The position numbers and the translations under genes are program-made. From positions 62,001 to 126,000 of the forward strand of contig NZ_FYEK01000003.1 of NCBI RefSeq assembly GCF_900187885.1: 64,000 nt of DNA, read 5' to 3'. Positions 1-64,000 of this stretch are shown here, piece after piece. Source of the DNA: Thermoflexus hugenholtzii JAD2 (GTDB lineage Bacteria > Chloroflexota > Anaerolineae > Thermoflexales > Thermoflexaceae). The notes beneath the pieces are model-generated. The model was given only the letters and a program-made list of their open reading frames with translations, ran no database searches and was not told the DNA's origin. Positions within the stretch are counted from its first letter, which is position 1. Each line of letters starts with the position of its first letter.

Positions 1-2
1 GG

Positions 3-1007
3 AGCGGGTCGGCGCTTTCCTATGGGATGTTGCTGCTGGGGCGGGCTGGGCTTGGGTTCGGACAGGCTGGATATGGTCCTTCCGCCCTGGCCTGGATCAG
101 CGATGTATTCCCACCGGCCTACCGCTCCCGGGCGGTTGGATTTCATGATCTGGGGGTGCTGCTGGGGGCCGCAGCGGGCTACGGGGTCGGCGGCCTCCTG
201 GGTCAAGCCCTGGGATGGCGGCTCGCCCTCTGGATCGCGGCTCTCCCGGGCTTCCCGCTCGCCGTCCTCATCGGACGGATGCGAGAGTCGGTAAAGGGTC
301 AGAGCGATCTGGAGGCTCTGCACGCGGAGACGACCCCTGCCTCCATGCCCGTTCTTCCACCCCTGGAAACGATCCGGACCTTCCTTCGGATTGCCACTCT
401 CCGCTGGACCTTCGTCACGGGCATTTTGATTTCCTTCGCAACGGGAGCTTTAGCATATTGGCTGCCGAGTTTTGCGGTTCGGGTTCACGGGCTCTCTCCT
501 GGGCACGCGGGTTTGCTGATCGGGGCGTTGACCGTCCTCACCGGTTCCCTCGGTGTGCTCTCCGGTGGTTTCCTGGCCGACCGATGGTGGAAACGAAATC
601 CAGGCGGACGGCTGCGGACGGTTGGGTTGGGCTTTGCGCTGGGCTCCCTTCCGGCCATGGGGGCGATCCTCATACCGGACTTTCGTGCTTTCGTGTGGTT
701 TTCAGCCCTGGCTCTCTATTTTTATACGTTCTACTTTCCGTGTATGGGGCCCTTGATGCATCAAGTGACGTTGCCCACCATGCGGGCTGCCGTCTTCGGC
801 TTTTATCTCTTTCTTGTGCATATTTTGGGAAGCGCGCCTGCGCCGGCTCTGGTCGGTTGGGTTTCGGATCAGATCGGAGACCTTCGGATCGGGGTGATCC
901 TGGCACCTCTCATCGCTCTGGTGGGCAGCACAGCCGCTTTCTGGGGGAGCCGATACGTTGGAGAGGATGCGCGCCGGATGCAAGAACGTCTTCGATCACT
1001 AATTTAA
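3..1007 (+). CDS. MFS transporter, 5'-truncated by the window edge
   Basis: The frame is open from base 3, so the true start lies outside the window; an ATG at 27 is only the first internal one. About 330 residues are visible. They are a chain of hydrophobic helices with a central hydrophilic loop (roughly residues 90-115 from the ATG) and a basic cytoplasmic loop, DRWWKRNPGGR, of the kind found between helices in the C-terminal half of major facilitator proteins. Inner-membrane secondary transporter. It is followed 14 bases later by iolB on the same strand, so a sugar, sugar acid or inositol-type substrate is plausible, but the substrate is inference. Confidence 0.8.
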   Translation, partial: SGSALSYGMLLLGRAGLGFGQAGYGPSALAWISDVFPPAYRSRAVGFHDLGVLLGAAAGYGVGGLLGQALGWRLALWIAALPGFPLAVLIGRMRESVKGQSDLEALHAETTPASMPVLPPLETIRTFLRIATLRWTFVTGILISFATGALAYWLPSFAVRVHGLSPGHAGLLIGALTVLTGSLGVLSGGFLADRWWKRNPGGRLRTVGLGFALGSLPAMGAILIPDFRAFVWFSALALYFYTFYFPCMGPLMHQVTLPTMRAAVFGFYLFLVHILGSAPAPALVGWVSDQIGDLRIGVILAPLIALVGSTAAFWGSRYVGEDARRMQERLRSLI

Positions 1008-1021
1008 GCGGAGACAAGGCG

Positions 1022-1831
1022 ATGGGAATGCTCCACGTTCGTGGCCCTTATCCGCTCGGCTACGCTCGGATCGCCGAGCCTGGGCTGACACCGTTACGCC
1101 ATCTCCGGATCGGGACAGTGCGCCTGAGCCCCGGATCTGAGATCCGGTTGACGTTCCCGGATTGGGAGACGGTCCTGGTCTTGCTCCGGGGAAAAGGCGA
1201 TTTAGAGTGGCCGGAGGGCTCGGTGAAGGTGGATCGTCCCGATGTCTTCCGGGAGCTCGCCACCGCCCTTTATCTTCCCTCTGGGATGTCCGTACGCCTA
1301 AAGGCGGAAGAGGAGACGGAGTGGGCAGCGATCCACGCTCTGGGCGACCCCGATCTCCCCCCTCGGCTGATTACGCCGGGGACCCTTCACCCTCGCGTCG
1401 TAGGAGGGGAAGGCTTCCGTCGTCAAATCGTAGAGATCCTGGGCCCCGATTTTCCAGCACGACATCTTTTGGTTGGAGAAACCTTAACATTTGGGGGGAA
1501 TTGGTCGAGTTATCCTCCACATAAACATGACGAGGAACGTCCGGGAGAGGAAGCAGCCCTCGAGGAAGTTTATCTTTACAAGATCCATCCCCCATCGGGC
1601 TTTGCGTTGCAATGGATTTACTCTTCACATCATAATATTGATCACTTGTTTGTTATACGTTCAGATGATATCGTGATCATTCCATGCGGATATCATCCTG
1701 TAGTGGCTCCGCCCGGCTATACCCTCTATTACTTATGGGCGATGGCGGGGGAACGTCGAGCCCTTGAGGTCTCCGTTGATCCCGCCCATCGGTGGTTGCT
1801 TGAACATTATCAGCTTTCCAGCCCCCGCTAA
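1022..1831 (+). CDS. iolB: 5-deoxy-glucuronate isomerase (IolB/KduI-like)
   Basis: 269-residue cupin-type isomerase. The family interconverts 5-deoxy-glucuronate and 2-deoxy-5-keto-gluconate in myo-inositol breakdown. The C-terminal half carries the recognisable IolB signature: SSYPPHKHD (metal-binding His residues), EEVYLYKI, and GYHPVVAPPGY followed by YYLWAMAG. I chose the ATG at 1022 because GGAG at 1010-1013 lies 8 bases upstream; the frame stays open far upstream only as a shadow of the MFS gene. A second ATG is 6 bases downstream. No other iol genes are visible, so it may serve a different deoxy-uronate. Codon use becomes more A+T-rich from about 1470 onward. Confidence 0.9.
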   Translation: MGMLHVRGPYPLGYARIAEPGLTPLRHLRIGTVRLSPGSEIRLTFPDWETVLVLLRGKGDLEWPEGSVKVDRPDVFRELATALYLPSGMSVRLKAEEETEWAAIHALGDPDLPPRLITPGTLHPRVVGGEGFRRQIVEILGPDFPARHLLVGETLTFGGNWSSYPPHKHDEERPGEEAALEEVYLYKIHPPSGFALQWIYSSHHNIDHLFVIRSDDIVIIPCGYHPVVAPPGYTLYYLWAMAGERRALEVSVDPAHRWLLEHYQLSSPR

Positions 1832-1853
1832 ACATGAGGAGGTTGGTTTGCCG

Positions 1854-3821
1854 ATGAACGTGATTCCCCAACACGACGGCTCTCTGCTGGTCAAAAACCC
1901 ACAAAATTATTGCTTGTATGATATGGGAAATCCGCATCTTTTTGTTCGTTTTGATGGCGAAGGAAATCTCGTCCATGCGTTTTTCGCCGAAGGTTTTTAT
2001 GGAGGTGCTTGGTCATTTCGTTTAATAGTAGACGGACGGCCTTTTCAATTTCGTGAAGGCCATGGGATCGGCCGGTTGTGGAAGCTCTGGGGAGAGGAAG
2101 AGGGTCTTGAAGTTCGATTGGATAGCTTTATCGGAGACTCTTCCCCATTTGTGTTTCAAAATCTGGTTTTAAGCTCTCGATCTCATCAAAAACTTGTGAA
2201 GATAAGGATTGTGATACGATTTTCGCTCCCTGTTCTCTGGCATCAGCGTGCGCAATCGGCCCTGGTCCGATGGATTCCGGCGATCCTTAGGCAACCCCAC
2301 TGGTGGTCGGAGGGATGGGCCAAGCTGTTGCTCCCCCCGGCTCCCCGGCATGTAACCCTTCATCCCGGGGGAGCGGTCCAAGCGAAAGGGATTCGACCAC
2401 TCCAATGGGTCACGGATGTCCCACCGCATGCGATGAGCGTCCGTGGAAAGGAAGCAAATATCGAATGGCAGTTTCGGCTCTCGCCGGGCGAAACACGGCG
2501 TCTGCGATGGGCGTTGGCGGCGGGGTTGGGGGAGGACCCGATCACGAGGGTGGAGAAAGCCTACGACGAAGCGATCCGGTATGCCGCCTGGCTTTCCCAG
2601 GGATATCCAGGGGGAGATCCGCTTCTGAAGTCCCTCTTCGTGGCGGGTTTAAACACTGCGATGGCGATGTTTAAGATCTTTCCGGAAGGATTTGCCGGCC
2701 TCGTCGCCGGACCGGATTATGCCTACCCGCCGCGATTGTATTTCCGAGATGGATATTGGACGGCACAGATCCTTCTGGCTTTTCGGCCGGATCTCGTGCG
2801 CCAGCATCTGCTCTCGATCGCCCGAGGGGTGCATGAAAGCGGGGAATGCCCCAGCGGCGTTTTCGCTCCCTATCTTTTGAAATTCAAAGAGGCGATGTTC
2901 GGAGGGCTCCCGGATTGGCTTCCCAAACACCTAGACGCACCGGCGTTCTTTGTCCTTTTGGTGCGGGATTATCTTCGTGCCACAGAGGATTGGGAGGTCT
3001 TAAAGGAACCCATTTCTTCGTTGCATGATGGCGTAGAACGTTCTTTATGGACCATTATTTGGTCAGCTGTAAGGTATCTAATTGCTCAAGATAGTGATGA
3101 AGATGGCTTGATTGAGAAGCCCAATGCTCCGAACGATTGGGCAGATAATGTGCGCCGGGGGATCTGGGTGACGTACGACCAGGCGCTTTACATTGCCGCT
3201 TTGCGTGCGGCCTCCGAGATCGCCCAGGCTCGAGGGGAGGTCGTCATAGCCAGCGCTTTGAAGACCAAGGCTGCGGCCGCTCACCGGGCCTTGAAGTCCG
3301 TCCTGTGGAACTCAAGTTCTGGATATTATGTGAATTACCGACGACCCGGCTATTTAGAAGATCATTTCTCGATCGATACATTGATCGTCTTGTTATATGG
3401 ACTGGCCGAGGAAGAAGATGCTCGGCGCGTTTTAGATGCCGCCCGCCGTCTCCAAACAAGATATAATCCCGATCAACCATATGGAGATTGGGGAACGATG
3501 TGTGTTTATCCTCTTTATCGAAATCAAAAAGATATTTTTGGGAAGTCCGCACACCCTTATTGTTATCACAATGGAGCGGATTGGCCGTATTGGGATGGAA
3601 TCTACGGGTGGCTGTTGCTTCAGCGGGAGGATCCGGACTGGGAGTATGTGTTGACCCGCTGGTGGACCTATAGTCTAGATAAAGGGTGGTTGACTCCCGT
3701 GGAGTATTATTCGCCCCCGTATCCTCGCGGCGGATTGCTCCAGGGATGGAGCTCCATGCCCGCTACGGCGCTGATCTGGGCAAAACATCTAACCCCACGG
3801 ATTTCTTTTTCTCATTTTTAA
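1854..3821 (+). CDS. Six-hairpin (alpha/alpha)6 glycosidase, specificity unknown
   Basis: 655 residues, start at 1854 behind AGGAGG at 1837-1842, 22 bases after iolB. The N-terminal ~220 residues look like a beta-sandwich domain; the rest has the repeated helical hairpins of glycogen-debranching / GH15 / GH63-type glycosidases. Likely active-site loops are YFRDGYW (early in the catalytic domain), NDWADN and NGADWPYWDGIYGW near the C-terminus. No signal peptide is evident, so it probably acts on imported oligosaccharides in the cytoplasm. With the MFS transporter and IolB it looks like a small uptake-and-degradation operon. I cannot assign a GH family from the sequence alone. Segments near 1860-2240 and 3000-3560 are A+T-rich compared with the middle of the gene. 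Confidence 0.7.
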   Translation: MNVIPQHDGSLLVKNPQNYCLYDMGNPHLFVRFDGEGNLVHAFFAEGFYGGAWSFRLIVDGRPFQFREGHGIGRLWKLWGEEEGLEVRLDSFIGDSSPFVFQNLVLSSRSHQKLVKIRIVIRFSLPVLWHQRAQSALVRWIPAILRQPHWWSEGWAKLLLPPAPRHVTLHPGGAVQAKGIRPLQWVTDVPPHAMSVRGKEANIEWQFRLSPGETRRLRWALAAGLGEDPITRVEKAYDEAIRYAAWLSQGYPGGDPLLKSLFVAGLNTAMAMFKIFPEGFAGLVAGPDYAYPPRLYFRDGYWTAQILLAFRPDLVRQHLLSIARGVHESGECPSGVFAPYLLKFKEAMFGGLPDWLPKHLDAPAFFVLLVRDYLRATEDWEVLKEPISSLHDGVERSLWTIIWSAVRYLIAQDSDEDGLIEKPNAPNDWADNVRRGIWVTYDQALYIAALRAASEIAQARGEVVIASALKTKAAAAHRALKSVLWNSSSGYYVNYRRPGYLEDHFSIDTLIVLLYGLAEEEDARRVLDAARRLQTRYNPDQPYGDWGTMCVYPLYRNQKDIFGKSAHPYCYHNGADWPYWDGIYGWLLLQREDPDWEYVLTRWWTYSLDKGWLTPVEYYSPPYPRGGLLQGWSSMPATALIWAKHLTPRISFSHF

Positions 3822-3916
3822 GGATATTTAGAATCTTTTTCTGTATTTTTAGGTCTTCTCATATGTGGATTTGGACAATTTGAGATTTTGCGATGCATAA
3901 CCCAATTCGCTGACAA

Positions 3917-4003
3917 ATGGCGGGGGCGCTGATCGCCGCCCTCCTGATGCGGGTGGTGTTCTTCCTGCTACAACGCCAGATCATCGAGGGCATGAAGGGA
4001 TGA
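3917..4003 (+). pseudogene. C-terminal remnant of a carbohydrate ABC transporter permease
   Basis: About 28 residues starting MAGALIAAL and ending LLQRQIIEGMKG. This is the stereotyped last helix and cytoplasmic tail of MalG-type permeases, which usually end in EG-TAGAVKG. The rest of the gene is missing: the preceding 95 bases (3822-3916) are A+T-rich and contain nothing I recognise, with an in-frame stop just before the fragment. Its TGA overlaps the ATG of the next broken gene (ATGA at 4000-4003), the usual coupling of a transporter and hydrolase operon. I infer a deletion scar of an old ABC/glycosidase operon. Confidence 0.5.
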
Positions 4004-4870
4004 GCGCGCCCCCGCTGATCACCCGCCCCCCTGTCCTGAAGGAGCCCCCGCCGTTCCTGCCCACCGGGAACCTCTGGATCTCTCTCTCGCTCGTCGATCG
4101 GCGGGATGGGAGCCTGTGACGCCTGGGCGTGCTTCACGAGTATCTCAACGGTCTCCTGCATAAGACAGAGGATGTGAGCCTCCTCCGTGAGCCGGCGATC
4201 GCGGCCCATCGGGATCCGGAGACCGGGCTGTATGAAACCTTCCTGCTCCCGACGGATGATCCCACGGATTATCCCCTGGTCATCTACGACAACGTCCTGG
4301 TCTGGGCAGCCTTCCGGGCGGCGGCGGATCTCCTCCGGGGCCGGGGAGCCGATGCGGAGGGGGTGTGCTGGGAGGCGGAGCGGCTGGCCGAGGCGATCCG
4401 CCGGCATGGGATCGTGGAGGGACCGGAAGGGCCGATGTGGGCCTGGGCGCGGGATCGCCGCGGTCGGTGGGAGCTGCGGGAGGAGCCCCCCCGGGAGCCT
4501 GCGCCTGCTGGCCTGCTATGGGTTCTGCGATCCGGAGGACCCGGTTTACCGGAACACGGTGCGCTGGCTGGCCTCGCCGGCGAACCCCTATTTCTTCCCC
4601 GGCCCTGTCGGCGGGCCGGGCTCGCCCCATTTCCCCTTCCCGGGGGTCTTCGACCTGGCCAATCGCCTGCTCACCGATCCCGACCCGGGGATCCTGGAGG
4701 TGGTGCGGCGCGCGCCCCTGGACGGGGGCCTGGCATGCGAGTCCATCGATCCGTAGACGGGTATCGTGCGCACGGGGGCGGCGATGGCCAGCCTGGCGGG
4801 CTTCCTGGCCTGGGCCCGATGGGGGCGTCTGCGAGGGCATCGCCGGTTCTTCGAGGGTCGTCTCCGCTGA
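4000..4870 (+). pseudogene. Decayed glycosidase (GH125-like C-terminus)
   Basis: Coding similarity runs through three interruptions. Frame 1 from ATG 4000 hits TGA at 4117-4119, then continues (HEYLNGLLHKTEDV, YDNVLVWAAFRAAADLL). A run of seven C at 4486-4492 shifts to frame 2 (LLACYGFCDPEDPVYRN, GPGSPHFPFPG), which hits TAG at 4754-4756 inside CESIDP-x-TG and then continues TGAAMASLAGFLAWARW to TGA 4868-4870. The segment GPGSPHFPFPG and the end TGAAMASLAGFLAW resemble GH125 exo-alpha-mannosidases; family assignment is tentative. Two stop codons, both explainable as C-to-T changes, make true decay more likely than sequencing error here. Confidence 0.65.
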
Positions 4871-4874
4871 TCAC

Positions 4875-5351
4875 TCAGGAGGCTCCCTCGTCCATTCGGC
4901 TCAGGAATTCCAGGAAGCCTTGAAGATCCGCCTCCAGCAGCGGCTCCAGGCGGAAGGCGTCCTGCCGCGCCCGGGCCACGCGCTCCGGATCCAGGTCGAA
5001 GCGATAGAGGGTGCGGAACACGTGCCGGAACCGTCGCAGCTCATCCAGGAGGCGTAAGGTTTCCTCCCGGAGCACGCGGGGGCGGATTCCCTCGATCTCC
5101 CGTCCCATCCGCTCCAGCAGCAGCGCGTGCCAGCGGGAGGGGTCCGGGATCTCGTTCTCGAAGGCCTCCGCGATCCGGCGGAAGATGTTCTCGCATGCGT
5201 TGTAGAGGTTGTGCAGGTAATAGCCGGCCACGATGGCCTCTTTGGGATCCCGGAGATCGTCAGGGGTCTCCCGAAGGGCGCTGTAAATCCGGCGGATATG
5301 GGCCCACTCCGCCTGCAGATCCGATCGAAGCACCCGAAGGCGTTCGCTCAT
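4875..5351 (-). CDS. HepT-like ribonuclease toxin (type VII TA partner)
   Basis: 158-residue all-helical protein of the HepT-like / HEPN group. Known HepT toxins are RNases held inactive by AMPylation from the MntA nucleotidyltransferase. The candidate catalytic/modification motif is R-x-F-x-H-x-x-R-x-x-Y (RRFRHVFRTLY, about residue 105), close to but not the classic R-x4-6-H-x-Y. Its start ATG (5351) lies inside the 3' part of the upstream nucleotidyltransferase gene, so the two are translationally coupled. The same motif recurs in the second pair at 53236-53772. The C-terminal residues are not needed by the domain and are variable. Confidence 0.75.
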   Translation of the reverse strand: MSERLRVLRSDLQAEWAHIRRIYSALRETPDDLRDPKEAIVAGYYLHNLYNACENIFRRIAEAFENEIPDPSRWHALLLERMGREIEGIRPRVLREETLRLLDELRRFRHVFRTLYRFDLDPERVARARQDAFRLEPLLEADLQGFLEFLSRMDEGAS

Positions 5352-5715
5352 AGATCAGCCGTCCTCGCTCCCGCACGCGATGGGAGAAGGGATCCTCGGG
5401 GTCTAGCGGGCGTACATCGAAGGCCCAGCCGGGGGCCGCGGCCTCCAGCTCCCGCCAGAAATCGAACAGCCCGTGTCCGTCGTCCCCCTCCACCCCCACG
5501 TCGATGTCCGAATCCGGGCGGAACGCCCCAGGCCGCAGAACCGAGCCGAAGAGGTAAACCCTCCGGATGCCGGGATAGCGCGGCGCAACCGCCCGGATGG
5601 CCCGCTCGGCGGCCTCCTGGGCGGCGGCCCGGCGCGCCTCGGCCTCGGCCTGCCGTCGCGCCTCCCGTTCCCGCCAGCTCTCCCGGTAGCGCTCCCAGAT
5701 CGGGTTCTCCCCCAC
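5260..5715 (-). CDS. MntA-like nucleotidyltransferase antitoxin
   Basis: About 151 residues from a GTG at 5715 that follows GGGAGG; the frame stays open to an ATG at 5793, but that upstream part reads through a leader. After a basic, Arg/Glu/Ala-rich helix the minimal nucleotidyltransferase core appears: YLFGS, then DSDIDVG, giving the G-S...D-x-D metal/NTP-binding motif, with a third acidic position at FDV. In type VII systems this enzyme transfers AMP onto a HepT tyrosine. The reading frame runs about 90 bases into the HepT gene, giving an extra ~28-residue tail of low-complexity Gly/Ser/Pro that is probably only a by-product of the overlap. Confidence 0.75.
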   Translation of the reverse strand: MGENPIWERYRESWREREARRQAEAEARRAAAQEAAERAIRAVAPRYPGIRRVYLFGSVLRPGAFRPDSDIDVGVEGDDGHGLFDFWRELEAAAPGWAFDVRPLDPEDPFSHRVRERGRLIYERTPSGASIGSAGGVGPYPPDLQRPSGDP

Positions 5716-5861
5716 GCCGGTTGTTCCTCCCGGGTTTTCCACCTTACCTTCGTTTATTGTAACACGAGCGTGAGGCCCTCCACAGGCGAACAAAAGTAGC
5801 GTGATCGCTCCGGATGCGGTATGTTGACTTCAAAACCCCGGATGTTGTGTCAGGAGGGGGG

Positions 5862-6980
5862 ATGAGGCCCGGTCCTCCGTCTGTTTCCGCTTCTGGATCG
5901 GAAGGCCGCGCGCGGCCGGGGAAGATCGTGCTGTTCGGGTCGGGGGAAATTGCTCCCAGTGGTCGTCGGGGCCACGCGGTCGCCATGGCGGATTTCGAGC
6001 CGCCGGTGAAGGTGGCGGTGCTGGAGACGCCGGCGGGCTTCGAGCTGAACTCCGCGCGGGTGGCCGGACGGGTAGCGGATTTCATCCGGGAGCGTCTCGG
6101 AGAGTTCCGTCCCCGTGTCCTGGTCCTCCCGGCTCGCAAGCGGGGGACCCCCTTCAGTCCGGATGATCCGCATCTGGTCGCCCCGCTGCTGGAGGCGGAT
6201 TACATCTTTATGGGTCCGGGGAGCCCCACGTATGCGATCCGGCAGCTGCAGGGAAGCGTCGCCTGGCGGTATCTCGTGGCCCGCCATCGACAGGGGGCGG
6301 CCCTCGGCCTGGCCAGTGCGGCGGCCATCGCGGTCAGCGCATGGGCCCTGCCGGTCTATGAGATCTACAAGGCCGGCCACGATCCGCACTGGGTGCGGGG
6401 GCTGGACCTGTTCGGGGATTTCGGGTTGCAGCTGGCCATCGTCTCCCATTGGAACAACCGGGAGGGCGGAGAGGAGGTGGACACCCGCCGCTGCTTTATG
6501 GGGCGAGAGCGTTTCGAGGCCATGCGCCGCTTCCTCCCGCCCGAGGTGGTGATCCTGGGGATCGATGAGCACACCATGGCCGTGTTCGATTTCCAGAAGG
6601 GGAGTGTAGAGGTGCTGGGACTGGGTCAGGTGACGATCCTACGCGGAAGGGAGGTCCGGGAGGTGGGAGCCGGTGACGCGTTTCCCATCGAGTGGTTGGG
6701 GGAGGTCCGCCTCCCGCCTCCGATCGAAGTGGTCCCCCCGCCAGGGGCCCCGGGCTTCCCCCGGCCGGTGCTGCCGCCGGAGGTGGCCGCGCTGATCCGG
6801 GAGCGGGAGGCTGCCCGGCGGCGTCGGGATTGGGCGACGGCGGATGCCCTGCGGGAACGCCTGCGCGCCATGGGCTATGAGGTGCAGGACACCCGGGAGG
6901 GCCCGCGCTGGCGCCCCCTCGATGATCCCACCGCGCCATGGCAACCCCTCGAGGAAACCCCATCGCATGCCTCCGGATGA
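5862..6980 (+). CDS. Peptidase S51 / cyanophycinase-like protein with CysRS-like C-terminal tail
   Basis: 372 residues from ATG 5862, chosen for the AGGAGG just upstream; an in-frame ATG at 5814 would add 16 residues. Residues ~20-260 match the class-I glutamine-amidotransferase-like S51 fold: [12 protein letters not shown], then [14 protein letters not shown], then [14 protein letters not shown] where peptidases of this family have their nucleophilic Ser (usually G-x-SAGA). After a proline-rich linker the last ~65 residues form another module: [18 protein letters not shown], then [10 protein letters not shown], which is the tail found at the C-terminus of cysteinyl-tRNA synthetases. Function unknown; the fusion is unusual. 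It is divergent from the MntA/HepT pair, and no operon partner is evident. Confidence 0.65.
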
Positions 6981-7074
6981 GAGCCGCGGGGAAAGCTCCC
7001 TCGGTTCCCTTCCTCCGATCCGCCCCGCTTGATGCCCCGGGGATCCTGGTCTGAGTTCTTCAGATCGATATGTG

Positions 7075-7115
7075 ATCGATTTCGATCTCAACTTGACTTT
7101 TCAATCGAAATCGAT
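7075..7115 (+). promoter_or_regulatory. Paired palindromic operator for the DeoR regulator
   Basis: ATCGATTTCGAT at 7075-7086 and its exact reverse complement ATCGAAATCGAT at 7104-7115 flank the -35 box at 7093-7098. The arms are also internally near-palindromic. The spacing (29 bases centre to centre, about 2.7 helical turns) suits a multimeric repressor covering the promoter. Likely bound by the DeoR protein encoded immediately downstream. Confidence 0.7.
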
Positions 7116-7121
7116 TATACT
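7093..7121 (+). promoter_or_regulatory. Sigma-70 promoter of the deoR-led catabolic operon
   Basis: TTGACT at 7093-7098, a 17-base spacer, and TATACT at 7116-7121. This is a near-consensus promoter. Transcription should begin about 7128, giving a very short leader before GGAGG (7129-7133) and ATG 7139. Confidence 0.8.
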
Positions 7122-7138
7122 GGGCTGCGGAGGTGGAC

Positions 7139-7951
7139 ATGTGGGCGGCCCGTCGGGAGCAGATCCTCCAGATCCTGAGCGAGCGGTCCTTTGCGACGGC
7201 TGAGGAGCTGGCCCAGCTGACGGGGGCTTCGCTGCCGACCATCCGTCGGGATCTCCAGGCCATGGCGGAGGAGGGGCTGATTGTCCGGACCCGTGGTGGG
7301 GCCTCCCTGGGGACGCCGGGCATCGGCCATGAGATCCCCTATCTGACCCGGGCTCGGGTTCAGCTGCCGGAGAAGCGGGCCATCGCCCGGGCGGCCCTGG
7401 AGTTCATCCGGGAAGGGGATGTGATCGCCTTAGATGTGGGCTCCACCACCTTCGAGCTGGCCCGGCTCCTGCGCCCCCGACGGAACCTTACGGTGTTCAC
7501 CGCTTCTGTCCCCATTGCCCAGCTCCTGGCCAACACGGAGGTTGTCGTCTTTCTCCTGGGCGGCCAGCTGCGCAAGAAGGAGCTCTCCATCGTGGGGCCC
7601 CTGGCGCTGCGGATGGCGGCCCAGTTCTATTACGACCGCTTCTTCATGGGTGTGGCCGGCCTGCATCCGGAGGCCGGTTGCACGGACTTCAGCCTGGACG
7701 ATGTGGAGGTTAAGAAGGTCTTCTTGGAGCGAGCCCGCGAGATCATCGTCCTCGCGGATCACACCAAGCTGGGGCATATCTCCTTCACCGCCATCTGTCC
7801 GGTCCAGCGGGTGCACCAAGTGATCACGGATGCGGGGGCGGACCCCCAGGTCGTCGACCGGTTGCGGGAGCTGGGCGTGGAGGTGCGGGTGGTGCCGGTC
7901 ACGGAGGATCGCGCGGCCGGCCGACGGGGTCGCATGGCCCATCGCCATTAA
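7139..7951 (+). CDS. DeoR-family transcriptional regulator
   Basis: 270 residues. The N-terminal winged helix-turn-helix is typical of DeoR (ILQILSERSFATAEELAQ, then SLPTIRRDLQAM and EGLIVRTRGGA, roughly residues 6-60). The rest is the DeoRC sugar-phosphate-sensing domain, with LDVGSTTFELARLL, VFLLGGQLRKKELSIVG and DHTKLGHISF. I chose ATG 7139 behind GGAGG; a GTG at 7133 is possible. DeoR proteins usually repress sugar-catabolic operons and are released by a phosphorylated intermediate. Being first in the operon and downstream of two palindromic sites, it is very likely autoregulated and controls all genes to 19127. Confidence 0.9.
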   Translation: MWAARREQILQILSERSFATAEELAQLTGASLPTIRRDLQAMAEEGLIVRTRGGASLGTPGIGHEIPYLTRARVQLPEKRAIARAALEFIREGDVIALDVGSTTFELARLLRPRRNLTVFTASVPIAQLLANTEVVVFLLGGQLRKKELSIVGPLALRMAAQFYYDRFFMGVAGLHPEAGCTDFSLDDVEVKKVFLERAREIIVLADHTKLGHISFTAICPVQRVHQVITDAGADPQVVDRLRELGVEVRVVPVTEDRAAGRRGRMAHRH

Positions 7952-7997
7952 GGCTTTGCAGACGGCTTTGTGGAAATCCTTGGGCAGGAGTCCCTCG

Positions 7998-8807
7998 ATG
8001 TCCTGGCTGCGGGAGGTCTTCGGGGTTTCTAAGCCGGTGGTCGGGATGGTGCATCTGCCGGCCCTCCCCGGCTCTCCCCTCTACGACGCGGCGCGGGGGA
8101 TGGAGGGCATCCTGGAGCGGGCGCGGCAGGATCTTCACGCCCTCCAGGCCGGGGGGGTCGACGCGGTGATGTTCTGCAACGAGAACGATCGGCCTTATAC
8201 CTTGCGAGCGGACCCGGCGACGGTAGCGGCGATGGCCGCGGTGGTAGGGCAGCTGCGGGCCGAGATTCGGGTCCCCTTCGGGATTGACATCCTTTGGGAT
8301 CCCATCGCCGCCTTAGCCGTGGCCCATGCCACCGGCGCCCAGTTCGTCCGAGAGGTCTTCACGGGCGTTTACGCCAGCGATATGGGGCTCTGGAGTCCCT
8401 CCGCCGGGGAGGCCCTGCGATACCGGCGCGCCATCGGAGCGGAGGGAGTACGGGTTCTCTTTAACATCAACGCGGAGTTCGCCGCCCCGATGGGGAGCCG
8501 GCCCCTGGCGGAGGCGGCCCGCTCCGTAGCCTTCTCCAGCCTGCCCGACGGGATCTGCGTCTCCGGCCCGATGACCAGCATGCCGGTCCGAGCGGAGGAC
8601 CTGCGGGCGGTAAAGGAGGTAGTAGGTTCCCTGCCGGTGTTCATCAACACGGGCGCCCGGCACGACAACATCGTCGACCTGCTGCCGCATGCCGACGGCG
8701 TGATCGTGGGCTCCAGCTTGAAAGTGGATGGCATCACCTGGAACCCGGTGGATCCGGAGCGGGTGCGGTCGTTTATGGCCATCGTGCGCCGGCTCCGAGG
8801 GGAGTAG
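7998..8807 (+). CDS. BtpA/SgcQ family TIM-barrel protein
   Basis: 269 residues, ATG 7998 behind GGCAGGAG. It begins with VVGMVHLPALPGSP, the hallmark of BtpA/SgcQ proteins, then GVDAVMFCNENDRPY, PFGIDILWDP, FVREVFTGVY, and ends with VFINTGARHDNIVDLL and DGVIVGSSLKVDG, a phosphate-binding-like loop. The family was named for photosystem I biogenesis in cyanobacteria. In heterotrophs it sits in sugar-catabolic operons (sgcQ) and probably acts as an aldolase or isomerase-like enzyme; the reaction is not established. Here it lies between the regulator and the ABC ATPase, so a role in cleaving or isomerising the phosphorylated sugar is a reasonable inference. Confidence 0.85.
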   Translation: MSWLREVFGVSKPVVGMVHLPALPGSPLYDAARGMEGILERARQDLHALQAGGVDAVMFCNENDRPYTLRADPATVAAMAAVVGQLRAEIRVPFGIDILWDPIAALAVAHATGAQFVREVFTGVYASDMGLWSPSAGEALRYRRAIGAEGVRVLFNINAEFAAPMGSRPLAEAARSVAFSSLPDGICVSGPMTSMPVRAEDLRAVKEVVGSLPVFINTGARHDNIVDLLPHADGVIVGSSLKVDGITWNPVDPERVRSFMAIVRRLRGE

Positions 8808-8812
8808 GGGAC

Positions 8813-9883
8813 ATGGCGCGGGTGGTGGTGGAGGGCCTGACCAAACGGTTCGGCCGGGTGGTGGCGGTGCAGGACTTCAACCTGGAAGTAGCGGAAGGCG
8901 AGTTGGTCTCCCTGCTCGGCCCTTCCGGATGTGGCAAGACGACGGTCTTGCGCTGCATCGCCGGCTTTGAGCGCCCCGACGCCGGCCGCATCCTCGTGGA
9001 CGACCGGGTGCTGAACGATGTGCCTCCCGAGCGCCGGGGGATCGGGATGGTGTTCCAGACCTACGCCCTCTTCCCCCATATGACCGTGGCCGAGAACATC
9101 GCCTTCTCCCTGATGATCCGCGGCCGGCCCCGGGAGGAGCAGGAGCGGGTGGTGAAAGAGATGGTCGCCCTGGTCCATCTGGAGGGCATGGAGGATCGCT
9201 ATCCGCACCAGCTCTCGGGAGGCCAGCGCCAGCGGGTGGCCCTGGCCCGCGCCCTGGCCATGCGCCCTAAGGTCCTCCTGCTGGACGAGCCCCTCTCCGC
9301 CCTGGACGCCAAGATCCGGGAGGAGCTGCGCGGGGAGATCCGTCGGATCCAGAAGGCCCTGGGGATCACCACCCTCTACGTGACGCATGATCAGGAGGAA
9401 GCGCTGGCCCTCTCGGATCGGGTGGTGGTGATGAACATGGGGCGCATCGAGCAGATCGGCACACCCTTCGAGATCTACAACGCCCCGCGCACGCCCTTCG
9501 TGGCCACGTTCGTGGGGACGATGAACCTTCTCCAAGGGCGGATGGAGTCGGACGGCGTTTTCCGATGGAAGGAACGGACTCTCCGGATCCGTCCGGACGC
9601 CGTCGTCCGGGCGGGGCAGGTGGCGTATCTCGCCCTCCGGCCGGAGCGTCTGAAGGTGAGCCCCACGCCGGAAGGAGCCCCTCCGGACCACAACGTCCTG
9701 CCCGGACGGGTGGAGTGGGTGACTTTCCTGGGGCCAATCGGGCGCCTCTCGGTGCGCAGCGACGGCGAGACGTTGCTGGTCGATATGCCATCGGATGAGG
9801 CGTTGCGCTTTCCAGTGGGTTCTTCGGTGTGGGTTCATTTCCATCCGGAGACCGCGCAGGTGGTGCCGCAGGAGCGCTCCTGA
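8813..9883 (+). CDS. ABC transporter ATP-binding protein (PotA/UgpC-like)
   Basis: 356 residues. Walker A GPSGCGKT (~residues 37-44), Q-loop VFQTYALFPHMTV, signature LSGGQRQRVALARAL, Walker B VLLLDEP and the switch His in VTHDQEEAL are all present. The C-terminal ~115 residues form a TOBE/OB-type regulatory domain. It powers import at the inner face of the membrane. It is the only ATPase in an operon that encodes two complete pairs of permeases (11989-13670 and 15002-16737), so it probably serves both, as MsmK-type ATPases do. Its stop overlaps the next start (TGATG at 9881-9885). Confidence 0.92.
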   Translation: MARVVVEGLTKRFGRVVAVQDFNLEVAEGELVSLLGPSGCGKTTVLRCIAGFERPDAGRILVDDRVLNDVPPERRGIGMVFQTYALFPHMTVAENIAFSLMIRGRPREEQERVVKEMVALVHLEGMEDRYPHQLSGGQRQRVALARALAMRPKVLLLDEPLSALDAKIREELRGEIRRIQKALGITTLYVTHDQEEALALSDRVVVMNMGRIEQIGTPFEIYNAPRTPFVATFVGTMNLLQGRMESDGVFRWKERTLRIRPDAVVRAGQVAYLALRPERLKVSPTPEGAPPDHNVLPGRVEWVTFLGPIGRLSVRSDGETLLVDMPSDEALRFPVGSSVWVHFHPETAQVVPQERS

Positions 9884-10731
9884 TGCTGACCTTTGGTTTG
9901 AAAGGCCCAGATCCCGGGATCCCCTTCGAGGAGTGGTCGGCGATCCTGAGGGAGGCGGGGTTCTCCTGGATGGAGATCCGTGCCCCGGAGGTCCCGGATC
10001 CGGATTGGGAGGAACGGCTGCGCGCATGGCGGGAGCGGGACGGCTGGTCCTACTCGGTCCACGCGCGGTTCTTCGGCGTCAATCTGTCCAGCCCGAACCC
10101 GCGGGTGCGGCGGGCGGCGGTGGAGGTGGCCCTGGAGGATCTGGCCTTCGCCGCACGGATCGGGGCGCGGCGGCTGAACCTGCATGCGGGGGATGTGAAC
10201 TGGTATGATGTGCCCCCTCCGGGTCATCCGGCGCACGCTCGTATGATGGAGGCGCTGAATCGTTTGCGGGAGCAACATCAGGCGGCGGCGACCCGCTCCA
10301 TTGCCGAGATCGCCCAGGCTGCCCGTCCTCAGGGCGTGGAGGTGGTGGTGGAGAACCTATATAAGCCGTGGGAGCTGCTATGTAGCCCGGAGGAGGTTGC
10401 CATCTTCCTGGGCCGTCTGGAAGGACCGGTGGGTTTCACGCTGGACATAGGGCACGCAGCCTTGGCTGGCCGGCCTCCTGTGGCCTTTCTGCGCGCCCTG
10501 GATGGATGGGTTCGACACCTCCATTTGCACTGGAACGACGGCGCCTTCGACACCCATGAGTTTCCGGAGCTCTCCATCCCGGGTGTGGCGGAGGTGTTGC
10601 AAGCAGTAAAGGAACGCTGTCCGCATGCCACCTTGCTGATCGAGATCACGCCAGGCTCGGAGGATGAGCTGGAGCGCTTCCGGAGCTGGCCCGCTCAGGT
10701 CCGGAAGCTGCTGAAAGCGCACGTCGTTTGA
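9883..10731 (+). CDS. Sugar phosphate isomerase/epimerase (AP-endonuclease-2-like TIM barrel)
   Basis: 282 residues starting in the overlap with the ATPase gene; the frame opens earlier but only inside that gene. Features of the xylose-isomerase-like barrel: NLHAGDVNWYD, VEVVVENLYKPWELL (metal-binding Glu), GFTLDIGHAAL (Asp/His pair), HLHLHWNDG (His metal ligands) and LLIEITPG (Glu). This metal set matches sugar isomerases and epimerases such as IolE/IolI. It should act on an intermediate of the sugar imported by this operon. Exact substrate unknown. Confidence 0.8.
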   Translation: MLTFGLKGPDPGIPFEEWSAILREAGFSWMEIRAPEVPDPDWEERLRAWRERDGWSYSVHARFFGVNLSSPNPRVRRAAVEVALEDLAFAARIGARRLNLHAGDVNWYDVPPPGHPAHARMMEALNRLREQHQAAATRSIAEIAQAARPQGVEVVVENLYKPWELLCSPEEVAIFLGRLEGPVGFTLDIGHAALAGRPPVAFLRALDGWVRHLHLHWNDGAFDTHEFPELSIPGVAEVLQAVKERCPHATLLIEITPGSEDELERFRSWPAQVRKLLKAHVV

Positions 10732-10759
10732 TGCTTCATATTCCGGAGAGGAGGTTCCC

Positions 10760-11929
10760 ATGCGAGATAAAGGGCTTTCTGTGATGGTTCTGGTGGCGCT
10801 GTTGCTGGCCGCCTGTGCCCCGGCGGCCACGCCGACCCCGGCCCCTGCCCCGGCCACTCCGACGCCGGCTCCGGCCTCTCCCACGCCGGTGCCGCCCACG
10901 CCGACTAAGACCCTGGAGCAGATGAGCTATGAGGAGCGCATCGCCTTCCTGGCGGAGAAGGCGAAGGCGGAGGGCGGGGTGATCAACTCCTACGGGATGC
11001 CGGAGATCTGGGCCAATTACGGCGGCATCTACGCGGAGTTCAAGAAGCGCTTTGGTATTACCCAGCAGGATATCGATATGGGCAGCTCTGTAGTGCTGGC
11101 GCGCATGACCGAGGAGAACGCCAGCAAGAACGACGTCGCTGACCTTAAGCCGGCCTTCGCGGCCGAGCTGGCCAAGCGAGGCCTCACCGCGGATTACAAG
11201 GTCTCCTGCTGGGACAAGCTCCCCGAGGGTCAGAAGGGCCAGGATCCCAACACGGGGTCCGTCTGGTATGTCGGTTACAAGGGGACTCTGGGCTGGATCG
11301 TGAACACGAACCTGGTCAAGAAGGTCCCGCGGAGCTGGAAGGAGCTGGAGAACCCTGAATACAAGAACATGATCGCCTATCTGGATCCGCGGGCGACCGG
11401 CACCGGGGTCAACACCGTAGAGGCGGCGGCCTATGCGGTGAGCGGCGATCCTTACAATTACAAGGCCGGCGCGGAGTTCCTGGGCCGTCTGCATAAGATG
11501 GGCCTGGTGGCTACGGTGGACCCCAAAGTGACGGTGGACAAGTTCCAGCGGGGCGAGGTGGGGATCCTGATCAACTTCGACTACAACTTGCTCAAGTGGA
11601 AGGAGGAGCTGGGCGTGCCCAGCGAGGTGGTGATCCCGGCGGACGGGACCATCGCCAGCGGGGGCGGGGTGATCATCGCCAAGAACGCGCCGCATCCTTA
11701 CACGGCCCGTCTGTTTATGGAGTTCCTCCTCTGCGGCGATGGCCAGAAACTCTACGCGCAGGGCTTTGTTACGCCGATCCGGCCGGATGTGGAGCTCCCG
11801 CCGGAGGTGGCAGCGAAGTTCCCGCCTAAGGAGGCCTACGCCAAGGTGGTCATGATCGATTACGCCAAGGATGCTGCCATCTCGGAGGATCTGAAGAAGG
11901 CCTGGGCGGAGGCCACCGGAGCCCCATAA
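10760..11929 (+). CDS. ABC substrate-binding lipoprotein (PotD/AfuA-like)
   Basis: 389 residues. Signal peptide with lipobox LLAAC (Cys19), then a Thr/Pro/Ala-rich tether to about residue 48. The mature domain resembles type-2 periplasmic binding proteins for iron, polyamine or phosphonate: NSYGMPEIWANYGGIY, NTGSVWYVGYKGTLGWIVNTNLV, SWKELENPEYKNMIAY. It would be anchored outside the membrane and deliver ligand to the permease pair at 11989-13670. Given the surrounding genes the ligand is more likely a sugar derivative than iron or a polyamine. A strong hairpin follows the stop. Confidence 0.85.
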   Translation: MRDKGLSVMVLVALLLAACAPAATPTPAPAPATPTPAPASPTPVPPTPTKTLEQMSYEERIAFLAEKAKAEGGVINSYGMPEIWANYGGIYAEFKKRFGITQQDIDMGSSVVLARMTEENASKNDVADLKPAFAAELAKRGLTADYKVSCWDKLPEGQKGQDPNTGSVWYVGYKGTLGWIVNTNLVKKVPRSWKELENPEYKNMIAYLDPRATGTGVNTVEAAAYAVSGDPYNYKAGAEFLGRLHKMGLVATVDPKVTVDKFQRGEVGILINFDYNLLKWKEELGVPSEVVIPADGTIASGGGVIIAKNAPHPYTARLFMEFLLCGDGQKLYAQGFVTPIRPDVELPPEVAAKFPPKEAYAKVVMIDYAKDAAISEDLKKAWAEATGAP

Positions 11930-11942
11930 AGCCCGGCTCACA

Positions 11943-11967
11943 GGGGAGGGGCCTGGGGCCCCTCCCC
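11943..11967 (+). terminator. GC-rich hairpin between binding protein and permease genes
   Basis: Perfect 11-bp stem (11943-11953 with 11957-11967) and a 3-base loop, followed by only two T. It has no real U-tract, so it is more likely an attenuator or 3'-end RNA stabiliser that keeps binding-protein mRNA in excess than a full terminator. A closely similar hairpin occupies the same place in the operon at 55588-55614. Confidence 0.6.
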
Positions 11968-11988
11968 TTATCAGGGAGGAGATTCGCG

Positions 11989-12891
11989 ATGTCCGGCATG
12001 AGCGCCATGACCGCCGCGCTGCGCGGGATCCGCGGAGAGGCACGCCAGGTGAGCCGCTTCCTCTCTACAGAGATGTTGTTGATCTTTCCCTTTGTGCTAT
12101 TTGTAGGGATTTTTGAAATTTATCCTATTATAAATATGGCCTATCGAAGTTTTTTCGATTTAAACGGGAACTTCACGCTTGAAAATTACATCAATGCTTT
12201 CACCAAGCCGCAGTTTCAGATGGCGATTCGGAACAGCCTGCTGTTTGCCGCGGCGGCCAGCCTGGTGGGAGGGATTGGTGGGACTTTTGTGGCCGCCCTG
12301 GCGGTTCGGTTGCCGGCACGATGGCGCAATCTGTTGCTCTCCCTCTATGCGTTGCCGATGACGCTCTCGGGGTTGGTGGTGGCTTTCGCCTTCATCGTTC
12401 TGCTCGGCCGCAACGGTGTCCTGAACCTTCTGGTCCGGCGCGCCTTTGGCCTCCCGCCCACAGTTTATTTCAACCTTTATGATTGGCCGGGCATCGTGAT
12501 GGTTTACGCCTTCTTCCAGATCCCCTTGATGACCCTGAGCATGGCCGCGGTTTTTGAGAACCTGGATCCCAACTTGATTGAGGCGGCTCGCAACCTGGGA
12601 GCCCGGCCCTGGCAGGTCTGGCGCTACGTGGTGATCCCGGTGCTGCTCCCTGGCTTTCTGGCCGGGATGAGCATCCAGTTCGCCGGGATGATGGGGGCCT
12701 TCGGGACGGTGCTGGCCCTGGTGGGGATGGCGAAGAATCTGCTCTCCTTGCAGATTTACTCCCACGCCTCCGAGTCGACTTATAACCTGCCTCAGGCGGG
12801 GGCGCTGGCGATGGTGCTGATCGCCATCACTGGTACAGCGCTGGCCCTGCTGAGCTGGGGTGCCCGGCGCCTCGCCCGGAGGGGGCTATGA
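11989..12891 (+). CDS. ABC transporter permease (PotB-like)
   Basis: 300 residues, RBS GGGAGGAG upstream of ATG 11989. About six transmembrane helices, with the conserved cytoplasmic EAA loop at IEAARNLGARPWQVWRYVVIP. It forms the channel with the next gene, whose start overlaps its stop (ATGA at 12888-12891). The stretch 12062-12200, coding for the first helix and following periplasmic segment, is strikingly A+T-rich compared with its flanks while remaining in frame. Confidence 0.88.
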   Translation: MSGMSAMTAALRGIRGEARQVSRFLSTEMLLIFPFVLFVGIFEIYPIINMAYRSFFDLNGNFTLENYINAFTKPQFQMAIRNSLLFAAAASLVGGIGGTFVAALAVRLPARWRNLLLSLYALPMTLSGLVVAFAFIVLLGRNGVLNLLVRRAFGLPPTVYFNLYDWPGIVMVYAFFQIPLMTLSMAAVFENLDPNLIEAARNLGARPWQVWRYVVIPVLLPGFLAGMSIQFAGMMGAFGTVLALVGMAKNLLSLQIYSHASESTYNLPQAGALAMVLIAITGTALALLSWGARRLARRGL

Positions 12892-13670
12892 TCCGCTGGA
12901 TCCTGTTTGTCTTCCTGGTGTTGTACATTGTGGTGCCTCTTCTGATGCCCATTATCTTCTCTTTCAGTGTCTTCTGGCAGGACATCCTGCCTCAGGGGTT
13001 CACCCTACGCTGGTATGAGGCGATCCTCACCCGTCCGGCCAACTATGAGGCCTTGCTGGTCTCGCTGACCGTGGCCTCCGGGGCTGTCCTGCTGAACCTG
13101 CTGATCACAGTGCCGGCGGCATATGCCCTGAACCGGGCGGGGCCAGGCTGGGGGCAGCGGCTGCGGGAAGGGGCGATGATCCTCCCCCTCCTGTTCCCGC
13201 CCCTGGTGGTGGGCACGGCCCTCCTCCAGGCCTTCACCCGACCGCCCCTGGCCCTCACGGGAACCATCTGGATGGTCATCATCGCGCACGCGATCTTAGG
13301 CTTCCCGTTCATGTTCCGCATCGTCCTGGCCGCTTTTCAGACCATCGACGAGCGCACCCTCAGCGAGGCGGCGGCCAGCCTGGGGGCCACCTTCTGGCAG
13401 CGGATGCGTTATGTGCTGATCCCGAACGTCATGCCTGGCATCCTCTCCGGAGCCCTCCTGGTGTTCGCCATCAGCATGGGGGAGTTCGAGGTCACCTCAA
13501 TGGTGGCCGGTTTCACGGCCCAGACCCTCCCCCTGCGCCTCTTCCAGCAGATCCGGAACGATATGCGCATCGCCTCGGCGATCACGGCTTTTCTGATCTA
13601 CGTTTCCTTCCTCTCCTTCGTGCTGATGACCTACCTAGGCGCACGCATGCGCCGCCTGCGCGCTTCATGA
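12888..13670 (+). CDS. ABC transporter permease (PotC-like)
   Basis: 260 residues with six predicted helices. The EAA loop appears as LSEAAASLGATFWQRMRYVLIPNVMPG. Start overlaps the upstream permease stop by four bases. With the ATPase (8813), binding protein (10760) and PotB-like permease it makes a complete type-I importer. Confidence 0.88.
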   Translation: MIRWILFVFLVLYIVVPLLMPIIFSFSVFWQDILPQGFTLRWYEAILTRPANYEALLVSLTVASGAVLLNLLITVPAAYALNRAGPGWGQRLREGAMILPLLFPPLVVGTALLQAFTRPPLALTGTIWMVIIAHAILGFPFMFRIVLAAFQTIDERTLSEAAASLGATFWQRMRYVLIPNVMPGILSGALLVFAISMGEFEVTSMVAGFTAQTLPLRLFQQIRNDMRIASAITAFLIYVSFLSFVLMTYLGARMRRLRAS

Positions 13671-13692
13671 ACTTCCCATAAGGAGGTGAGCG

Positions 13693-14991
13693 ATGTGCTG
13701 CCGAATCGGACGCCTGCTCATCGCGGTCGCCTTGCTCAGCGCCTGGCTGGTGGGCTGCCGCCCGGCTGCCCAGGCCCCCGTCACGCTCACCATCATCATG
13801 GAGGAGGTCCCGGACACCGATGTGGTCCGCAAGCTCCTCCCCGACTTCGAGAAGGAGAACCCCGGCATCAAGGTGGTCATCGACGCGATGCCCTACGACG
13901 CCATGCGGGATAAGATCCTGGCCTCGTTCATGGCCCCTAAGGCGACCTACGACGTGATCATCGTGGACAACCCCTGGATGGATGAGTTCGTGGCCGGGAA
14001 CTTCCTGGAGCCCCTGGACGACCGGATCCGGGGCATCCCGGATTACGACTTCGAGGACTTCGTGGGCCCGGTGCGGGAGATCGGGGTGGTGGGCGGCAAA
14101 GTCTACGGCATCCCCTTCTACAACTACGCTTTGGGCCTGATCGTACGCCAGGATCTCTTCGACGATCCTGCCTATCAGGAGGCCTATCAGAAGAAATACG
14201 GGAAGCCCTTGGCCCCGCCGACCACCCTGGAGGACTACGTGCGCATCGCCCAGTTCTTCAAGGAGCAGAGCGGCGGGAAGATCTACGGGGCGGCCATGCA
14301 GCCCCAGCGCGGTTACAAGGTGTTCGAGGAGTGGAAGAACTGGCTGTATGCCGCAGGCGGCAACTTGCTGGATGAGCAGGGCAACGTGATCATCGACCGG
14401 CCCGAGGCGGTGCGCGCTCTGGAGCTCTACATCGAGATGTATAAGACAGCGGCGCCGCCCAACTCCCTGAACTGGGGCTTCGACGAGGCCCTTCGGGCGA
14501 TGGCGGCGGGGGAGGCCGCCACGATGATGAGCTACAACTGGATGCTGCCCACGCTGAACAACCCGCAAGGGCCCGCCGGTGACCTGGCCGGCAAGTTCGC
14601 CCTCTACGAGGTCCCCGGCGGGAAGGCGGTGCTCGGGGCCTGGCACTGGGCCATCCCCCGCAACGCGCCGAACAAAGACGCCTCCTGGCGTTTCATCTCC
14701 TGGCTCACCTCCAAGCGCATGGAGAAGCAACGGGTGATCCTGGGCGGCGCGCCGGTGCGGGTGAGCGCGATGAAAGATCCTGAGGTCTGGCAGAAGGGGT
14801 TCGGCCAGGCCTACTACGAGACCGTCCTGAAGATCCTTGAGGACGCCGAGCCGCTGGCCCGGGGCCCCAAGGCGGAGGAGATCATCCAGGTGGTGGGCAC
14901 TGAGCTGAACGCCGCCGTGGCCGGGGAGAAGACCGCGGAACAGGCCCTCAAGGACGCCGCCGCGCAGGTTCGCAAGATCCTGGGGAAGTGA
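13693..14991 (+). CDS. Sugar ABC substrate-binding lipoprotein (MalE-like)
   Basis: 432 residues. Signal peptide ending in lipobox LVGC (Cys22), with no long Thr/Pro tether. The mature domain is a family-1 extracellular solute-binding protein: VTLTIIMEEVPD, YDVIIVDNPWMDEFVA, LEPLDDRI, GIPFYNYALGLIVRQDLF and the hinge region around WHWAIPRNA. ATG 13693 follows AGGAGGTGAG. It is the second binding protein of the operon and heads the second permease pair; its type is that of sugar and sugar-alcohol importers. Confidence 0.88.
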   Translation: MCCRIGRLLIAVALLSAWLVGCRPAAQAPVTLTIIMEEVPDTDVVRKLLPDFEKENPGIKVVIDAMPYDAMRDKILASFMAPKATYDVIIVDNPWMDEFVAGNFLEPLDDRIRGIPDYDFEDFVGPVREIGVVGGKVYGIPFYNYALGLIVRQDLFDDPAYQEAYQKKYGKPLAPPTTLEDYVRIAQFFKEQSGGKIYGAAMQPQRGYKVFEEWKNWLYAAGGNLLDEQGNVIIDRPEAVRALELYIEMYKTAAPPNSLNWGFDEALRAMAAGEAATMMSYNWMLPTLNNPQGPAGDLAGKFALYEVPGGKAVLGAWHWAIPRNAPNKDASWRFISWLTSKRMEKQRVILGGAPVRVSAMKDPEVWQKGFGQAYYETVLKILEDAEPLARGPKAEEIIQVVGTELNAAVAGEKTAEQALKDAAAQVRKILGK

Positions 14992-15001
14992 AGGGAGGTC
15001 C

Positions 15002-15871
15002 ATGGGTCAACGGGATCGCGCCCTGGGGCGCCGGTTGCTGCTGCCCCTCCTGGGGCTCCTGGTCCTGGTCCAGGGCTACCCGATCGTCTTCGCCGCTTAC
15101 ATCTCCTTCCACGATTACCGTCTGACCGCCCTGGACCAGGTGCGCTGGGTGGGGCTGGCCCAGTATCAGGGGCTGGCGGACAACCCCTCCTATTGGACCG
15201 CGATGACGAACACCTTGATCTTCGTCGGCGGGGCGGTGACCCTGGAGCTCCTGCTGGGCCTAGCCCTGGCCCTCCTGTTGCACCGGCCGGTCCCCGGGCA
15301 GAACGCCTTCCGGGCCATCGTATTGATGCCCATGTTCATCACCCCGATCGCAGTAGGGTTGATGTTCCGTTTCCTCCTCAACTCCCAGCTGGGCATCATC
15401 CCGCTGGCCATGCGCACCATCGGCGTGGAGATCGACTGGTTCGGCCCGGACCTGGCTTTGTTCTCCCTGATCCTCATCGATGTGTGGCAGTGGACGCCGC
15501 TGATGACGCTGTTCCTGCTGGCGGGGCTGGAGGCGCTCCCTACGGAGCCCTTCGAGGCGGCCCGGGTGGACGGCGCCTCCGGCTTTCAGATCTTGCGCCA
15601 TCTCACCCTCCCCCTGTTGCGGCCGGTGATCCTGGCCGCGGTGCTGATCCGGATGTTGGATGCTTTCCGGGTCTTCGAATACGTTTACGCTATCACCCGT
15701 GGCGGTCCAGGGGAACGCACGGAGACCATCCTGTTTCATATCTACCGGGTGGGCTTTCTCTATTTCCGTCTGGGCGAGGCGGCGGCCATGGCCTTTACTC
15801 TGGCCGCCGTGATCCTGATCCTGGTGGTGGTCCTCTTCTACATCCTTCGCCGCCAGGAGGCCTGGGCATGA
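15002..15871 (+). CDS. Sugar ABC transporter permease (MalF/UgpA-like)
   Basis: 289 residues, ATG 15002 behind AAGGGAGG. Six helices; the EAA loop reads FEAARVDGASGFQILRHLTLPLLRPV and the sequence ends in a basic tail (LRRQEAWA). Its stop overlaps the next start (ATGA at 15868-15871). Partner of the MalG-like permease. Confidence 0.9.
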   Translation: MGQRDRALGRRLLLPLLGLLVLVQGYPIVFAAYISFHDYRLTALDQVRWVGLAQYQGLADNPSYWTAMTNTLIFVGGAVTLELLLGLALALLLHRPVPGQNAFRAIVLMPMFITPIAVGLMFRFLLNSQLGIIPLAMRTIGVEIDWFGPDLALFSLILIDVWQWTPLMTLFLLAGLEALPTEPFEAARVDGASGFQILRHLTLPLLRPVILAAVLIRMLDAFRVFEYVYAITRGGPGERTETILFHIYRVGFLYFRLGEAAAMAFTLAAVILILVVVLFYILRRQEAWA

Positions 15872-16737
15872 CCACTGTCACCCGTCCCTGGGCGATGGCG
15901 CTCCCTGCCCGACGGGCTCTGACCCGCCGGCACCTGGGGATCGGGCTCCGCCTGAGCCTCCTGGGGCTCAGCGCCTTCTTGGTCCTTTTTCCCTTCCTCT
16001 GGGTGCTGGCGGCCTCCCTGAAGCCGCCTGTGGAGCTGAACCGACCCTCATTGTGGGGCTTCGCGCCTACAGCCGCCAATTGGGCAGAGGTCTGGCTCGG
16101 CTCTCCCTTCCCCCGCTATTTCCTGAACAGCATCGTGGTGGGCGTCCTCACGGTGGGGATCTCCCTGCTGGTGGGAGCTCCCGCCGCCTACGCGTTCTCC
16201 CGCTTCCGCACCGGAGGGACGTGGTTGCGCTTTCTCATCCTGGCCGCCCAGATGCTGCCGCCGGCCCTTTTCATCATCCCCTTCTTCCTGATGGCCTATT
16301 ACACCGGCTTGCTGGACACCGTGTGGGCGGTGGCGGCGGCCCACCTCACCTTCATCGCCCCTCTGGTCACGTGGTTTCTCATCGGCTTCTTCGAGGACGT
16401 GCCCCGGGACCTGGAGGAGCAGGCGATGGTGGACGGATGCACCCGCTGGCAGGCGTTCCTGCGGGTGGTGCTGCCGGCCGCCCGCCCGGGCCTGGGGGCC
16501 GCTGGGCTCTTCGCTTTCATCATGTCCTGGAACGAGATGTTCTACGCGCTGATGCTGGCCGGGGGCCATTCGAAAACCCTCCCGGTGGCCATCGCCGGCT
16601 ACTGGACCTTCCGGGGGGTGGAGCTCGGGAAGATGTCTGTGGCCATCCTCTCCGCCGCCCTGCCGGTGCTGGTGGCTTCGTTTTTCGTGCAACGTTTCCT
16701 GATCCGCGGGCTGGGAGGTGGCGCCATCAAAGGTTAA
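15868..16737 (+). CDS. Carbohydrate ABC transporter permease (MalG/UgpE-like)
   Basis: 289 residues. The N-terminal cytoplasmic stretch leads into helix 1 (LGLSAFLVLFPFLWVLAASL), then PRYFLNSIVVG and the EAA loop EEQAMVDGCTRWQAFLRVVLPAARPG. It ends with the classic tail RFLIRGLGGGAIKG of MalG-type permeases. The frame is open far upstream, but the true start is the ATG overlapping the MalF-like stop. No dedicated ATPase follows; the one at 8813 is the only candidate in this operon. Confidence 0.9.
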   Translation: MTTVTRPWAMALPARRALTRRHLGIGLRLSLLGLSAFLVLFPFLWVLAASLKPPVELNRPSLWGFAPTAANWAEVWLGSPFPRYFLNSIVVGVLTVGISLLVGAPAAYAFSRFRTGGTWLRFLILAAQMLPPALFIIPFFLMAYYTGLLDTVWAVAAAHLTFIAPLVTWFLIGFFEDVPRDLEEQAMVDGCTRWQAFLRVVLPAARPGLGAAGLFAFIMSWNEMFYALMLAGGHSKTLPVAIAGYWTFRGVELGKMSVAILSAALPVLVASFFVQRFLIRGLGGGAIKG

Positions 16738-16781
16738 GCCATGTAGCCTTGTTCTGCCCTGTCTTCAATAAGGAGGCCTTT

Positions 16782-18299
16782 ATGGGACGCTGGGTGCTAG
16801 GGATCGATATCGGAACGACCGGGGTAAAGGGGCTTCTGATCGGTCCAGGAGGGGAGCGGGTCGCGGAGGCGATGGCTTCCCATGACCTGCGCTCGCCGTA
16901 TCCGGGATGGGCCGAGGAGGATCCCGTCGAGTGGTGGCAGGGGGTGCAGACCGTCTGCCGCCAGCTGCTCCACGGGCGGGACCCTCGGGAGATCGCTGCG
17001 GTGGGGTGCAGCGGAATGGTCCCCGCCCTGGTGCTCCTGGACGAGGCGGGGCAGGTGCTGCGCCCCTCGATCCAGCAGAACGACGCCCGGGCGGTGGAGG
17101 AGATCGAGCAGCTGCGCCGGGAGCTCGATCAGGAGCGCCTCTTCGCTATCACCGGCGGCTACACCAACCAGCAGCATGTCGGGCCGCGCTTGATGTGGGT
17201 CCAGCGCCACGAACCGGAGGTGTGGCGCCGGACGCGCTGGGTGATGGGATCGTACGATTACATTGTCTACCGGCTGACGGGAAAGCGCTCCCTGGAGATC
17301 AATTGGGCGGTGGAGTCCGGTCTGTTCAACATCCACCGGCAGGAGTGGGATGAGGGCCTTCTCCGCGCCAGCGGCCTCCATCCGGAGCTCTTCCCGCCGG
17401 TGCGCTTCCCCACGGAGGTGGTGGGAGAAGTAACCCCTGCTGCAGCGGAGGAGACCGGGTTGGCTCCGGGCATCCCTGTGATCGCGGGGAGCGCGGACCA
17501 CGTGGCCTCCGCCCTGGCCGCGGGCCTGCGGGAGAACGGGGACCTCCTGATCAAGTTCGGCGGGGCCGGAGACATCCTGTATTGTCTGGATCGCCTGGAG
17601 ACCCATCCTCAACTTTACATCGATTACCACGACATCCCCGGGCGCTATCTCCTCAACGGTTGCATGGCCGCCTCCGGCTCCCTGGTCAAGTGGTTCGTCA
17701 CGGAAGTGCTGGGCTGGGAGGCGTCCGGAGAGAGCTATCGGCGGCTCGATCAAGCCGCCGCCCTCGTGCCGCCGGCCTCGGAGGGGCTGATCGTGTTGCC
17801 CTACTTCCTGGGGGAGAAGACGCCCATCTTCGACGCGCAGGCCCGGGGGATCTTCTTCGGCCTCACCCTGAGCCACGGCCGGGGCCATCTATTCCGGGCG
17901 ATCCTGGAGGCGGTCATCTACGGCTTCCAGCATCACGTGGAGGTCCTGACCGCCCGCGGTTACACCATCCGACGGGTGGTGGCCACCGACGGCGGGGTGC
18001 GCAGCGGCCTCTGGCGCCAGATCGCCGCCGACGTCCTGGGCATGTCCATCACCTCCTTCCCGGAGCACCCCGGATCCGCCCTGGGGGTCGCCTTCGTAGC
18101 CGGGATGGCGGTGGGCCTCTTCCGCGACTGGGCGGAGATTGAGGCCTTCGCCGGCCAGGCCCTCCAAAATGAGCCCGATCCGAAAGCCCATACCCGCTAT
18201 CAGGAAGCTTATCGCCTCTACCGCCAGCTCTATGAGACCCTGAAGCCGCTCTTCCCCCGGGCGGTTTCGCTCGGACAATCTGCCGGGGCTTCTCTCTGA
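16782..18299 (+). CDS. FGGY-family carbohydrate kinase (xylulokinase-like)
   Basis: 505 residues, ATG 16782 behind AGGAGG (16771-16776). The N-terminal ATPase-fold phosphate-1 loop is GIDIGTTGVKGLL. The substrate domain has AAVGCSGM and IAGSADHVASAL, where the Asp is the expected catalytic base. The C-terminal domain has FGGAGDILY, LPYFLGEKTP and VVATDGGVRSGLWRQIAADVLG (adenosine loop). It phosphorylates the imported sugar or polyol; the family covers xylulose, ribulose, glycerol, erythritol and others, and I cannot choose. The product is the likely source of the DeoR inducer. Confidence 0.9.
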   Translation: MGRWVLGIDIGTTGVKGLLIGPGGERVAEAMASHDLRSPYPGWAEEDPVEWWQGVQTVCRQLLHGRDPREIAAVGCSGMVPALVLLDEAGQVLRPSIQQNDARAVEEIEQLRRELDQERLFAITGGYTNQQHVGPRLMWVQRHEPEVWRRTRWVMGSYDYIVYRLTGKRSLEINWAVESGLFNIHRQEWDEGLLRASGLHPELFPPVRFPTEVVGEVTPAAAEETGLAPGIPVIAGSADHVASALAAGLRENGDLLIKFGGAGDILYCLDRLETHPQLYIDYHDIPGRYLLNGCMAASGSLVKWFVTEVLGWEASGESYRRLDQAAALVPPASEGLIVLPYFLGEKTPIFDAQARGIFFGLTLSHGRGHLFRAILEAVIYGFQHHVEVLTARGYTIRRVVATDGGVRSGLWRQIAADVLGMSITSFPEHPGSALGVAFVAGMAVGLFRDWAEIEAFAGQALQNEPDPKAHTRYQEAYRLYRQLYETLKPLFPRAVSLGQSAGASL

Positions 18300-18347
18300 G
18301 ACTCTCGAAAAGCAAGCTGTGACATTCCGAATCTGAGGAGGTTTACC

Positions 18348-19127
18348 ATGGGACGCCTGGATGGACAGGTCGCGGTGGTGACGGGAGCTGGGACAGGGAT
18401 CGGGGCGGCCATCGCCCGGACCCTGGCCCGGGAGGGGGCCTACGTGGCGGTGACGGACATCAACGAGGAGTGGGCCCGCCAGGTGGCGGAGGAGATCCGA
18501 GGGGCCGGCGGGGTGGCCGAAGCGTGGCGGCTGGATGTGACCCGCAAAGCCGACAACGTAGCCGTGATGGATGCCGTGGTGGCCAAGTGGGGCCGTCTGG
18601 ACATCGTCTGCCCGAACGCCGGGGTCTCCACGATGAACTGGGCCAAAGACCTCACCGAGGAGGAATGGGACTACAACTTCAACGTGAACACCAAGGGCGT
18701 GTTCTTCACCTGTCAAGCCGCCATCCCCCATATGATCCGCCAGGGCGGCGGACGGATCATCATCACCGCCTCCATGGCCGGCCATCGGGCCGTCCCCCTG
18801 CTGGCCCACTACGCGGCCTCCAAATGGGCGGTGATCGGATTCGGCCTCAGCCTGGCCGTCGAGGTCGGCAAGTATAATATCAAAGTCAACCTGATCTGCC
18901 CGGGCTTCGTGCGCACCTCCATGCAGGAGCGGGAGATCGTCTGGGAGGGAAAGCTGCGGGGCATGGACCCGGAGGCCGTGCGAGCGGAGTATGTCAGCAA
19001 GACCCCGCTGGGCCGCATCGAGGAGCCCCAGGACGTGGCCAACGCGGTGCTGCTCCTGTGCCTGCCGGAGGCCGACTTCATCACAGGGGCCGTGCTGGAC
19101 GTGACCGGTGGCGCTCACCTGACCTGA
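18348..19127 (+). CDS. SDR-family NAD(P)-dependent dehydrogenase
   Basis: 259 residues. Rossmann nucleotide-binding motif TGAGTGIG (~residues 12-19), an acidic residue after beta-2 (VTDI) suggesting NAD preference, the structural motif PNAG, catalytic Ser in TASMAG, and Y-x3-K in YAASK, with the C-terminal GAVLDVTGG. RBS GAGGAGG at 18334-18340. Last gene of the deoR operon: it should oxidise a polyol to a ketose before or after kinase action, or process the aldolase product. Followed by a terminator-like hairpin. Confidence 0.9.
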   Translation: MGRLDGQVAVVTGAGTGIGAAIARTLAREGAYVAVTDINEEWARQVAEEIRGAGGVAEAWRLDVTRKADNVAVMDAVVAKWGRLDIVCPNAGVSTMNWAKDLTEEEWDYNFNVNTKGVFFTCQAAIPHMIRQGGGRIIITASMAGHRAVPLLAHYAASKWAVIGFGLSLAVEVGKYNIKVNLICPGFVRTSMQEREIVWEGKLRGMDPEAVRAEYVSKTPLGRIEEPQDVANAVLLLCLPEADFITGAVLDVTGGAHLT

Positions 19128-19177
19128 TCGGGGCATCCCGGTTAACGTCTGCTCTCTGATCTCTGAACGGTCTTGTG

Positions 19178-19209
19178 GGCTGGGCGGTTGCCGGGGGGGC
19201 CGCCCAGCC
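19178..19209 (+). terminator. Terminator-like hairpin ending the deoR operon
   Basis: Perfect 10-bp inverted repeat (19178-19187 with 19200-19209) with a 12-base G-rich loop. It lies about 50 bases after the SDR gene. There is no long T-run, so termination may be weak or factor-dependent. Confidence 0.5.
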
Positions 19210-19279
19210 TGTGTTCCATACCCCCGGAGGCTCTGTCCGTTTCCCTTCGTGCCGATCGCGAAGAGGCGGAGGGGAGGAG

Positions 19280-20527
19280 ATGGAAGGGTATCGAATGTGG
19301 CTGGAGCCGGTGGGGATCGCCCTGGGGATCGGGTTGTTGATCGGGCTGGAACGGGAATGGGCCCACAAAGACGTGGGGCTGCGGACCTTCGCGCTGGTGG
19401 CCCTGGCCGGATGCCTCGGATGGCTGATCCATCCGGTGGCGGCGTTCCTGCTGCTGGGGGGAGCCATCGCCATGGTCAGCCTGCTGAACATCCGGAGCCT
19501 GCTGGTGGACCGGACGCTGGAGATGACGACGTCGGTGGCGCTGCTGGTGACGCTGCTGCTGGGGATGGTGGTGGCTCAGGGGCAGGGGCTGGTGGCGGCG
19601 GCGACGGCGGTGCTGGTGACGATGCTGCTGGCCTGGAAGGCGGAGCTGGTGCGGTTCACGGTGGGGTTGTCGCTGGAGGAGCTGCGCTCCATCGTGCTGT
19701 TCGGGTTGCTGACCGTGGTGATCTATCCCTTGCTGCCCGAGGGGCTGCCGGGGAATTGGGATCCCCTGGGGGTGGTGAACCTGCGGGGCGCGTGGCTGGT
19801 GGTGGTGGTCCTTTCCGGAATCGGGCTGGTGAACTATGCCCTGTTGCGGCTGTATGGGGCGCGAGGGATCCATTTCACCGGGCTGCTCGGAGGTCTGGTG
19901 AACAGCACGGCGGCGGTGGGGGAGCTGGCGCGGCGGTGCGGGGGACAGGGAGGGGGCGCGGAGGCAGTGGCCCTGGAAGGGATGCTGCTGGCGAACGTGG
20001 CGATGATGGCCCGAAACGGGTTGATCCTGGCCATCTTCGCGCCGGCGGCGCTGGGGCACGGGTGGCTGGCGGTAGGAGGGATGGTGTCGGTGACCGGGTG
20101 GCTGGTGTTCCGGGCGATGCGACAGGGCCGTGGGACGGCAGCGCCGGAGATCCGGCTCGCCTTCCCCTTTTCGCTGCGACAAGCCCTGCTGTTCGGAGCC
20201 CTGTATCTGGTGCTGCGGGGCGCGGTGGTGCTGGCGGAGCGATGGTTGGGGACGGGCGGCTTCCTGGTGGTGGCCTTCCTGGGCGGGCTGGTGAGCAGCG
20301 CCTCGACGACGGCGGCAGTGGCCACCCTGGCCGGGCAGGGAAGGATCGGGATCGAGATGGCCGGGATGGGGGTGGTGCTGGCCTCGATGGCCAGCTTGCT
20401 GTTCCACGTCCCCATGGCCTGGCTGGGCGGCCTGCGCGGGCAGGGGCTGCGGACCCTGGCCCGCCTCTCCGCCCTCACTGCCCTCGTCGGCCTCCTCGGC
20501 TTGGCCGCCGAGCGCATGCTCCGCTGA
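19280..20527 (+). CDS. MgtC/SapB-DUF4010 family membrane protein
   Basis: 415 residues with about a dozen hydrophobic helices. The start GIGLLIGLEREW then RTFALVALAG is the signature of the MgtC/SapB-like N-terminal domain. The later half, with LLGGLVNSTAAVGELARR and AFLGGLVSSASTTAAVATLA, matches DUF4010, where an N/S-S-T-A motif is repeated in each half. Function unknown; members are presumed integral membrane transporters or channels. ATG 19280 is preferred because GGAGG lies 7 bases upstream; an ATG at 19295 is possible. Coding sequence has a marked G-rich top strand unlike its neighbours. Confidence 0.8.
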   Translation: MEGYRMWLEPVGIALGIGLLIGLEREWAHKDVGLRTFALVALAGCLGWLIHPVAAFLLLGGAIAMVSLLNIRSLLVDRTLEMTTSVALLVTLLLGMVVAQGQGLVAAATAVLVTMLLAWKAELVRFTVGLSLEELRSIVLFGLLTVVIYPLLPEGLPGNWDPLGVVNLRGAWLVVVVLSGIGLVNYALLRLYGARGIHFTGLLGGLVNSTAAVGELARRCGGQGGGAEAVALEGMLLANVAMMARNGLILAIFAPAALGHGWLAVGGMVSVTGWLVFRAMRQGRGTAAPEIRLAFPFSLRQALLFGALYLVLRGAVVLAERWLGTGGFLVVAFLGGLVSSASTTAAVATLAGQGRIGIEMAGMGVVLASMASLLFHVPMAWLGGLRGQGLRTLARLSALTALVGLLGLAAERMLR

Positions 20528-20613
20528 GCGTGCGGCCAACCCAAGAGGCGGATCAGGGGTCGAGCCCGCGCCCTCCGCTCTTCTGCGTTCAGAAAGCCAG
20601 AAAGCCCTGGCCC

Positions 20614-21450
20614 TCAACCGGATGCCGCTCGCGCCGGGGCCTCCGCCTTCCCCAGCGCGAAGTGATCCATGGGACCGTAGGCGCCCCCGCCCAGCTTGAA
20701 GGCCCGCGAGGCCTGAAGCACGGCGGTGAGATATTCCTTGGCCTGACGGATGGCCTCCAGGGGCGCAAGGCCCTTCGCCAGCCCCGCGGCGATGGCGGAG
20801 GCGAAGGTGCACCCCGTCCCATGGGTGTTCACCGTGTCCACCCGCGGGGCGTCCAGCTCGTAGAAATCCCGCCCGTCGAACACAACGTCCACGCTGCGAT
20901 CATCCCCCTCGAGATGACCACCTTTCACCACCACCCAGCGCGGCCCCATTCCGTGGATGATCCGCGCCGCCTCCCGCATGTCCTCCCGGCTCCGCAGCTC
21001 CCGCCCCACCAGGGCCCGCGCTTCATGAAGGTTCGGGGTGACCACCATGGCCAGCGGGAACAGCCGGCGGATCAATGCCTCCTGGGCTTCCGGGCGCAGG
21101 AGGGGATCCCCGCTCTTGGCCCGCATCACCGGATCCACCACCAAGCGCTCCACGCGGTATTCCCGCATCTTCTCCGCCACCACCTCGATGATGGCGGCGT
21201 TGGCCAGCATCCCCGTCTTCACCGCGTCGGCCCCGATGTCCCCCAGCACCGAATCGATCTGGGCGGCCACGAAGTCCGGCGGGAGCTCGAAGACCGCCTG
21301 AACCCCCCGGGTGTTCTGGGCGGTGAGGGCGGTGAGGACGCTCATGCCATAAACTCCCAGCGCCCCGAAGGTCTTCAGATCCGCCTGGATCCCCGCTCCG
21401 CCGCCGGAGTCCGAGCCGGCGATGGTCAGCGCGCGCGGCAAGGGCTTCAT
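20614..21450 (-). CDS. thiD: Bifunctional hydroxymethylpyrimidine kinase / HMP-P kinase
   Basis: 278 residues. It starts [22 protein letters not shown], typical of ThiD, then [33 protein letters not shown] and the anion hole/catalytic Asp region [18 protein letters not shown] (ribokinase-superfamily GTGC). Makes HMP pyrophosphate for thiamine synthesis in the cytoplasm. The start is the ATG behind AGGAGGTGGAC; 20 more codons are open upstream but have no RBS. Second gene of the thiE-thiD operon. Confidence 0.95.
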
Positions 21451-21526
21451 CGTCCACCTCCTGATAAGGTGTTCCACGCATGATGGACACGATGCCTTCT
21501 CGAGGTCCAACGACTGGGGTTCGCGT

Positions 21527-22174
21527 TCATCCCTCCAGGCGCCGGGCGGCGAGGGCTTCGTCGACCGCCCGGCGCAGCGCTCGAGCCGCCGCCTCCGGAT
21601 CCGGGGCCTGGGTGATGGCCGAGATCACGGCCACGCCCGCCGCCCCCGCCTGAATGCACGCCGCGGCGTTCTCCGCGTTCACCCCGCCGATGGCCACCAC
21701 GGGGAGCCGGGTGGCCCGGGCCACCGTCCGCAGCCCCTCCAGGCCGATGAGCCGGGCGCCCTCCTTCGAGCCGGTGGGGAAGACCGAGCCCGTCCCCAGG
21801 TAATCCGCGCCCGCGGCCTCTGCCGCCTGCGCCTGCTCCGGGGTGCGGGCGGAGACGCCGATGAGGGCCCGGGGGCCCAGCAGACGCCGCGCCACCTCCG
21901 GCGGGAGATCCTCCTGTCCCACATGCACGCCATCCGCCTCCAGGGCCAGGGCCACGTCCGCCCGATCGTTGATCAACAAGGGAACACGATATCGCCGACA
22001 GAGCTCCCGCAGGGCAGCTCCCCAGCGCAGCATCTCCCGCAGCGGCCCGACCTTCCACCGCAGCTGCACCACCGTGACGCCTCCCCGCAGGGCGGCCTCG
22101 GCGACCTCTAACGGGGAGCGCCCACCGGTGTGCGCGGGATCCAGGACCAGATAAACCCGCAGGTCCAGAGACAC
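21527..22174 (-). CDS. thiE: Thiamine phosphate synthase
   Basis: 215 residues, standard length. Motifs: [75 protein letters not shown] and [12 protein letters not shown]. It joins HMP-PP and thiazole phosphate into thiamine phosphate. First gene after the TPP riboswitch on the minus strand, about 105 bases downstream of it, with an RBS AGGAGG. Repressed by high TPP, as inferred from the riboswitch. Confidence 0.95.
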
Positions 22175-22279
22175 CGCACCTCCTCGTGGGGTTGATCCTT
22201 TCGCATGGGCGGGTCGGATCCGGGGAAGTCACCGGGGGAGGGAACGAGCCCAGGTGAGATGGGGGGAACGGGGACGACG

Positions 22280-22385
<106 letters not shown>

Positions 22386-22469
22386 TCGCCCTGCGGTTTC
22401 TGATCCAGACTGTAACCTGCCCGGATGGATCTGTCAAGATCGGATTCCCATCGGCGCTCCGGGCTTTCC

Positions 22470-24818
22470 TCAGCGCAGCATCTCCCGAACCGCCTCAGCG
22501 ATGCGCGGGGCGTCGGGAAGGGCGAGGCGCTCCAGCTTCCGGTTGTAAGGGATGGGGACGTCCTGCCCGGCTACCCGGCGCGGCGCCGCCCGCAGGAGGC
22601 CCCAGGCCGCTTCGCTGACCCGGGCGACCACCTCGGCCCCGAAGCCGTGGGTGAGGGGCGCGTCCTCCACCACCACCAGCCGCCGCGTCCGCGCCACGGA
22701 GGCCAGAATCGTCCGCAGATCCAGGGGGACGAGCGTGCGCACATCCACGACCTCCGCTTCAATCCCCTCGCGGGCCAGCTCCGCCGCGGCCTCCAGGACG
22801 CGGGAGAGGACGGCCCCGATGCTCACCACGGTGACGTCGCGTCCCGGCCGCTTGACCTCGGCCACCCCCAGGGGCACGATCCACTCCCCCTCCGGCACCG
22901 GTCCCACTTCGGCGTAGAGGAGCTTGTTCTCGAAGAACACCACGGGGTTGTTGCTGCGGATCGCCGCCTTGAGCAAGCCCTTGGCGTCCGCCGGGGTCCC
23001 GGGGGCGACGACGATCAATCCCGGGATGCCGGTGAGCAGCGGCTCCAGGCTTTGGGAGTGCTGGGCGGCCATGCCGATGCCTCCCCCGGCCGGGGTGCGA
23101 ACCACCAGGGGGAGGGCGTATTGGCCGCCGGACATATATCGGATCTTGGCGGCCTGGTTGACCAGCCCGTCCATGGCGCAGGTAAGGAAATCGGCGAACT
23201 CGATCTCGGCCACCGGGCGCATGCCGGCCATAGCCGCCCCGACGGCGGCGCCGACGATGGCGCTCTCGCTGATGGGCGTGTCCAGCACCCGACCGGGGAA
23301 CTCCTCGCCCAGCCCGGCGGTGACGCCGAAGTAGCCGCCGGTGGTGACGTCTTCCCCGAGCAGGAACACGCGGGGATCCCGGGCCATTTCCTCCGCCAGC
23401 GCTTCGCGCAACGCCTCGGCGGTGGAGCATTCCCGGGTCCTCCCGCTGGGCCGGAGGATCCTCGGGCCCTGCCCGTAAAGCCACGCGGGCTCCGGGGCGT
23501 AAAGATCCTCCGTGAGGGCCTCGAGAGAGGGTTCCGTCCCGCGTTGGGCCCGCTCCGCCGCCTCCTGAACCCGTCGCCAGGCCTCGGCTTCGATGGCCTG
23601 GGCTTCCGATGGGGTCAACACCCCTTCCGCCTCGAGGCGTTCCCGCCAGCGGCGGATGGGATCCCGGGCTTTCCAGGCCTCGACCTCCGCGGCCGGGCGA
23701 TAGACAGCCCCTTCCCCTTCGCTGTGGCCGCGCCAGCGGTAGGTGAGGGCCTCGATCAGGGTGGGCCCTTCCCCCCGGCGGGCCCGGGCCGCGGCCTCCC
23801 GGGTCGCTTCATACACGGCCCAAACGTCGTTGCCGTCCACGTGCACCCCGGGGATCCCATAGGCGGCGGCGCGATCCGCGAGGCGGGTCACCCGGGTGTG
23901 CCGGGCCAGGGGGGTGAACTCCGCATACTGGTTGTTCTCGATGACCACGATGAGGGGGAGCTGGAAGATGGCGGCGAAGTTTAAGGCTTCGTGGAACATC
24001 CCCTGGTTCGTGGCTCCATCCCCGCAGAAGGCGACGACCACCCGGTCCTCGCCGCGCAGCTTCGCCGCCAGGGCGGCGCCGGCCCCGATGACCAGGGAGG
24101 CACCGACGATGCCGTTGGCGCCCAGGGCGCCGATCCCGGCGTCGGTGACGTGCATGGAGCCGCCCTTCCCCTTGCACAGCCCTTCTGCCTTGCCGAAGAT
24201 CTCCGCCATCATCCCGTCGAGGTCGGCGCCCTTGGCGAGCATATGACCGTGGCCGCGATGGGTGGTGGTCATCCAGTCCGTCGGCCGGAGGGCGAAGGCC
24301 ACGCCCACGGCGACGGCTTCCTGGCCGGTGGAGAGATGGATGGTTTCCGCGGGGATGGTCCCGCGGGCGAACTCCGTGGCCAGGGTCTCCTCGAAGGCGC
24401 GGATGAGCATCATGCGTTGGAGCATCTCGCGGCGAAGGGCGATGGGGTCCTCCGGTAAGGGATGGGGGCGGGGAGGCGGCGGCGTGGGCTCCACGGTTTC
24501 GGCATCAACCAGGGGGATCGGCCACAGCAGAGGCGGAGGGAGGAGGATGTGGGGAGGGCGACGCCATAGGACGGAGAGGCGGAGTCGTGGGAGGCGCCTC
24601 CGTGGGGCAGGGGAGGGCTCTTCCAGAAGATGGGACATCCCCAGTTCTTGCAGCACCTGGGGGTAGATCTGGAAGGCGGGTCGCAGGGCGGGGAGGAGGC
24701 GGAGGGCTTTCGGGATATTCCCCCGGGCGATGATCTGGCGGGTGGCGATGGCCTGGGGGACGTTCAGGCGGCCCATCCAGAAGCGATGGGCCGTGTCGGC
24801 GGACTGGATCATCTCCAC
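22470..24818 (-). CDS. 2-oxoacid dehydrogenase E1 alpha-beta fusion (PDH/acetoin type)
   Basis: 782 residues in this frame. Residues ~125-440 are E1-alpha: THRGHGHMLAKG, GGSMHV, the TPP motif GDGATNQGMFHEALN ending ENNQY, and YRWRGHSEGE. Residues ~463-782 are E1-beta: VFLLGEDVTTGGYFGVT, DTPISESAIVGAAVGAAM, EFADF, GIGMAAQHSQSLEP and VVEDAPLTHGFGAEV. It decarboxylates a 2-oxoacid with TPP; no E2 or E3 is nearby. The first ~60 residues are not E1: they continue an SCP2-like domain encoded upstream in another frame (24854-25029), so ATG 24818 may not be the real start. A Pro/Arg-rich linker (~65-122) separates the parts. Confidence 0.88.
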   Translation of the reverse strand: MEMIQSADTAHRFWMGRLNVPQAIATRQIIARGNIPKALRLLPALRPAFQIYPQVLQELGMSHLLEEPSPAPRRRLPRLRLSVLWRRPPHILLPPPLLWPIPLVDAETVEPTPPPPRPHPLPEDPIALRREMLQRMMLIRAFEETLATEFARGTIPAETIHLSTGQEAVAVGVAFALRPTDWMTTTHRGHGHMLAKGADLDGMMAEIFGKAEGLCKGKGGSMHVTDAGIGALGANGIVGASLVIGAGAALAAKLRGEDRVVVAFCGDGATNQGMFHEALNFAAIFQLPLIVVIENNQYAEFTPLARHTRVTRLADRAAAYGIPGVHVDGNDVWAVYEATREAAARARRGEGPTLIEALTYRWRGHSEGEGAVYRPAAEVEAWKARDPIRRWRERLEAEGVLTPSEAQAIEAEAWRRVQEAAERAQRGTEPSLEALTEDLYAPEPAWLYGQGPRILRPSGRTRECSTAEALREALAEEMARDPRVFLLGEDVTTGGYFGVTAGLGEEFPGRVLDTPISESAIVGAAVGAAMAGMRPVAEIEFADFLTCAMDGLVNQAAKIRYMSGGQYALPLVVRTPAGGGIGMAAQHSQSLEPLLTGIPGLIVVAPGTPADAKGLLKAAIRSNNPVVFFENKLLYAEVGPVPEGEWIVPLGVAEVKRPGRDVTVVSIGAVLSRVLEAAAELAREGIEAEVVDVRTLVPLDLRTILASVARTRRLVVVEDAPLTHGFGAEVVARVSEAAWGLLRAAPRRVAGQDVPIPYNRKLERLALPDAPRIAEAVREMLR

Positions 24819-24853
24819 GTCGGCGGGGAGATCGCTGGGGCCGAAGGTCCATT

Positions 24854-25029
24854 GGGGGGGGATCCTGGCGCAGGTCGATGGTGACCTCGCCGGTGGGGTT
24901 GTGGAAGCGGAAGCGGACGATCATGGGGCTGGTGGTGAGGGCCTGACGGATTTCGGGGATGGCGCGCAGGCGGTGGAAGAGGGCGTCGAGGAGGGCGTAG
25001 AGTTCTTCGGTCGAGCGGAAGTGGCCCAT
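24854..25029 (-). pseudogene. SCP2-like N-terminal segment of the E1 fusion, out of frame
   Basis: ATG 25029 follows GGAGGAAACCC. The frame encodes MGHFRSTEELYALLDALFHR, MIVRFRFHNPTGEVTIDLRQDPP, like a sterol-carrier-protein-2 domain, then loses register at a run of eight G (24854-24861, C on the coding strand). With seven, it reads on as DPPQWTFGPSDLPADVEMIQ and joins the E1 frame, restoring a complete SCP2 domain. The joined protein would be about 850 residues. Either a sequencing/assembly error, a slippery site, or a recent frameshift. Confidence 0.7.
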
Positions 25030-25158
25030 GGGTTTCCTCCGGGAGAGGATGGTCAGGGTTGTATTGTAGGGGATGTGGCGATAAAGTATGAAGAACACGG
25101 CCGACGCCGCGATTTCGCATAGACATATGCCCGGGAGGGTGGAGTGAGGGGGAAGCGG

Positions 25159-26559
25159 ATGGATTGGGAAAGGGTGGTGAGGCGGTTGCGGGAGGGGTTG
25201 CGGCCGGATCAGGTAGAGACGGATGTGGTAGGGCGGCTGGTGTATGGGTATGATGCGACGTGGGCGGAGGGGATGCCGGACGTGGTGGTTCACGCGGAAT
25301 CGACGGCCGACGTCGCCCACGTCCTTCGCATAGCCAACGAGCTACGAATCCCCGTGGTTCCCCGGGGTGGGGGAACGGGGCTGGCCGGCGGAGCGGTGCC
25401 GCAAGGAGGCATCTGCCTCAACCTCGTCCGGATGAACCGTATCTTGGCCCTTGACCCCGCCGACGGCGTCGCCGTCGTCCAGCCCGGGGTGATCACGCGA
25501 GCCCTCCAGCAGGCCGCTGAAGCCCACGGCCTGTTTTATCCCCCGGATCCTGCCTCGCTGGAGATGTGCACCATCGGCGGCAACGTAGCCACCAACGCCG
25601 GGGGGCCCCGCTGCCTGAAATACGGCGTCACGCGGGATTACGTTCTAGGTCTAGAAGTTGTTCTTCCGGGCGGGGAAGTGCTCCGCCTAGGCGGACGGGT
25701 GATGAAAGATGTCTCCGGCTACGATCTCAAGCAGCTCTTCATCGGCTCCGAAGGCACGCTGGGTGTGATCACGGAGATCACCCTGCGCCTCCTCCCCAGG
25801 CCACCCGCCCGCGGCGCCCTGGCCATCGCCTTCGAACGCCTCGAAGCCGCATGCGAGGCCACCGTCGCCCTCCTCTCCAGCGGGATCCTCCCCTTGATGG
25901 TGGAATTCATGGACCAGATCACCATGCGGGCCGTGGAGTCCTTCCACCCCTCCGGGCTCCCCATCCACGCAGAAGCCCTCCTGCTGCTTGCTGCGGACGG
26001 AGAGCCCGCCGCCGTGGAGGCCAACCTCCAGCGGATGACCTCGCTGATGCAAAGCCATGGGGGACAACTGCTCCGCACCGCCCTCGACACAGGAGACGCC
26101 CTCCACACCGAGGAGCTCTGGGAGATCCGCCGCCACGTATCCCCCGCCCTGGCCCGGCTGGCCCCCCACAAGCTCAGCGAGGACATCACCGTTCCCCGCA
26201 GCCGGATCCCCGCCATGGCCCGCCGCATCCGGGAGATCTCCCAGGAGACCGGGATCCCCATCGCCCTCTACGGCCACATCGGCGACGGCAACCTCCATCC
26301 CACCCTCCTGTGCGATCGACGCAACCCGGAGGAGATGGCCCGCGTCGCCCGGGCGGCCGCCGCGATCTTCGAGGCCGCCCTCGCCCTGGGTGGCGTACTC
26401 TCCGGCGAGCACGGGATCGGCACGCTCAAACTGGATTTCGTCCCCCACGCCTTTCCCCCCGCCATCCTCGAGAAATTCTGGGCCCTTAAAGCGCTGTTCG
26501 ATCCTCACGGCATCATGAACCCGGGCAAGAAATTGCCCATGCCCCGAAACTGGACCTGA
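25159..26559 (+). CDS. FAD-linked oxidase, glycolate oxidase GlcD-like
   Basis: 466 residues from ATG 25159 (a GTG at 25144 would add five). PCMH-type FAD domain: PVVPRGGGTGLAGGAVP (pyrophosphate loop), MCTIGGNVATNAGG, KDVSGYDLKQLFIGSEGTLG. C-terminal FAD-oxidase domain: GHIGDGNLHPTLLCD (catalytic/metal His), GVLSGEHGIGTLK and DPHGIMNPGKK. It oxidises a 2-hydroxyacid (glycolate, D-lactate) and passes electrons to the membrane chain. No GlcE/GlcF partner is present, suggesting a single-subunit D-lactate/glycolate dehydrogenase. Divergent from the E1 gene. Confidence 0.9.
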   Translation: MDWERVVRRLREGLRPDQVETDVVGRLVYGYDATWAEGMPDVVVHAESTADVAHVLRIANELRIPVVPRGGGTGLAGGAVPQGGICLNLVRMNRILALDPADGVAVVQPGVITRALQQAAEAHGLFYPPDPASLEMCTIGGNVATNAGGPRCLKYGVTRDYVLGLEVVLPGGEVLRLGGRVMKDVSGYDLKQLFIGSEGTLGVITEITLRLLPRPPARGALAIAFERLEAACEATVALLSSGILPLMVEFMDQITMRAVESFHPSGLPIHAEALLLLAADGEPAAVEANLQRMTSLMQSHGGQLLRTALDTGDALHTEELWEIRRHVSPALARLAPHKLSEDITVPRSRIPAMARRIREISQETGIPIALYGHIGDGNLHPTLLCDRRNPEEMARVARAAAAIFEAALALGGVLSGEHGIGTLKLDFVPHAFPPAILEKFWALKALFDPHGIMNPGKKLPMPRNWT

Positions 26560-26604
26560 TCCCGCCCTCCGGGTGCATAATTTCCTAACAGGAGGGGAGA
26601 AACC

Positions 26605-27090
26605 ATGACCGCGCTGCAAATCGGAGATCCCGCGCCGCTGATCTTCGGAACCACCCGAAACGGCGAGCCCTACCTGGAGGACCCCCAGGGGGTTCGCCAC
26701 ATCCTGCTTCTCGCCTTCTTCAAAGAATCGTGTGCCGCCTCCCGACGGATCCTGCCCGCCCTGGAACGCCTCCACCAGGCGTACCGCACCGATCACTGGC
26801 GGCTGCTGGGGATCGGACAGGATCCCCCTGAAACCCTTCAGGAGATGGCGCGGAAATTCCAGATCTCCTTCCCCCTCATCGCAGACCGGGATTTCCAGAC
26901 CTCCCGGTCCTACCGGCTCACCCACGTGCCGACCCTCTTCCTGATCTCGCCCGGCGGCCAGATCCAGCGGATCCTGATCGGCTTCCATCGGGAAGAGCTG
27001 GAGGACCTCTCCCGCACCCTGGCGCGCTCGCTGAGCCAAGAGCCCCAACCCATCACCCAGGCGGAGGATCCACCTCTCCAGCCCGCCTGA
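26605..27090 (+). CDS. Thioredoxin-fold redoxin (TlpA/AhpC-like) with a single active-site Cys
   Basis: 161 residues. Redoxin fold: LQIGDPAPLIFG at the start, LLLAFFKESCAASRRILPALERL at the active site, FQISFPLIADRDFQTSRSYRLTHVPTLFLISPGG (cis-Pro loop). The active site is C-A-A-S rather than C-x-x-C, so it is either peroxiredoxin-like with one Cys or a monothiol oxidoreductase. No signal peptide, so cytoplasmic. RBS AGGAGGGGAG. Follows the FAD oxidase by 45 bases, perhaps co-transcribed. Confidence 0.75.
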   Translation: MTALQIGDPAPLIFGTTRNGEPYLEDPQGVRHILLLAFFKESCAASRRILPALERLHQAYRTDHWRLLGIGQDPPETLQEMARKFQISFPLIADRDFQTSRSYRLTHVPTLFLISPGGQIQRILIGFHREELEDLSRTLARSLSQEPQPITQAEDPPLQPA

Positions 27091-27150
27091 GTCTCCGCCC
27101 ACCTGGAGCCTCGGTGAGGCTCCCCATCCCATCGGAGATGCCTGCCCGCG

Positions 27151-27555
27151 ATGAAAGCCTCAACGCCGGAAACGCGAATCCAAATGTTCCGGGAACAGCT
27201 GCGGGCACTCATGGAGGCCCCGCCGGGCAGCGCGGTGGTGTTCGAGATCCCCGGCCGCCCGCTGGCCTATGTGCAGCTCGAGCGAACGCCCGAGGGCCTC
27301 CGCGGGGAAGTCTGCAGCGGGGACTGGGGGCCCCGACGGCGGGCCCGCCCGCTCCCCCGGGCCGCCCAGGAGCGATTGCGCGGGATGGGCTGGATCCTTC
27401 CGCCCCGCCTGCGCGAGCAAAACCCCTTCAAACCCTTCAGCCCGGGCGACCCGGAGGCCATCGCCCAGGAGATCGAGCGCATCTTCCGGGAGATCTATCA
27501 GTGCCCGCCGGATTACACGGTGCGCACCGAGGGCGTGCTTCACGCCAAACCGTAA
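27151..27555 (+). CDS. Conserved hypothetical protein, 134 residues
   Basis: I do not recognise a firm family. The first half has alternating beta-strand-like stretches (AVVFEIPGRPLAYVQLERT, GLRGEV). The second has RPLPRAAQERLRGMGW, NPFKPFSPGDPEAIAQEIERIFREIY, ending in a helix and short tail, reminiscent of chaperone-like TY-Chap domains, but this is a guess. There is no obvious RBS, but the reading frame is well supported by codon bias. Lies between the redoxin and the PIG-L deacetylase on the same strand. Confidence 0.6.
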   Translation: MKASTPETRIQMFREQLRALMEAPPGSAVVFEIPGRPLAYVQLERTPEGLRGEVCSGDWGPRRRARPLPRAAQERLRGMGWILPPRLREQNPFKPFSPGDPEAIAQEIERIFREIYQCPPDYTVRTEGVLHAKP

Positions 27556-27585
27556 ACCGAGATTCATTTCGGAGGAGGGACCCCT

Positions 27586-28275
27586 ATGCGCATCCTGGTG
27601 GTGATGGCACATCCCGATGATCCCGAATTCGCCGCCGGCGGGACCATCGCCCGCTGGACCCAGGAAGGACACGAGGTGATTTATTGCCTGGCCACCCGGG
27701 GCGACAAAGGCAGTCAGGATCCCACGATGACCCCAGAACGCCTGGCCGCCATCCGGGAGGCCGAGCAACGACAGGCCGCCGCCCTCCTCGGCGTGCGCGA
27801 GGTCCTCTTCCTGGACTACATGGACGGCATGCTGGAGCCGAACCTCTCCCTGCGCCGCGACATTGTGCGGGTGATCCGCCGCTACCGGCCGGAGATCGTG
27901 GTGACCATGGACCCGGAGACCCTCATCCGAGGGGACCGCTACATCAACCACAACGATCACCGGGCCATCGGACTGGCCACCCTGGACGCCATCTTCCCCG
28001 CAGCCGGGAACCCGATGTATTTCCCGGAGCTGCTCCGGGAAGGCCTGGAGCCCCACCGGGTGCGAGAGGTGTATCTCTCCACCACCGAACGCGCCAACCA
28101 CTGGGTGGACATCACGGAGGTCTTCGATCAGAAGCTCGCCGCCCTGCGCTGCCACGCCAGCCAGATCCCGGATCCCGCCGCGCTGGAGCGGCGCCTGCGG
28201 GAACGACTGCGCCGCGAGGTAGACGGCAAAGAGATCCTGGCCGAAGGATTCCGCCGCATCGTGCTGGAAGGGTAG
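27586..28275 (+). CDS. PIG-L/LmbE-family deacetylase
   Basis: 229 residues. Zinc-binding motif AHPDDPEFAAGGT near the N-terminus, then ATRGDKGSQDP, REAEQRQAAALLGV and the second zinc/catalytic region INHNDHRAIG with His residues about 110 further on. The family removes acetyl groups from N-acetylglucosaminyl compounds (for example in bacillithiol or mycothiol synthesis) or other amino sugars. RBS GGAGGAGG. Six bases of spacing plus GGGG precede the next gene, suggesting co-transcription; substrate unknown. Confidence 0.88.
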   Translation: MRILVVMAHPDDPEFAAGGTIARWTQEGHEVIYCLATRGDKGSQDPTMTPERLAAIREAEQRQAAALLGVREVLFLDYMDGMLEPNLSLRRDIVRVIRRYRPEIVVTMDPETLIRGDRYINHNDHRAIGLATLDAIFPAAGNPMYFPELLREGLEPHRVREVYLSTTERANHWVDITEVFDQKLAALRCHASQIPDPAALERRLRERLRREVDGKEILAEGFRRIVLEG

Positions 28276-28284
28276 GGGGATCCC

Positions 28285-29370
28285 ATGGACATCCGATGCG
28301 CTCGCTGTCACCGCACCGCTTCTTATGATCCATCCGTCTGGCGCTGCCCATGCGGAGGTCCATGGGAGCCCATCCGCCCGCTCCTCTTCGACCACCGGGC
28401 CATCCAGCCTCATCGGCCCGGGATCTGGCGCTACGCGGACCTGTGGCCCTCCGCGCTACGCCCCATCAGCCTGGGGGAAGGGTGGACCCCTTTGATCCCA
28501 CTGCACCGGGCGGATCCCCGGCTGTGGGCCAAGCTGGATTACCTGATGCCCACCGGGTCCTACAAGGATCGGGGGACCGCGGCCGGCCTGAGCGCCCTGC
28601 TCGCGCAGGGCGTGGACGAAGTGATGGATGATTCCTCCGGCAACGCCGGGGCCTCCCTGGCTGCCTACGCCGCCCGGGCTGGGATCCGGGCCACCCTCTT
28701 CGTCCCGGCCCACGCTGCACCGGCCAAGAAGGCCCAGATGCAACGCATGGGCGCCCGATTGGTAGAAGTCCCCGGCCCCCGGGCCCAGGCCACCGCCGCG
28801 TTAATGGAAACGCTGAAGGAAGGCGGCATCTACGCCAGCCACGTTTACAACCCCTTCATCCTCATGGGATTGGCCACGGCGGCGTGGGAGATCTGGGAAC
28901 AGCTCGGGCGCGGCCCTGACGCAGTGATCGCTCCCCTCGGGCACGGGATGCTCTTCCTGGGGCTCTTCCTCGGGTTCGAGGCCCTCCAGGCTGCCGGCTA
29001 CATCGAGCGCCTCCCCCGGCTCTACGGCGTCCAGGCCGAGGCCTGCGCTCCGCTGGCCCGCGCCTTCGCCGCCGGAGCCGAGGATCCGGTCCCCGTGGTG
29101 GAAGGGGAAACCATCGCGGAAGGCGTGCGCATCGCCTCGCCGCCTCGAGGTCGGGAGATCTTGCAAGCCGCCCGGATCACCGGAGGAAATATTTTCACGG
29201 TGGCCGAGGAGGAGATCCGAGCGGCCCAGACCGCGCTGGCCCATCAAGGCTTGTTCGTGGAACCCACCGGGGCCCTGGCCATGGCTGCTTGGCCCCGTGC
29301 GGTTCAAGACACCGACCGGGTGGTGGTCCTGATGTTGACCGGAAGCGGCCTGAAAACGCCAGTGAGATAG
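28285..29370 (+). CDS. Threonine synthase-like PLP-dependent enzyme
   Basis: 361 residues. The N-terminal Cys-rich stretch (CARCHR...CPCGG) is a zinc-ribbon typical of the long threonine-synthase group. PLP lysine lies in PTGSYKDRGTAAG; SSGNAGASLAAYAARAG is the phosphate/substrate loop; GLFVEPTGALAMAAW and VVLMLTGSGLKTP close the fold. Converts phosphohomoserine to threonine in canonical members. The PLP glycine loop reads APLGHGMLFLG instead of the commoner GSGG, so another beta-replacing activity is possible. Confidence 0.8.
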   Translation: MDIRCARCHRTASYDPSVWRCPCGGPWEPIRPLLFDHRAIQPHRPGIWRYADLWPSALRPISLGEGWTPLIPLHRADPRLWAKLDYLMPTGSYKDRGTAAGLSALLAQGVDEVMDDSSGNAGASLAAYAARAGIRATLFVPAHAAPAKKAQMQRMGARLVEVPGPRAQATAALMETLKEGGIYASHVYNPFILMGLATAAWEIWEQLGRGPDAVIAPLGHGMLFLGLFLGFEALQAAGYIERLPRLYGVQAEACAPLARAFAAGAEDPVPVVEGETIAEGVRIASPPRGREILQAARITGGNIFTVAEEEIRAAQTALAHQGLFVEPTGALAMAAWPRAVQDTDRVVVLMLTGSGLKTPVR

Positions 29371-29454
29371 GTCCAGAACACCACTGCGCTCCTATCTCAC
29401 CACTGGTGACCTCCACCTCCATGGCTATCATTTTTATAGAGGGGGGAGCACTGG

Positions 29455-30189
29455 ATGGAAGAAAACGGCGCCCTATGGCTCACCATCAAGGATCTGCCGG
29501 AGGAGGAACGACCCCGGGAGCGGCTGCTGCAACACGGTCCGGCTGCGCTATCCGCGGCGGAACTGCTGGCGATCCTGCTGCGCACCGGACGGCGCGGGGA
29601 GAACGCCCTGCAGCTGGCCCATCGCATCCTGCAGCACTGCGAGGGATTGAGCGGGCTGGGGCGGATCCCAGCCCATGAGCTGGCCCGGATCCCGGGGGTT
29701 GGCCTGGTGAAGGCCGCCCAGATCCAGGCTGCGCTGGAGCTGGGCCGGCGCGTCGCCGCCGCCGCTCCGGAGGAGCGCCCTCTCGTTCGCTCCGCGCGTG
29801 AGGCTTATATGTTGCTGGCGGACATGGCGGACCTGGAGCAGGAAACCCTACGGACCATCTTGCTGGACACCCGGGGGCGGGTGGTGGCGATCCCGACAAT
29901 CTATGTAGGGAACGTGAACACCACCCTCGTGCGGCCGGCGGAGGTGTTTCGGGAGGCCATCCGGCGCAACGCGGTCTCCATGATCGTGGCCCACAATCAC
30001 CCCTCCGGAGATCCGGAGCCGTCCCCGGAGGATGTCGCGCTGACGCGAGATTTGATCGCGGCCGGACAGCTGCTGGGGATCCGGGTGCTGGACCATTTAA
30101 TCATTGGGCGGGGCCGGTATACCAGCCTGCGAGAGCGGGGCCTGTCCTTCGCCACCCCATCCTTCTCCCAGCTCGCTCCGAGGACCTGA
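29455..30189 (+). CDS. radC: RadC family JAB/MPN protein
   Basis: 244 residues, ATG 29455 behind GGGGGGAG. N-terminal UPF0758 region IKDLPEEERPRERLLQHG, helix-hairpin-helix (ARIPGVGLVKAAQIQAALELGRR), and the JAMM metalloprotease-like motif HNHPSGDPEPSPEDVALTRDL near residue 180, followed by LDHLIIGRGRYTSLRERG. Once linked to DNA repair and recombination, but its true role is unresolved; relatives travel with mobile and defence islands. Lies immediately upstream of the CRISPR leader. Confidence 0.92.
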   Translation: MEENGALWLTIKDLPEEERPRERLLQHGPAALSAAELLAILLRTGRRGENALQLAHRILQHCEGLSGLGRIPAHELARIPGVGLVKAAQIQAALELGRRVAAAAPEERPLVRSAREAYMLLADMADLEQETLRTILLDTRGRVVAIPTIYVGNVNTTLVRPAEVFREAIRRNAVSMIVAHNHPSGDPEPSPEDVALTRDLIAAGQLLGIRVLDHLIIGRGRYTSLRERGLSFATPSFSQLAPRT

Positions 30190-30220
30190 GAGCTGACCTT
30201 GCGTTCACTGAGCGCAGAAA

Positions 30221-30270
30221 CCTTCCGCGGACCTCCATGGGAAATCCGGCCACCGGGGGTCCGCGGAAGG
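30221..30270 (+). terminator. Long inverted repeat between radC and the CRISPR leader
   Basis: Perfect 13-bp arms, 30221-30233 and 30258-30270, around a 24-base loop, followed by CTTATAAAATG rather than a T-run. It may end radC transcription. The arm motif CTTCCGCGGACC occurs a third time at 30386-30397, so it may instead be a protein-binding element of the leader. Between it and the promoter lies another short hairpin (GCCTTTTC at 30369-30376 with GAAAAGGC at 30379-30386). Confidence 0.5.
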
Positions 30271-30435
30271 CTTATAAAATGAACTCTTGGAATTGACCTT
30301 TTCTCCCTATATCCGGAATAGGATACATTTATTTGTGGCCGAAGCGATCCTTTCAGAGGAACAAGAAGGCCTTTTCTGGAAAAGGCTTCCGCGGACCCCC
30401 CTTCGTCCTCTGGCGCATGGAGGAACCCGAACCCC

Positions 30436-30464
30436 TTGACAACCAACGCGTCCTGTGTTATATT
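30436..30464 (+). promoter_or_regulatory. CRISPR leader promoter
   Basis: TTGACA at 30436-30441, 17-base spacer, TATATT at 30459-30464: almost perfect sigma-70 consensus. Predicted transcription start is near 30471, some 60 bases before the first repeat, so it should drive the precursor crRNA across the array in the plus direction. A pyrimidine/CT-repeat stretch (30494-30515) lies between promoter and first repeat. Confidence 0.85.
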
Positions 30465-30533
30465 CATGGCGAACCGGATGCAGGAAAGGGTAGCTCTCTC
30501 TCTCTTCTCTCTCTCACCACCTGAAATCGCAGG

Positions 30534-33500
30534 GCCTCAATCGAACCAGCGTGGGATTGAAACGGCGGCGGGCGGCCTCCTCGAGGGTCATGACGAACCA
30601 GCCTCAATCGAACCAGCGTGGGATTGAAACTGCCGCCAGGGCTTTCGTCGCCATGATAGCCATAGCCGCCTCAATCGAACCAGCGTGGGATTGAAACTTG
30701 TGGATGAGGCGGAGTACATCTCAGACGAGGTCATCGCCTCAATCGAACCAGCGTGGGATTGAAACCGTAGAGCAGCCAGGCCCAGAGTTGTTGGAAGCCG
30801 GGAGGCCTCAATCGAACCAGCGTGGGATTGAAACATCGCTACCCCGCGTGGCCATATGGCCGTCCCGATCCGCCTCAATCGAACCAGCGTGGGATTGAAA
30901 CTAGATTTTCCAGAGTGACGGAGGAGGATTCGCCGTGCGGCCTCAATCGAACCAGCGTGGGATTGAAACGATGGACGCATTGCGGCCTTCGAAGCACCGG
31001 TGTGGCGCCTCAATCGAACCAGCGTGGGATTGAAACGGCTAAGCGCATTTGAAATCCCGGGTTGAGATCCAAAGCCTCAATCGAACCAGCGTGGGATTGA
31101 AACCATACGGTTTATTACTCTTATACTGCAACGTAAACACGCCTCAATCGAACCAGCGTGGGATTGAAACTAAAAGTGATTTCATCCATCTTTTCGCCTC
31201 CCTTTTTGCCTCAATCGAACCAGCGTGGGATTGAAACAAGAATCGCTGGAGTGTCAGCCACAATGGCGGTCTTCGCCTCAATCGAACCAGCGTGGGATTG
31301 AAACCGAAGGGGAGCGCCGCCGCCGGCGCTCCCGGAAGGCGGGCCTCAATCGAACCAGCGTGGGATTGAAACCCTTCAGGATGGCCTGGCCGTTCGCGCC
31401 ATCGACGAAAGCCTCAATCGAACCAGCGTGGGATTGAAACAACATGAAGCGATCGAAACTGGTAAATGCGGACCCCAGGCCTCAATCGAACCAGCGTGGG
31501 ATTGAAACCACTGTAGGACCACGGCCCATCTGGCTTGAACTCCACGCCTCAATCGAACCAGCGTGGGATTGAAACCTCATACACATCCAAGACGCCATCA
31601 ACTTCGTGATCTGCCTCAATCGAACCAGCGTGGGATTGAAACTCTGCTCCAAGAGAGGAGGGCAATTCGAAAGCCATCGGCCTCAATCGAACCAGCGTGG
31701 GATTGAAACTACGGCCTCGAGAGCATCTCCTAAGGCCGCAAAAGCGGGCCTCAATCGAACCAGCGTGGGATTGAAACAGATTTAGCCCGGCCTCCCCGGC
31801 CGGGCTTACTCCCCGCCTCAATCGAACCAGCGTGGGATTGAAACCGCACCTTTTCTCGGAGGCCCTCGAGGCCGTCCAACGCCTCAATCGAACCAGCGTG
31901 GGATTGAAACCGACATCGGCGCAGATGCGAGAAGGACCCAAGGCGCGGGCCTCAATCGAACCAGCGTGGGATTGAAACATTGATTGATGATCAGGCAAAT
32001 GCCGCACCCAAGGTCGCCTCAATCGAACCAGCGTGGGATTGAAACCCCCCCAAGGGACCTGGCGATGATGGGGGCCAGGGCGCGCCTCAATCGAACCAGC
32101 GTGGGATTGAAACCGCGCCATAGGCGGCCGCCTGCTGGGCGGCCGCGGCGCCTCAATCGAACCAGCGTGGGATTGAAACTCGGGACGTGCAAGCACATCG
32201 AGATGGTGCGCCTGCAGCCTCAATCGAACCAGCGTGGGATTGAAACCCGCCTCGGGGTCCTCAGTGGACTGAGGCGCGGCCGGGCCTCAATCGAACCAGC
32301 GTGGGATTGAAACCCACCCCGAATGACCCGCTCTCCCCAGAGCGGGTCGCAGTGCCTCAATCGAACCAGCGTGGGATTGAAACTCGAACAGCGGAAAGGA
32401 GGTCGGCAAGTCATATACTTGGCCTCAATCGAACCAGCGTGGGATTGAAACAGAAAGGGGATCGAGGACTGGTCCAGCCACCACCAATGCCTCAATCGAA
32501 CCAGCGTGGGATTGAAACAGCCCCACCAGGCGGGGAAACAAGCGGAGCCCTGGGGAGCCTCAATCGAACCAGCGTGGGATTGAAACGCCGTCCCGGCCGC
32601 TCTGGAGCCGATCTCCGAGCCAAGCCTCAATCGAACCAGCGTGGGATTGAAACGGGAGAGCCTGCGGACCAGCTCCCGCAGGAGGTCGAGAGCCTCAATC
32701 GAACCAGCGTGGGATTGAAACTCGATACGCGGAGACCACCGGAAGCGCGTCCTCTCGGGCCTCAATCGAACCAGCGTGGGATTGAAACCACGCCGCCCTC
32801 TTTAGTCCCCGAGTCGCCATCCTCGGCCTCAATCGAACCAGCGTGGGATTGAAACGCGATCAGCTTGGGGCGGCCAGATCGGGTTGTTCCAAGCCTCAAT
32901 CGAACCAGCGTGGGATTGAAACTCCCCAGATAGACGCGCGTGCCGCTCGTCCCGGGCTCGCCTCAATCGAACCAGCGTGGGATTGAAACCGAACACGCCG
33001 CCGCCACCGCCGCCGCCGGCGGCGATGCCTCAATCGAACCAGCGTGGGATTGAAACCCCCAGGCGAACACCAGCGGGCCTCGGGCGAGGATCTCGCCTCA
33101 ATCGAACCAGCGTGGGATTGAAACACGCCTCCTCCGGGCTCGGATCCAGAGGAGACAGGGTGCCTCAATCGAACCAGCGTGGGATTGAAACACGTTTGGG
33201 CCGCTCGCGCCCTCCAGCCCGCGGCGGCCTCAATCGAACCAGCGTGGGATTGAAACCCTTCGCCGGGTGGCTGCTGGAGCGGCCGTCGGCGGGCCTCAAT
33301 CGAACCAGCGTGGGATTGAAACAAAAATTCGGCGGGCCTTTTCTGTTTCCATACCGGCGGCCTCAATCGAACCAGCGTGGGATTGAAACGGGCCAGGGCG
33401 GTCTCCACCGCCCGGGTCGCCCGCAGCCTCAATCGAACCAGCGTGGGATTGAAACTCCATTACTTCTGCTCGCCTTCTTCGCCCGGGAGCTTGCCTCAAT

Positions 33501-35067
33501 CGAACCAGCGTGGGATTGAAACCTGACTTCGCGTCACCGTGTGTTCCGGCCCGCGTCCGCCTCAATCGAACCAGCGTGGGATTGAAACTGGAAGACCCTT
33601 GAGCGATGGCTCCTCCGTTTGTCCGCGCCTCAATCGAACCAGCGTGGGATTGAAACTTCTTTGATTTGCCGTGGGATTATGCCCCCTCGAAATGCCTCAA
33701 TCGAACCAGCGTGGGATTGAAACGCGCATCGAATTGTCACCGTGCCGCCCACGCCAGGGGGCCTCAATCGAACCAGCGTGGGATTGAAACTGAAGCGGTA
33801 TGAATGGTCCCAGTTGGTCGAGCTGGGCGCCTCAATCGAACCAGCGTGGGATTGAAACCAAAACGACGATGACTGCCTCGCTTGTGTTGGGTTCGGCCTC
33901 AATCGAACCAGCGTGGGATTGAAACCGGCGCCACCAGCGGCGCATTGCCCTGCCCCACCAGGGCCTCAATCGAACCAGCGTGGGATTGAAACATGTTTAC
34001 CTCCCAGGCTGGATTTCACAAATAAAAAGGCCTCAATCGAACCAGCGTGGGATTGAAACATTCCTCGCACGCCTTGTGGGCTTCGAGGAGTTCATTGCCT
34101 CAATCGAACCAGCGTGGGATTGAAACCAAATCGCCCTTTGAGCAAAAAGCGGGCGGGTCGAGGCCTCAATCGAACCAGCGTGGGATTGAAACACTGGTCT
34201 TCGCCAATGGGGCGAGATGGGGAATTTTCGGCCTCAATCGAACCAGCGTGGGATTGAAACGCCTTCGACGAAGACCTCGACCTCCTGCGGGAGCTGGTCT
34301 GGCCTCAATCGAACCAGCGTGGGATTGAAACCGGCCTGCGCCAGCCGCGACAGGCGCAGGCGGTATTCGCCTCAATCGAACCAGCGTGGGATTGAAACTC
34401 GCAGCGATGGAATAAGGAAGTCCCCAAATGCGGCTTGCCTCAATCGAACCAGCGTGGGATTGAAACGAATATCGATATCCCCAGCGAGAGGGATGCTAAC
34501 GTGGCCTCAATCGAACCAGCGTGGGATTGAAACCCTTGCGGGGATCGATGTTGTTGGCCCACAGGCAGGCCTCAATCGAACCAGCGTGGGATTGAAACAT
34601 TCAATCCCTCCTCCTCCAGCACCCGATCCCAATCGGCCTCAATCGAACCAGCGTGGGATTGAAACCTCGTTCGAGCCATTCGCCGGCCAACGAAATCCGG
34701 CCAGCCTCAATCGAACCAGCGTGGGATTGAAACCGTAGATCTCGATATAGCCCCAGGACCCCAGGCGAGCCTCAATCGAACCAGCGTGGGATTGAAACAA
34801 CAGGTAGGAGATGACCTTGTCCACCGCCAGGCGGATGGCCTCAATCGAACCAGCGTGGGATTGAAACGGTCAATGGGTGATCCTCCCCATATCGCTCCGC
34901 CACGCCTCAATCGAACCAGGGTGGGATTGAAACTATGTTGTTCAATCCGATCCCCACACAAACCCATCGACCTCAATCGAACCAGCGTGGGATTGAAACC
35001 GAGACCAGCAACACCGGCATGCTCGAGGTCCGCATGGGCCTCAATCGAACCAGCGTGGGATTGAAAC
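30534..35067 (+). CRISPR. CRISPR array, 68 repeats of 30 bases, 67 spacers
   Basis: The repeat starts GCCTCAATCG, continues AACCAGCGTG and ends GGATTGAAAC. Spacers are 35-41 bases, mostly 37. TCAATC (repeat positions 4-9) pairs with GATTGA (22-27), with CCA/TGG inside, so the transcript can fold. The end ATTGAAAC is the 5' handle typical of type I and type III crRNAs. Repeats are identical until the 3' end: repeat 66 (34904) has G for C at position 17, repeat 67 (34970) has A for G at position 1, and a GCCTCAA fragment remains at 35091. This fixes the leader at the 5' side. No cas gene is in the window, so it must use Cas proteins encoded elsewhere. Confidence 0.98.
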
Positions 35068-35200
35068 CATCAGAGGGGAGCAATCTGGGAGCCTCAAAGA
35101 TAGAATGAGGTCGGCGGTCAAGGAGGCGCAGAGGACGGAAATCGCCATCATAAAGCACGATCAACTCCAAAGAAGATGACTACCGGAGGCATTCAATGAA

Positions 35201-35854
35201 ATGAAGGGAAAAAGCTGCTGGATGAGCCTGGTTCTGGTGGCCGCCCTGGCCGCGGCTTGCGCCCGGCCTACCCCCGAGCCGGCTTTCTGGATGGAGCCGT
35301 GCCCAAACCTTCCCCCCGAAACACCTCAGCCGACCCAGGTATCGGAAATCCTGGAGAAGCTCCCATTCATCCCAGCGGACACCCCGGTGGAGATCGGGGA
35401 TTGGATCGTCCGGGTGGGCAATCTCCGATGGACCTATGAGTATTTCGATTCCTACACCGGCAAGCCTGTCCGCAGCGAATGCCCATGGCTTTCCTTCGAA
35501 TGGGAATACCGAAGGAAGCACGCCGACGAGGGTTCGGTCAATCCGCTGTTCCTAACGGGGAGCGGACCCGCGACACTGGGGATCAGGCTCTATCTGGGTA
35601 TCGATCACTTTCGCGGATCAGACGCCTTCGTGGAAAGGGAGGCCTGGGACCCCGATCCCGAAAGGAAAGGGGAGGTAGGGGAGGGATATCGATGCCGCTG
35701 TTTCGTCCACGTGCGCCCGGAGTGGAGTCCCCGGTGGCTGGTGATCGAGGCCAGCCGCCCAGTCGGCGGGCTGCTGATCCCTATCCCGATCACGCTCTCG
35801 GATCCCATCGCCCGGGTCGAGGTCCCCCCGCCGCCTCCGGCGCCGAAACGCTGA
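35201..35854 (+). CDS. Predicted lipoprotein of unknown function
   Basis: 217 residues. Signal peptide ending in the lipobox LAAAC (Cys20), followed by a short Pro-rich linker. The mature part has strand-like segments (EIGDWIVRVGNLRWTYEYFD, CPWLSFEWEYRRKH, LGIRLYLGID, RWLVIEASRPVGGLLIPIPI) that suggest a beta-sandwich exposed on the cell surface. No family recognised. ATG 35201 follows GGAGG by 11 bases. It stands alone after the CRISPR array. Confidence 0.65.
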   Translation: MKGKSCWMSLVLVAALAAACARPTPEPAFWMEPCPNLPPETPQPTQVSEILEKLPFIPADTPVEIGDWIVRVGNLRWTYEYFDSYTGKPVRSECPWLSFEWEYRRKHADEGSVNPLFLTGSGPATLGIRLYLGIDHFRGSDAFVEREAWDPDPERKGEVGEGYRCRCFVHVRPEWSPRWLVIEASRPVGGLLIPIPITLSDPIARVEVPPPPPAPKR

Positions 35855-36284
35855 CAGCAAACCCACGTGGGATGCAGACCGGCGGAGAAGATGGAGAGGG
35901 GTAGGGAAGAGGGGAAGAGCGCTCCTTCCCCATGCCTGTGGGATGGAGCGCCGCCCAGATGATGGCCTGGTCCTCCTATCGACCCGGTCAGGATGCTTCC
36001 GCGTCGGCGCTGGAGAGGAACCCCACAAGGCCCGCATCGCCCGCTGGTGGCCTCCGGGCATTGCACCCCGCGCATCTTCCGAAGTGGTCACCGAAACGGA
36101 TCAGAGGCCGGCGCATCCAGATGAGGAACGATCTTCAGAACAGCCGGACCCAATCGGAAACCCGCCGGAGGCCAAACCCCTGAAGGGGAGAGGGCCCGAC
36201 GGGGGTCGCCCTGCTCCCCCGCGAGGCTTTGATTGGTTTAAGATACATTAAGCAAATCATCCCGAGGGCGCCCGGCAAGGCCCC
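35855..36284. other. Intergenic stretch without a recognisable gene
   Basis: About 430 bases between the lipoprotein and the convergent recombinase. Open frames exist but are short, lack ribosome-binding sites and show no domain I recognise; one (35943-36251, plus) has a Glu/Pro-rich composition like a decayed C-terminus. I see no tRNA, IS end or clear terminator. Confidence 0.5.
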
Positions 36285-36959
36285 TCACTCCTCCTCCCAC
36301 CGGATCCGATACCGACGCTGGAGGATCCGCAACGCCTGGAGGATCTCCCGGTTCATCTTCCGAGCTTCCGGCTGAAGAAATTCCGCCATCCGCTCGTGGA
36401 TCTCAATGAAGTCCAACAGCAACTCCGCCGGGGATCCGAACTCCCTGGTGGGATTCACCACCACAAGCGGCACGCCCATCAGCATGAACACCAGGTGAAG
36501 GAAGCGAGGATCCACCACCCCCAGCCAGCTCACGCGGCTGTAAGAGGTCACCATCAACGCCCGAAAAAGCCCCCGACGCCCCAGAAGGATCAAACGCTGC
36601 AAACCCTCCCCGATCCGATCCCCACCCCGAAGATCATAGTCCTCATAGAGGGCCACATAACCCATCGCATCGGCTGCCCTCCGCAAAACACCCAGCTGAC
36701 GCTCGATCTCGCGGTGGCAGGAAGCGCGGGCATACAGCGCGGCCGTGCGCTCAGGAGGCTGTTGCGGGGAAGAACCCATGATTTGCAACACCGAATCGAG
36801 CGGATACCGATAATGCCCACCCGGAGTCCGAACCGCCTGAATCCGACCCTCCCGAGCCCATCTCCTCAGACAACGCTCTGTCACTCCCAAAAGCCGGGCC
36901 GCCTCCTGAGGCTTCAGAAGAAGCTCAGGGTTCTTCTCCAGACCAGGTCGCACGTCCAT
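36285..36959 (-). CDS. IS607-type MerR-HTH serine recombinase without TnpB
   Basis: 224 residues. N-terminal MerR-like helix-turn-helix LKPQEAARLLGVTERCLRRWAREGRI and the wing VRTPGGHYRY (~residues 15-52), then a serine-recombinase domain beginning ALYARAS (Ser80 as candidate nucleophile), QLGVLRRAADAMGY, ALMVTSYSRVSWLG and a C-terminal helix GSPAELLLDFIEI. This is the TnpA architecture of IS607, which inserts via a serine nucleophile. No tnpB/IscB gene, guide RNA or ends are visible, so it may be a solitary recombinase or regulator. No strong RBS precedes ATG 36959. Its own promoter lies at 36997-37025. Confidence 0.78.
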   Translation of the reverse strand: MDVRPGLEKNPELLLKPQEAARLLGVTERCLRRWAREGRIQAVRTPGGHYRYPLDSVLQIMGSSPQQPPERTAALYARASCHREIERQLGVLRRAADAMGYVALYEDYDLRGGDRIGEGLQRLILLGRRGLFRALMVTSYSRVSWLGVVDPRFLHLVFMLMGVPLVVVNPTREFGSPAELLLDFIEIHERMAEFLQPEARKMNREILQALRILQRRYRIRWEEE

Positions 36960-36983
36960 GGATGAGATAGAGGCTCTAAGACC

Positions 36984-37025
36984 AAGGGTTATAGCCCTTA
37001 TACCACAATCGGGAGCTCCCGTCAA
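36984..37025 (-). promoter_or_regulatory. Promoter and operator-like palindrome of the serine recombinase gene
   Basis: On the minus strand: TTGACG (37020-37025), 17-base spacer, TATAAG (36997-37002). Immediately downstream AAGGG (36984-36988) and CCCTT (36995-36999) form an inverted repeat that overlaps the -10 box and presumed start point. A MerR-type HTH protein binding here would autoregulate. Confidence 0.65.
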
Positions 37026-37169
37026 GCCTCTCCGCCGGCTTCCACATAAAGCGCCTGCCTGAAAGTAGATCGACAGGGAACAGCCCTCGGTCGCACTCGC
37101 TGGTAAAATGATGAATCCGAAGACGCTTCTTTCGAGAACGCCAGCCGAAAGGAAAGAAAGGAGCTGCCG

Positions 37170-38192
37170 ATGACCGAGGGGCCGAGCCTGCGCCGGACCG
37201 TTTCGGTTTTCCTGGAAGCCCTGGCCGCCCGCTACGGCCGGCGTCCCCGAACCATCCAGACTTACCGAAGCGCCCTCCAGCGCTTCCTGGAATACCTCGC
37301 CGACCTCGATCTGGATCCTGAACACCAGACGCCCGAGGCGCTGGACCCCGCCCACGTGCGGGATTTCATCCCCTACCTGGAAGACCGCTACCGCCGGGAA
37401 GGCCGAACGCTGCCGGCAGCCACCCGCCAGACTTACCTGGCCGCACTGGTCAGCTGGGTCCACTTCCTCCTCGATGAGGGACTGTGGACGCTGCCCGCCG
37501 AGGAGGCGCGACGCCTGATCCGGGAGCTGCACGCCCAGCGCGGACGATCCACCCCTCCCCTGCCCCGCCTGCCCCGCGAGGAGCTCCTGAAGGCCTTGCT
37601 CCAGGCCGCCCGCGCTCGCTCCCCCTCCCCCTCCCCCCGCCACGAGCTCCGCCGCCTCCGGGACCTGGCCCTGGTGCTGGTCCTGCGCAGCAGCGGGATC
37701 CGGGTCGGCGAGCTGGTGGCGCTGCGGCGGGGCGATTTCGACCCCGCCCAGGGCATTCTCTGGATCCGCCACGGCAAGGGCGGCAAAGAGCGCCTCGCCT
37801 TTCTGGACGAGGCCGCCGTCCGCGCCCTCGAGGCCTACCTGCAGGCCCGCGACGCGGGAGTCCGCGGGAAGGGCCGCGATCACCTCCCCCTCTTCGCACG
37901 CCATGACAAAGGGGCCGGCGCCGCCGTCCGCCCCCTGACCCCCGAAGGGGTCCGCCGCGCCCTGGCCGCCCTGGCCCGGGAGGCCGGGCTGGAGGAACCC
38001 CTCACGCCCCATCAGTTCCGCCACTACTTCGCCACGCGCGTCCTGGAGGCCACCGGGGATCTGGCCGCGGTGCAGGACCTCCTGGGCCACGCCTCCCCCA
38101 CCACCACCCGCCGCTACGCCCGGGTCTCCCCCCGACGCCTGCGCGCCGTCCACCGCCAGGCCTTCAAGGGCACCGAGCCTTCCGAAGACTGA
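37170..38192 (+). CDS. XerC/XerD-like tyrosine recombinase
   Basis: 340 residues. N-terminal SAM-like core-binding domain (RTIQTYRSALQRFLEYLADL, residues 27-46) and the C-terminal catalytic domain with the full set: Arg178 in SGIRVGEL, Lys203 in HGKGGKER, His281 and Arg284 in HQFRHYF, His307 in LLGHAS, Tyr316 in RRYARV. So it should be an active site-specific recombinase. It is longer than housekeeping Xer proteins (about 300) because of a linker at ~122-160 rich in Arg/Pro/Ser, so it may be an element integrase rather than the dif recombinase. RBS AAAGGAG. Divergent from the serine recombinase. Confidence 0.9.
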   Translation: MTEGPSLRRTVSVFLEALAARYGRRPRTIQTYRSALQRFLEYLADLDLDPEHQTPEALDPAHVRDFIPYLEDRYRREGRTLPAATRQTYLAALVSWVHFLLDEGLWTLPAEEARRLIRELHAQRGRSTPPLPRLPREELLKALLQAARARSPSPSPRHELRRLRDLALVLVLRSSGIRVGELVALRRGDFDPAQGILWIRHGKGGKERLAFLDEAAVRALEAYLQARDAGVRGKGRDHLPLFARHDKGAGAAVRPLTPEGVRRALAALAREAGLEEPLTPHQFRHYFATRVLEATGDLAAVQDLLGHASPTTTRRYARVSPRRLRAVHRQAFKGTEPSED

Positions 38193-38281
38193 TCCGAACC
38201 GTGCCCTTGCTGGACGTCATTCGTGATATCATGAAAGTGAACGCACCCGCGCACAGTCCTCACTGCGAAGGAGGGATCTCT

Positions 38282-38497
38282 ATGGCAGAGACCCGATCCC
38301 GATGGTCGGAAGAGGCCCGGACCCACCTGCGGGCAGCCTCCCGGGAGCTCCGGGAGGCGATGAAGGCGATGCTCCCGGAGGGGTTCTGGCAGCACCTCCG
38401 GGCGGCCCGCCGGGAGACCCTGCTGGCCCTGCGCACCGCCATCGACGCATGGCTGGAAGAGGGGGAGAAACCCCAGACAGGCCCCCACCCCTCCTGA
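38282..38497 (+). CDS. Small helical hypothetical protein, 71 residues
   Basis: ATG 38282 follows AAGGAGGG. It codes for a mostly alpha-helical, Arg/Glu/Ala-rich protein (SEEARTHLRAASRELREAMKAML, AARRETLLALRTAIDAWLEE) with no Cys and no membrane segment. No family recognised; amphipathic helices suggest a coiled-coil dimer. An in-frame ATG at 38201 lacks an RBS. The gene lies downstream of the tyrosine recombinase. Confidence 0.55.
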   Translation: MAETRSRWSEEARTHLRAASRELREAMKAMLPEGFWQHLRAARRETLLALRTAIDAWLEEGEKPQTGPHPS

Positions 38498-38550
38498 ACC
38501 CAGGGGCACGCCCGAAGCGCTTCCTCGGATCCGGAGGGGAGGAGCTTCCC

Positions 38551-38841
38551 CTACCCTCCCCCTCCGCGACGCCAGCGTAATGGGCGCAGCCCCCACAACA
38601 ACCATAACCCGCCGATCCCGAACAGCGCCCCGGCCAGGGCGGGTTGATGGTTCAACCCGGCGAACAACCCCAGCATCACCCAGACGAACCCGGTGAGCTG
38701 CCAGATCAGCCGCTGGAACCCCTCCGCGATCAGAGACAGGGTCTCCCGGGCTTCGGGGAACGTCACCCGCCACTGCAGCTCCCCGCGCAGCGAGCGCTCC
38801 AGGAACCGCTGGAGATCCAGGGGGTCCGCAGGATCCCCCAC
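38551..38841 (-). pseudogene. C-terminal end of UbiB kinase, separated by a one-base frameshift
   Basis: This frame encodes LDLQRFLERSLRGELQWRV, an amphipathic stretch, then two membrane helices (LIWQLTGFVWVMLGLFAGL and ALFGIGGLWLLWGL) and a basic end. That is what normally ends UbiB/ABC1 proteins. The upstream kinase frame instead ends in an unrelated tail (SGSWSARCAGSCSGG). One extra base in the five-G run 38820-38824 joins them as GILRT-P-LDLQRF. It could also be read as a separate GTG-started gene at 38841, but the fit to the UbiB tail argues against this. Confidence 0.7.
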
Positions 38842-40208
38842 GCCGCCTCAAGGATCTGCTCCACCCACCTCCACGGCTCCTCTTCCAGCAGGCGCCGCGC
38901 GAAGGGCTCCGCCTCTTCAAAGACGTTGAACTCCGGATCCAGCCGGGTGACCAGCCCCGCCAGCAGCCCCAGGGTGCGCCCGAGCAACAGAAAATCCTGG
39001 GGGATCTGAAAGGGGAAGCGCAGGAGCAGCTCGCGGAACTCCAGAAAGAGCGTCTCCACCTCCATAAGCGACCATTCCCGCAGCGCTCTCATCGAAAGAC
39101 CCCAGATCCGATCCAGCAGCCGCTCCACCGCCCGGAGGAGGAGCGTTCGATCCGCCTCCGGCAGCAGAAACCCCAGCGCGTCCATCGCCCGCACGATCCG
39201 CCCCGCATCTCGGGTCCCCAGGCCGATGGCCGCCTCCCGCAGCCACCGGCGAGCCTCCGGGGAGATCCACCCCACCATGCCGAAGTCCACAAAGTGCAGA
39301 CGGAACGGGCGTCCGCTCCCCTCCGATCCCTCCCCCTCCAGCGGCGCCACGAAGAGATTGCCCGGATGCGGATCGGCGTGGAAGAAGCCGTCCTCGAAGA
39401 CCTGCTTCAAATAGACCTGATAAAGCCGCCGCGCCACCTCCGAGCGGGAGATGCCGGCCGCCTCGATGGCCTCCAGATCCGTGATCTTGATGGCCGTCAC
39501 ATCCTCCAGCACCAGGACGCGCCGACGGGTGTGGGACCAGAAAGGCCGTGGGATCCGGACCCCCGGATCCCCGGCGAAGTTGCGGGCGAACTGCTCCGCG
39601 TTCCGCGCCTCCGCCAGGTAATCCAGCTCCATCCACAGCGTGCGGCTGAACTCCCCAAGCAGACGATCCAGATCCACCCGCCGGCGCAACGGGGGGTAAA
39701 GGGAAAGGACGCGGATCACCACCTGCAACGCGGCGAGGTCCGCCGCCAGCAGCCGCTCGATGCCCGGCCGCTGCACCTTCACCATCACCGGCGTCCCATC
39801 CGGGAGCCACGCCCGATGGACCTGACCCAGGGAGGCCCCCGCGATGGCGACGGCCTCGAAGGCCCGGAAGGCCGCTTCCGGCGGCTTCCCCAGCTCGGCC
39901 TCCAACAACGGACGGATCCGCTCGAAGGGCTCGGCCGGCACCTCATCCTGGAGCCGGGCCAGCTCCTCGGTCACGAAGTCCGGCAGGAGATCCACCCGGG
40001 CGCTCAGGAACTGACCCAGCTTGATCAGCGCACCGCCCAGCTGCACCGCCAGGTCTCCGAACGCCGCCGCCCAGCGCCGGTAGCGCGCCGGCGCCGTCTC
40101 CCGGACCCAGGCCGGGCGCAACCGCCGCAGAAGAAACTCCCACCACACCCCATGCGCCAGCAGCCGGAGCGCGAACCCCAACACCCGGAAGAACCGCGCG
40201 TAGACCAT
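38763..40208 (-). CDS. UbiB/ABC1/AarF family atypical kinase
   Basis: 481 residues in this frame. UbiB hallmarks in order: ALIKLGQFLSAR (the K-x-G-Q motif), an Ala-rich nucleotide loop AIAGASLGQVHRAWLPDGTPVMVKVQRPG with the ATP-binding Lys, LEDVTAIKI, the catalytic loop FFHADPHPGN and the metal-binding DFG in VDFGMVG. Family members are membrane-associated ATPases/kinases needed for quinone or lipid homeostasis. Start is the ATG at 40208 behind GGGAGG; the frame continues upstream as a shadow. Its C-terminus is out of register after 38824 (see the adjoining piece), so the natural protein is probably about 550 residues with two C-terminal helices. Confidence 0.88.
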   Translation of the reverse strand: MVYARFFRVLGFALRLLAHGVWWEFLLRRLRPAWVRETAPARYRRWAAAFGDLAVQLGGALIKLGQFLSARVDLLPDFVTEELARLQDEVPAEPFERIRPLLEAELGKPPEAAFRAFEAVAIAGASLGQVHRAWLPDGTPVMVKVQRPGIERLLAADLAALQVVIRVLSLYPPLRRRVDLDRLLGEFSRTLWMELDYLAEARNAEQFARNFAGDPGVRIPRPFWSHTRRRVLVLEDVTAIKITDLEAIEAAGISRSEVARRLYQVYLKQVFEDGFFHADPHPGNLFVAPLEGEGSEGSGRPFRLHFVDFGMVGWISPEARRWLREAAIGLGTRDAGRIVRAMDALGFLLPEADRTLLLRAVERLLDRIWGLSMRALREWSLMEVETLFLEFRELLLRFPFQIPQDFLLLGRTLGLLAGLVTRLDPEFNVFEEAEPFARRLLEEEPWRWVEQILEAAWGILRTPWISSGSWSARCAGSCSGG

Positions 40209-40358
40209 CCCGAACCTCCCTGAACGAGGCGCCCCACGAATCGCTCGTAGCGCGCCTTCCATCCCATTGTAGAAGCGGGACTGCAGGCCTGCTTGTGCCA
40301 CAACTCCTTGAAGGGATGGAAAATATAGGGGATTGAACCCTGCCTCCCGGAGCCAAGC

Positions 40359-41567
40359 ATGGCGCTTCCCCGGGGATCCGCGCGCCTGTATCTGAAGCCG
40401 GGGCACGACCGGCCGGTCCGCCGCCATCACCCCTGGATCTTCTCCGGCGCCATGGGGCGTCTGGAGGGCCCGGTGGAGGACGGGGGCCTGGTGGAGGTCT
40501 TCGCCTTCGAGGGCGAATGGCTCGCCCGGGGCTACCTCAACCGCCGCTCCCAGATCCTGGCCCGCTTGCTCACCTGGGACCCCCAGGAGGCGGTGGAGGA
40601 GGCCTTCTGGCGCCGGCGCCTGGTGCGGGCCGCCCAAGCCCGCGAGGCCCTCGGCCTGCAAGCCCACACCACCGCCTATCGCTTGGTCTTCGCCGAGAGC
40701 GACGGGCTGCCCGGCCTGATCGTGGACCGCTACAACGAGTTCCTGGTCCTCCAGTCCCTTACTCTGGGCATCGAACGCTGGAAGCCCCTCCTTGTCGAGC
40801 TGCTTCAGGAGATGTTCCGACCGCGGGGAATCTACGAACGCAGCGATGTGGACGTGCGGGAGAAAGAGGGGCTGCCGCCGCGTTGCGGGCTACTGGCCGG
40901 CGAAGCCCCGCCCGAGCGACTGATCATCACCGAGCATGGGCATCGCTTCTACGTGGACCTGGCGCGGGGGCACAAGACTGGCTTCTACCTGGATCAGCGG
41001 GAGAACCGCCGGCGGGCGGCCGCTTACCTAAGCGGCGCGGAGGAGGCCCTCAACGCCTTCTCGTACACCGGGGCCTTCGCCGTTTACGCCCTGGCCGCCG
41101 GGGCCCGCCGCGTGGTGAACGTGGATACATCAGCGGAGGCCCTGCGCCTGGCAGCGGAGAACCTGCGCCTCAACGGCTTCCGGGAGGACCGCTTCGAGAA
41201 CGTGGAAGGGGACGCCTTTCAGGTGCTGCGGCGCTTCGTCGCTGACGGCCGGCGGTTCGACGCCGTCATCCTCGATCCCCCTAAGTTCGCCTACTCCCAG
41301 GCGCACCTGAACCGCGCGGCCCGCGGCTATAAAGACATCAACCTGCAGGCCTTACGCCTGATCCGCCCGGGTGGGCTCCTGATCACCTTCTCATGCTCCG
41401 GCCTGGTCTCCCCGGAGCTCTTCCAGAAGATCGTCTTCGCCGCCGCGGAAGACGCCGGGCGCGAGGTCCAGATCCTCGAGAAGCTCTCCCAGGGACCCGA
41501 TCATCCCATCCGCCTCTCGTTCCCCGAGTCCGAATACCTCAAAGGCCTGATCTGCCGGGTCTGGTGA
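40359..41567 (+). CDS. rlmI: Class I SAM-dependent rRNA methyltransferase RlmI-like
   Basis: 402 residues. N-terminal PUA domain (LYLKPGHDRPVRRHHPWIFSGA, residues 10-31), a central EEHD-like region (VFAESDGLPGLIVDRYNEFLVLQ), then the Rossmann methyltransferase: GFYLDQRENRR, LNAFSYTGAFAVYAL (motif I), VNVDTSAEAL, and catalytic motif DAVILDPPKFAYS. Family members make m5C in 23S rRNA (C1962 in E. coli). No active-site Cys typical of m5C enzymes is needed in this group. Divergent from ubiB across about 150 bases. Confidence 0.9.
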   Translation: MALPRGSARLYLKPGHDRPVRRHHPWIFSGAMGRLEGPVEDGGLVEVFAFEGEWLARGYLNRRSQILARLLTWDPQEAVEEAFWRRRLVRAAQAREALGLQAHTTAYRLVFAESDGLPGLIVDRYNEFLVLQSLTLGIERWKPLLVELLQEMFRPRGIYERSDVDVREKEGLPPRCGLLAGEAPPERLIITEHGHRFYVDLARGHKTGFYLDQRENRRRAAAYLSGAEEALNAFSYTGAFAVYALAAGARRVVNVDTSAEALRLAAENLRLNGFREDRFENVEGDAFQVLRRFVADGRRFDAVILDPPKFAYSQAHLNRAARGYKDINLQALRLIRPGGLLITFSCSGLVSPELFQKIVFAAAEDAGREVQILEKLSQGPDHPIRLSFPESEYLKGLICRVW

Positions 41568-41643
41568 GATCCCGGGCGGACCCGGCGTTTCGGATTTAGT
41601 TCGGATTTAGATGGGAGGAGAGCAACGAGAAGAGGGGGCCGGG

Positions 41644-41740
41644 ATGACCGTGCAGGTCGCTCTTCGCAAGTTCACAGTGGACGAATACCATCGGCTGGCT
41701 GAAACGGGCATCCTCTCTGTGGATGAGATCCTGGGATGGG
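41644..41740 (+). pseudogene. N-terminal remnant of a Uma2-family nuclease
   Basis: The first ~30 codons read MTVQVALRKFTVDEYHRLAETGILS-DE, the near-invariant opening of Uma2 (DUF820) restriction-endonuclease-fold proteins. The homology stops where the frame runs into the 3' end of the oppositely oriented aminotransferase gene. The other ~85% of the gene is missing. Probably cut off by a deletion or rearrangement that brought the aminotransferase here. Confidence 0.7.
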
Positions 41741-41741
41741 C

Positions 41742-43001
41742 CTATATCCTTTCCCGAACCAGACGCCTTAAGGCTTCCAGCAGCCGATCGATCTCCTCCA
41801 GGGTGTTGTAGTGGAGCGCGCCCACCCGGACCAGACCGCCCTGCCCTTCCAGGCCCAGCCGCTCCGTGACCCCTTGCGCGTAGAAGTTGCCGTCCCAGAC
41901 ATAGATGCCTTCCCGCCCCAGGGCCTCCGCGGCCTCCCGGGGATGGCGTCCGGAGATCCGGAACGAGACCGTGGGCACCCGCTCCGCCCAGCGCGCCATG
42001 CTCCGGATGCCGTAAACCATGACCCCGGGAAGCTCCTCCAGCCCCTCCAGCAGCCGCGCGCACAGATCCCGCTCGTGCTCCCGGATCTTCTCCATGGCGG
42101 CGCGGATCGCCGCGCGCCGGGAGGGATCGGTTGGGGTTCCGAAGCGCCGCCCGATGTCCGCCAAATACTCCACCGCCGCGGTCAGCCCGGCCAACCCCTC
42201 GTGGTTTTGCGTCCCGGTCTCGAAGGCCTCCGGGGGATGATCCGGCGCCGGGCGCACCTTATAGGGCTGGAGGGCCCGCAGCCGCTCCATGCGCCCGTAA
42301 AGGAAGCCCACGTGGGGGCCGAAGAATTTATACGCGGAGCAGACCAGGAAGTCGCATCCCAGCTCCCGCACATCGATGAAGAGATGCGGGGCGGCGTGCA
42401 CCGCGTCCACGTAGACCCAGGCGCCGACCGCATGGGCCATCTCGACGATCCGGCGCACGGGGTTCACCGTGCCCAGGGCGTTGGAGGCATAGCCCACGGC
42501 CACCACCCGGGTCCGCTCCGAGAGGACGCGGGCCAGCCCCTCCAGATCCAGGGTGCCATCTTCCACATGGAAGTCGACCCAGCGGATGACCGCCCCCTGC
42601 TCCGCCAGGGCCAGCCACGGCGCCACATTGGCGTCGTGGTCCAGGCGGGTGACCACGATCTCATCCCCCGGCCGGAGCCGGCGGCCGATGGCCCGGCTGA
42701 TCTGGAAGGTCAAGGTAGTCATGTTCGGCCCGAAGACGATCTCCTCCGGCGAGGCGCCGATCAGGTCGGCCGCAGCCCGACGGGCCTCCATAATCCCCGC
42801 ATCCACCCGCCGGCTGGTGGGAAAGGCGCCGTGGGTGTTGGCGTTCGCTTCCACCATGGCCCGGGCCATCGCCTCGATCACCCGGCGCGGGACCTGAGAG
42901 CCCCCTGGGCCGTCCAGGAAGACCGGGATCCGGCCTTCGATGACCTGCCCCAGGGCCGGGAACTCCGAACGAATCTGTTTCACCCATTCCGGCGTCCGCA
43001 T
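41742..43001 (-). CDS. Cysteine desulfurase-like class V aminotransferase
   Basis: 419 residues, ATG 43001 behind GGGGAGG. Starts with FLDGPGGSQVP and has ANTHGAFPTSRR, FGPNMTTLTFQISRAIG, VTRLDHDANVAPW, YVDAVHAAPHLFIDV (PLP-stacking Asp/His) and the Schiff-base Lys in VCSAYKFFGPHVG. This matches the VC1184-like branch of cysteine-desulfurase-like enzymes rather than IscS/SufS: the catalytic Cys loop of true desulfurases is not obvious. Substrate unknown. The last codons overlap the Uma2 remnant's strand end. Confidence 0.85.
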   Translation of the reverse strand: MRTPEWVKQIRSEFPALGQVIEGRIPVFLDGPGGSQVPRRVIEAMARAMVEANANTHGAFPTSRRVDAGIMEARRAAADLIGASPEEIVFGPNMTTLTFQISRAIGRRLRPGDEIVVTRLDHDANVAPWLALAEQGAVIRWVDFHVEDGTLDLEGLARVLSERTRVVAVGYASNALGTVNPVRRIVEMAHAVGAWVYVDAVHAAPHLFIDVRELGCDFLVCSAYKFFGPHVGFLYGRMERLRALQPYKVRPAPDHPPEAFETGTQNHEGLAGLTAAVEYLADIGRRFGTPTDPSRRAAIRAAMEKIREHERDLCARLLEGLEELPGVMVYGIRSMARWAERVPTVSFRISGRHPREAAEALGREGIYVWDGNFYAQGVTERLGLEGQGGLVRVGALHYNTLEEIDRLLEALRRLVRERI

Positions 43002-43049
43002 GAAGCGCCTCCCCTTGCTACATGATCCCAAAGGCTTCACGTGCATTCT

Positions 43050-43675
43050 TTAAGGAAACTGGCGGAGGAGCGCCTGCCTGATGCGGTCCAGCTCTCCCAG
43101 CGCCCGCCCGATGAACGTCAGCTGGCCGAGCCAGAGCGTCGAGAGGGGAACCGGGCCCATGCGCGGCACATCCTCCAGGCCGTAACGGGCCAGCAGGATC
43201 AGGTTCCAGGCGATGGCGCCCAGGCTGAGGGTGAGGACCGGCCGCATCCCCCATCGCCTCCACCCGGCCTCGTAGAGGGCCGCCAGCCCAAGGGCGAACC
43301 CGGCGAACAGACCGGTGAGCAGGCGAGGCCCGAAGGCCGCCGCCCCGGACCAGACGCTCCACGAGCCTACAATATAAAGTTGGGCGCTGGTCTGCGCCAG
43401 CAGCAGACGGGCCCACGCCGGGCGGGCGCGCCGCAGTGGCCCGGCCAGGCCGGCGAGGGCGAACGCGGCGATCGGCGTCCAGGGAAACAGCCCGCGGTTG
43501 GTGGAGAAGAGCACCTCGAGCCAATGGGGCGCGCGGAGATCGAACGTCCCCGCCCCAGCGATCCCATAGGGATTCCCGACGAGCCACGCGCCGAAGACCA
43601 CGCGCCAGCCGATCATCTGGGGGAGGAACCCGACCCAGGCCCCAACCCCCAGGGAGAGCAAGCGGAGGATCCCCC
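43050..43675 (-). pseudogene. C-terminal part of a membrane glycosyltransferase, out of frame
   Basis: Continues the protein at 43613-44371 after a one-base shift at the five-C run 43671-43675. It reads ILRLLSLGVGAWVGFLPQMI, FSTNRGLFPWTPIAAFALAGL, FGPRLLTGLFAGFALGLAAL, with four or five further helices. FGPRLLTG and FSTNRGLFPWTP are typical of the C-terminal half of GT39-like dolichyl-phosphate-mannose-type transferases. With one more base the two halves give a 440-residue protein. Also possible as a separate remnant, but the continuity argues for one gene. Confidence 0.7.
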
Positions 43676-44371
43676 TTCGCGGGGCGCCCGCAGGGCCCAA
43701 CGGAGATCCTCTAGGGCCGGCCACAGCAGCAGGGTGGCGTTCGGATAGCGCACCACAGCCGCCAGCCCGCCGATCCATCCCAGCGCCAGCCGGGTCAGGG
43801 GCGTGGGCTTCTCCCAGCGGGTCCATACCCAGAGGAACCCGGCGTTGATGAAGAAATCCACCGCGTGGGACATGAAGGGATGGGCAGACATATAGAACAC
43901 CAGCGGCGAGGCCAGCCATGCGGTGAGCACTCCCCACAGGGCGGCGGCCGGGGAAGCGATCCGGAGAGCCAGACGCCGGAGCAGCTCCAGGCCGATGAGG
44001 GCGTAGAGGGCAGACCCCAAAGCCGTCAGGATCCGATAGGGCGCGCTGTATCCGTCGGCCTCCCAGGGGATCCCCAGGGCGTTCCCCAGATGGACAAGGC
44101 CGTGGGCTATCAGGAAGAAGGGGGACCACAACAACGCGGGTCCCACGGACCATTCGTTGATCCGATATCCGGTGGGCGACAGCCCTCGCTCCCCGCCATA
44201 CCCGAAGCGGATGAACTCCTCGCTCACGTCCAGGCTGCCCCGGATGACTGTCGCCCGCAGCCAGGCGTAATAGGCCACGGTGTCCATCCCGTGCAGCTGC
44301 GGGCGGAAAAGAAGAAGCAACACCGCAACCCAGACCCCGAGGAGGATCCCGGGATGGCGGTTTCCCCTCAT
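43613..44371 (-). CDS. Membrane glycosyltransferase (GT39-like), N-terminal part
   Basis: 252 residues in frame from ATG 44371 (RBS AGGAGAG). It has a signal-anchor helix (ILLGVWVAVLLLLF), then HGMDTVAYYAWLRATVIRGSLDV, where the Asp after the first helix is the expected catalytic/metal residue of GT-C transferases, and several further helices. It ends prematurely in SSACSPWGLGPGSGSSPR after the frame is lost at 43671-43675. GT-C enzymes add sugars from polyprenyl phosphates on the outer side of the membrane. Start overlaps the upstream GT87-like gene stop (ATGA). Confidence 0.78.
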   Translation of the reverse strand: MRGNRHPGILLGVWVAVLLLLFRPQLHGMDTVAYYAWLRATVIRGSLDVSEEFIRFGYGGERGLSPTGYRINEWSVGPALLWSPFFLIAHGLVHLGNALGIPWEADGYSAPYRILTALGSALYALIGLELLRRLALRIASPAAALWGVLTAWLASPLVFYMSAHPFMSHAVDFFINAGFLWVWTRWEKPTPLTRLALGWIGGLAAVVRYPNATLLLWPALEDLRWALRAPREGGSSACSPWGLGPGSGSSPR

Positions 44372-45534
44372 CGAGGGCTCTCCTGTCGGATCTCCCGGGC
44401 GAGCAAGGCCCACAGCCCCAGGCTCCCCAGCGTCGCCAGATCCAGCAGCGGCGTCCAGCCGACGAAGGCGTGCCAGGCCACCCCCCAGATGGCGATCGCC
44501 CCGACGCTCGCCCCAAGCACCCCCCATCCGATCCGGGAGTGCCCGGGTTGCGTGAGCCACGCCGCGAGGGGCAGGCTCAGGATCGTGCCGTGATGATACC
44601 ACGTCCCCGGGTTCGCCAGGAGGAAGGCGATGGCCACCAGGCCAGCCCGACGCACAAAGTCGGGATGAGCCTTCCCGGGCCGACCCAGGGCGATCCCGGT
44701 GAGCAGCAACAGCATCCCGGCCAGCCCCCATCCAACCCCTCGCGCGATCCCGGCATCGTCGGCCAGGGAGAATCCGTAGGGATGACGGATGAGCCAGCGG
44801 GCGGCCAGCCCGGGCAGGTTCTGCGCCGGGGGGTAGACGCCGCCGGATGTGGGTAGATGGAGGCGGAGAAATCCCATGGCGGGTGGGCCGAACGCCAGAA
44901 GGCCCGCCGCCAGGGAGAGCGCCACCCCCAGGGCCATCCCGGCCAGCGCCCTCCGCCGCCCCTCGTAGAGGCAGAGGGCTGCCGGCCCGAGGGCCAGGGG
45001 CTTAAGCATGAGGCTGAGCCCCAACAGAAGCCCGCCCCACCCTTCCCGGCCCCGGCCGATCCACCGGACCGCCAGGATCATCCCCAGGGTGACCAGGGGG
45101 TTGATCTGTCCGGCGTAAAGGCTCACGAAAAAGGGGGGAAGAAGGCCCACCCCCAGCCGGATCAGGATCCGCCGGGCCGGATCCCGGGCCATCCGGGCGA
45201 GGACCTCCGCCGTCAGCAAGGCGCTGAGGGCCTGGGCCGCGACCCAGATCCCCATCCCCCGGTCCGGGAGTGACAGCCCGGGGAGGACCAGGAGCGCTGC
45301 GAGGGGTGGGTAACGATAAGGAGGTGCGTAGCGGGAAAAGCCCAGCGCTTCCGCCGCCCGGGCGTATTCCCCTTCCGCCCAGGAATAGACATCTTCGCCC
45401 CGGGAGAACCCATACGCGGCCATCGCGTAGACCGGATAATCGATGGGCGTGCGGAGAAGGATCACCGCGGCTGCGGCGAGGAGGTAGACGCAAAGCACCG
45501 AGATCCGGCTGAAGGCCTCCAAGGTCTTCATCAT
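44368..45534 (-). CDS. GT87-like polyprenyl-phosphate mannosyltransferase (DUF2029)
   Basis: 388 residues, about nine to ten membrane helices. DYPVYAMAAYGFSRGEDVYSW after the first helix carries the Asp/Tyr signature of GT87/DUF2029. Then YRYPPLAALLVLPG, SLYAGQINPLVTLG and MLKPLALGPAALCLYEGR are diagnostic (the KP-x-L-A-L motif). It transfers mannose or another hexose to a cell-envelope glycolipid or glycan. Directly coupled to the downstream glycosyltransferase, forming a two-gene cell-envelope operon. Confidence 0.82.
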   Translation of the reverse strand: MMKTLEAFSRISVLCVYLLAAAAVILLRTPIDYPVYAMAAYGFSRGEDVYSWAEGEYARAAEALGFSRYAPPYRYPPLAALLVLPGLSLPDRGMGIWVAAQALSALLTAEVLARMARDPARRILIRLGVGLLPPFFVSLYAGQINPLVTLGMILAVRWIGRGREGWGGLLLGLSLMLKPLALGPAALCLYEGRRRALAGMALGVALSLAAGLLAFGPPAMGFLRLHLPTSGGVYPPAQNLPGLAARWLIRHPYGFSLADDAGIARGVGWGLAGMLLLLTGIALGRPGKAHPDFVRRAGLVAIAFLLANPGTWYHHGTILSLPLAAWLTQPGHSRIGWGVLGASVGAIAIWGVAWHAFVGWTPLLDLATLGSLGLWALLAREIRQESPR

Positions 45535-45985
45535 CGGATGCCATCTCCCCCGTTGTGGAGGACGGATCGGAACCCTTCCCCATCATGATCCAGACCGATG
45601 GGGCCTGCAACCGGCTTTCCATCATCCGGGGGGATTCCCGGCGAACTCGCGTTCGGCAGCCTGTCGCAGACGCGGCGCGCTTACCGCGTCCATCCGTCCT
45701 CCACCGGCTCTCCGTTTCAGCGCCCAAGGAACGCCCCTTCTTTCCGGCCTTCGCCACACAGATCCCAATGGGTGAGCTCACAACGCTCCAGGGCATCCCG
45801 ATGGAACCGGGCCCTGTCCGAGGCTTCCTGTAGAAGAGGCGGCGCCCAAATTTGTGATTAATTTCACTACCCGAGACCAGCGAAAATCGGATAAGGAGAG
45901 TTGCCGAAATCGGAGGGCTGTCCTATCATTTTCTTTTGAAACCTGTTGACGGCGGCTCCCTCACTTTTCCACGGGAGGTGGGAGG
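45535..45985. other. Intergenic region before ppdK with a likely promoter
   Basis: About 450 bases between divergent genes. I see no coding sequence I would defend; an open frame at 45555-45833 lacks an RBS and codon bias. At the right end TTGCCG (45901-45906), 17 bases, TATCAT (45924-45929) make a plausible ppdK promoter with transcription near 45936. A+T-rich sequence at 45850-45875 may assist. Confidence 0.5.
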
Positions 45986-48934
45986 ATGAAGAAGTGGGTC
46001 TACCTGTTCGAGGAAGGCTACCGCGAGATTCCGGCGGAGCGCCGTCGGGATCTGCTGGGTGGGAAGGGCGCCGGGTTGGCGGAGATGGCCGGGGCGGGCC
46101 TTCCGGTCCCTCCCGGGTTCACCATCACCACGGAGGCCTGCAACGCGTACTTCGCCGCCGGCCGCCAGTTCCCCGAAGGGCTGTGGGAGCAGGTCCTGGA
46201 GGCCCTTCATCGCGTTGAGGAGAAAGTCGGCCGCCGCTTCGGCGATCCCCAAAACCCTCTCCTGGTCTCCGTCCGCTCGGGCGCCAAATTCTCCATGCCC
46301 GGGATGATGGACACCGTCCTCAACGTCGGCCTCACGGATGAGACGGTGAAAGGCCTGATCGCCCAGACCGGAGACGAGCGCTTCGCCTACGACGCCTACC
46401 GCCGCCTCATCCAGATGTTCGGCCGCATCGTCAAGGGCATCCCCGGTGAGCGGTTCGAACACATCCTGGACCGCTACAAGGCGAAGACGAAGGGTAAGCA
46501 GGATACCGATCTCACCGCGGAGATGCTCCGGGACATTGTGGAGGAGTTCAAGGCCCTCTACCGCAAGGAGCTCGAGGAGGAGTTCCCTCAGGATCCCCTG
46601 GAGCAGCTGCGCCAGGCCATCCGGGCGGTGTTCGACTCCTGGTTCGGCAAGCGGGCGGTCGATTACCGCAACTTCTACAAGATCCCCCACGACCTGGGCA
46701 CCGCCTGCAATGTCCAGACCATGGTCTTCGGCAACATGGGCTTCGACTCGGCCACCGGCGTGGCCTTCACCCGCAACCCGGCCACCGGTGAGAAGGAGCT
46801 CTATGGAGAATACCTCCCGAACGCCCAGGGCGAGGACGTGGTGGCCGGCATTCGGACGCCCCTCAAGATCACGAAGAAGGCCTCGCAGGAGTGGGCCCGG
46901 GAGCACGGGATCTCCGAAGAGGAGCGGCGCTTGCGCTATCCCAGCCTCGAGGAGCGGATGCCGGAGACCTACCAGCAGTTCCTGGAGGTGGCGGCGCTCC
47001 TGGAGCGTCACTACCGGGATGTCCAGGACCTGGAGTTCACCATCGAGCGCGGGCGGCTCTGGATGCTCCAGACCCGCACCGGCAAGCGCACCGCCAAGGC
47101 CGCCGTCAAGATCGCCGTGGACATGGTCCACGAAGGCCTCATCACTAAAGAAGAGGCGGTGATGCGAGTCGAGCCTGAGCAGATCAACCAGCTCCTGCTG
47201 CCCCGCTTCGACGAGAAGGCCAAGGAGCGAGCCCGGGAGAAGGGGGATCTGCTAGCCCGGGGCCTCAACGCCTCCCCGGGCGCGGCCACCGGCCATGCTG
47301 TCTTCGACGCCGACACGGCCGAGGCCTGGGGCCGGGACGGCCGGCCGGTCATCCTGGTGCGGCCGGAGACCACGCCGGACGACGTCCATGGGATGATCGC
47401 GGCCCGGGGCATCCTCACCCAGCGCGGCGGGGCGACCTCCCACGCGGCGGTGGTGGCCCGGGGCCTGGGCAAGCCGGCAGTGGTCGGCTGCGAGGCCCTG
47501 CAGATCGACCTGGAGCGCAAGCAGTTCTCCGTCAACGGCCGGGTGATCCGCGAGGGCGACTTCATCTCCATCGACGGCTCCACCGGCGAGGTCTTCGCCG
47601 GCCAGATCCCCACCATCGACCCCAACCTGGCGGAGGAGCGGGAGCTGGCGGAGCTGCTCGCCTGGGCCGATGAGTTCCGGCGCCTGCAGGTCTGGGCCAA
47701 CGCGGATTACCCGCGGGATGCCCGCAAGGCCCGGGAGTTCGGAGCGGAGGGCATCGGCCTGGCCCGCACCGAGCACATGTTCTTCGAGGCCGACCGCCTG
47801 CCCTACGTTCGCCAGATGATCCTCAACGCCCCCGAGGCCCAGCGCTTGATGGATCAGTTGCGGGCGGCGCAGCAGGCCGCTCAGGCCCGCCCCGACGATC
47901 CGAAGGCCCAGAAGGCCCTGCGAGAGGCCGAACGCGCCGTCCGGACCTCGAAGGCCGTCAAGGCCTACCGCAAGGCCCTGGATCGCCTCCTGCCCGTCCA
48001 GCGGAAGGACTTCGAGGGTCTCTTCGAGGCCATGGACGGGCTGCCGGTGATCATCCGGCTCATCGACCCGCCGATGCACGAGTTCCTGCCGCGCTACGAG
48101 GAGCTCCTGGCCGAAGTGGTGGAGCTGCGGACCCGCATCGAGGAGCGCCGCAAGATCAAGGGCTACCGCCCGCGCAAGGGCGAGAAGTCCATCCGGCAGA
48201 TGGAGGAGGAGCTGGCCGAGAAGGAGGCCCTCCTGCGGGCGGTCAACGCCCTGCGGGAGATGAACCCCATGCTGGGCCTGCGGGGTATCCGCCTCGGCAT
48301 CCTCTACCCGGACATCATCCGTCTCCAGGTGCGGGCTATCCTCGAGGCCGCCTGCAACGTGAAGCGGCGGGGCATCACCCCCAAGCCGGAGATCATGATC
48401 CCCCTCAGCGCCGACGTGAAGGAGCTCCAGATCGTCCGGGAGATCGTCGATGAGGTGGCCCGGGAGGTCATGGCCCGGGAAGGGGTGGAGATCGAATACA
48501 AGTTCGGGACCATGATCGAGGTCCCGCGGGCGGCCCTGCTGGCGGCCGAGATCGCCCAGGTCGCCGAGTTCTTCTCCTTCGGCACCAACGACCTCACCCA
48601 GACCGTCTGGGCCATCAGCCGCGATGACGCCGAGGGCAAGTTCCTCCTGCGCTACCTCGAGGAGAAGATCGTCCCCGAGAACCCCTTCCAGGTGCTGGAC
48701 CGCAAAGGGGTGGGCCGGCTGATGCGGATGGCGGTGGAGGAAGGCCGGCGCACTCGGCCGGACCTGGAGGTCGGCATCTGCGGGGAGCACGGCGGGGATC
48801 CTTCTTCCATCGAGTTCTGCCACGAGATCGGGCTCAACTACGTGAGCGCCTCGCCCTACCGGGTGCCGGTGGCCCGCCTGGCCGCGGCCCAGGCCGCCCT
48901 GAAGGAGCGGGCCGCGCGCATCGAGACCCGTTGA
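45986..48934 (+). CDS. ppdK: Pyruvate, phosphate dikinase
   Basis: 982 residues, ATG 45986 behind GGGAGGTGGGAGG. N-terminal ATP-grasp domain (LLGGKGAGLAEMAGAGLPVPPGF, VSVRSGAKFSMPGMMDTVLN), phosphohistidine domain GGATSHAAVVARGLGKPAVVG (His486), and C-terminal PEP/pyruvate barrel (GIGLARTEHMFFE, SFGTNDLTQT, GICGEHGGDP with Cys932). Interconverts pyruvate+ATP+Pi and PEP+AMP+PPi. It is about 100 residues longer than usual. The extra length includes two charged helical insertions, around residues 620-680 and ~715-755 (ERRKIKGYRPRKGEKS), both between conserved barrel segments. Links the saccharolytic modules to gluconeogenesis or PPi-based glycolysis. Confidence 0.96.
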   Translation: MKKWVYLFEEGYREIPAERRRDLLGGKGAGLAEMAGAGLPVPPGFTITTEACNAYFAAGRQFPEGLWEQVLEALHRVEEKVGRRFGDPQNPLLVSVRSGAKFSMPGMMDTVLNVGLTDETVKGLIAQTGDERFAYDAYRRLIQMFGRIVKGIPGERFEHILDRYKAKTKGKQDTDLTAEMLRDIVEEFKALYRKELEEEFPQDPLEQLRQAIRAVFDSWFGKRAVDYRNFYKIPHDLGTACNVQTMVFGNMGFDSATGVAFTRNPATGEKELYGEYLPNAQGEDVVAGIRTPLKITKKASQEWAREHGISEEERRLRYPSLEERMPETYQQFLEVAALLERHYRDVQDLEFTIERGRLWMLQTRTGKRTAKAAVKIAVDMVHEGLITKEEAVMRVEPEQINQLLLPRFDEKAKERAREKGDLLARGLNASPGAATGHAVFDADTAEAWGRDGRPVILVRPETTPDDVHGMIAARGILTQRGGATSHAAVVARGLGKPAVVGCEALQIDLERKQFSVNGRVIREGDFISIDGSTGEVFAGQIPTIDPNLAEERELAELLAWADEFRRLQVWANADYPRDARKAREFGAEGIGLARTEHMFFEADRLPYVRQMILNAPEAQRLMDQLRAAQQAAQARPDDPKAQKALREAERAVRTSKAVKAYRKALDRLLPVQRKDFEGLFEAMDGLPVIIRLIDPPMHEFLPRYEELLAEVVELRTRIEERRKIKGYRPRKGEKSIRQMEEELAEKEALLRAVNALREMNPMLGLRGIRLGILYPDIIRLQVRAILEAACNVKRRGITPKPEIMIPLSADVKELQIVREIVDEVAREVMAREGVEIEYKFGTMIEVPRAALLAAEIAQVAEFFSFGTNDLTQTVWAISRDDAEGKFLLRYLEEKIVPENPFQVLDRKGVGRLMRMAVEEGRRTRPDLEVGICGEHGGDPSSIEFCHEIGLNYVSASPYRVPVARLAAAQAALKERAARIETR

Positions 48935-48959
48935 GCGAACGGATGAACCCGAAAGCGGG

Positions 48960-48989
48960 AGGGGGCGGGTCGTATGTCGCCCGCCCCCT
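48960..48989 (+). terminator. Terminator-like hairpin between convergent ppdK and aldolase genes
   Basis: Perfect 10-bp G+C-rich stem (48960-48969 with 48980-48989), 10-base loop, then GCTTTCTC. Located in the 61-base gap between convergent genes, so it may serve both directions. Confidence 0.6.
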
Positions 48990-48995
48990 GCTTTC

Positions 48996-49640
48996 TCACC
49001 CTGCGCTGGCCAGCGCCTTTAGGAACTCCGGCGGCAACGATCGAGCTTCCCCCAGCGCCCGGCTCAGCAGATACACCTTCGCCGCATACTCGATCCGCTC
49101 CATCCGCACCCAGGCCTCCTCCAGCGTGCGCCCCACGGTCACCACCCCATGATGGGGCAGCAGCACCGCATCGTGCTCCCGGATCCACTCCCGGATCGCC
49201 AGGGCGTCGTCCTCCGAGCTGGGGACGGCCAGCCGGGCAGTCGGGACCTTTCCCACGGTCATGACCACCTCCGGCAGGATCTCGGAGGGGAACGTCACCC
49301 CGGCCACGGTGAGGGCGACGGTGAAGGGGGGATGGGCGTGAAGGACGGCCCCGATGTCGGGGCGTTGCCGATAGGCTTCCAGGTGCATCGGCCATTCCGA
49401 GGAGGGCATCGCCCCGCCCCGGCCCGGCCGCACCACCCGTCCCTCTGGATCGATCACCACCAAGTCCTCCGGGCGCAGGTGCCCCTTGCTCCGCCCCCGC
49501 GGGGTGATCAGAAAACGCTCCGCATCCACGCGGACCGAGAGGTTCCCGTCGTTGGCGGAGACCAGGCCCCGGGCGTAAAGCCGTGCCCCGATCTCCACCA
49601 GCGCCTCCCGTAATCGCTGTTCCCGCACTCCCCACCGCAT
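48996..49640 (-). CDS. Class II aldolase/adducin family protein (fuculose-phosphate-aldolase-like)
   Basis: 214 residues, typical length. ATG 49640 behind GAGGAGG. Motifs: LVSANDGNLSVR (phosphate-binding), SKGHLRPEDLVVID, SSEWPMHLEAYRQRPD (catalytic Glu), AVLHAHPPFTVA (two zinc His) and LLPHHGVVTVG (third zinc His). Cleaves L-fuculose-1-phosphate, rhamnulose- or ribulose-phosphate type substrates into lactaldehyde or glycolaldehyde plus DHAP, or acts as an epimerase. Convergent with ppdK; no kinase adjacent. Confidence 0.88.
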   Translation of the reverse strand: MRWGVREQRLREALVEIGARLYARGLVSANDGNLSVRVDAERFLITPRGRSKGHLRPEDLVVIDPEGRVVRPGRGGAMPSSEWPMHLEAYRQRPDIGAVLHAHPPFTVALTVAGVTFPSEILPEVVMTVGKVPTARLAVPSSEDDALAIREWIREHDAVLLPHHGVVTVGRTLEEAWVRMERIEYAAKVYLLSRALGEARSLPPEFLKALASAG

Positions 49641-49752
49641 TCCGCTGCCTCCTCGCTCGGGATACGGATCGGCGCGCTCCCGCCGAGCGCGTTCCGCCAC
49701 CAATGATAACCCAGGAACATCATCGCTCCGCCTCCATAGTCCGTAGGGTAAA

Positions 49753-50360
49753 ATGAGGACGGAGCGGGAAGTCATCCGCCGCCGCGTCGCGGAGACCCTT
49801 CTCGATCCTGAGGCGATGGAGGCCCTGGTGGAAGCCTCGGGGGGATTGTTGGGGACCTCCTCTTGGCCCTGATGCATCAACGCGAGGGGCAAAACGCTTA
49901 TCGGGAGCTGGCCCAACAGAACCCGGAGGTTTTCTTGCCCCATCTGGCGAGGAGCCTGAACGATCTGGGCATGTGGCTCTCCGAACTGGGCCGGCGGGAG
50001 GAGGCCCTGCAGGCCACCCGGGAAGCCGTGGAGATCTACCGCCGGCTGGCCCCACAACGCCCCCAGACCTTCCTCCCCGACCTGGCGATGAGCCTGGGGG
50101 CCTACGGAAGCGTCCTTCTGGACCTGGGGCGCGCGCGGGAAGCTCGTGAGGCCTTCGCGGAGGGGTTGCGGATCCTGCTCCCTTTCCTCCGCGCGGAGCC
50201 CGCCGCCTTCCGGGAGCCGGCCTCCGTCATGCTCCAGGGTTACCAGAGGGCCTGCGAAGCGCTGGGGGAAACTCCTGATGCGCCCCTCATCGGGGAGATC
50301 TCTCGAAACCTCGTCACGCCGGCGATCGAACCGGACGTCCTTCCAGGATCAGCTCCGTAA
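49753..50360 (+). pseudogene. Remnant of a STAND-like NTPase/TPR protein
   Basis: An ATG at 49753 opens MRTEREVIRRRVAETLLDPEAMEALVEASGG, like the end of an AAA/NACHT module, but stops at once (WP-stop) after the four-G run 49851-49854. With a fifth G it continues GLLGDLLLALMHQRE into the TPR frame seen from 49863: AYRELAQQNPEVFLPHLARSLNDLGMWLSELGRREEALQATREAVEIYRRLA, with a second, partial TPR after it. The repeat is of the Fis1-like kind that follows STAND ATPases. Only the tail of such a protein is left, and its 3' end overlaps the convergent GH31 gene by 47 bases. Confidence 0.55.
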
Positions 50361-52722
50361 ACGGAGGGGTAACAAGGGTTGACCCTTCCACCGGCACGGG
50401 ACGGCCGTCCGCCCATGCCCGGGCCGGCGCGAATCCGTGAAACTCAAGCCGGAATCCGCCTTCCGGCTCGGAGAGCTCCCCCTCGCGAATCCGATGGATG
50501 CGCAGGCTCTCCCCTTCCCACCACCATTCAAATCGATCCACCCGATAGGGTCCGAAGCCGTCGCCGGCGTCCTCGTAGAACACCCCCTCCCCTCCTCCCT
50601 CCGACGACACGTAAAGATGAAGCGTCACTCCCTCCAGCTCCGCTAGCGGCAGGAGGCTCCCCGCCCGGACGAAGAGCGGGAGCCGATCCAGCGGGGCCTC
50701 CGCGAGGACCCGGGCGGGACCCGCCCGCTGCGCATCGCTCCAGAAGTCATACCACTCTCCCGTGGGGAGGAGGACCTCCCGGGCCCGCGCCCCCGCCTCA
50801 AGCACCGGGGCCACCAGGAGGGCGGATCCCAGGAGAAACGCATCTTCGATCTCCCACAGCGCGGGGTCTTGCTCGTTCAGCCAGAACAGCGGGCGGACCA
50901 GCGGCGCCCCGGTCTGAGCGGCCTCCCAAGCCAGGGTGTAAAGATACGGCAACAGGCGGACCCGCAGGCGCAGGAAGGCGCGGGCAATGGAGAGGATCGG
51001 CTCGCCGAAGACCCAGGGCTCGCGCCGGGGCGTGCCCTTCGCCGCATGGTTCCGGAAAAAGGGCATGAACGCTGCAGCTTGGAACCACCGGATGAACAGC
51101 TCCGCCGAGGGCGCCCCGCTGAACCCCCCGATGTCCGGCCCGCTATAGGGGATCCCGGAGAGCCCCAGGCCCAGGACGGTGGCCAGGGTCTGGCGCAACG
51201 CTGCCCACGAGCTCTCCACGTCCCCGGTCCAGGTCCAGGCGTAACGCTGGATCCCGGCCCATCCCGAGCGGGTGAGCAAGAAAGGGCGATGATCCGGCTG
51301 CAGCCGCCGCAGCGCCTCCCAGGCCGCGCGGTTCATCAACAGGCCGTAGAGGTTATGCGCCTCCCGGTGATCCCTTTCCCTCCCCTCCATCGCATGGCGC
51401 ACGCAGTCCGGGAAGGTCGGCTCGCCCCAGGCGACGAAGGCCGTGGGCTCGTTCATATCGTGCCAGAAGCCCGCCACACCGGCCTCCAGGAAGGCGCGGT
51501 AATGTTCCCCCCACCACGCCCGGACCTCTGGATCGGTGAAGTCCGGGAAGACGCACCAGCCCGGCCACACCAGCCCGCGGTAGAGCCGGCCGTCCGGCAA
51601 CCGACAGAACATCCCCCGCGCCACCCCTTCCCGATACACGGCGTAGCCCGGATCGGTCTTCACCCCGGGGTCCACGATCACCACCGTCTGGACCCCCTGC
51701 CCTTCCAGCTCGCGGATCAGCCCTGCCAAATCCGGGAACCGTCGACGGTCCACTGTGAACACCCGATAGCCGTCCATGTAGTCGATATCCAGGTGGATGG
51801 CGTGGAGCGGAAGGTCATAGTCCCGGAACCCCTGAGCCACGGCGCGGACCTCTTCGGCGCTCTCATAGCTCCAGCGGGATTGGTGGAAGCCCAGGGCCCA
51901 GCGGGGCGGCAGCGGGGGCCGGCCGGTGAGGGCCGTGTAGCGCTCCAGCAGCCGCGGGGGCGGCCCGTAGAACACGTATTCGCGCAGCGCGCCCCCCGTG
52001 AAGGTCACCCATGCCGCCTCGGGCTCGGAGGCTCCTAAGTCGAACACGGCCTCGAAGGGGTTTTCGTAAAAGACCAGATACGCGCCCTCAGCGTGAAGGC
52101 TGAGCCAGAGAGGAATGCCCAGGTAGAGGGGATCGGCCCCGGGGCCGTAGCTTCCGCCAGGATCCCGGTTCCACATCCGGTAAACGCGTCCCCGGCGGTT
52201 CAGCGGGGCCGCCCGCTCCCCCAGCCCGTAGAGCCGCTCCTCCGGGCGGAGCCGAACGCGATGCCGCCACGCCTCCCCGCGGCGCTCCGGCGGGTCCTCC
52301 GCCCGCCAGATCCTCCCCGCGCCATCGCGGAAGCGGATCCCCCCATCGGCTCGGACCTCCAGGCCCAGGGCCTCGCTCTCCAGCGTCCATCCGTCAGCTT
52401 GCTCCCTGTGCGCCACGCGAACCTCCTCCAGACGCTCTCGAGCGATCGCGTAAGGCAACGGGAGAACGCCCGGGGTCCAGGTGAGGCGGACGACATCCGG
52501 GGCCAGGAAGCGGATCTCCAGCTCGGCGCCCGGCCCGGTGAAGCGGGCGCCATCGGGGAGAGGGATCATCGTCCTTAAGGGTTCCACCGACTGCCACGCG
52601 GCAAGCGCCGGTCGCTTCTCCCTACGTTCCCAGCGGTCTCGCTCCCATGCAGCCCGGACCGCCCGGAATGCCGTGCGCAGACCCACCAAACGGATTGCGA
52701 GGAGGGCTTTCCGAAGATCCAT
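50314..52722 (-). CDS. GH31 alpha-glucosidase/alpha-xylosidase
   Basis: 802 residues. N-terminal beta-sandwich, with RLYGLGERAAPLNRRGRVYRMWN at the junction; barrel from ~residue 265: PPLPPRWALGFHQSRWSY, LPLHAIHLDIDYMDGYRVFT; nucleophile Asp422 in GFWHDMNEP; acid Asp501 in WTWTGDVESSW; PDIGGFSG. C-terminal sandwiches follow. Acts on alpha-glucosides (maltose, isomaltose) or alpha-xylosides. No signal peptide, so cytoplasmic. Standing alone between a TPR remnant and a toxin-antitoxin pair; could supply glucose to the operon at 53806-59053. Confidence 0.94.
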   Translation of the reverse strand: MDLRKALLAIRLVGLRTAFRAVRAAWERDRWERREKRPALAAWQSVEPLRTMIPLPDGARFTGPGAELEIRFLAPDVVRLTWTPGVLPLPYAIARERLEEVRVAHREQADGWTLESEALGLEVRADGGIRFRDGAGRIWRAEDPPERRGEAWRHRVRLRPEERLYGLGERAAPLNRRGRVYRMWNRDPGGSYGPGADPLYLGIPLWLSLHAEGAYLVFYENPFEAVFDLGASEPEAAWVTFTGGALREYVFYGPPPRLLERYTALTGRPPLPPRWALGFHQSRWSYESAEEVRAVAQGFRDYDLPLHAIHLDIDYMDGYRVFTVDRRRFPDLAGLIRELEGQGVQTVVIVDPGVKTDPGYAVYREGVARGMFCRLPDGRLYRGLVWPGWCVFPDFTDPEVRAWWGEHYRAFLEAGVAGFWHDMNEPTAFVAWGEPTFPDCVRHAMEGRERDHREAHNLYGLLMNRAAWEALRRLQPDHRPFLLTRSGWAGIQRYAWTWTGDVESSWAALRQTLATVLGLGLSGIPYSGPDIGGFSGAPSAELFIRWFQAAAFMPFFRNHAAKGTPRREPWVFGEPILSIARAFLRLRVRLLPYLYTLAWEAAQTGAPLVRPLFWLNEQDPALWEIEDAFLLGSALLVAPVLEAGARAREVLLPTGEWYDFWSDAQRAGPARVLAEAPLDRLPLFVRAGSLLPLAELEGVTLHLYVSSEGGGEGVFYEDAGDGFGPYRVDRFEWWWEGESLRIHRIREGELSEPEGGFRLEFHGFAPARAWADGRPVPVEGSTLVTPPFTELILEGRPVRSPA

Positions 52723-52873
52723 CGATGAACGCTCCGTTTGGATTTCCTGCTCAAACCCCTCTCATGATACCGGACGGGAGGTTCGACTGTCGCTGGGTTC
52801 TTTCAAGCGGGGGACTGGCGCATTCACGCGAAGCACCTCATGATTGTAGGGGCTGTGGTTATACGGGGGAGAG

Positions 52874-53239
52874 ATGAGCGAGCGCCTGGATGATCTGGAA
52901 CCCTATCGGAAGGGCTGGCGGCGCCGGGAGCAGGATCGCCGGATCGAAGGGGCGAAGCGACGGGAACGGGCCTGGCGCGTGGCGGCCCGTGCGGCCCGGC
53001 TGCTCAAAGAATCCTTCGGCGTCCGACAGGTCTGGGCCTTCGGCTCCCTGGTCCGCAATCAGCTGGATGAGCGCTCCGACATCGATCTGGCGGTCGCCGG
53101 CCTCGCGGAGCGGGATCTGTGTCGGGCGGTCGGCCGGCTTCAATCGCTGGATCCTGACTTCCCCATCGACGTGGTGCGCCTGGAGGACGCCCCTCCCTCA
53201 CTTCGCCGGCGGATCGAACAGGAGGGGGTGCCGCTATGA
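52874..53239 (+). CDS. MntA-like nucleotidyltransferase antitoxin (second pair)
   Basis: 121 residues. After an Arg/Glu-rich amphipathic helix (GWRRREQDRRIEGAKRRERAW), the minimal NTase core appears: VWAFGSLVRN (G-S loop), DERSDIDLAVAG (D-x-D) and a third acidic position in FPIDVVRL. Same family as 5260-5715 but shorter, as it lacks the low-complexity tail. Overlaps the partner start by four bases (ATGA at 53236-53239). Confidence 0.8.
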   Translation: MSERLDDLEPYRKGWRRREQDRRIEGAKRRERAWRVAARAARLLKESFGVRQVWAFGSLVRNQLDERSDIDLAVAGLAERDLCRAVGRLQSLDPDFPIDVVRLEDAPPSLRRRIEQEGVPL

Positions 53240-53772
53240 GGGCTCGCTTTCTCGCGCTCATCGGATGGATACGCGAGGAGCTCGCAGAGATCGCCCGCTC
53301 CGCCCAGCGGGCCCGGGATCTCTGCCAGAAGGCCCTGCGGACCGGGGATGATGGCTACTGGGATGGTGTGGCGCTGAACCTCCACGGGTTCTACACAGGA
53401 GTGGAGCGGATCTTCGAGGAGATCGCCCGTGAGATCGACGGACATCGGCCCGGAGGACCGGACTGGCATCGGGACCTGCTGGTGCAGATGTCGGCGGAGA
53501 TCCCTGGAATTCGTCCGCCGGTTCTCTCCCGAGAAACGCGAGAGTGCCTGGATGAATATCGAGGGTTCCATCATCTTGTGCGACACATCTACGCCTTCCG
53601 CCTGAAGCCGGAGCGGCTGCAGGAGCTGGCGGAGGGTGTGGAGCCCTGTCTGAAGCGTCTGCGACAAGATCTGGAACGGTTCGCGGACTTCCTGCATCGA
53701 ATGGCCGGCTCCGAAGCCGAAGCCCCGACCGGGGAGGGATCCGCACGCGAGGATCCCGCATCAACCCCCTAA
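53236..53772 (+). CDS. HepT-like ribonuclease toxin (second pair)
   Basis: 178 residues, all-helical. Shares with the protein at 4875-5351 the segment E-x-R-x-F-x-H-x-x-R-x-x-Y (YRGFHHLVRHIYAFRLKPER), plus GIRPPVLSRETRECLDEY. The conserved R-x-F-x-H and following Arg/Tyr are the probable RNase and AMPylation-acceptor residues. A disordered C-terminal tail (from about residue 158) is dispensable. Two similar pairs in 64 kb indicate an actively expanding type VII TA family. Confidence 0.78.
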   Translation: MRARFLALIGWIREELAEIARSAQRARDLCQKALRTGDDGYWDGVALNLHGFYTGVERIFEEIAREIDGHRPGGPDWHRDLLVQMSAEIPGIRPPVLSRETRECLDEYRGFHHLVRHIYAFRLKPERLQELAEGVEPCLKRLRQDLERFADFLHRMAGSEAEAPTGEGSAREDPASTP

Positions 53773-53805
53773 CAGCTGGCTCCGCAGCATCCCACCGAGT
53801 CTGGC

Positions 53806-54693
53806 CTATCCCTCCCGCAGCCCCGTGAGGGCGATGCCCCGCGTGAAATAGCCCTGGAACAGGAAGAAGAGCAGGAGGATGGGGATGCTGTTGAACATCG
53901 ATCCGGCCAGGACCACGGAGTAGACCGTGTAGTATTCCCCCTTGAACCAGCTCAGGCCCAGGGGCAGGGTGAACTTCTCCGGCGAGTTGAGCACGATCAG
54001 GGGCCACATGAAGGCGTTCCATTCCCCCTGGAAGGTGAAGAGGGCCAGGGTGAGCAGGGCCGGCCGGCTGATGGGCAGGACGATGCGGAAGAAGATGGTG
54101 AACCACCCGGCCCCGTCGATCATCGCCGCCTCCTCCAGCTCCCGGGGGAGGTTCTTGTAGAACTGGGTCATCATGAAGACCCCGAAGGCCCCCGCGATCC
54201 CCGGCACGATCAGGGCCAGCAGGCTGTCTAAGAGCTTCATCTGGCGAACGATCAGGAAGTTGGGGATCAGGGTGACCTGGCCGGGGATCATCATCGTGAT
54301 CAGCATGGCCCAGAAGAGGAGATCCCGCCCCGGGAAGCGCAGCCGGGCGAAGGCGTAACCCCCCATGGCGCAGAAGAGGGTGCGGACCACGGCGAGCAGC
54401 CCCGCGACCAGGGCGCTGTTGAGCATCCAGCGGGGGAAGAGGTGTCGGAACTCAGTGACGACCTTGAGATAGTTCTCTAGGGTGAAGGGGATCGGCCAGA
54501 AGAAGGGCGCCTCGTAAAGATGGGTAAGGGGCTTGAGGGAGAAGACCACCGTGAGGTAGAAAGGCGTCACGGCGATGATTGACCAGCCGATGAGCACCCC
54601 ATAAAAAAGCGGCTTCTTGATGCGATCCCACCATGCGAACTCGTCCCGGTAGCGCGCCGCCGGCTTGGCCGGCGCCATCGCCTCGACCGCCAT
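53806..54693 (-). CDS. Carbohydrate ABC transporter permease (MalG-like)
   Basis: 295 residues, six helices. Pattern: GWSIIAVTPFYLTVVFSLKP, LNSALVAGLLAVVRTL, and the EAA loop LEEAAMIDGAGWFTIFFRIVLPISRPA. It ends QGYFTRGIALTGLREG, a variant of the MalG tail. Last gene of the LacI-type operon. Starts one base after the preceding permease stop. Confidence 0.9.
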   Translation of the reverse strand: MAVEAMAPAKPAARYRDEFAWWDRIKKPLFYGVLIGWSIIAVTPFYLTVVFSLKPLTHLYEAPFFWPIPFTLENYLKVVTEFRHLFPRWMLNSALVAGLLAVVRTLFCAMGGYAFARLRFPGRDLLFWAMLITMMIPGQVTLIPNFLIVRQMKLLDSLLALIVPGIAGAFGVFMMTQFYKNLPRELEEAAMIDGAGWFTIFFRIVLPISRPALLTLALFTFQGEWNAFMWPLIVLNSPEKFTLPLGLSWFKGEYYTVYSVVLAGSMFNSIPILLLFFLFQGYFTRGIALTGLREG

Positions 54694-54694
54694 C

Positions 54695-55573
54695 TCACAC
54701 CTCCGTCGGACGCTCGATCAGGCGGCGCTGGATCACAGTCACGATTAGAATCATCGCCGCCAGCACGAAGGCCACCGCCGAGGCCCGCCCCATGAAGGGC
54801 GTGGTGCTCTGGAAGGCCCACTTGTAGATCAGGTAGGCGATGGTGGTGGTGGAGTCCAGCGGCCCCCCGGCGGTCATCACGTAAATTTGATCGAACACCT
54901 GAAAGCAGCCGATAACCCCCATGGTCACGACGAAGAAGATCACTGGGCGCAGCAGCGGGATGGTGATGTGGCGGAGCATCTGCCAGCGGTTCGCCCCGTC
55001 GATCATCGCGGCTTCATAGTAGGTGACCGGGATGTCCTGGAGGCCGGCCAGGAAGATCACCATCATGGTCCCGGTGGTGGACCAGATGTTGACCATCATG
55101 ATGGTCGGCAGGGCGAAGACGGGGCTGTTGAGCCAGTCGATGGAGAGACCCAGGATCTGATTGATCACCCCGGTCTTCTTGAACAACCAGAGGAAGATCA
55201 AACTGATCACCACCGAGGAAGTCACAGAGGGGACATAAAACAGCGTGCGAAAGAAGCGGCGGAACTTGATCTCCTGGTCTAAAGCGAAGGCCAGCAGCAG
55301 GCTGATGATCGTCTGGGTGGGAACCACCACGGCCACATATTTGAGGGTGTTGGGGACGGCCTTCTGCAGAAAGAGACGGTCCTGGAGCAGGTAAAGGTAG
55401 TTTCCCAATCCGATCCAGCGGGGTGGGCTGAAGAGATCGAAGTAGGTGAAGGAGAGATAGAGGGCGTAGGCGATGGCGAAGACGTTGAAGACCAGGAAGA
55501 CGAAGAGATAGGGCGAAAGCAGAACATAAGCAGCGACCCACTCCCCCAGCCGCCGACGCCACTTCCGGGCCAT
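54695..55573 (-). CDS. Sugar ABC transporter permease (MalF-like)
   Basis: 292 residues. N-terminal helix YVLLSPYLFVFLVFNVFAIA, ALYLSFTYFDLFSPPRWIGL (periplasmic loop signature), and EAA loop YYEAAMIDGANRWQMLRHITIPLLRP. It pairs with the MalG-like gene. No ATPase in this operon, so a shared MsmK-like ATPase, perhaps the one at 8813, must energise it. Confidence 0.9.
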   Translation of the reverse strand: MARKWRRRLGEWVAAYVLLSPYLFVFLVFNVFAIAYALYLSFTYFDLFSPPRWIGLGNYLYLLQDRLFLQKAVPNTLKYVAVVVPTQTIISLLLAFALDQEIKFRRFFRTLFYVPSVTSSVVISLIFLWLFKKTGVINQILGLSIDWLNSPVFALPTIMMVNIWSTTGTMMVIFLAGLQDIPVTYYEAAMIDGANRWQMLRHITIPLLRPVIFFVVTMGVIGCFQVFDQIYVMTAGGPLDSTTTIAYLIYKWAFQSTTPFMGRASAVAFVLAAMILIVTVIQRRLIERPTEV

Positions 55574-55587
55574 CGCTTCCCCCCTTA

Positions 55588-55614
55588 GGGGGCGGGCCCA
55601 GGAGGCCCGCCCCC
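55588..55614 (-). terminator. GC-rich hairpin between binding-protein and permease genes
   Basis: Perfect 11-bp stem (55588-55598 with 55604-55614), 5-base loop. No U-run. Same location and near-identical design as the hairpin at 11943-11967, supporting a role in making the binding-protein message more abundant or stable than the permease message. Confidence 0.6.
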
Positions 55615-55625
55615 CCGCTCCGTGG

Positions 55626-56930
55626 TTATTGCTGCTCCTTGAGGGCCTTGCGGATCTCCTCAGCGGCCTGCTGGAGGCTGGCCGCCACGTCCTGGCCTTC
55701 CAGGTAGATCCGCTCGAGGGCCTTGCCCATCTGCTCGTTCACCACATCCCCCCGCAGGCCCCACATGAAGGGCGTCCCGAACTCCGCACCCTTGAAGATG
55801 ACCAGGGACTCCGGATGGGTCTTAAAGTATTCGTGTTCGGTGAGCTGGGCGCGGGACGGCAGGGCGAACCCGGTGGAGAGCACCACGGTCTGGCTCTCCT
55901 CGCTGGTAAGGCACTCGATGGTCTTCCAGGCGGCCTCCGGGTTCTTGCTGTTCTTGGAGATCACATAGGCCACGGTGAAGATCAGGTTCCCCCGCCCCTT
56001 GGGACCCTTCGGCGGGAAGGTCGCGCCCCACTTCAGGGTGGGGAACTGCTCCCGCAGGTAGGGGATCAGCCAGCCGCCCTCGAAGACCATCGCCAGCTTC
56101 CCCTGCCCGAAGGCCGTCCCCTGCCAGTCCACCCCCACGTCCGAGGGGATGGCCCCGATCTTCTCCGCCCGGAAGGAGGTATAGAACCGCGCCGCCTCAA
56201 CGGCCTCCGGGCTGTCCAGCAGGGTGTCGCTGAAGTCCTCCTTCATGATGCGACCCCCGTTCTGGAAGACGAAGATCGGGAAGCGGCCGGGATCGGGCGG
56301 GACGCCCAGGCCGTAGATGCCCTTGGCCGGATCCGAGAGCTTGCGAGCGGCCTCCTTGAGGTCGTCCCATGTCCAGTTCTCATTGGGCTCCGGGATCCCG
56401 GCCTTGGCGAAGAGGTCCTTGTTGTAGAACAGGGCCAGGGTGTTGAAGTCCTTGGGGATGCCGTAGACCTTGCCGTCCGGCCCGGTGAAGGCATCGATCA
56501 GCGTCTTGATGAAATCCTCCTTCTTCACGCCGGACTTCGCCATATAGTCGTCGAGGGGGACCAGAACGCCCTTGGCGGCGAAGAAGGGGAACTGGAAGAT
56601 GTCCATATAGTAGATGTCCGGTTCCTCCCCGGAGGCGACCAGGGTTTTGATCTTGGCCCAGTAGTCCCCAGTGATCGGCTCATATTTCACCACGACGTCC
56701 GGGTTCTTGAGGGAGCAGCGATACAGCAGGGACTCCAGCAGGGCCGTTTCCTGAGGGTTGGCCGCCCAACCGGAGAGCCGCACGGTGACCTTCGGTTTCT
56801 CCACCTCCTTGGTGATCTCCACCCGGGTGATCACCACCTCCCGGGTGACGGCGGGGGTGGGGGTGGCCGCCGGCGCGCAGGCCGTCACGGCCAGGGCCAG
56901 GACCGCGAGCAGGAGCAGGAACCTTTTCAT
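55626..56930 (-). CDS. Sugar ABC substrate-binding lipoprotein
   Basis: 434 residues. Lipobox VTAC (Cys18), then a Thr/Pro/Val-rich tether to residue ~48. Extracellular solute-binding family 1: VTVRLSGWAANPQETALLESLL, GEEPDIYYMDIFQFPFFAAKG, YGIPKDFNTLALFYNKDLFAKAGI, WDDLKEAARKL. Trehalose/maltose-type importer. Its start overlaps the glycosidase stop (ATGA), making the hydrolase-importer pair a transcription and translation unit. Confidence 0.92.
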   Translation of the reverse strand: MKRFLLLLAVLALAVTACAPAATPTPAVTREVVITRVEITKEVEKPKVTVRLSGWAANPQETALLESLLYRCSLKNPDVVVKYEPITGDYWAKIKTLVASGEEPDIYYMDIFQFPFFAAKGVLVPLDDYMAKSGVKKEDFIKTLIDAFTGPDGKVYGIPKDFNTLALFYNKDLFAKAGIPEPNENWTWDDLKEAARKLSDPAKGIYGLGVPPDPGRFPIFVFQNGGRIMKEDFSDTLLDSPEAVEAARFYTSFRAEKIGAIPSDVGVDWQGTAFGQGKLAMVFEGGWLIPYLREQFPTLKWGATFPPKGPKGRGNLIFTVAYVISKNSKNPEAAWKTIECLTSEESQTVVLSTGFALPSRAQLTEHEYFKTHPESLVIFKGAEFGTPFMWGLRGDVVNEQMGKALERIYLEGQDVAASLQQAAEEIRKALKEQQ

Positions 56931-59053
56931 GGCAGCCTCCTTTCAGGTAATGGGATCTGGAACCGCTGCGCCGTCCCCGGCGCAACGGAGACAACCCTGT
57001 CCATCTCTCCGATCTGAAGCCGGATGGAAAGCGGCTCCGCTGTGGGGTTGCGAAGGACCGCTTCCAGGAAGCCTTGCCGGCGATCCCAGCGGCCGGAAAC
57101 GAGCAGGCCGTGGGCCCGCAGGTTCTCCCATGATCCGGACTCCCACTCCGGAGGGATCGAACGCCCGATGACCAGGCGGTCCGCCCGCGTCTGAACCATT
57201 AGGTGATGCAAGGCAGTGCACAGCGCCCCGTGGGCGGTGGCGAAATATTGCATGTTCCACCGGCCCTCTTCATCCACCGTCTCCGCGATCCCCCCATGCA
57301 GCGAGAAAGCGGGGCGGAGCTCCTGCAACGTTTGCCAGGCTCCTTCCCCGTCGCCCTGCCAGGCCTGGAGGGTGGCCAGCATCGCCGCAGCCCAGGGGAA
57401 GCCCCACTCGTTGTTCCCGTGGCCCACCATTCGCCCCGCATATCGGGCCCGATACGCATGCACTGTCCAGATGGCCCGGGGATCCTCCGGGGGGATCACC
57501 TCCATCGGATAGATGGGGGCCAGGCTGCTCACGTTGAGGCGATCCTCGTCCTCTGAGGCCTGAAAGTAGCGGCCGTTGTAGAGGCCGTCCAGCGTCCAGC
57601 GCAGACCGGCGGCGGCCTCGGCGCTGCGACGGGCCAGGCCGTTCTCCCGACCCAGCCAGCGGGCCGCCTGGGCATAGCCCTCCAGCAGGCGGATGGTCCC
57701 GGCCAGGGTGATCCCCTCGTTGCGCACCCGCACCGGCCGCTCATCCACCCCTACCATCGGGCGGACCGCGAAGCCCTCCGTGGTCTCCTCAACCACCGTA
57801 TGGAGGAAGAAGGTCGCCAGGCCCTCCAGCAGCGGGAACACCGCCTCCAGGATCCGGCGGTCTCGGGTGAAGATGTATTGCTGGAGCAGCATGTTGGCGT
57901 AGGCCGCGTTGTTGTGGACCTGCTCCTTCTGGTGCACCCAGATGCCGTAGGCGGGCTCCCCGCGGTGGGTCAGCTCCCAGTCCCATTTCAGGCCGGGCGC
58001 ATTGAAATCCTCCTGGGCATGGCGCGCGGCAGCTTCCCGTGTGCGCAGGAAGAACCCGATGGCGGCTTCCCCTTCCGGGATGTGATTGGCCTCCAAGAGC
58101 GCCCGGTGGATGAAGTAGGCGTCCCAGAAGAGGTGAGAGGACCAGGTCAGCCGCAGGTTACCTACCGGCAGCCCTCCGGAGACCGGGTTCTGGATGGCCT
58201 TGAAGAGATACTGACTGGTCCGGTAGACCCGCTGGAAGTCGGGCGCAGGGATCTCGAAACGGGAGACGGAGAAGTAAGCCTGCCAGAACGAACGGGTGCG
58301 GGCGTGCAGCGCCTCTGGCCCCTCTTCCATCGCCCGGGGGATGACCGCGGTGTCCAGGGGGCCCGCATAGTCGTCAGTGATGGCGAAGTAGTGGGTGAAA
58401 ACGGTCCCCTCCCCCTCCAGCCACCAGACCTTCCCCTCTCGCCCCCACCGCCGGGCTTCAGGCAGGGCGATCTCGATGAAGCCCTGGTAGGGCCCCAGCC
58501 GGTAGAAGGCCGCCGGACGGTCCTCCAGGAACGTGAGGGCGTCGAAGGGATCCGTCTCATAGCCCTCTTCATGCCATACTCCGGGGGCGGCGAGGGCCCG
58601 GAGGCGGACCGGTCGGTTGAAGCGGTAACGGATCACCAAAAGCGGGCGGTCGGGGCACAGGAAGGTGGTCACCTCCGCCCGAGCCACCCCCCAGTCCACC
58701 GTGGTATAGACCGTCCCTTCCTCGGGGACGAAGGTCTGGGTGAAGCCCCGGACATGGCCCGGCTGTCCCTCGACCTCCACCTCATAGGCGGTGTAGCCCA
58801 GGGGGGCCAGCTCCGCCCATGGCTTTCCCGCTTTCGGCAGCGCCTCCGCGAAGGGCGGGCGGCGCGGAGGGACCACATCCACCAGGCGGTCCTCGGGGTA
58901 GTAGCGGTCGGACTTATACCACTGGCAGCGATCCAGATAGGGATGCCAGCCGTTCGGCGGGCGGTCCGGCACCATCGCCCCGGTGTAGCCGATCAGCACC
59001 GCGTCGTGTCCGTTCCCCAGAAACACATGGTAATAATCCCGCGGCAACTGCAT
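56927..59053 (-). CDS. Six-hairpin glycosidase (GH65-like architecture)
   Basis: 708 residues. N-terminal beta-sandwich of ~260 residues (DYYHVFLGNGHDAVLIGYTG, GTVYTTVDWGVARAEVTTF), a linker helix (EEGPEALHARTRSFWQAYFS), then the (alpha/alpha)6 barrel: LTWSSHLFWDAYFIHRALLE (acid-like WD), WDWELTHRGEPAYG, HQKEQVHNNAAYANML, GHGNNEWGFPWAAAML, and a C-terminal sandwich. GH65 enzymes are phosphorylases or hydrolases of alpha-glucosides; GH15/37-like trehalases are the alternative. Likely cytoplasmic, acting on the sugar imported by the next three genes. First gene of the LacI-regulated operon. Confidence 0.78.
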   Translation of the reverse strand: MQLPRDYYHVFLGNGHDAVLIGYTGAMVPDRPPNGWHPYLDRCQWYKSDRYYPEDRLVDVVPPRRPPFAEALPKAGKPWAELAPLGYTAYEVEVEGQPGHVRGFTQTFVPEEGTVYTTVDWGVARAEVTTFLCPDRPLLVIRYRFNRPVRLRALAAPGVWHEEGYETDPFDALTFLEDRPAAFYRLGPYQGFIEIALPEARRWGREGKVWWLEGEGTVFTHYFAITDDYAGPLDTAVIPRAMEEGPEALHARTRSFWQAYFSVSRFEIPAPDFQRVYRTSQYLFKAIQNPVSGGLPVGNLRLTWSSHLFWDAYFIHRALLEANHIPEGEAAIGFFLRTREAAARHAQEDFNAPGLKWDWELTHRGEPAYGIWVHQKEQVHNNAAYANMLLQQYIFTRDRRILEAVFPLLEGLATFFLHTVVEETTEGFAVRPMVGVDERPVRVRNEGITLAGTIRLLEGYAQAARWLGRENGLARRSAEAAAGLRWTLDGLYNGRYFQASEDEDRLNVSSLAPIYPMEVIPPEDPRAIWTVHAYRARYAGRMVGHGNNEWGFPWAAAMLATLQAWQGDGEGAWQTLQELRPAFSLHGGIAETVDEEGRWNMQYFATAHGALCTALHHLMVQTRADRLVIGRSIPPEWESGSWENLRAHGLLVSGRWDRRQGFLEAVLRNPTAEPLSIRLQIGEMDRVVSVAPGTAQRFQIPLPERRLP

Positions 59054-59063
59054 CGATCCTCCG

Positions 59064-59090
59064 TTCGAAACGTTTCAATCCACATTGAAA
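59064..59090 (-). promoter_or_regulatory. LacI-type operators before the glycosidase operon
   Basis: GAAACGTTTC at 59067-59076 is a perfect 10-base palindrome of the LacI/CcpA kind, extended as TTCGAAACGTTTCAA. Overlapping it, TTTCAAT (59073-59079) and ATTGAAA (59084-59090) form a second inverted repeat. It lies 14-37 bases before the ATG at 59053, in leader/promoter position. Matches the site before lacI. Confidence 0.75.
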
Positions 59091-59124
59091 TTCAAAGAGC
59101 CGGGTTCGTGGTGACGGAGTGGGC

Positions 59125-60120
59125 TCAGGCCGACTCCCGGCGGATCAGGGTCGGTGAGATCAGGATCGGGGTTGGGGATTCTCCGTTGACGGCGGCCAGC
59201 CAGGTGCGGACCAGGCCTTCGCCGATTTGGTCCATGGGCTGGCGCAGGGTGGTGAGGGGTGGGTGGGCCTGGGCGGCCATCGGGATGTCGTCGAAGCCGA
59301 TCACGGCCACATCCTGTCCGGGGGTCCGCCCGGCCTCATGCAGCGCGCGCATCGCCCCGAGGGCCATCAGGTCGGTGGCGGCGATCAGGGCCGTGAAGGG
59401 GATCCCGGCCTCCAGGAGCGCTCGGGCGGCCTCGTAGCCCCCTTCGATCGTCAGGCGGGTGATCCGGACCAGGTTCTCATCGAAGGGGAGGTCCGCCTCG
59501 AGCAGGCCCTGCCGGTAGCCCTGGAAGCGGTGGTGGGCGAAGGTAAAGGAGAGCGGGGGGCTCAGGTAGGCGATGCGGCGATGCCCCTTTCCAACCAGGT
59601 AGGCGACGGCCTCCCGCATCCCGGCCGCCCCATCCACATCCACCCAGGGGAATTCCCCATCGCCCTCGATCCGCCCGAAGGCCACGAAGGGGATGTCCGC
59701 AGCCTGGAGGTGGGGGATGCGGGGGTCGTGGCGCTGCAGGTCGATCAGGATGAAGCCGTCCACCCGGCGTCCCTTGAAGAGGCGATCGATCAGGCGCAGG
59801 TCGGCGGCGGGGTCCCGGCAGGTGGCGATCAGGAGGTCCAGTTGATGGGTGGCGCAGGCATCGCCGAGGGCGTGGATCAGTTCAAGGAAGAAGGGATCGC
59901 TAAGGCGGCGCTCGCCGGTGGGGAGGATCAGGCCGATGGTGTCCGTGCGGCGGCGTTTCAGCTGGCGGGCGCCGGCGTGGGGGTGATAGCCCAGCTCGGC
60001 GATGGCCCGCATCACCCGCTCCCGGGTCTCCGGGCGCACCGGCCCGGAGTTGTTCAACACATACGAGACCGTGGCCGGAGAGACCCCTGCCCGCTGCGCC
60101 ACATCCCGGATCGTCGCCAT
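59125..60120 (-). CDS. LacI-family transcriptional regulator
   Basis: 331 residues, start ATG 60120 (20 further codons are open upstream). N-terminal HTH and hinge: ATIRDVAQRAGVSPATVSYVLNNSGPVRPETRERVMRAIAELGYHPHAGARQLKRRRT. C-terminal sugar-binding domain: IGLILPTGERRLSDPFFLELI, PFVAFGRIEGDGEFPWVDVDG, GHRRIAYLSPPLS, VIGFDDIPMAAQAHPPLTTLRQP. Binds the palindromes at 59064-59090 and 60134-60147. Represses the glycosidase/ABC operon and probably itself; induced by an alpha-glucoside-derived ligand (inference). Confidence 0.95.
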   Translation of the reverse strand: MATIRDVAQRAGVSPATVSYVLNNSGPVRPETRERVMRAIAELGYHPHAGARQLKRRRTDTIGLILPTGERRLSDPFFLELIHALGDACATHQLDLLIATCRDPAADLRLIDRLFKGRRVDGFILIDLQRHDPRIPHLQAADIPFVAFGRIEGDGEFPWVDVDGAAGMREAVAYLVGKGHRRIAYLSPPLSFTFAHHRFQGYRQGLLEADLPFDENLVRITRLTIEGGYEAARALLEAGIPFTALIAATDLMALGAMRALHEAGRTPGQDVAVIGFDDIPMAAQAHPPLTTLRQPMDQIGEGLVRTWLAAVNGESPTPILISPTLIRRESA

Positions 60121-60133
60121 CCCACCCCCGGTA

Positions 60134-60180
60134 TTGAAACGATTCAATTCGAGTGTAATGGGAAAGAAGGGAATTGTCAA
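60134..60180 (-). promoter_or_regulatory. lacI promoter with overlapping downstream operator
   Basis: Minus strand: TTGACA (60175-60180), 17-base spacer, TACACT (60152-60157), a near-consensus promoter. TTGAAACGATTCAA (60134-60147), a near-palindrome matching the operator before the glycosidase operon, sits just downstream over the likely start site. This is direct evidence for autorepression. Confidence 0.8.
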
Positions 60181-60222
60181 GAGGGTCGGCTGGCACCTCC
60201 CCCTCCGGGGCGCAAAGGGGTT

Positions 60223-61155
60223 TCAGCGATACGGAGAGGCAGCCATACGGCGCCAGGTGTGTCGGCGCCCGCGGATCGCAATGGAGAGGGTGTAGATGTT
60301 TTCAGGGAAGGCGATCCCGGTGAACCCCGCGTCGCCGATGTGGAAAAGATCCACCCCGATTCGCTTGCCGGTCAGGGCCAGTTGCTCGATGACCGAGGAG
60401 GAGGCACCCTCCTGGGAGGTCCCGATGGTGCCCATCACCAGTCGTCCCGCTTGATGGATCCGCTCGACCAGCCGGGCGGCCTCGTGCTCCAGAAGCCCCG
60501 GCACGGTTCCGGGCAGCGGGATCAGCACGCCATCCGCCCCGGCTGCGAGGAAGGCCTCCACATCCGCTTCCGTGACCACCGGCTGGTTCACCCCTGCCCG
60601 GTGCATCTTCCCCGCCAGGAGAAGAAGGGCATCCCCCAGATCCTCTCGGATTCGCCTTACGGCCTCCGCGATCCCCTTTCCGGTGACCCCGGTCTTCGGA
60701 TTGCCGGTGATCACCAGGAAATCCGCCCCCTGCTCATGCGCACGCCGGGCGTTCTCCGGCGTGGCCAGCCGCCCTGGAGCCCGCGCTGCCAGCTCCGGAA
60801 TCGGGATCGGTTCCAGGTTAAGACCCACCGGACGCCCGACCCACTGCTTGATCTGCCCCGGCGTGATGCCCACACCCGCTGGCAGATGAGCCCATCCCAA
60901 ATCCAGATCCCCGCTCCCTGGGAAGCCCATCACCTGTGGCTGCAGGACATCATAACCATTCAGCAGAATGAGGTCTGCGCCCATTGCCGCCGCCAGTTCC
61001 ACGTTGCTGATCCCATCCACCAGCGGAGGGGCCAAGACCAGGATCTCCGCGCACAGCGTCCGGCCCTCGGCGAGCCGGATGCTTTCCCGCAGCTCCCGGC
61101 CGTCCATGGCGCGGAAGTCGCTGGCAAAAGCGTCCAGCAGGCGTTTCACGCTCAT
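60223..61155 (-). CDS. DUF7916-like TIM-barrel protein in a PTS operon
   Basis: 310 residues. Starts VKRLLDAFASDFRAMDGRELRESIRLAEGRTLCAEILV. Then ELAAAMGADLILLNGYDV, GRPVGLNLEPIP, GADFLVITGNPKTGVTGKGI, HRAGVNQPVVTEADVEAFLAAGADGVLIPLPGTVPG, GTIGTSQEGASSSVIEQLALTG. A barrel with phosphoenolpyruvate-mutase-like strand/loop order, seen next to PTS genes in Firmicutes, where it is often labelled haloacid dehalogenase-like. Activity unknown. Overlaps the EIIA stop (ATGA at 61152-61155), so it is made with the transporter and probably processes its phosphorylated sugar. Confidence 0.7.
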   Translation of the reverse strand: MSVKRLLDAFASDFRAMDGRELRESIRLAEGRTLCAEILVLAPPLVDGISNVELAAAMGADLILLNGYDVLQPQVMGFPGSGDLDLGWAHLPAGVGITPGQIKQWVGRPVGLNLEPIPIPELAARAPGRLATPENARRAHEQGADFLVITGNPKTGVTGKGIAEAVRRIREDLGDALLLLAGKMHRAGVNQPVVTEADVEAFLAAGADGVLIPLPGTVPGLLEHEAARLVERIHQAGRLVMGTIGTSQEGASSSVIEQLALTGKRIGVDLFHIGDAGFTGIAFPENIYTLSIAIRGRRHTWRRMAASPYR

Positions 61156-61616
61156 CCTTGCTCCCGCACAACGTAAAGCAGGGGATCCTGCCCTGCCCTC
61201 ACAGCATGGGCTTTGGTAGGGAAAACCCGATAGCCCGCCGGAAGCTCGGGCATGATCACCGGGGAGAGAAGCGAGAAACCCGCCGCGCGGATCCGCTCCA
61301 TGTCAAACCGCGCGATGGGCTGGCCGGCTTCCATCCAATCTCCCTCCTGAGCCAGCCGCACAAACCCTTCCCCGCGCAGATGAACGGTGTCCAGGCCGAT
61401 GTGCACCAGGACCTTCAGGCCATCTTCCCCTTCGATCGCGAAGGCGTGACCGGCGGAATGGAAGACAACGAGACGGCCTTTCAGTGGAGCCACGGCGATC
61501 CCCTCGTCGGGCTCGACTGCTATCCCCTCCCCTAACATCCGCTCCGCGAAAACGGGATCCGGAACTTCCTCCAGAGGCACCACACGACCGGTGAAGGGGG
61601 AAAGGATGGGGATCAT
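61152..61616 (-). CDS. PTS EIIA component, glucose/Crr type
   Basis: 154 residues, typical of a free-standing EIIA-Glc domain. ILSPFTGRVVPLEEVPDPVFAERMLGEG, AFAIEGEDGLKVLVHIGLDTVHLRGEGF: the phospho-acceptor His is that of VHIGLDTV, with the partner His earlier in VFHSAGHAF. Receives phosphate from HPr and passes it to EIIB (61617-61862), which is adjacent with a one-base gap. EI and HPr are not in the window. Confidence 0.93.
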   Translation of the reverse strand: MIPILSPFTGRVVPLEEVPDPVFAERMLGEGIAVEPDEGIAVAPLKGRLVVFHSAGHAFAIEGEDGLKVLVHIGLDTVHLRGEGFVRLAQEGDWMEAGQPIARFDMERIRAAGFSLLSPVIMPELPAGYRVFPTKAHAVRAGQDPLLYVVREQG

Positions 61617-61862
61617 TCAGCCTCCCCGGAGGATTTTGTTGATCTCCGTGGCGATCAGCTCCGCGTGGGTGCCCACCACAATCTGGATCCCGTTTCCCAT
61701 CCGGACCGGACGCCCGATCATCCCGGCCGCCCGCAGCTTCGCCTCGTCCACCTTGCTCGGGTCCACCAGCGTGGCCCGCAGACGGGTGATGCAACCGTCG
61801 ATCTCTCGGATGTTCTCCCGACCACCGAGGGCTTCGATATAGCGCAACGCTTTGTCTCGCAT
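61617..61862 (-). CDS. PTS EIIB component, glucose/GlcNAc type
   Basis: 81 residues. KALRYIEALGGRENIREIDGCITRLRATLVDPSKVD, where the Cys of DGCITRLR is the phosphorylation site, then RAAGMIGRPVRMGNGIQIVVGTHAELIATEI. Standard EIIB-Glc fold and size. Takes phosphate from EIIA to the EIIC-bound sugar. Confidence 0.95.
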   Translation of the reverse strand: MRDKALRYIEALGGRENIREIDGCITRLRATLVDPSKVDEAKLRAAGMIGRPVRMGNGIQIVVGTHAELIATEINKILRGG

Positions 61863-61883
61863 ACCGCCCCCTCTTTACCGACA

Positions 61884-61921
61884 GGTCCCTGCGGGCGGGC
61901 GGACCCCCACCCGCAGGGACC
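61884..61921 (-). terminator. Intra-operon hairpin between EIIC and EIIB genes
   Basis: Perfect 12-bp inverted repeat (61884-61895 with 61910-61921) around a 14-base loop that can pair further. No U-run. Third GC-rich hairpin after a membrane or binding-protein gene in this window (see 11943 and 55588); attenuator or RNA-stabiliser likely. Confidence 0.55.
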
Positions 61922-61943
61922 GGGTTGCACAAAAGGATGCGGA

Positions 61944-63035
61944 TCAGGCCTCCGGCTCCCGGCCGGGCGTGGGGATGTTCAGGGTCTGGATCAGCCAGCT
62001 GAAGAGCACGTAGTAAATCACCCCGAAGATCACCCCGACTCCCAGGAGCAACAGAGGTTGCTTGGCGATTCCGAAGTTGATGATGTAGTCGATGATCCCC
62101 GACGAGAAGGTGAAGCCATGTCGGATCCCGAGGGAGATGGTGACAAAGGCGGAGATCCCGGTCAGCACGGCGTGCAGCACGTAGAGGACGGGAGCGACGA
62201 ACATGAAGGCGAACTCCACCGGCTCGGTGATCCCGGTGACGAAGGAGGTCAGGGCTGCTGAGAAGAGGATGCCGCCCACAATGGGTCGGCGCTTCGGATC
62301 TGCGGTCATATACATGGCCAGGGCGGCGCCGGGCAGCCCGAAGAGCATGATGGGGAAGAACCCGGTCATGAACAGCCCGCCCTCCGCGCCCCGGGTCTCA
62401 AAGAAGCGGGTAAGATCGCCGAACTGGAACCAGACGATGGAGTTGATGATGTGATGAAGGCCGAAGGGGATCAGCAGACGGTTCAGGAAGGCGTGGACGG
62501 CCGCGCCCAGGGGCCCGGCCTGGGTGGCCCAGTTCCCCACAGCGGCCAGCCATTGCTCCGGCCAGTGCCAGATCAGCCCGAACACAATTCCCAGGATCAC
62601 CGCCGCGAAGGCGGTGACGATGGGGACGAACCGTTTGCCGCCGAAGAAAGCCAGCCACTCGGGAAGCTGGATGGTGTGGAAGCGCTCGTAGAGATAAGCG
62701 GCCAGCAGTCCGCTCAGGATGCCGGCAAGCACCCCCATATCGGAAGGCTTCTCGAGGCGATAAACGCTGGTGCTGATGTCGGCCAGGACCTTCGTCAGCA
62801 CCCAGTAACAGACCGCCCCGGCCAGGCCAGCCGTCCCAACGTCGGCGGTGAAGCCAATGGCCACACCGATGGCGAACAGCAGGGGCAGGTTGCCGAAAAT
62901 CACCCCACCCGCATCCGCCAGCCATGGGATGTTCAGCAGGTCCGGCTGCCCGAACCGCAACAGGATCCCCGCTGCCGGGAGCACCGCGATCGGCAGCATC
63001 AAAGAACGACCGATCCGCTGCAGGGTGGCAAACAT
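61944..63035 (-). CDS. PTS EIIC permease, glucose/N-acetylglucosamine type
   Basis: 363 residues; ATG 63035 behind AAGGAGG. About ten helices. Begins FATLQRIGRSLMLPIAVLPAAGILLRFG, and continues LPLLFAIGVAIGFTADVGTAGLAG, LIPFGLHHIINSIVWFQFGD and the diagnostic TGITEPVEFAFMFVAPVLY (sugar-binding GITE motif). Matches the NagE/PtsG group. The frame is open for 26 further codons upstream without an RBS. With EIIB, EIIA and the DUF7916-like gene it is a compact four-gene PTS operon, an uncommon sugar system for Chloroflexota. Confidence 0.92.
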   Translation of the reverse strand: MFATLQRIGRSLMLPIAVLPAAGILLRFGQPDLLNIPWLADAGGVIFGNLPLLFAIGVAIGFTADVGTAGLAGAVCYWVLTKVLADISTSVYRLEKPSDMGVLAGILSGLLAAYLYERFHTIQLPEWLAFFGGKRFVPIVTAFAAVILGIVFGLIWHWPEQWLAAVGNWATQAGPLGAAVHAFLNRLLIPFGLHHIINSIVWFQFGDLTRFFETRGAEGGLFMTGFFPIMLFGLPGAALAMYMTADPKRRPIVGGILFSAALTSFVTGITEPVEFAFMFVAPVLYVLHAVLTGISAFVTISLGIRHGFTFSSGIIDYIINFGIAKQPLLLLGVGVIFGVIYYVLFSWLIQTLNIPTPGREPEA

Positions 63036-63117
63036 GGCGACCTCCTTGAAGGTGAGATGAAGTGATACGGGAACCACCTCGCTCTCCTCGATTTCACCTC
63101 CTTTCTTAAACATTCAT

Positions 63118-64000
63118 CTACATCCGGGCCTCACGCAGCGTTCGGGGCCGGAGCCGACGCTGCAGGAAGGCCCGGAGGGATGCCCACAGGAACCCCCAGC
63201 CCAGCTCGCTTCGGAGCGAGGCCACCTGCAGGACGTAGGGGAGATCCAGCAGGAGCCGGGCCACGGGGACATGGCGGCCCGGCAGCCGAACGATCCGGCT
63301 GTATCCGCGATAATCCGCCCGTGCCGAGTCTCCCAGGAGGATCGCTGCCGCTGTGTCCGTTCGGGGCCGGTGGAGCTCTCCCACCGATCCGATCACGATC
63401 GCTGCCTCGCGGGCTTTGGCCAGGGAGATCCCCCCGTGCTCCAGCACCCAGAGGGTTTCCATCAACGCCCCGGGGATGTTCCAGAGAGGTTCAGCTTCTG
63501 AGCGATACACCCGCACCTGGGGCGGCCAGGGATAACGCTCCGGGAGCGGATCAGGCCGGATCACCTGCTCCCCCAATCGCCCCAGATCCCTCAGGGACAG
63601 ATCTCCTTGGATGCGGATCTCCGAAAGGTCAGCAGGGCCCAGGCCCTGCCGAACGGCCTCCCGGATCCAGGGGACTTCCAAAGGATCCAGGCCGTAGAGC
63701 CGGGCAGCGATCAGATCCATCGTGAGCAGGTGGGTTCCCATCACCAGGACCGAGAACGTAAGGGGCTCGCCTGCCAGCTCCCCCCCGCGGTGGAGCACCT
63801 GGGTGGCATCCAGGATGATCAGGTGCGGCGGATGTTCTTGCAGGGTCTGGAGGATCACCTCCGGCAACCGGGGGTAGGCGTGAAGATGCTCGGTGGGGTT
63901 CAGCAGGAACATATGATGCCGCGCCGCCCCGGCGAACCCCAGGAACCCGCTCCCGGTCAGGCGAGGCAGGGCGATCCAAAGGTCAATGCCCCGAAGAAGG
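63118..64000 (-). CDS. DUF362 domain protein, 5'-truncated by the window edge
   Basis: The frame is open from the window's right end (minus strand); the true start is outside. Visible part ~294 residues: RGIDLWIALPRLTGSGFLGFAGAARHHMFLLNPTEHLHAYPRLPEVI, PHLIILDATQVLHRGG, GEPLTFSVLVMGTHLLTMDLIAARLYGLDPLEVPWIREAVRQGLG. This order is typical of DUF362 proteins, which are often fused to ferredoxin domains. The C-terminal ~80 residues are basic and lack a Cys-rich cluster. Function unknown. It lies just upstream of the PTS operon on the same strand. Confidence 0.75.
   Translation of the reverse strand, partial: LLRGIDLWIALPRLTGSGFLGFAGAARHHMFLLNPTEHLHAYPRLPEVILQTLQEHPPHLIILDATQVLHRGGELAGEPLTFSVLVMGTHLLTMDLIAARLYGLDPLEVPWIREAVRQGLGPADLSEIRIQGDLSLRDLGRLGEQVIRPDPLPERYPWPPQVRVYRSEAEPLWNIPGALMETLWVLEHGGISLAKAREAAIVIGSVGELHRPRTDTAAAILLGDSARADYRGYSRIVRLPGRHVPVARLLLDLPYVLQVASLRSELGWGFLWASLRAFLQRRLRPRTLREARM

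What the first reader, a model, noticed from the sequence alone, without database searches (positions are those of the whole stretch)
32667..34299. Two spacers share 24 identical bases on opposite strands
Spacer 32 (bases 32667-32690) and the reverse complement of spacer 56 (34276-34299) are identical over 24 bases, then differ on both sides. Spacer 56 can be read as A-F-D-E-D-L-D-L-L-R-E-L-V; the core encodes LDLLRELV. Two independent acquisitions from opposite strands of one conserved element gene indicate a recurring invader with variants, targeted in a strand-independent way. They are 24 units apart in the array, so acquired at different times.
Basis: seen in the sequence. Interest (0 to 1): 0.7.

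Follow-up and report, generated by a model that had tools for sequence, protein, structure and literature searches.

The report
Two CRISPR spacers from one target
A hot-spring bacterium has filed two overlapping snippets of what is probably the same unknown invader, read from opposite DNA strands, in its CRISPR memory; this is real but ordinary, because the same thing happens repeatedly across its genus and has been reported in other hot-spring microbes.

Summary
Spacer 32 and the reverse complement of spacer 56 share 24 bases; no other pair in the 67-spacer array exceeds 14, and 300 shuffles never exceeded 15. "Then differ on both sides" undersells it: the spacers overlap by only 27 bases, 25 of them identical (two transitions), so together they tile about 52 bp of one target.
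The array is one of two (67 and 84 spacers) with an identical repeat in a Thermoflexus genome. It most likely serves a separate type I-B cas locus.
Among 928 spacers with this repeat from five Thermoflexus genomes, 37 pairs overlap end to end (shuffles 0.02): 15 exact repeats, 15 same-strand offset or variant pairs and 7 opposite-strand pairs. Flanks read from partner spacers give a CCN PAM (15 of 20), a known type I-B PAM. So independent acquisition from variants of recurring elements is supported, and strand indifference is normal for type I.
Not supported: the LDLLRELV protein. All six frames are open, and degenerate searches gave only chance hits. No target was found in IMG/VR, phages, plasmids, GTDB genomes or the host, so the invader is unidentified. 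Held et al. (PMC2946923) described this signature in Sulfolobus in 2010.

The parts
30534..35067 (+). CRISPR array A: 68 repeats of GCCTCAATCGAACCAGCGTGGGATTGAAAC, 67 spacers of 35-41 nt. Leader on the left, decayed repeats on the right (34904, 34970), so spacer 1 is probably the youngest
   Evidence: orientation from the 3' ATTGAAAC handle, the decayed right end and the conserved left leader
30380..30533 (+). leader; 97% identical to the leader of array B (C44) and about 76% to two leaders in a sister species
   Evidence: sequence printed
32654..32691 (+). spacer 32 (38 nt): GGGAGAGCCTGCGGACCAGCTCCCGCAGGAGGTCGAGA
32667..32690 (+). 24-nt core shared with spacer 56
34261..34301 (+). spacer 56 (41 nt): GCCTTCGACGAAGACCTCGACCTCCTGCGGGAGCTGGTCTG
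34276..34299 (-). 24-nt core in the opposite orientation; flanked on each side by one transition relative to spacer 32
31778..31814 (+). spacer 19: 16 of 18 end overlap, same strand, with spacer 18 of array B (weaker second example in this genome)

Best explanation
[quoted passage not shown] Cas1-Cas2 (with Cas4) picks protospacers next to CCN on either strand and inserts them at the leader end; spacer 56 came first and 32 later. The crRNAs then guide Cascade/Cas3 to double-stranded DNA, so the strand does not matter. The overlap needs no special mechanism: sampling a limited pool of recurring elements with hundreds of spacers makes some overlaps inevitable. Shown: the match, its rarity under shuffling, the genus-wide pattern, the CCN flank motif and the cas loci. 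Inferred: that the target is a mobile element, that these arrays belong to the I-B locus, and the order of acquisition.
For: Core unique and far beyond chance. Overlap 25/27 with two transitions, as expected of variants. 37 end-to-end overlapping pairs among 928 Thermoflexus spacers against a null mean of 0.02: 15 are exact repeats, partly array-segment duplications; the remaining 22 are 12 same-strand offset, 3 same-protospacer variants and 7 opposite-strand. 5' flanks read from partner spacers are CCN in 15 of 20 (background CC 9.2%, p about 3e-12). CCN is a catalogued I-B PAM (PMC8482600). Type I-B locus with Cas8b, 7, 5, 3, 4, 1, 2 on contig C71. The type III-A locus on C27 has its own, different repeat.
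Against: No protospacer was found anywhere, so the shared origin is inferred from the spacers alone. Only 27 nt are seen twice; a short sequence dispersed among different elements would look the same. The arrays are not next to the I-B cas genes.
Confidence: 0.8

Rival explanations
1. Primed adaptation: spacer 56 imperfectly recognised a later variant of its target, Cas3 was recruited, and spacer 32 was taken from the immediate neighbourhood, so the overlap is causal rather than coincidental. This is a special case of the best explanation, so the two confidences overlap.
For: The younger spacer lies on the opposite strand and carries two transitions relative to the older one. Primed or interference-driven acquisition is known in type I systems, and strand-independent in type I-F (paper titles and references).
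Against: 23 other spacers lie between them, and none of them overlaps the pair. Both mismatches (positions 15 and 40 of spacer 56) are outside the PAM-proximal seed. The number of overlaps in the genus can be explained by plain repeated sampling.
Confidence: 0.25
2. Dispersed short repeat: both spacers hit a 27-nt or longer sequence (for example a hairpin or an element end) that occurs in unrelated replicons or in both orientations of one replicon.
For: The core folds into an imperfect hairpin (14/24 self-complementary, MFE -7.0 kcal/mol), and spacer 32 contains a 7-bp perfect stem. Hairpins are enriched among these spacers.
Against: If the palindrome caused the match, the same-strand alignment would also be good; it is 17/38. 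The exact core is absent from the host, IMG/VR and GTDB genomes.
Confidence: 0.12
3. Assembly or recombination artefact: one spacer fragment duplicated and inverted.
For: Segmental duplications of whole repeat-spacer units do occur in a sister genome (G208a.194-196 = 197-199).
Against: The shared piece is an internal, inverted part of two spacers with correct repeats on both sides and two base differences. Unit duplications are direct and include repeats.
Confidence: 0.02
4. Chance match within GC-rich codon usage (a common helix pattern).
For: Spacers are GC-rich; degenerate LDLLRELV patterns are common in IMG/VR.
Against: 300 shuffles keeping dinucleotides never exceeded a 15-nt shared word. 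Near matches to the core (3 or fewer mismatches) were found in 51 of 400 genomes of the phylum, nearly all at 3 mismatches, and no exact one outside this array.
Confidence: 0.03

Closest known systems
Offset matching spacer pairs in Sulfolobus islandicus (Held et al. 2010, PMC2946923)
   Same: [quoted passage not shown] 41 pairs, 37 of them offset, one shown with two SNPs.
   Different: There nearly all between divergent strains of one population; here within one array and between arrays of single genomes, in a bacterium with type I-B, with the strand recorded.
Partially overlapping spacers in Thermus (PMC6452258)
   Same: Seven pairs of shared spacers acquired independently from one locus in hot-spring bacteria.
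   Different: There in arrays of different CRISPR types and/or partially overlapping. The Thermus I-B PAM was given as GGTN, whereas CCN is inferred here.
Type I-B CRISPR-Cas (CCN PAM group, e.g. Clostridium in PMC8482600)
   Same: Full I-B effector and acquisition gene set and CCN PAM.
   Different: Cas genes and arrays A and B lie on different contigs; two CARF genes stand in front of cas8b.

Membership tests
Independently acquired overlapping spacers (PMC2946923) | at least 88% identity over at least 17 nt between spacers in different array contexts | tested here: met
   25/27 = 93%, 24 units apart
Independently acquired overlapping spacers (PMC2946923) | offset, not identical, so not a copied unit | tested here: met
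   opposite strands, offset 11 nt, two transitions
Independently acquired overlapping spacers (PMC2946923) | both protospacers found in one mobile element | tested here: inconclusive
   no target in any collection searched
Type I-B CRISPR-Cas | Cas8b-Cas7-Cas5-Cas3 effector genes with Cas4-Cas1-Cas2 | tested here: met
   contig C71, PADLOC Cas8b 2.9e-124, Cas7b, Cas5, Cas3b, Cas4b, Cas1b, Cas2b
Type I-B CRISPR-Cas | array physically linked to the I-B cas genes | tested here: not met
   arrays on C3 and C44, cas genes on C71; no repeat in the stretch read around the cas genes. Assignment rests on the CCN PAM and on the III-A locus having its own repeat
Type I-B CRISPR-Cas | 5' PAM of a known I-B kind | tested here: met
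   CCN in 15 of 20 inferred flanks; CCN listed for I-B. Not observable for this pair itself
Primed adaptation | new spacers clustered around a pre-existing, mismatched protospacer | not testable with these tools
   needs the target genome
   only chance hits; all six frames open

The most novel reading that the evidence does not exclude
In this genus, overlaps between spacers are frequent enough that arrays alone, without any known virus, yield the PAM, short pieces of target sequence and a rough size of the invader pool, and opposite-strand overlaps such as 32/56 may mark primed re-sampling of escape variants.
Probability: 0.25. Interest if true: 0.4.

Novelty: new member of a known kind. Interest (0 to 1): 0.22.

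Why it matters
It is direct evidence, from the array alone, that a Thermoflexus lineage met variants of the same unsequenced element repeatedly. Together with the other overlapping pairs in the genus it gives a CCN PAM for a type I-B system whose viruses are unknown. The phenomenon itself was published in 2010, so the value is mainly practical: bait sequences and a PAM for finding Thermoflexus viruses.

Tried and rejected
Exact core against IMG/VR and GTDB genome contigs: no hit. Core with up to 3 mismatches in 400 genomes of the phylum: background only; the sister-genome hit (L003) is in ordinary-looking chromosomal sequence. Degenerate codon patterns of two frames and of extended versions in IMG/VR: 52 hits without flank similarity, then 0, 1 and 1 chance hits. 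Spacers singly and joined against phages, and the 52-nt tile against plasmids: nothing convincing; a Micromonospora plasmid integrase hit at E = 2e-3 covered 71% at 89% and was looked up but not pursued (the joined phage queries held spacers 1-56 of array A and 30 of array B, not all). The 67 spacers against 41 relatives: no convincing protospacer; this search scores only a few candidates per genome. Degenerate patterns of three other repeatedly sampled targets (B45/B57, G208a.213/G208b.39, G208a.29/G400a.12) in IMG/VR: none. Palindrome as cause of the opposite-strand match: rejected.

Full report
Observation. The array at 30534-35067 has 68 copies of GCCTCAATCGAACCAGCGTGGGATTGAAAC and 67 spacers of 35-41 nt. 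Spacer 32 (32654-32691) and spacer 56 (34261-34301) share GACCAGCTCCCGCAGGAGGTCGAG in opposite orientation, at the coordinates given. No other pair in the array shares more than 14 nt, and 300 dinucleotide-preserving shuffles of the 67 spacers gave at most 15. The core occurs nowhere else in the window with up to 3 mismatches nor in the rest of the 3.2-Mb genome.

What the overlap is. Aligned end to end, the spacers overlap over 27 nt with 25 identities; the two differences are transitions, one beside each end of the core. Beyond that each spacer runs on alone, so they tile about 52 bp: GCCTTCGACGAAGAYCTCGACCTCCTGCGGGAGCTGGTCYGCAGGCTCTCCC. The match is not due to self-complementarity: the same-strand alignment is only 17/38.

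Host and machinery. The repeat occurs exactly in Ca. Thermoflexus tengchongensis, Ca. T. japonica and three Thermoflexus MAGs, and these match the genomes listed as same-genus relatives, so the window is from Thermoflexus. That it is T. hugenholtzii itself is my guess only, because the collection may leave out the window's own record. The genome carries a second array with the same repeat and a 97% identical leader (array B, contig C44, 84 spacers). A type I-B locus (Cas8b, Cas7, Cas5, Cas3, Cas4, Cas1, Cas2) lies on C71, with no copy of the repeat in the stretch read. A type III-A locus with Csx1, Cas1 and Cas6 lies on C27 next to its own 37-nt repeat array. A second Cas6 is on C22. The I-B system is therefore the likely user of arrays A and B.

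Is the pair special? I collected 928 spacers with this repeat from five genomes. End-to-end overlapping pairs number 37 against a shuffle mean of 0.02: 15 exact repeats (several are segment duplications in one sister genome), 12 same-strand offset pairs, 3 same-protospacer variants and 7 opposite-strand pairs, 32/56 among them. In the window's own genome other pairs exist: B45 = B57 (37 against 36 nt), B64/B66 (28/33, offset 4) and the weaker A19/B18 (16/18). Overlaps are frequent within a genome and rare between genomes (2 pairs in 321,603 comparisons), as expected if each lineage samples its own small pool of elements.

PAM. Where a spacer begins inside its partner, the partner shows the flank. 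CC stands at -3, -2 in 15 of 20 such flanks against a background of 9.2%. Some rows share a spacer, so the p value of 3e-12 is optimistic. CCN is listed for type I-B (PMC8482600). It also agrees with the array orientation, leader on the left. For 32/56 neither 5' end is covered by the partner, so their own PAMs cannot be read.

The protein claim. AFDEDLDLLRELV is one of six open frames of the tile; 17.6% of 52-mers from the window have six open frames. In the antisense frame GEPADQLPQEVEVFVEG one difference is third-position and the other could be a conservative first-position change, so it is at least as good a candidate. Degenerate searches gave 52 hits for the short pattern, none similar in the flanks, and chance hits or none for the longer ones. 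The tile could equally be non-coding; spacer 32 contains a 7-bp stem, and hairpins are enriched among these spacers.

Mechanism. Best supported is repeated independent acquisition next to CCN on either strand from variants of one element, with interference by Cascade/Cas3 indifferent to strand. Priming by spacer 56 is possible but not needed; 23 intervening spacers, none overlapping the pair, do not favour it.

Known ground. Held et al. (PMC2946923) described 41 such pairs in Sulfolobus, mostly offset, with an example carrying two SNPs, and drew the same conclusion. Thermus has them too (PMC6452258). The finding is a sound new instance of a published pattern, with an unidentified target.

Noticed in passing
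L106 (G000:C44:117569-123080): Second array with the same repeat and leader, 84 spacers. Its spacers 45 and 57 are identical except that one is a base longer, suggesting the same protospacer was taken twice rather than copied.
   Followed up: partly
928 Thermoflexus spacers (loci L106, L124-L132 and window): PAM CCN can be inferred from spacer-spacer overlaps alone, without any known virus.
   Followed up: yes
spacers of window array and L106: Hairpins with perfect 7-bp stems are enriched in spacers: 46 of 928 (5.0%) against 15 in shuffles and 2.1% of window 37-mers; strongest in this genome (13 of 151 against 3.9).
   Followed up: partly
L124-L127 (sister genome G208): Blocks of three consecutive repeat-spacer units duplicated (b13-15 = b16-18, a194-196 = a197-199, a225-227 = a233-235).
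   Followed up: no
L111:10028-12182: Two CARF-domain genes directly upstream of cas8b in the type I-B locus; one matches a CARF5 model at 4e-153.
   Followed up: no
window 29455-30189: radC (JAB domain) ends about 340 bp upstream of the first repeat.
   Followed up: no
G208a.29 (L124) / G400a.12 (L131): Spacers from two Thermoflexus species share 27 of 27 overlapping bases: a target conserved across lineages, not found in IMG/VR as a degenerate codon pattern.
   Followed up: partly
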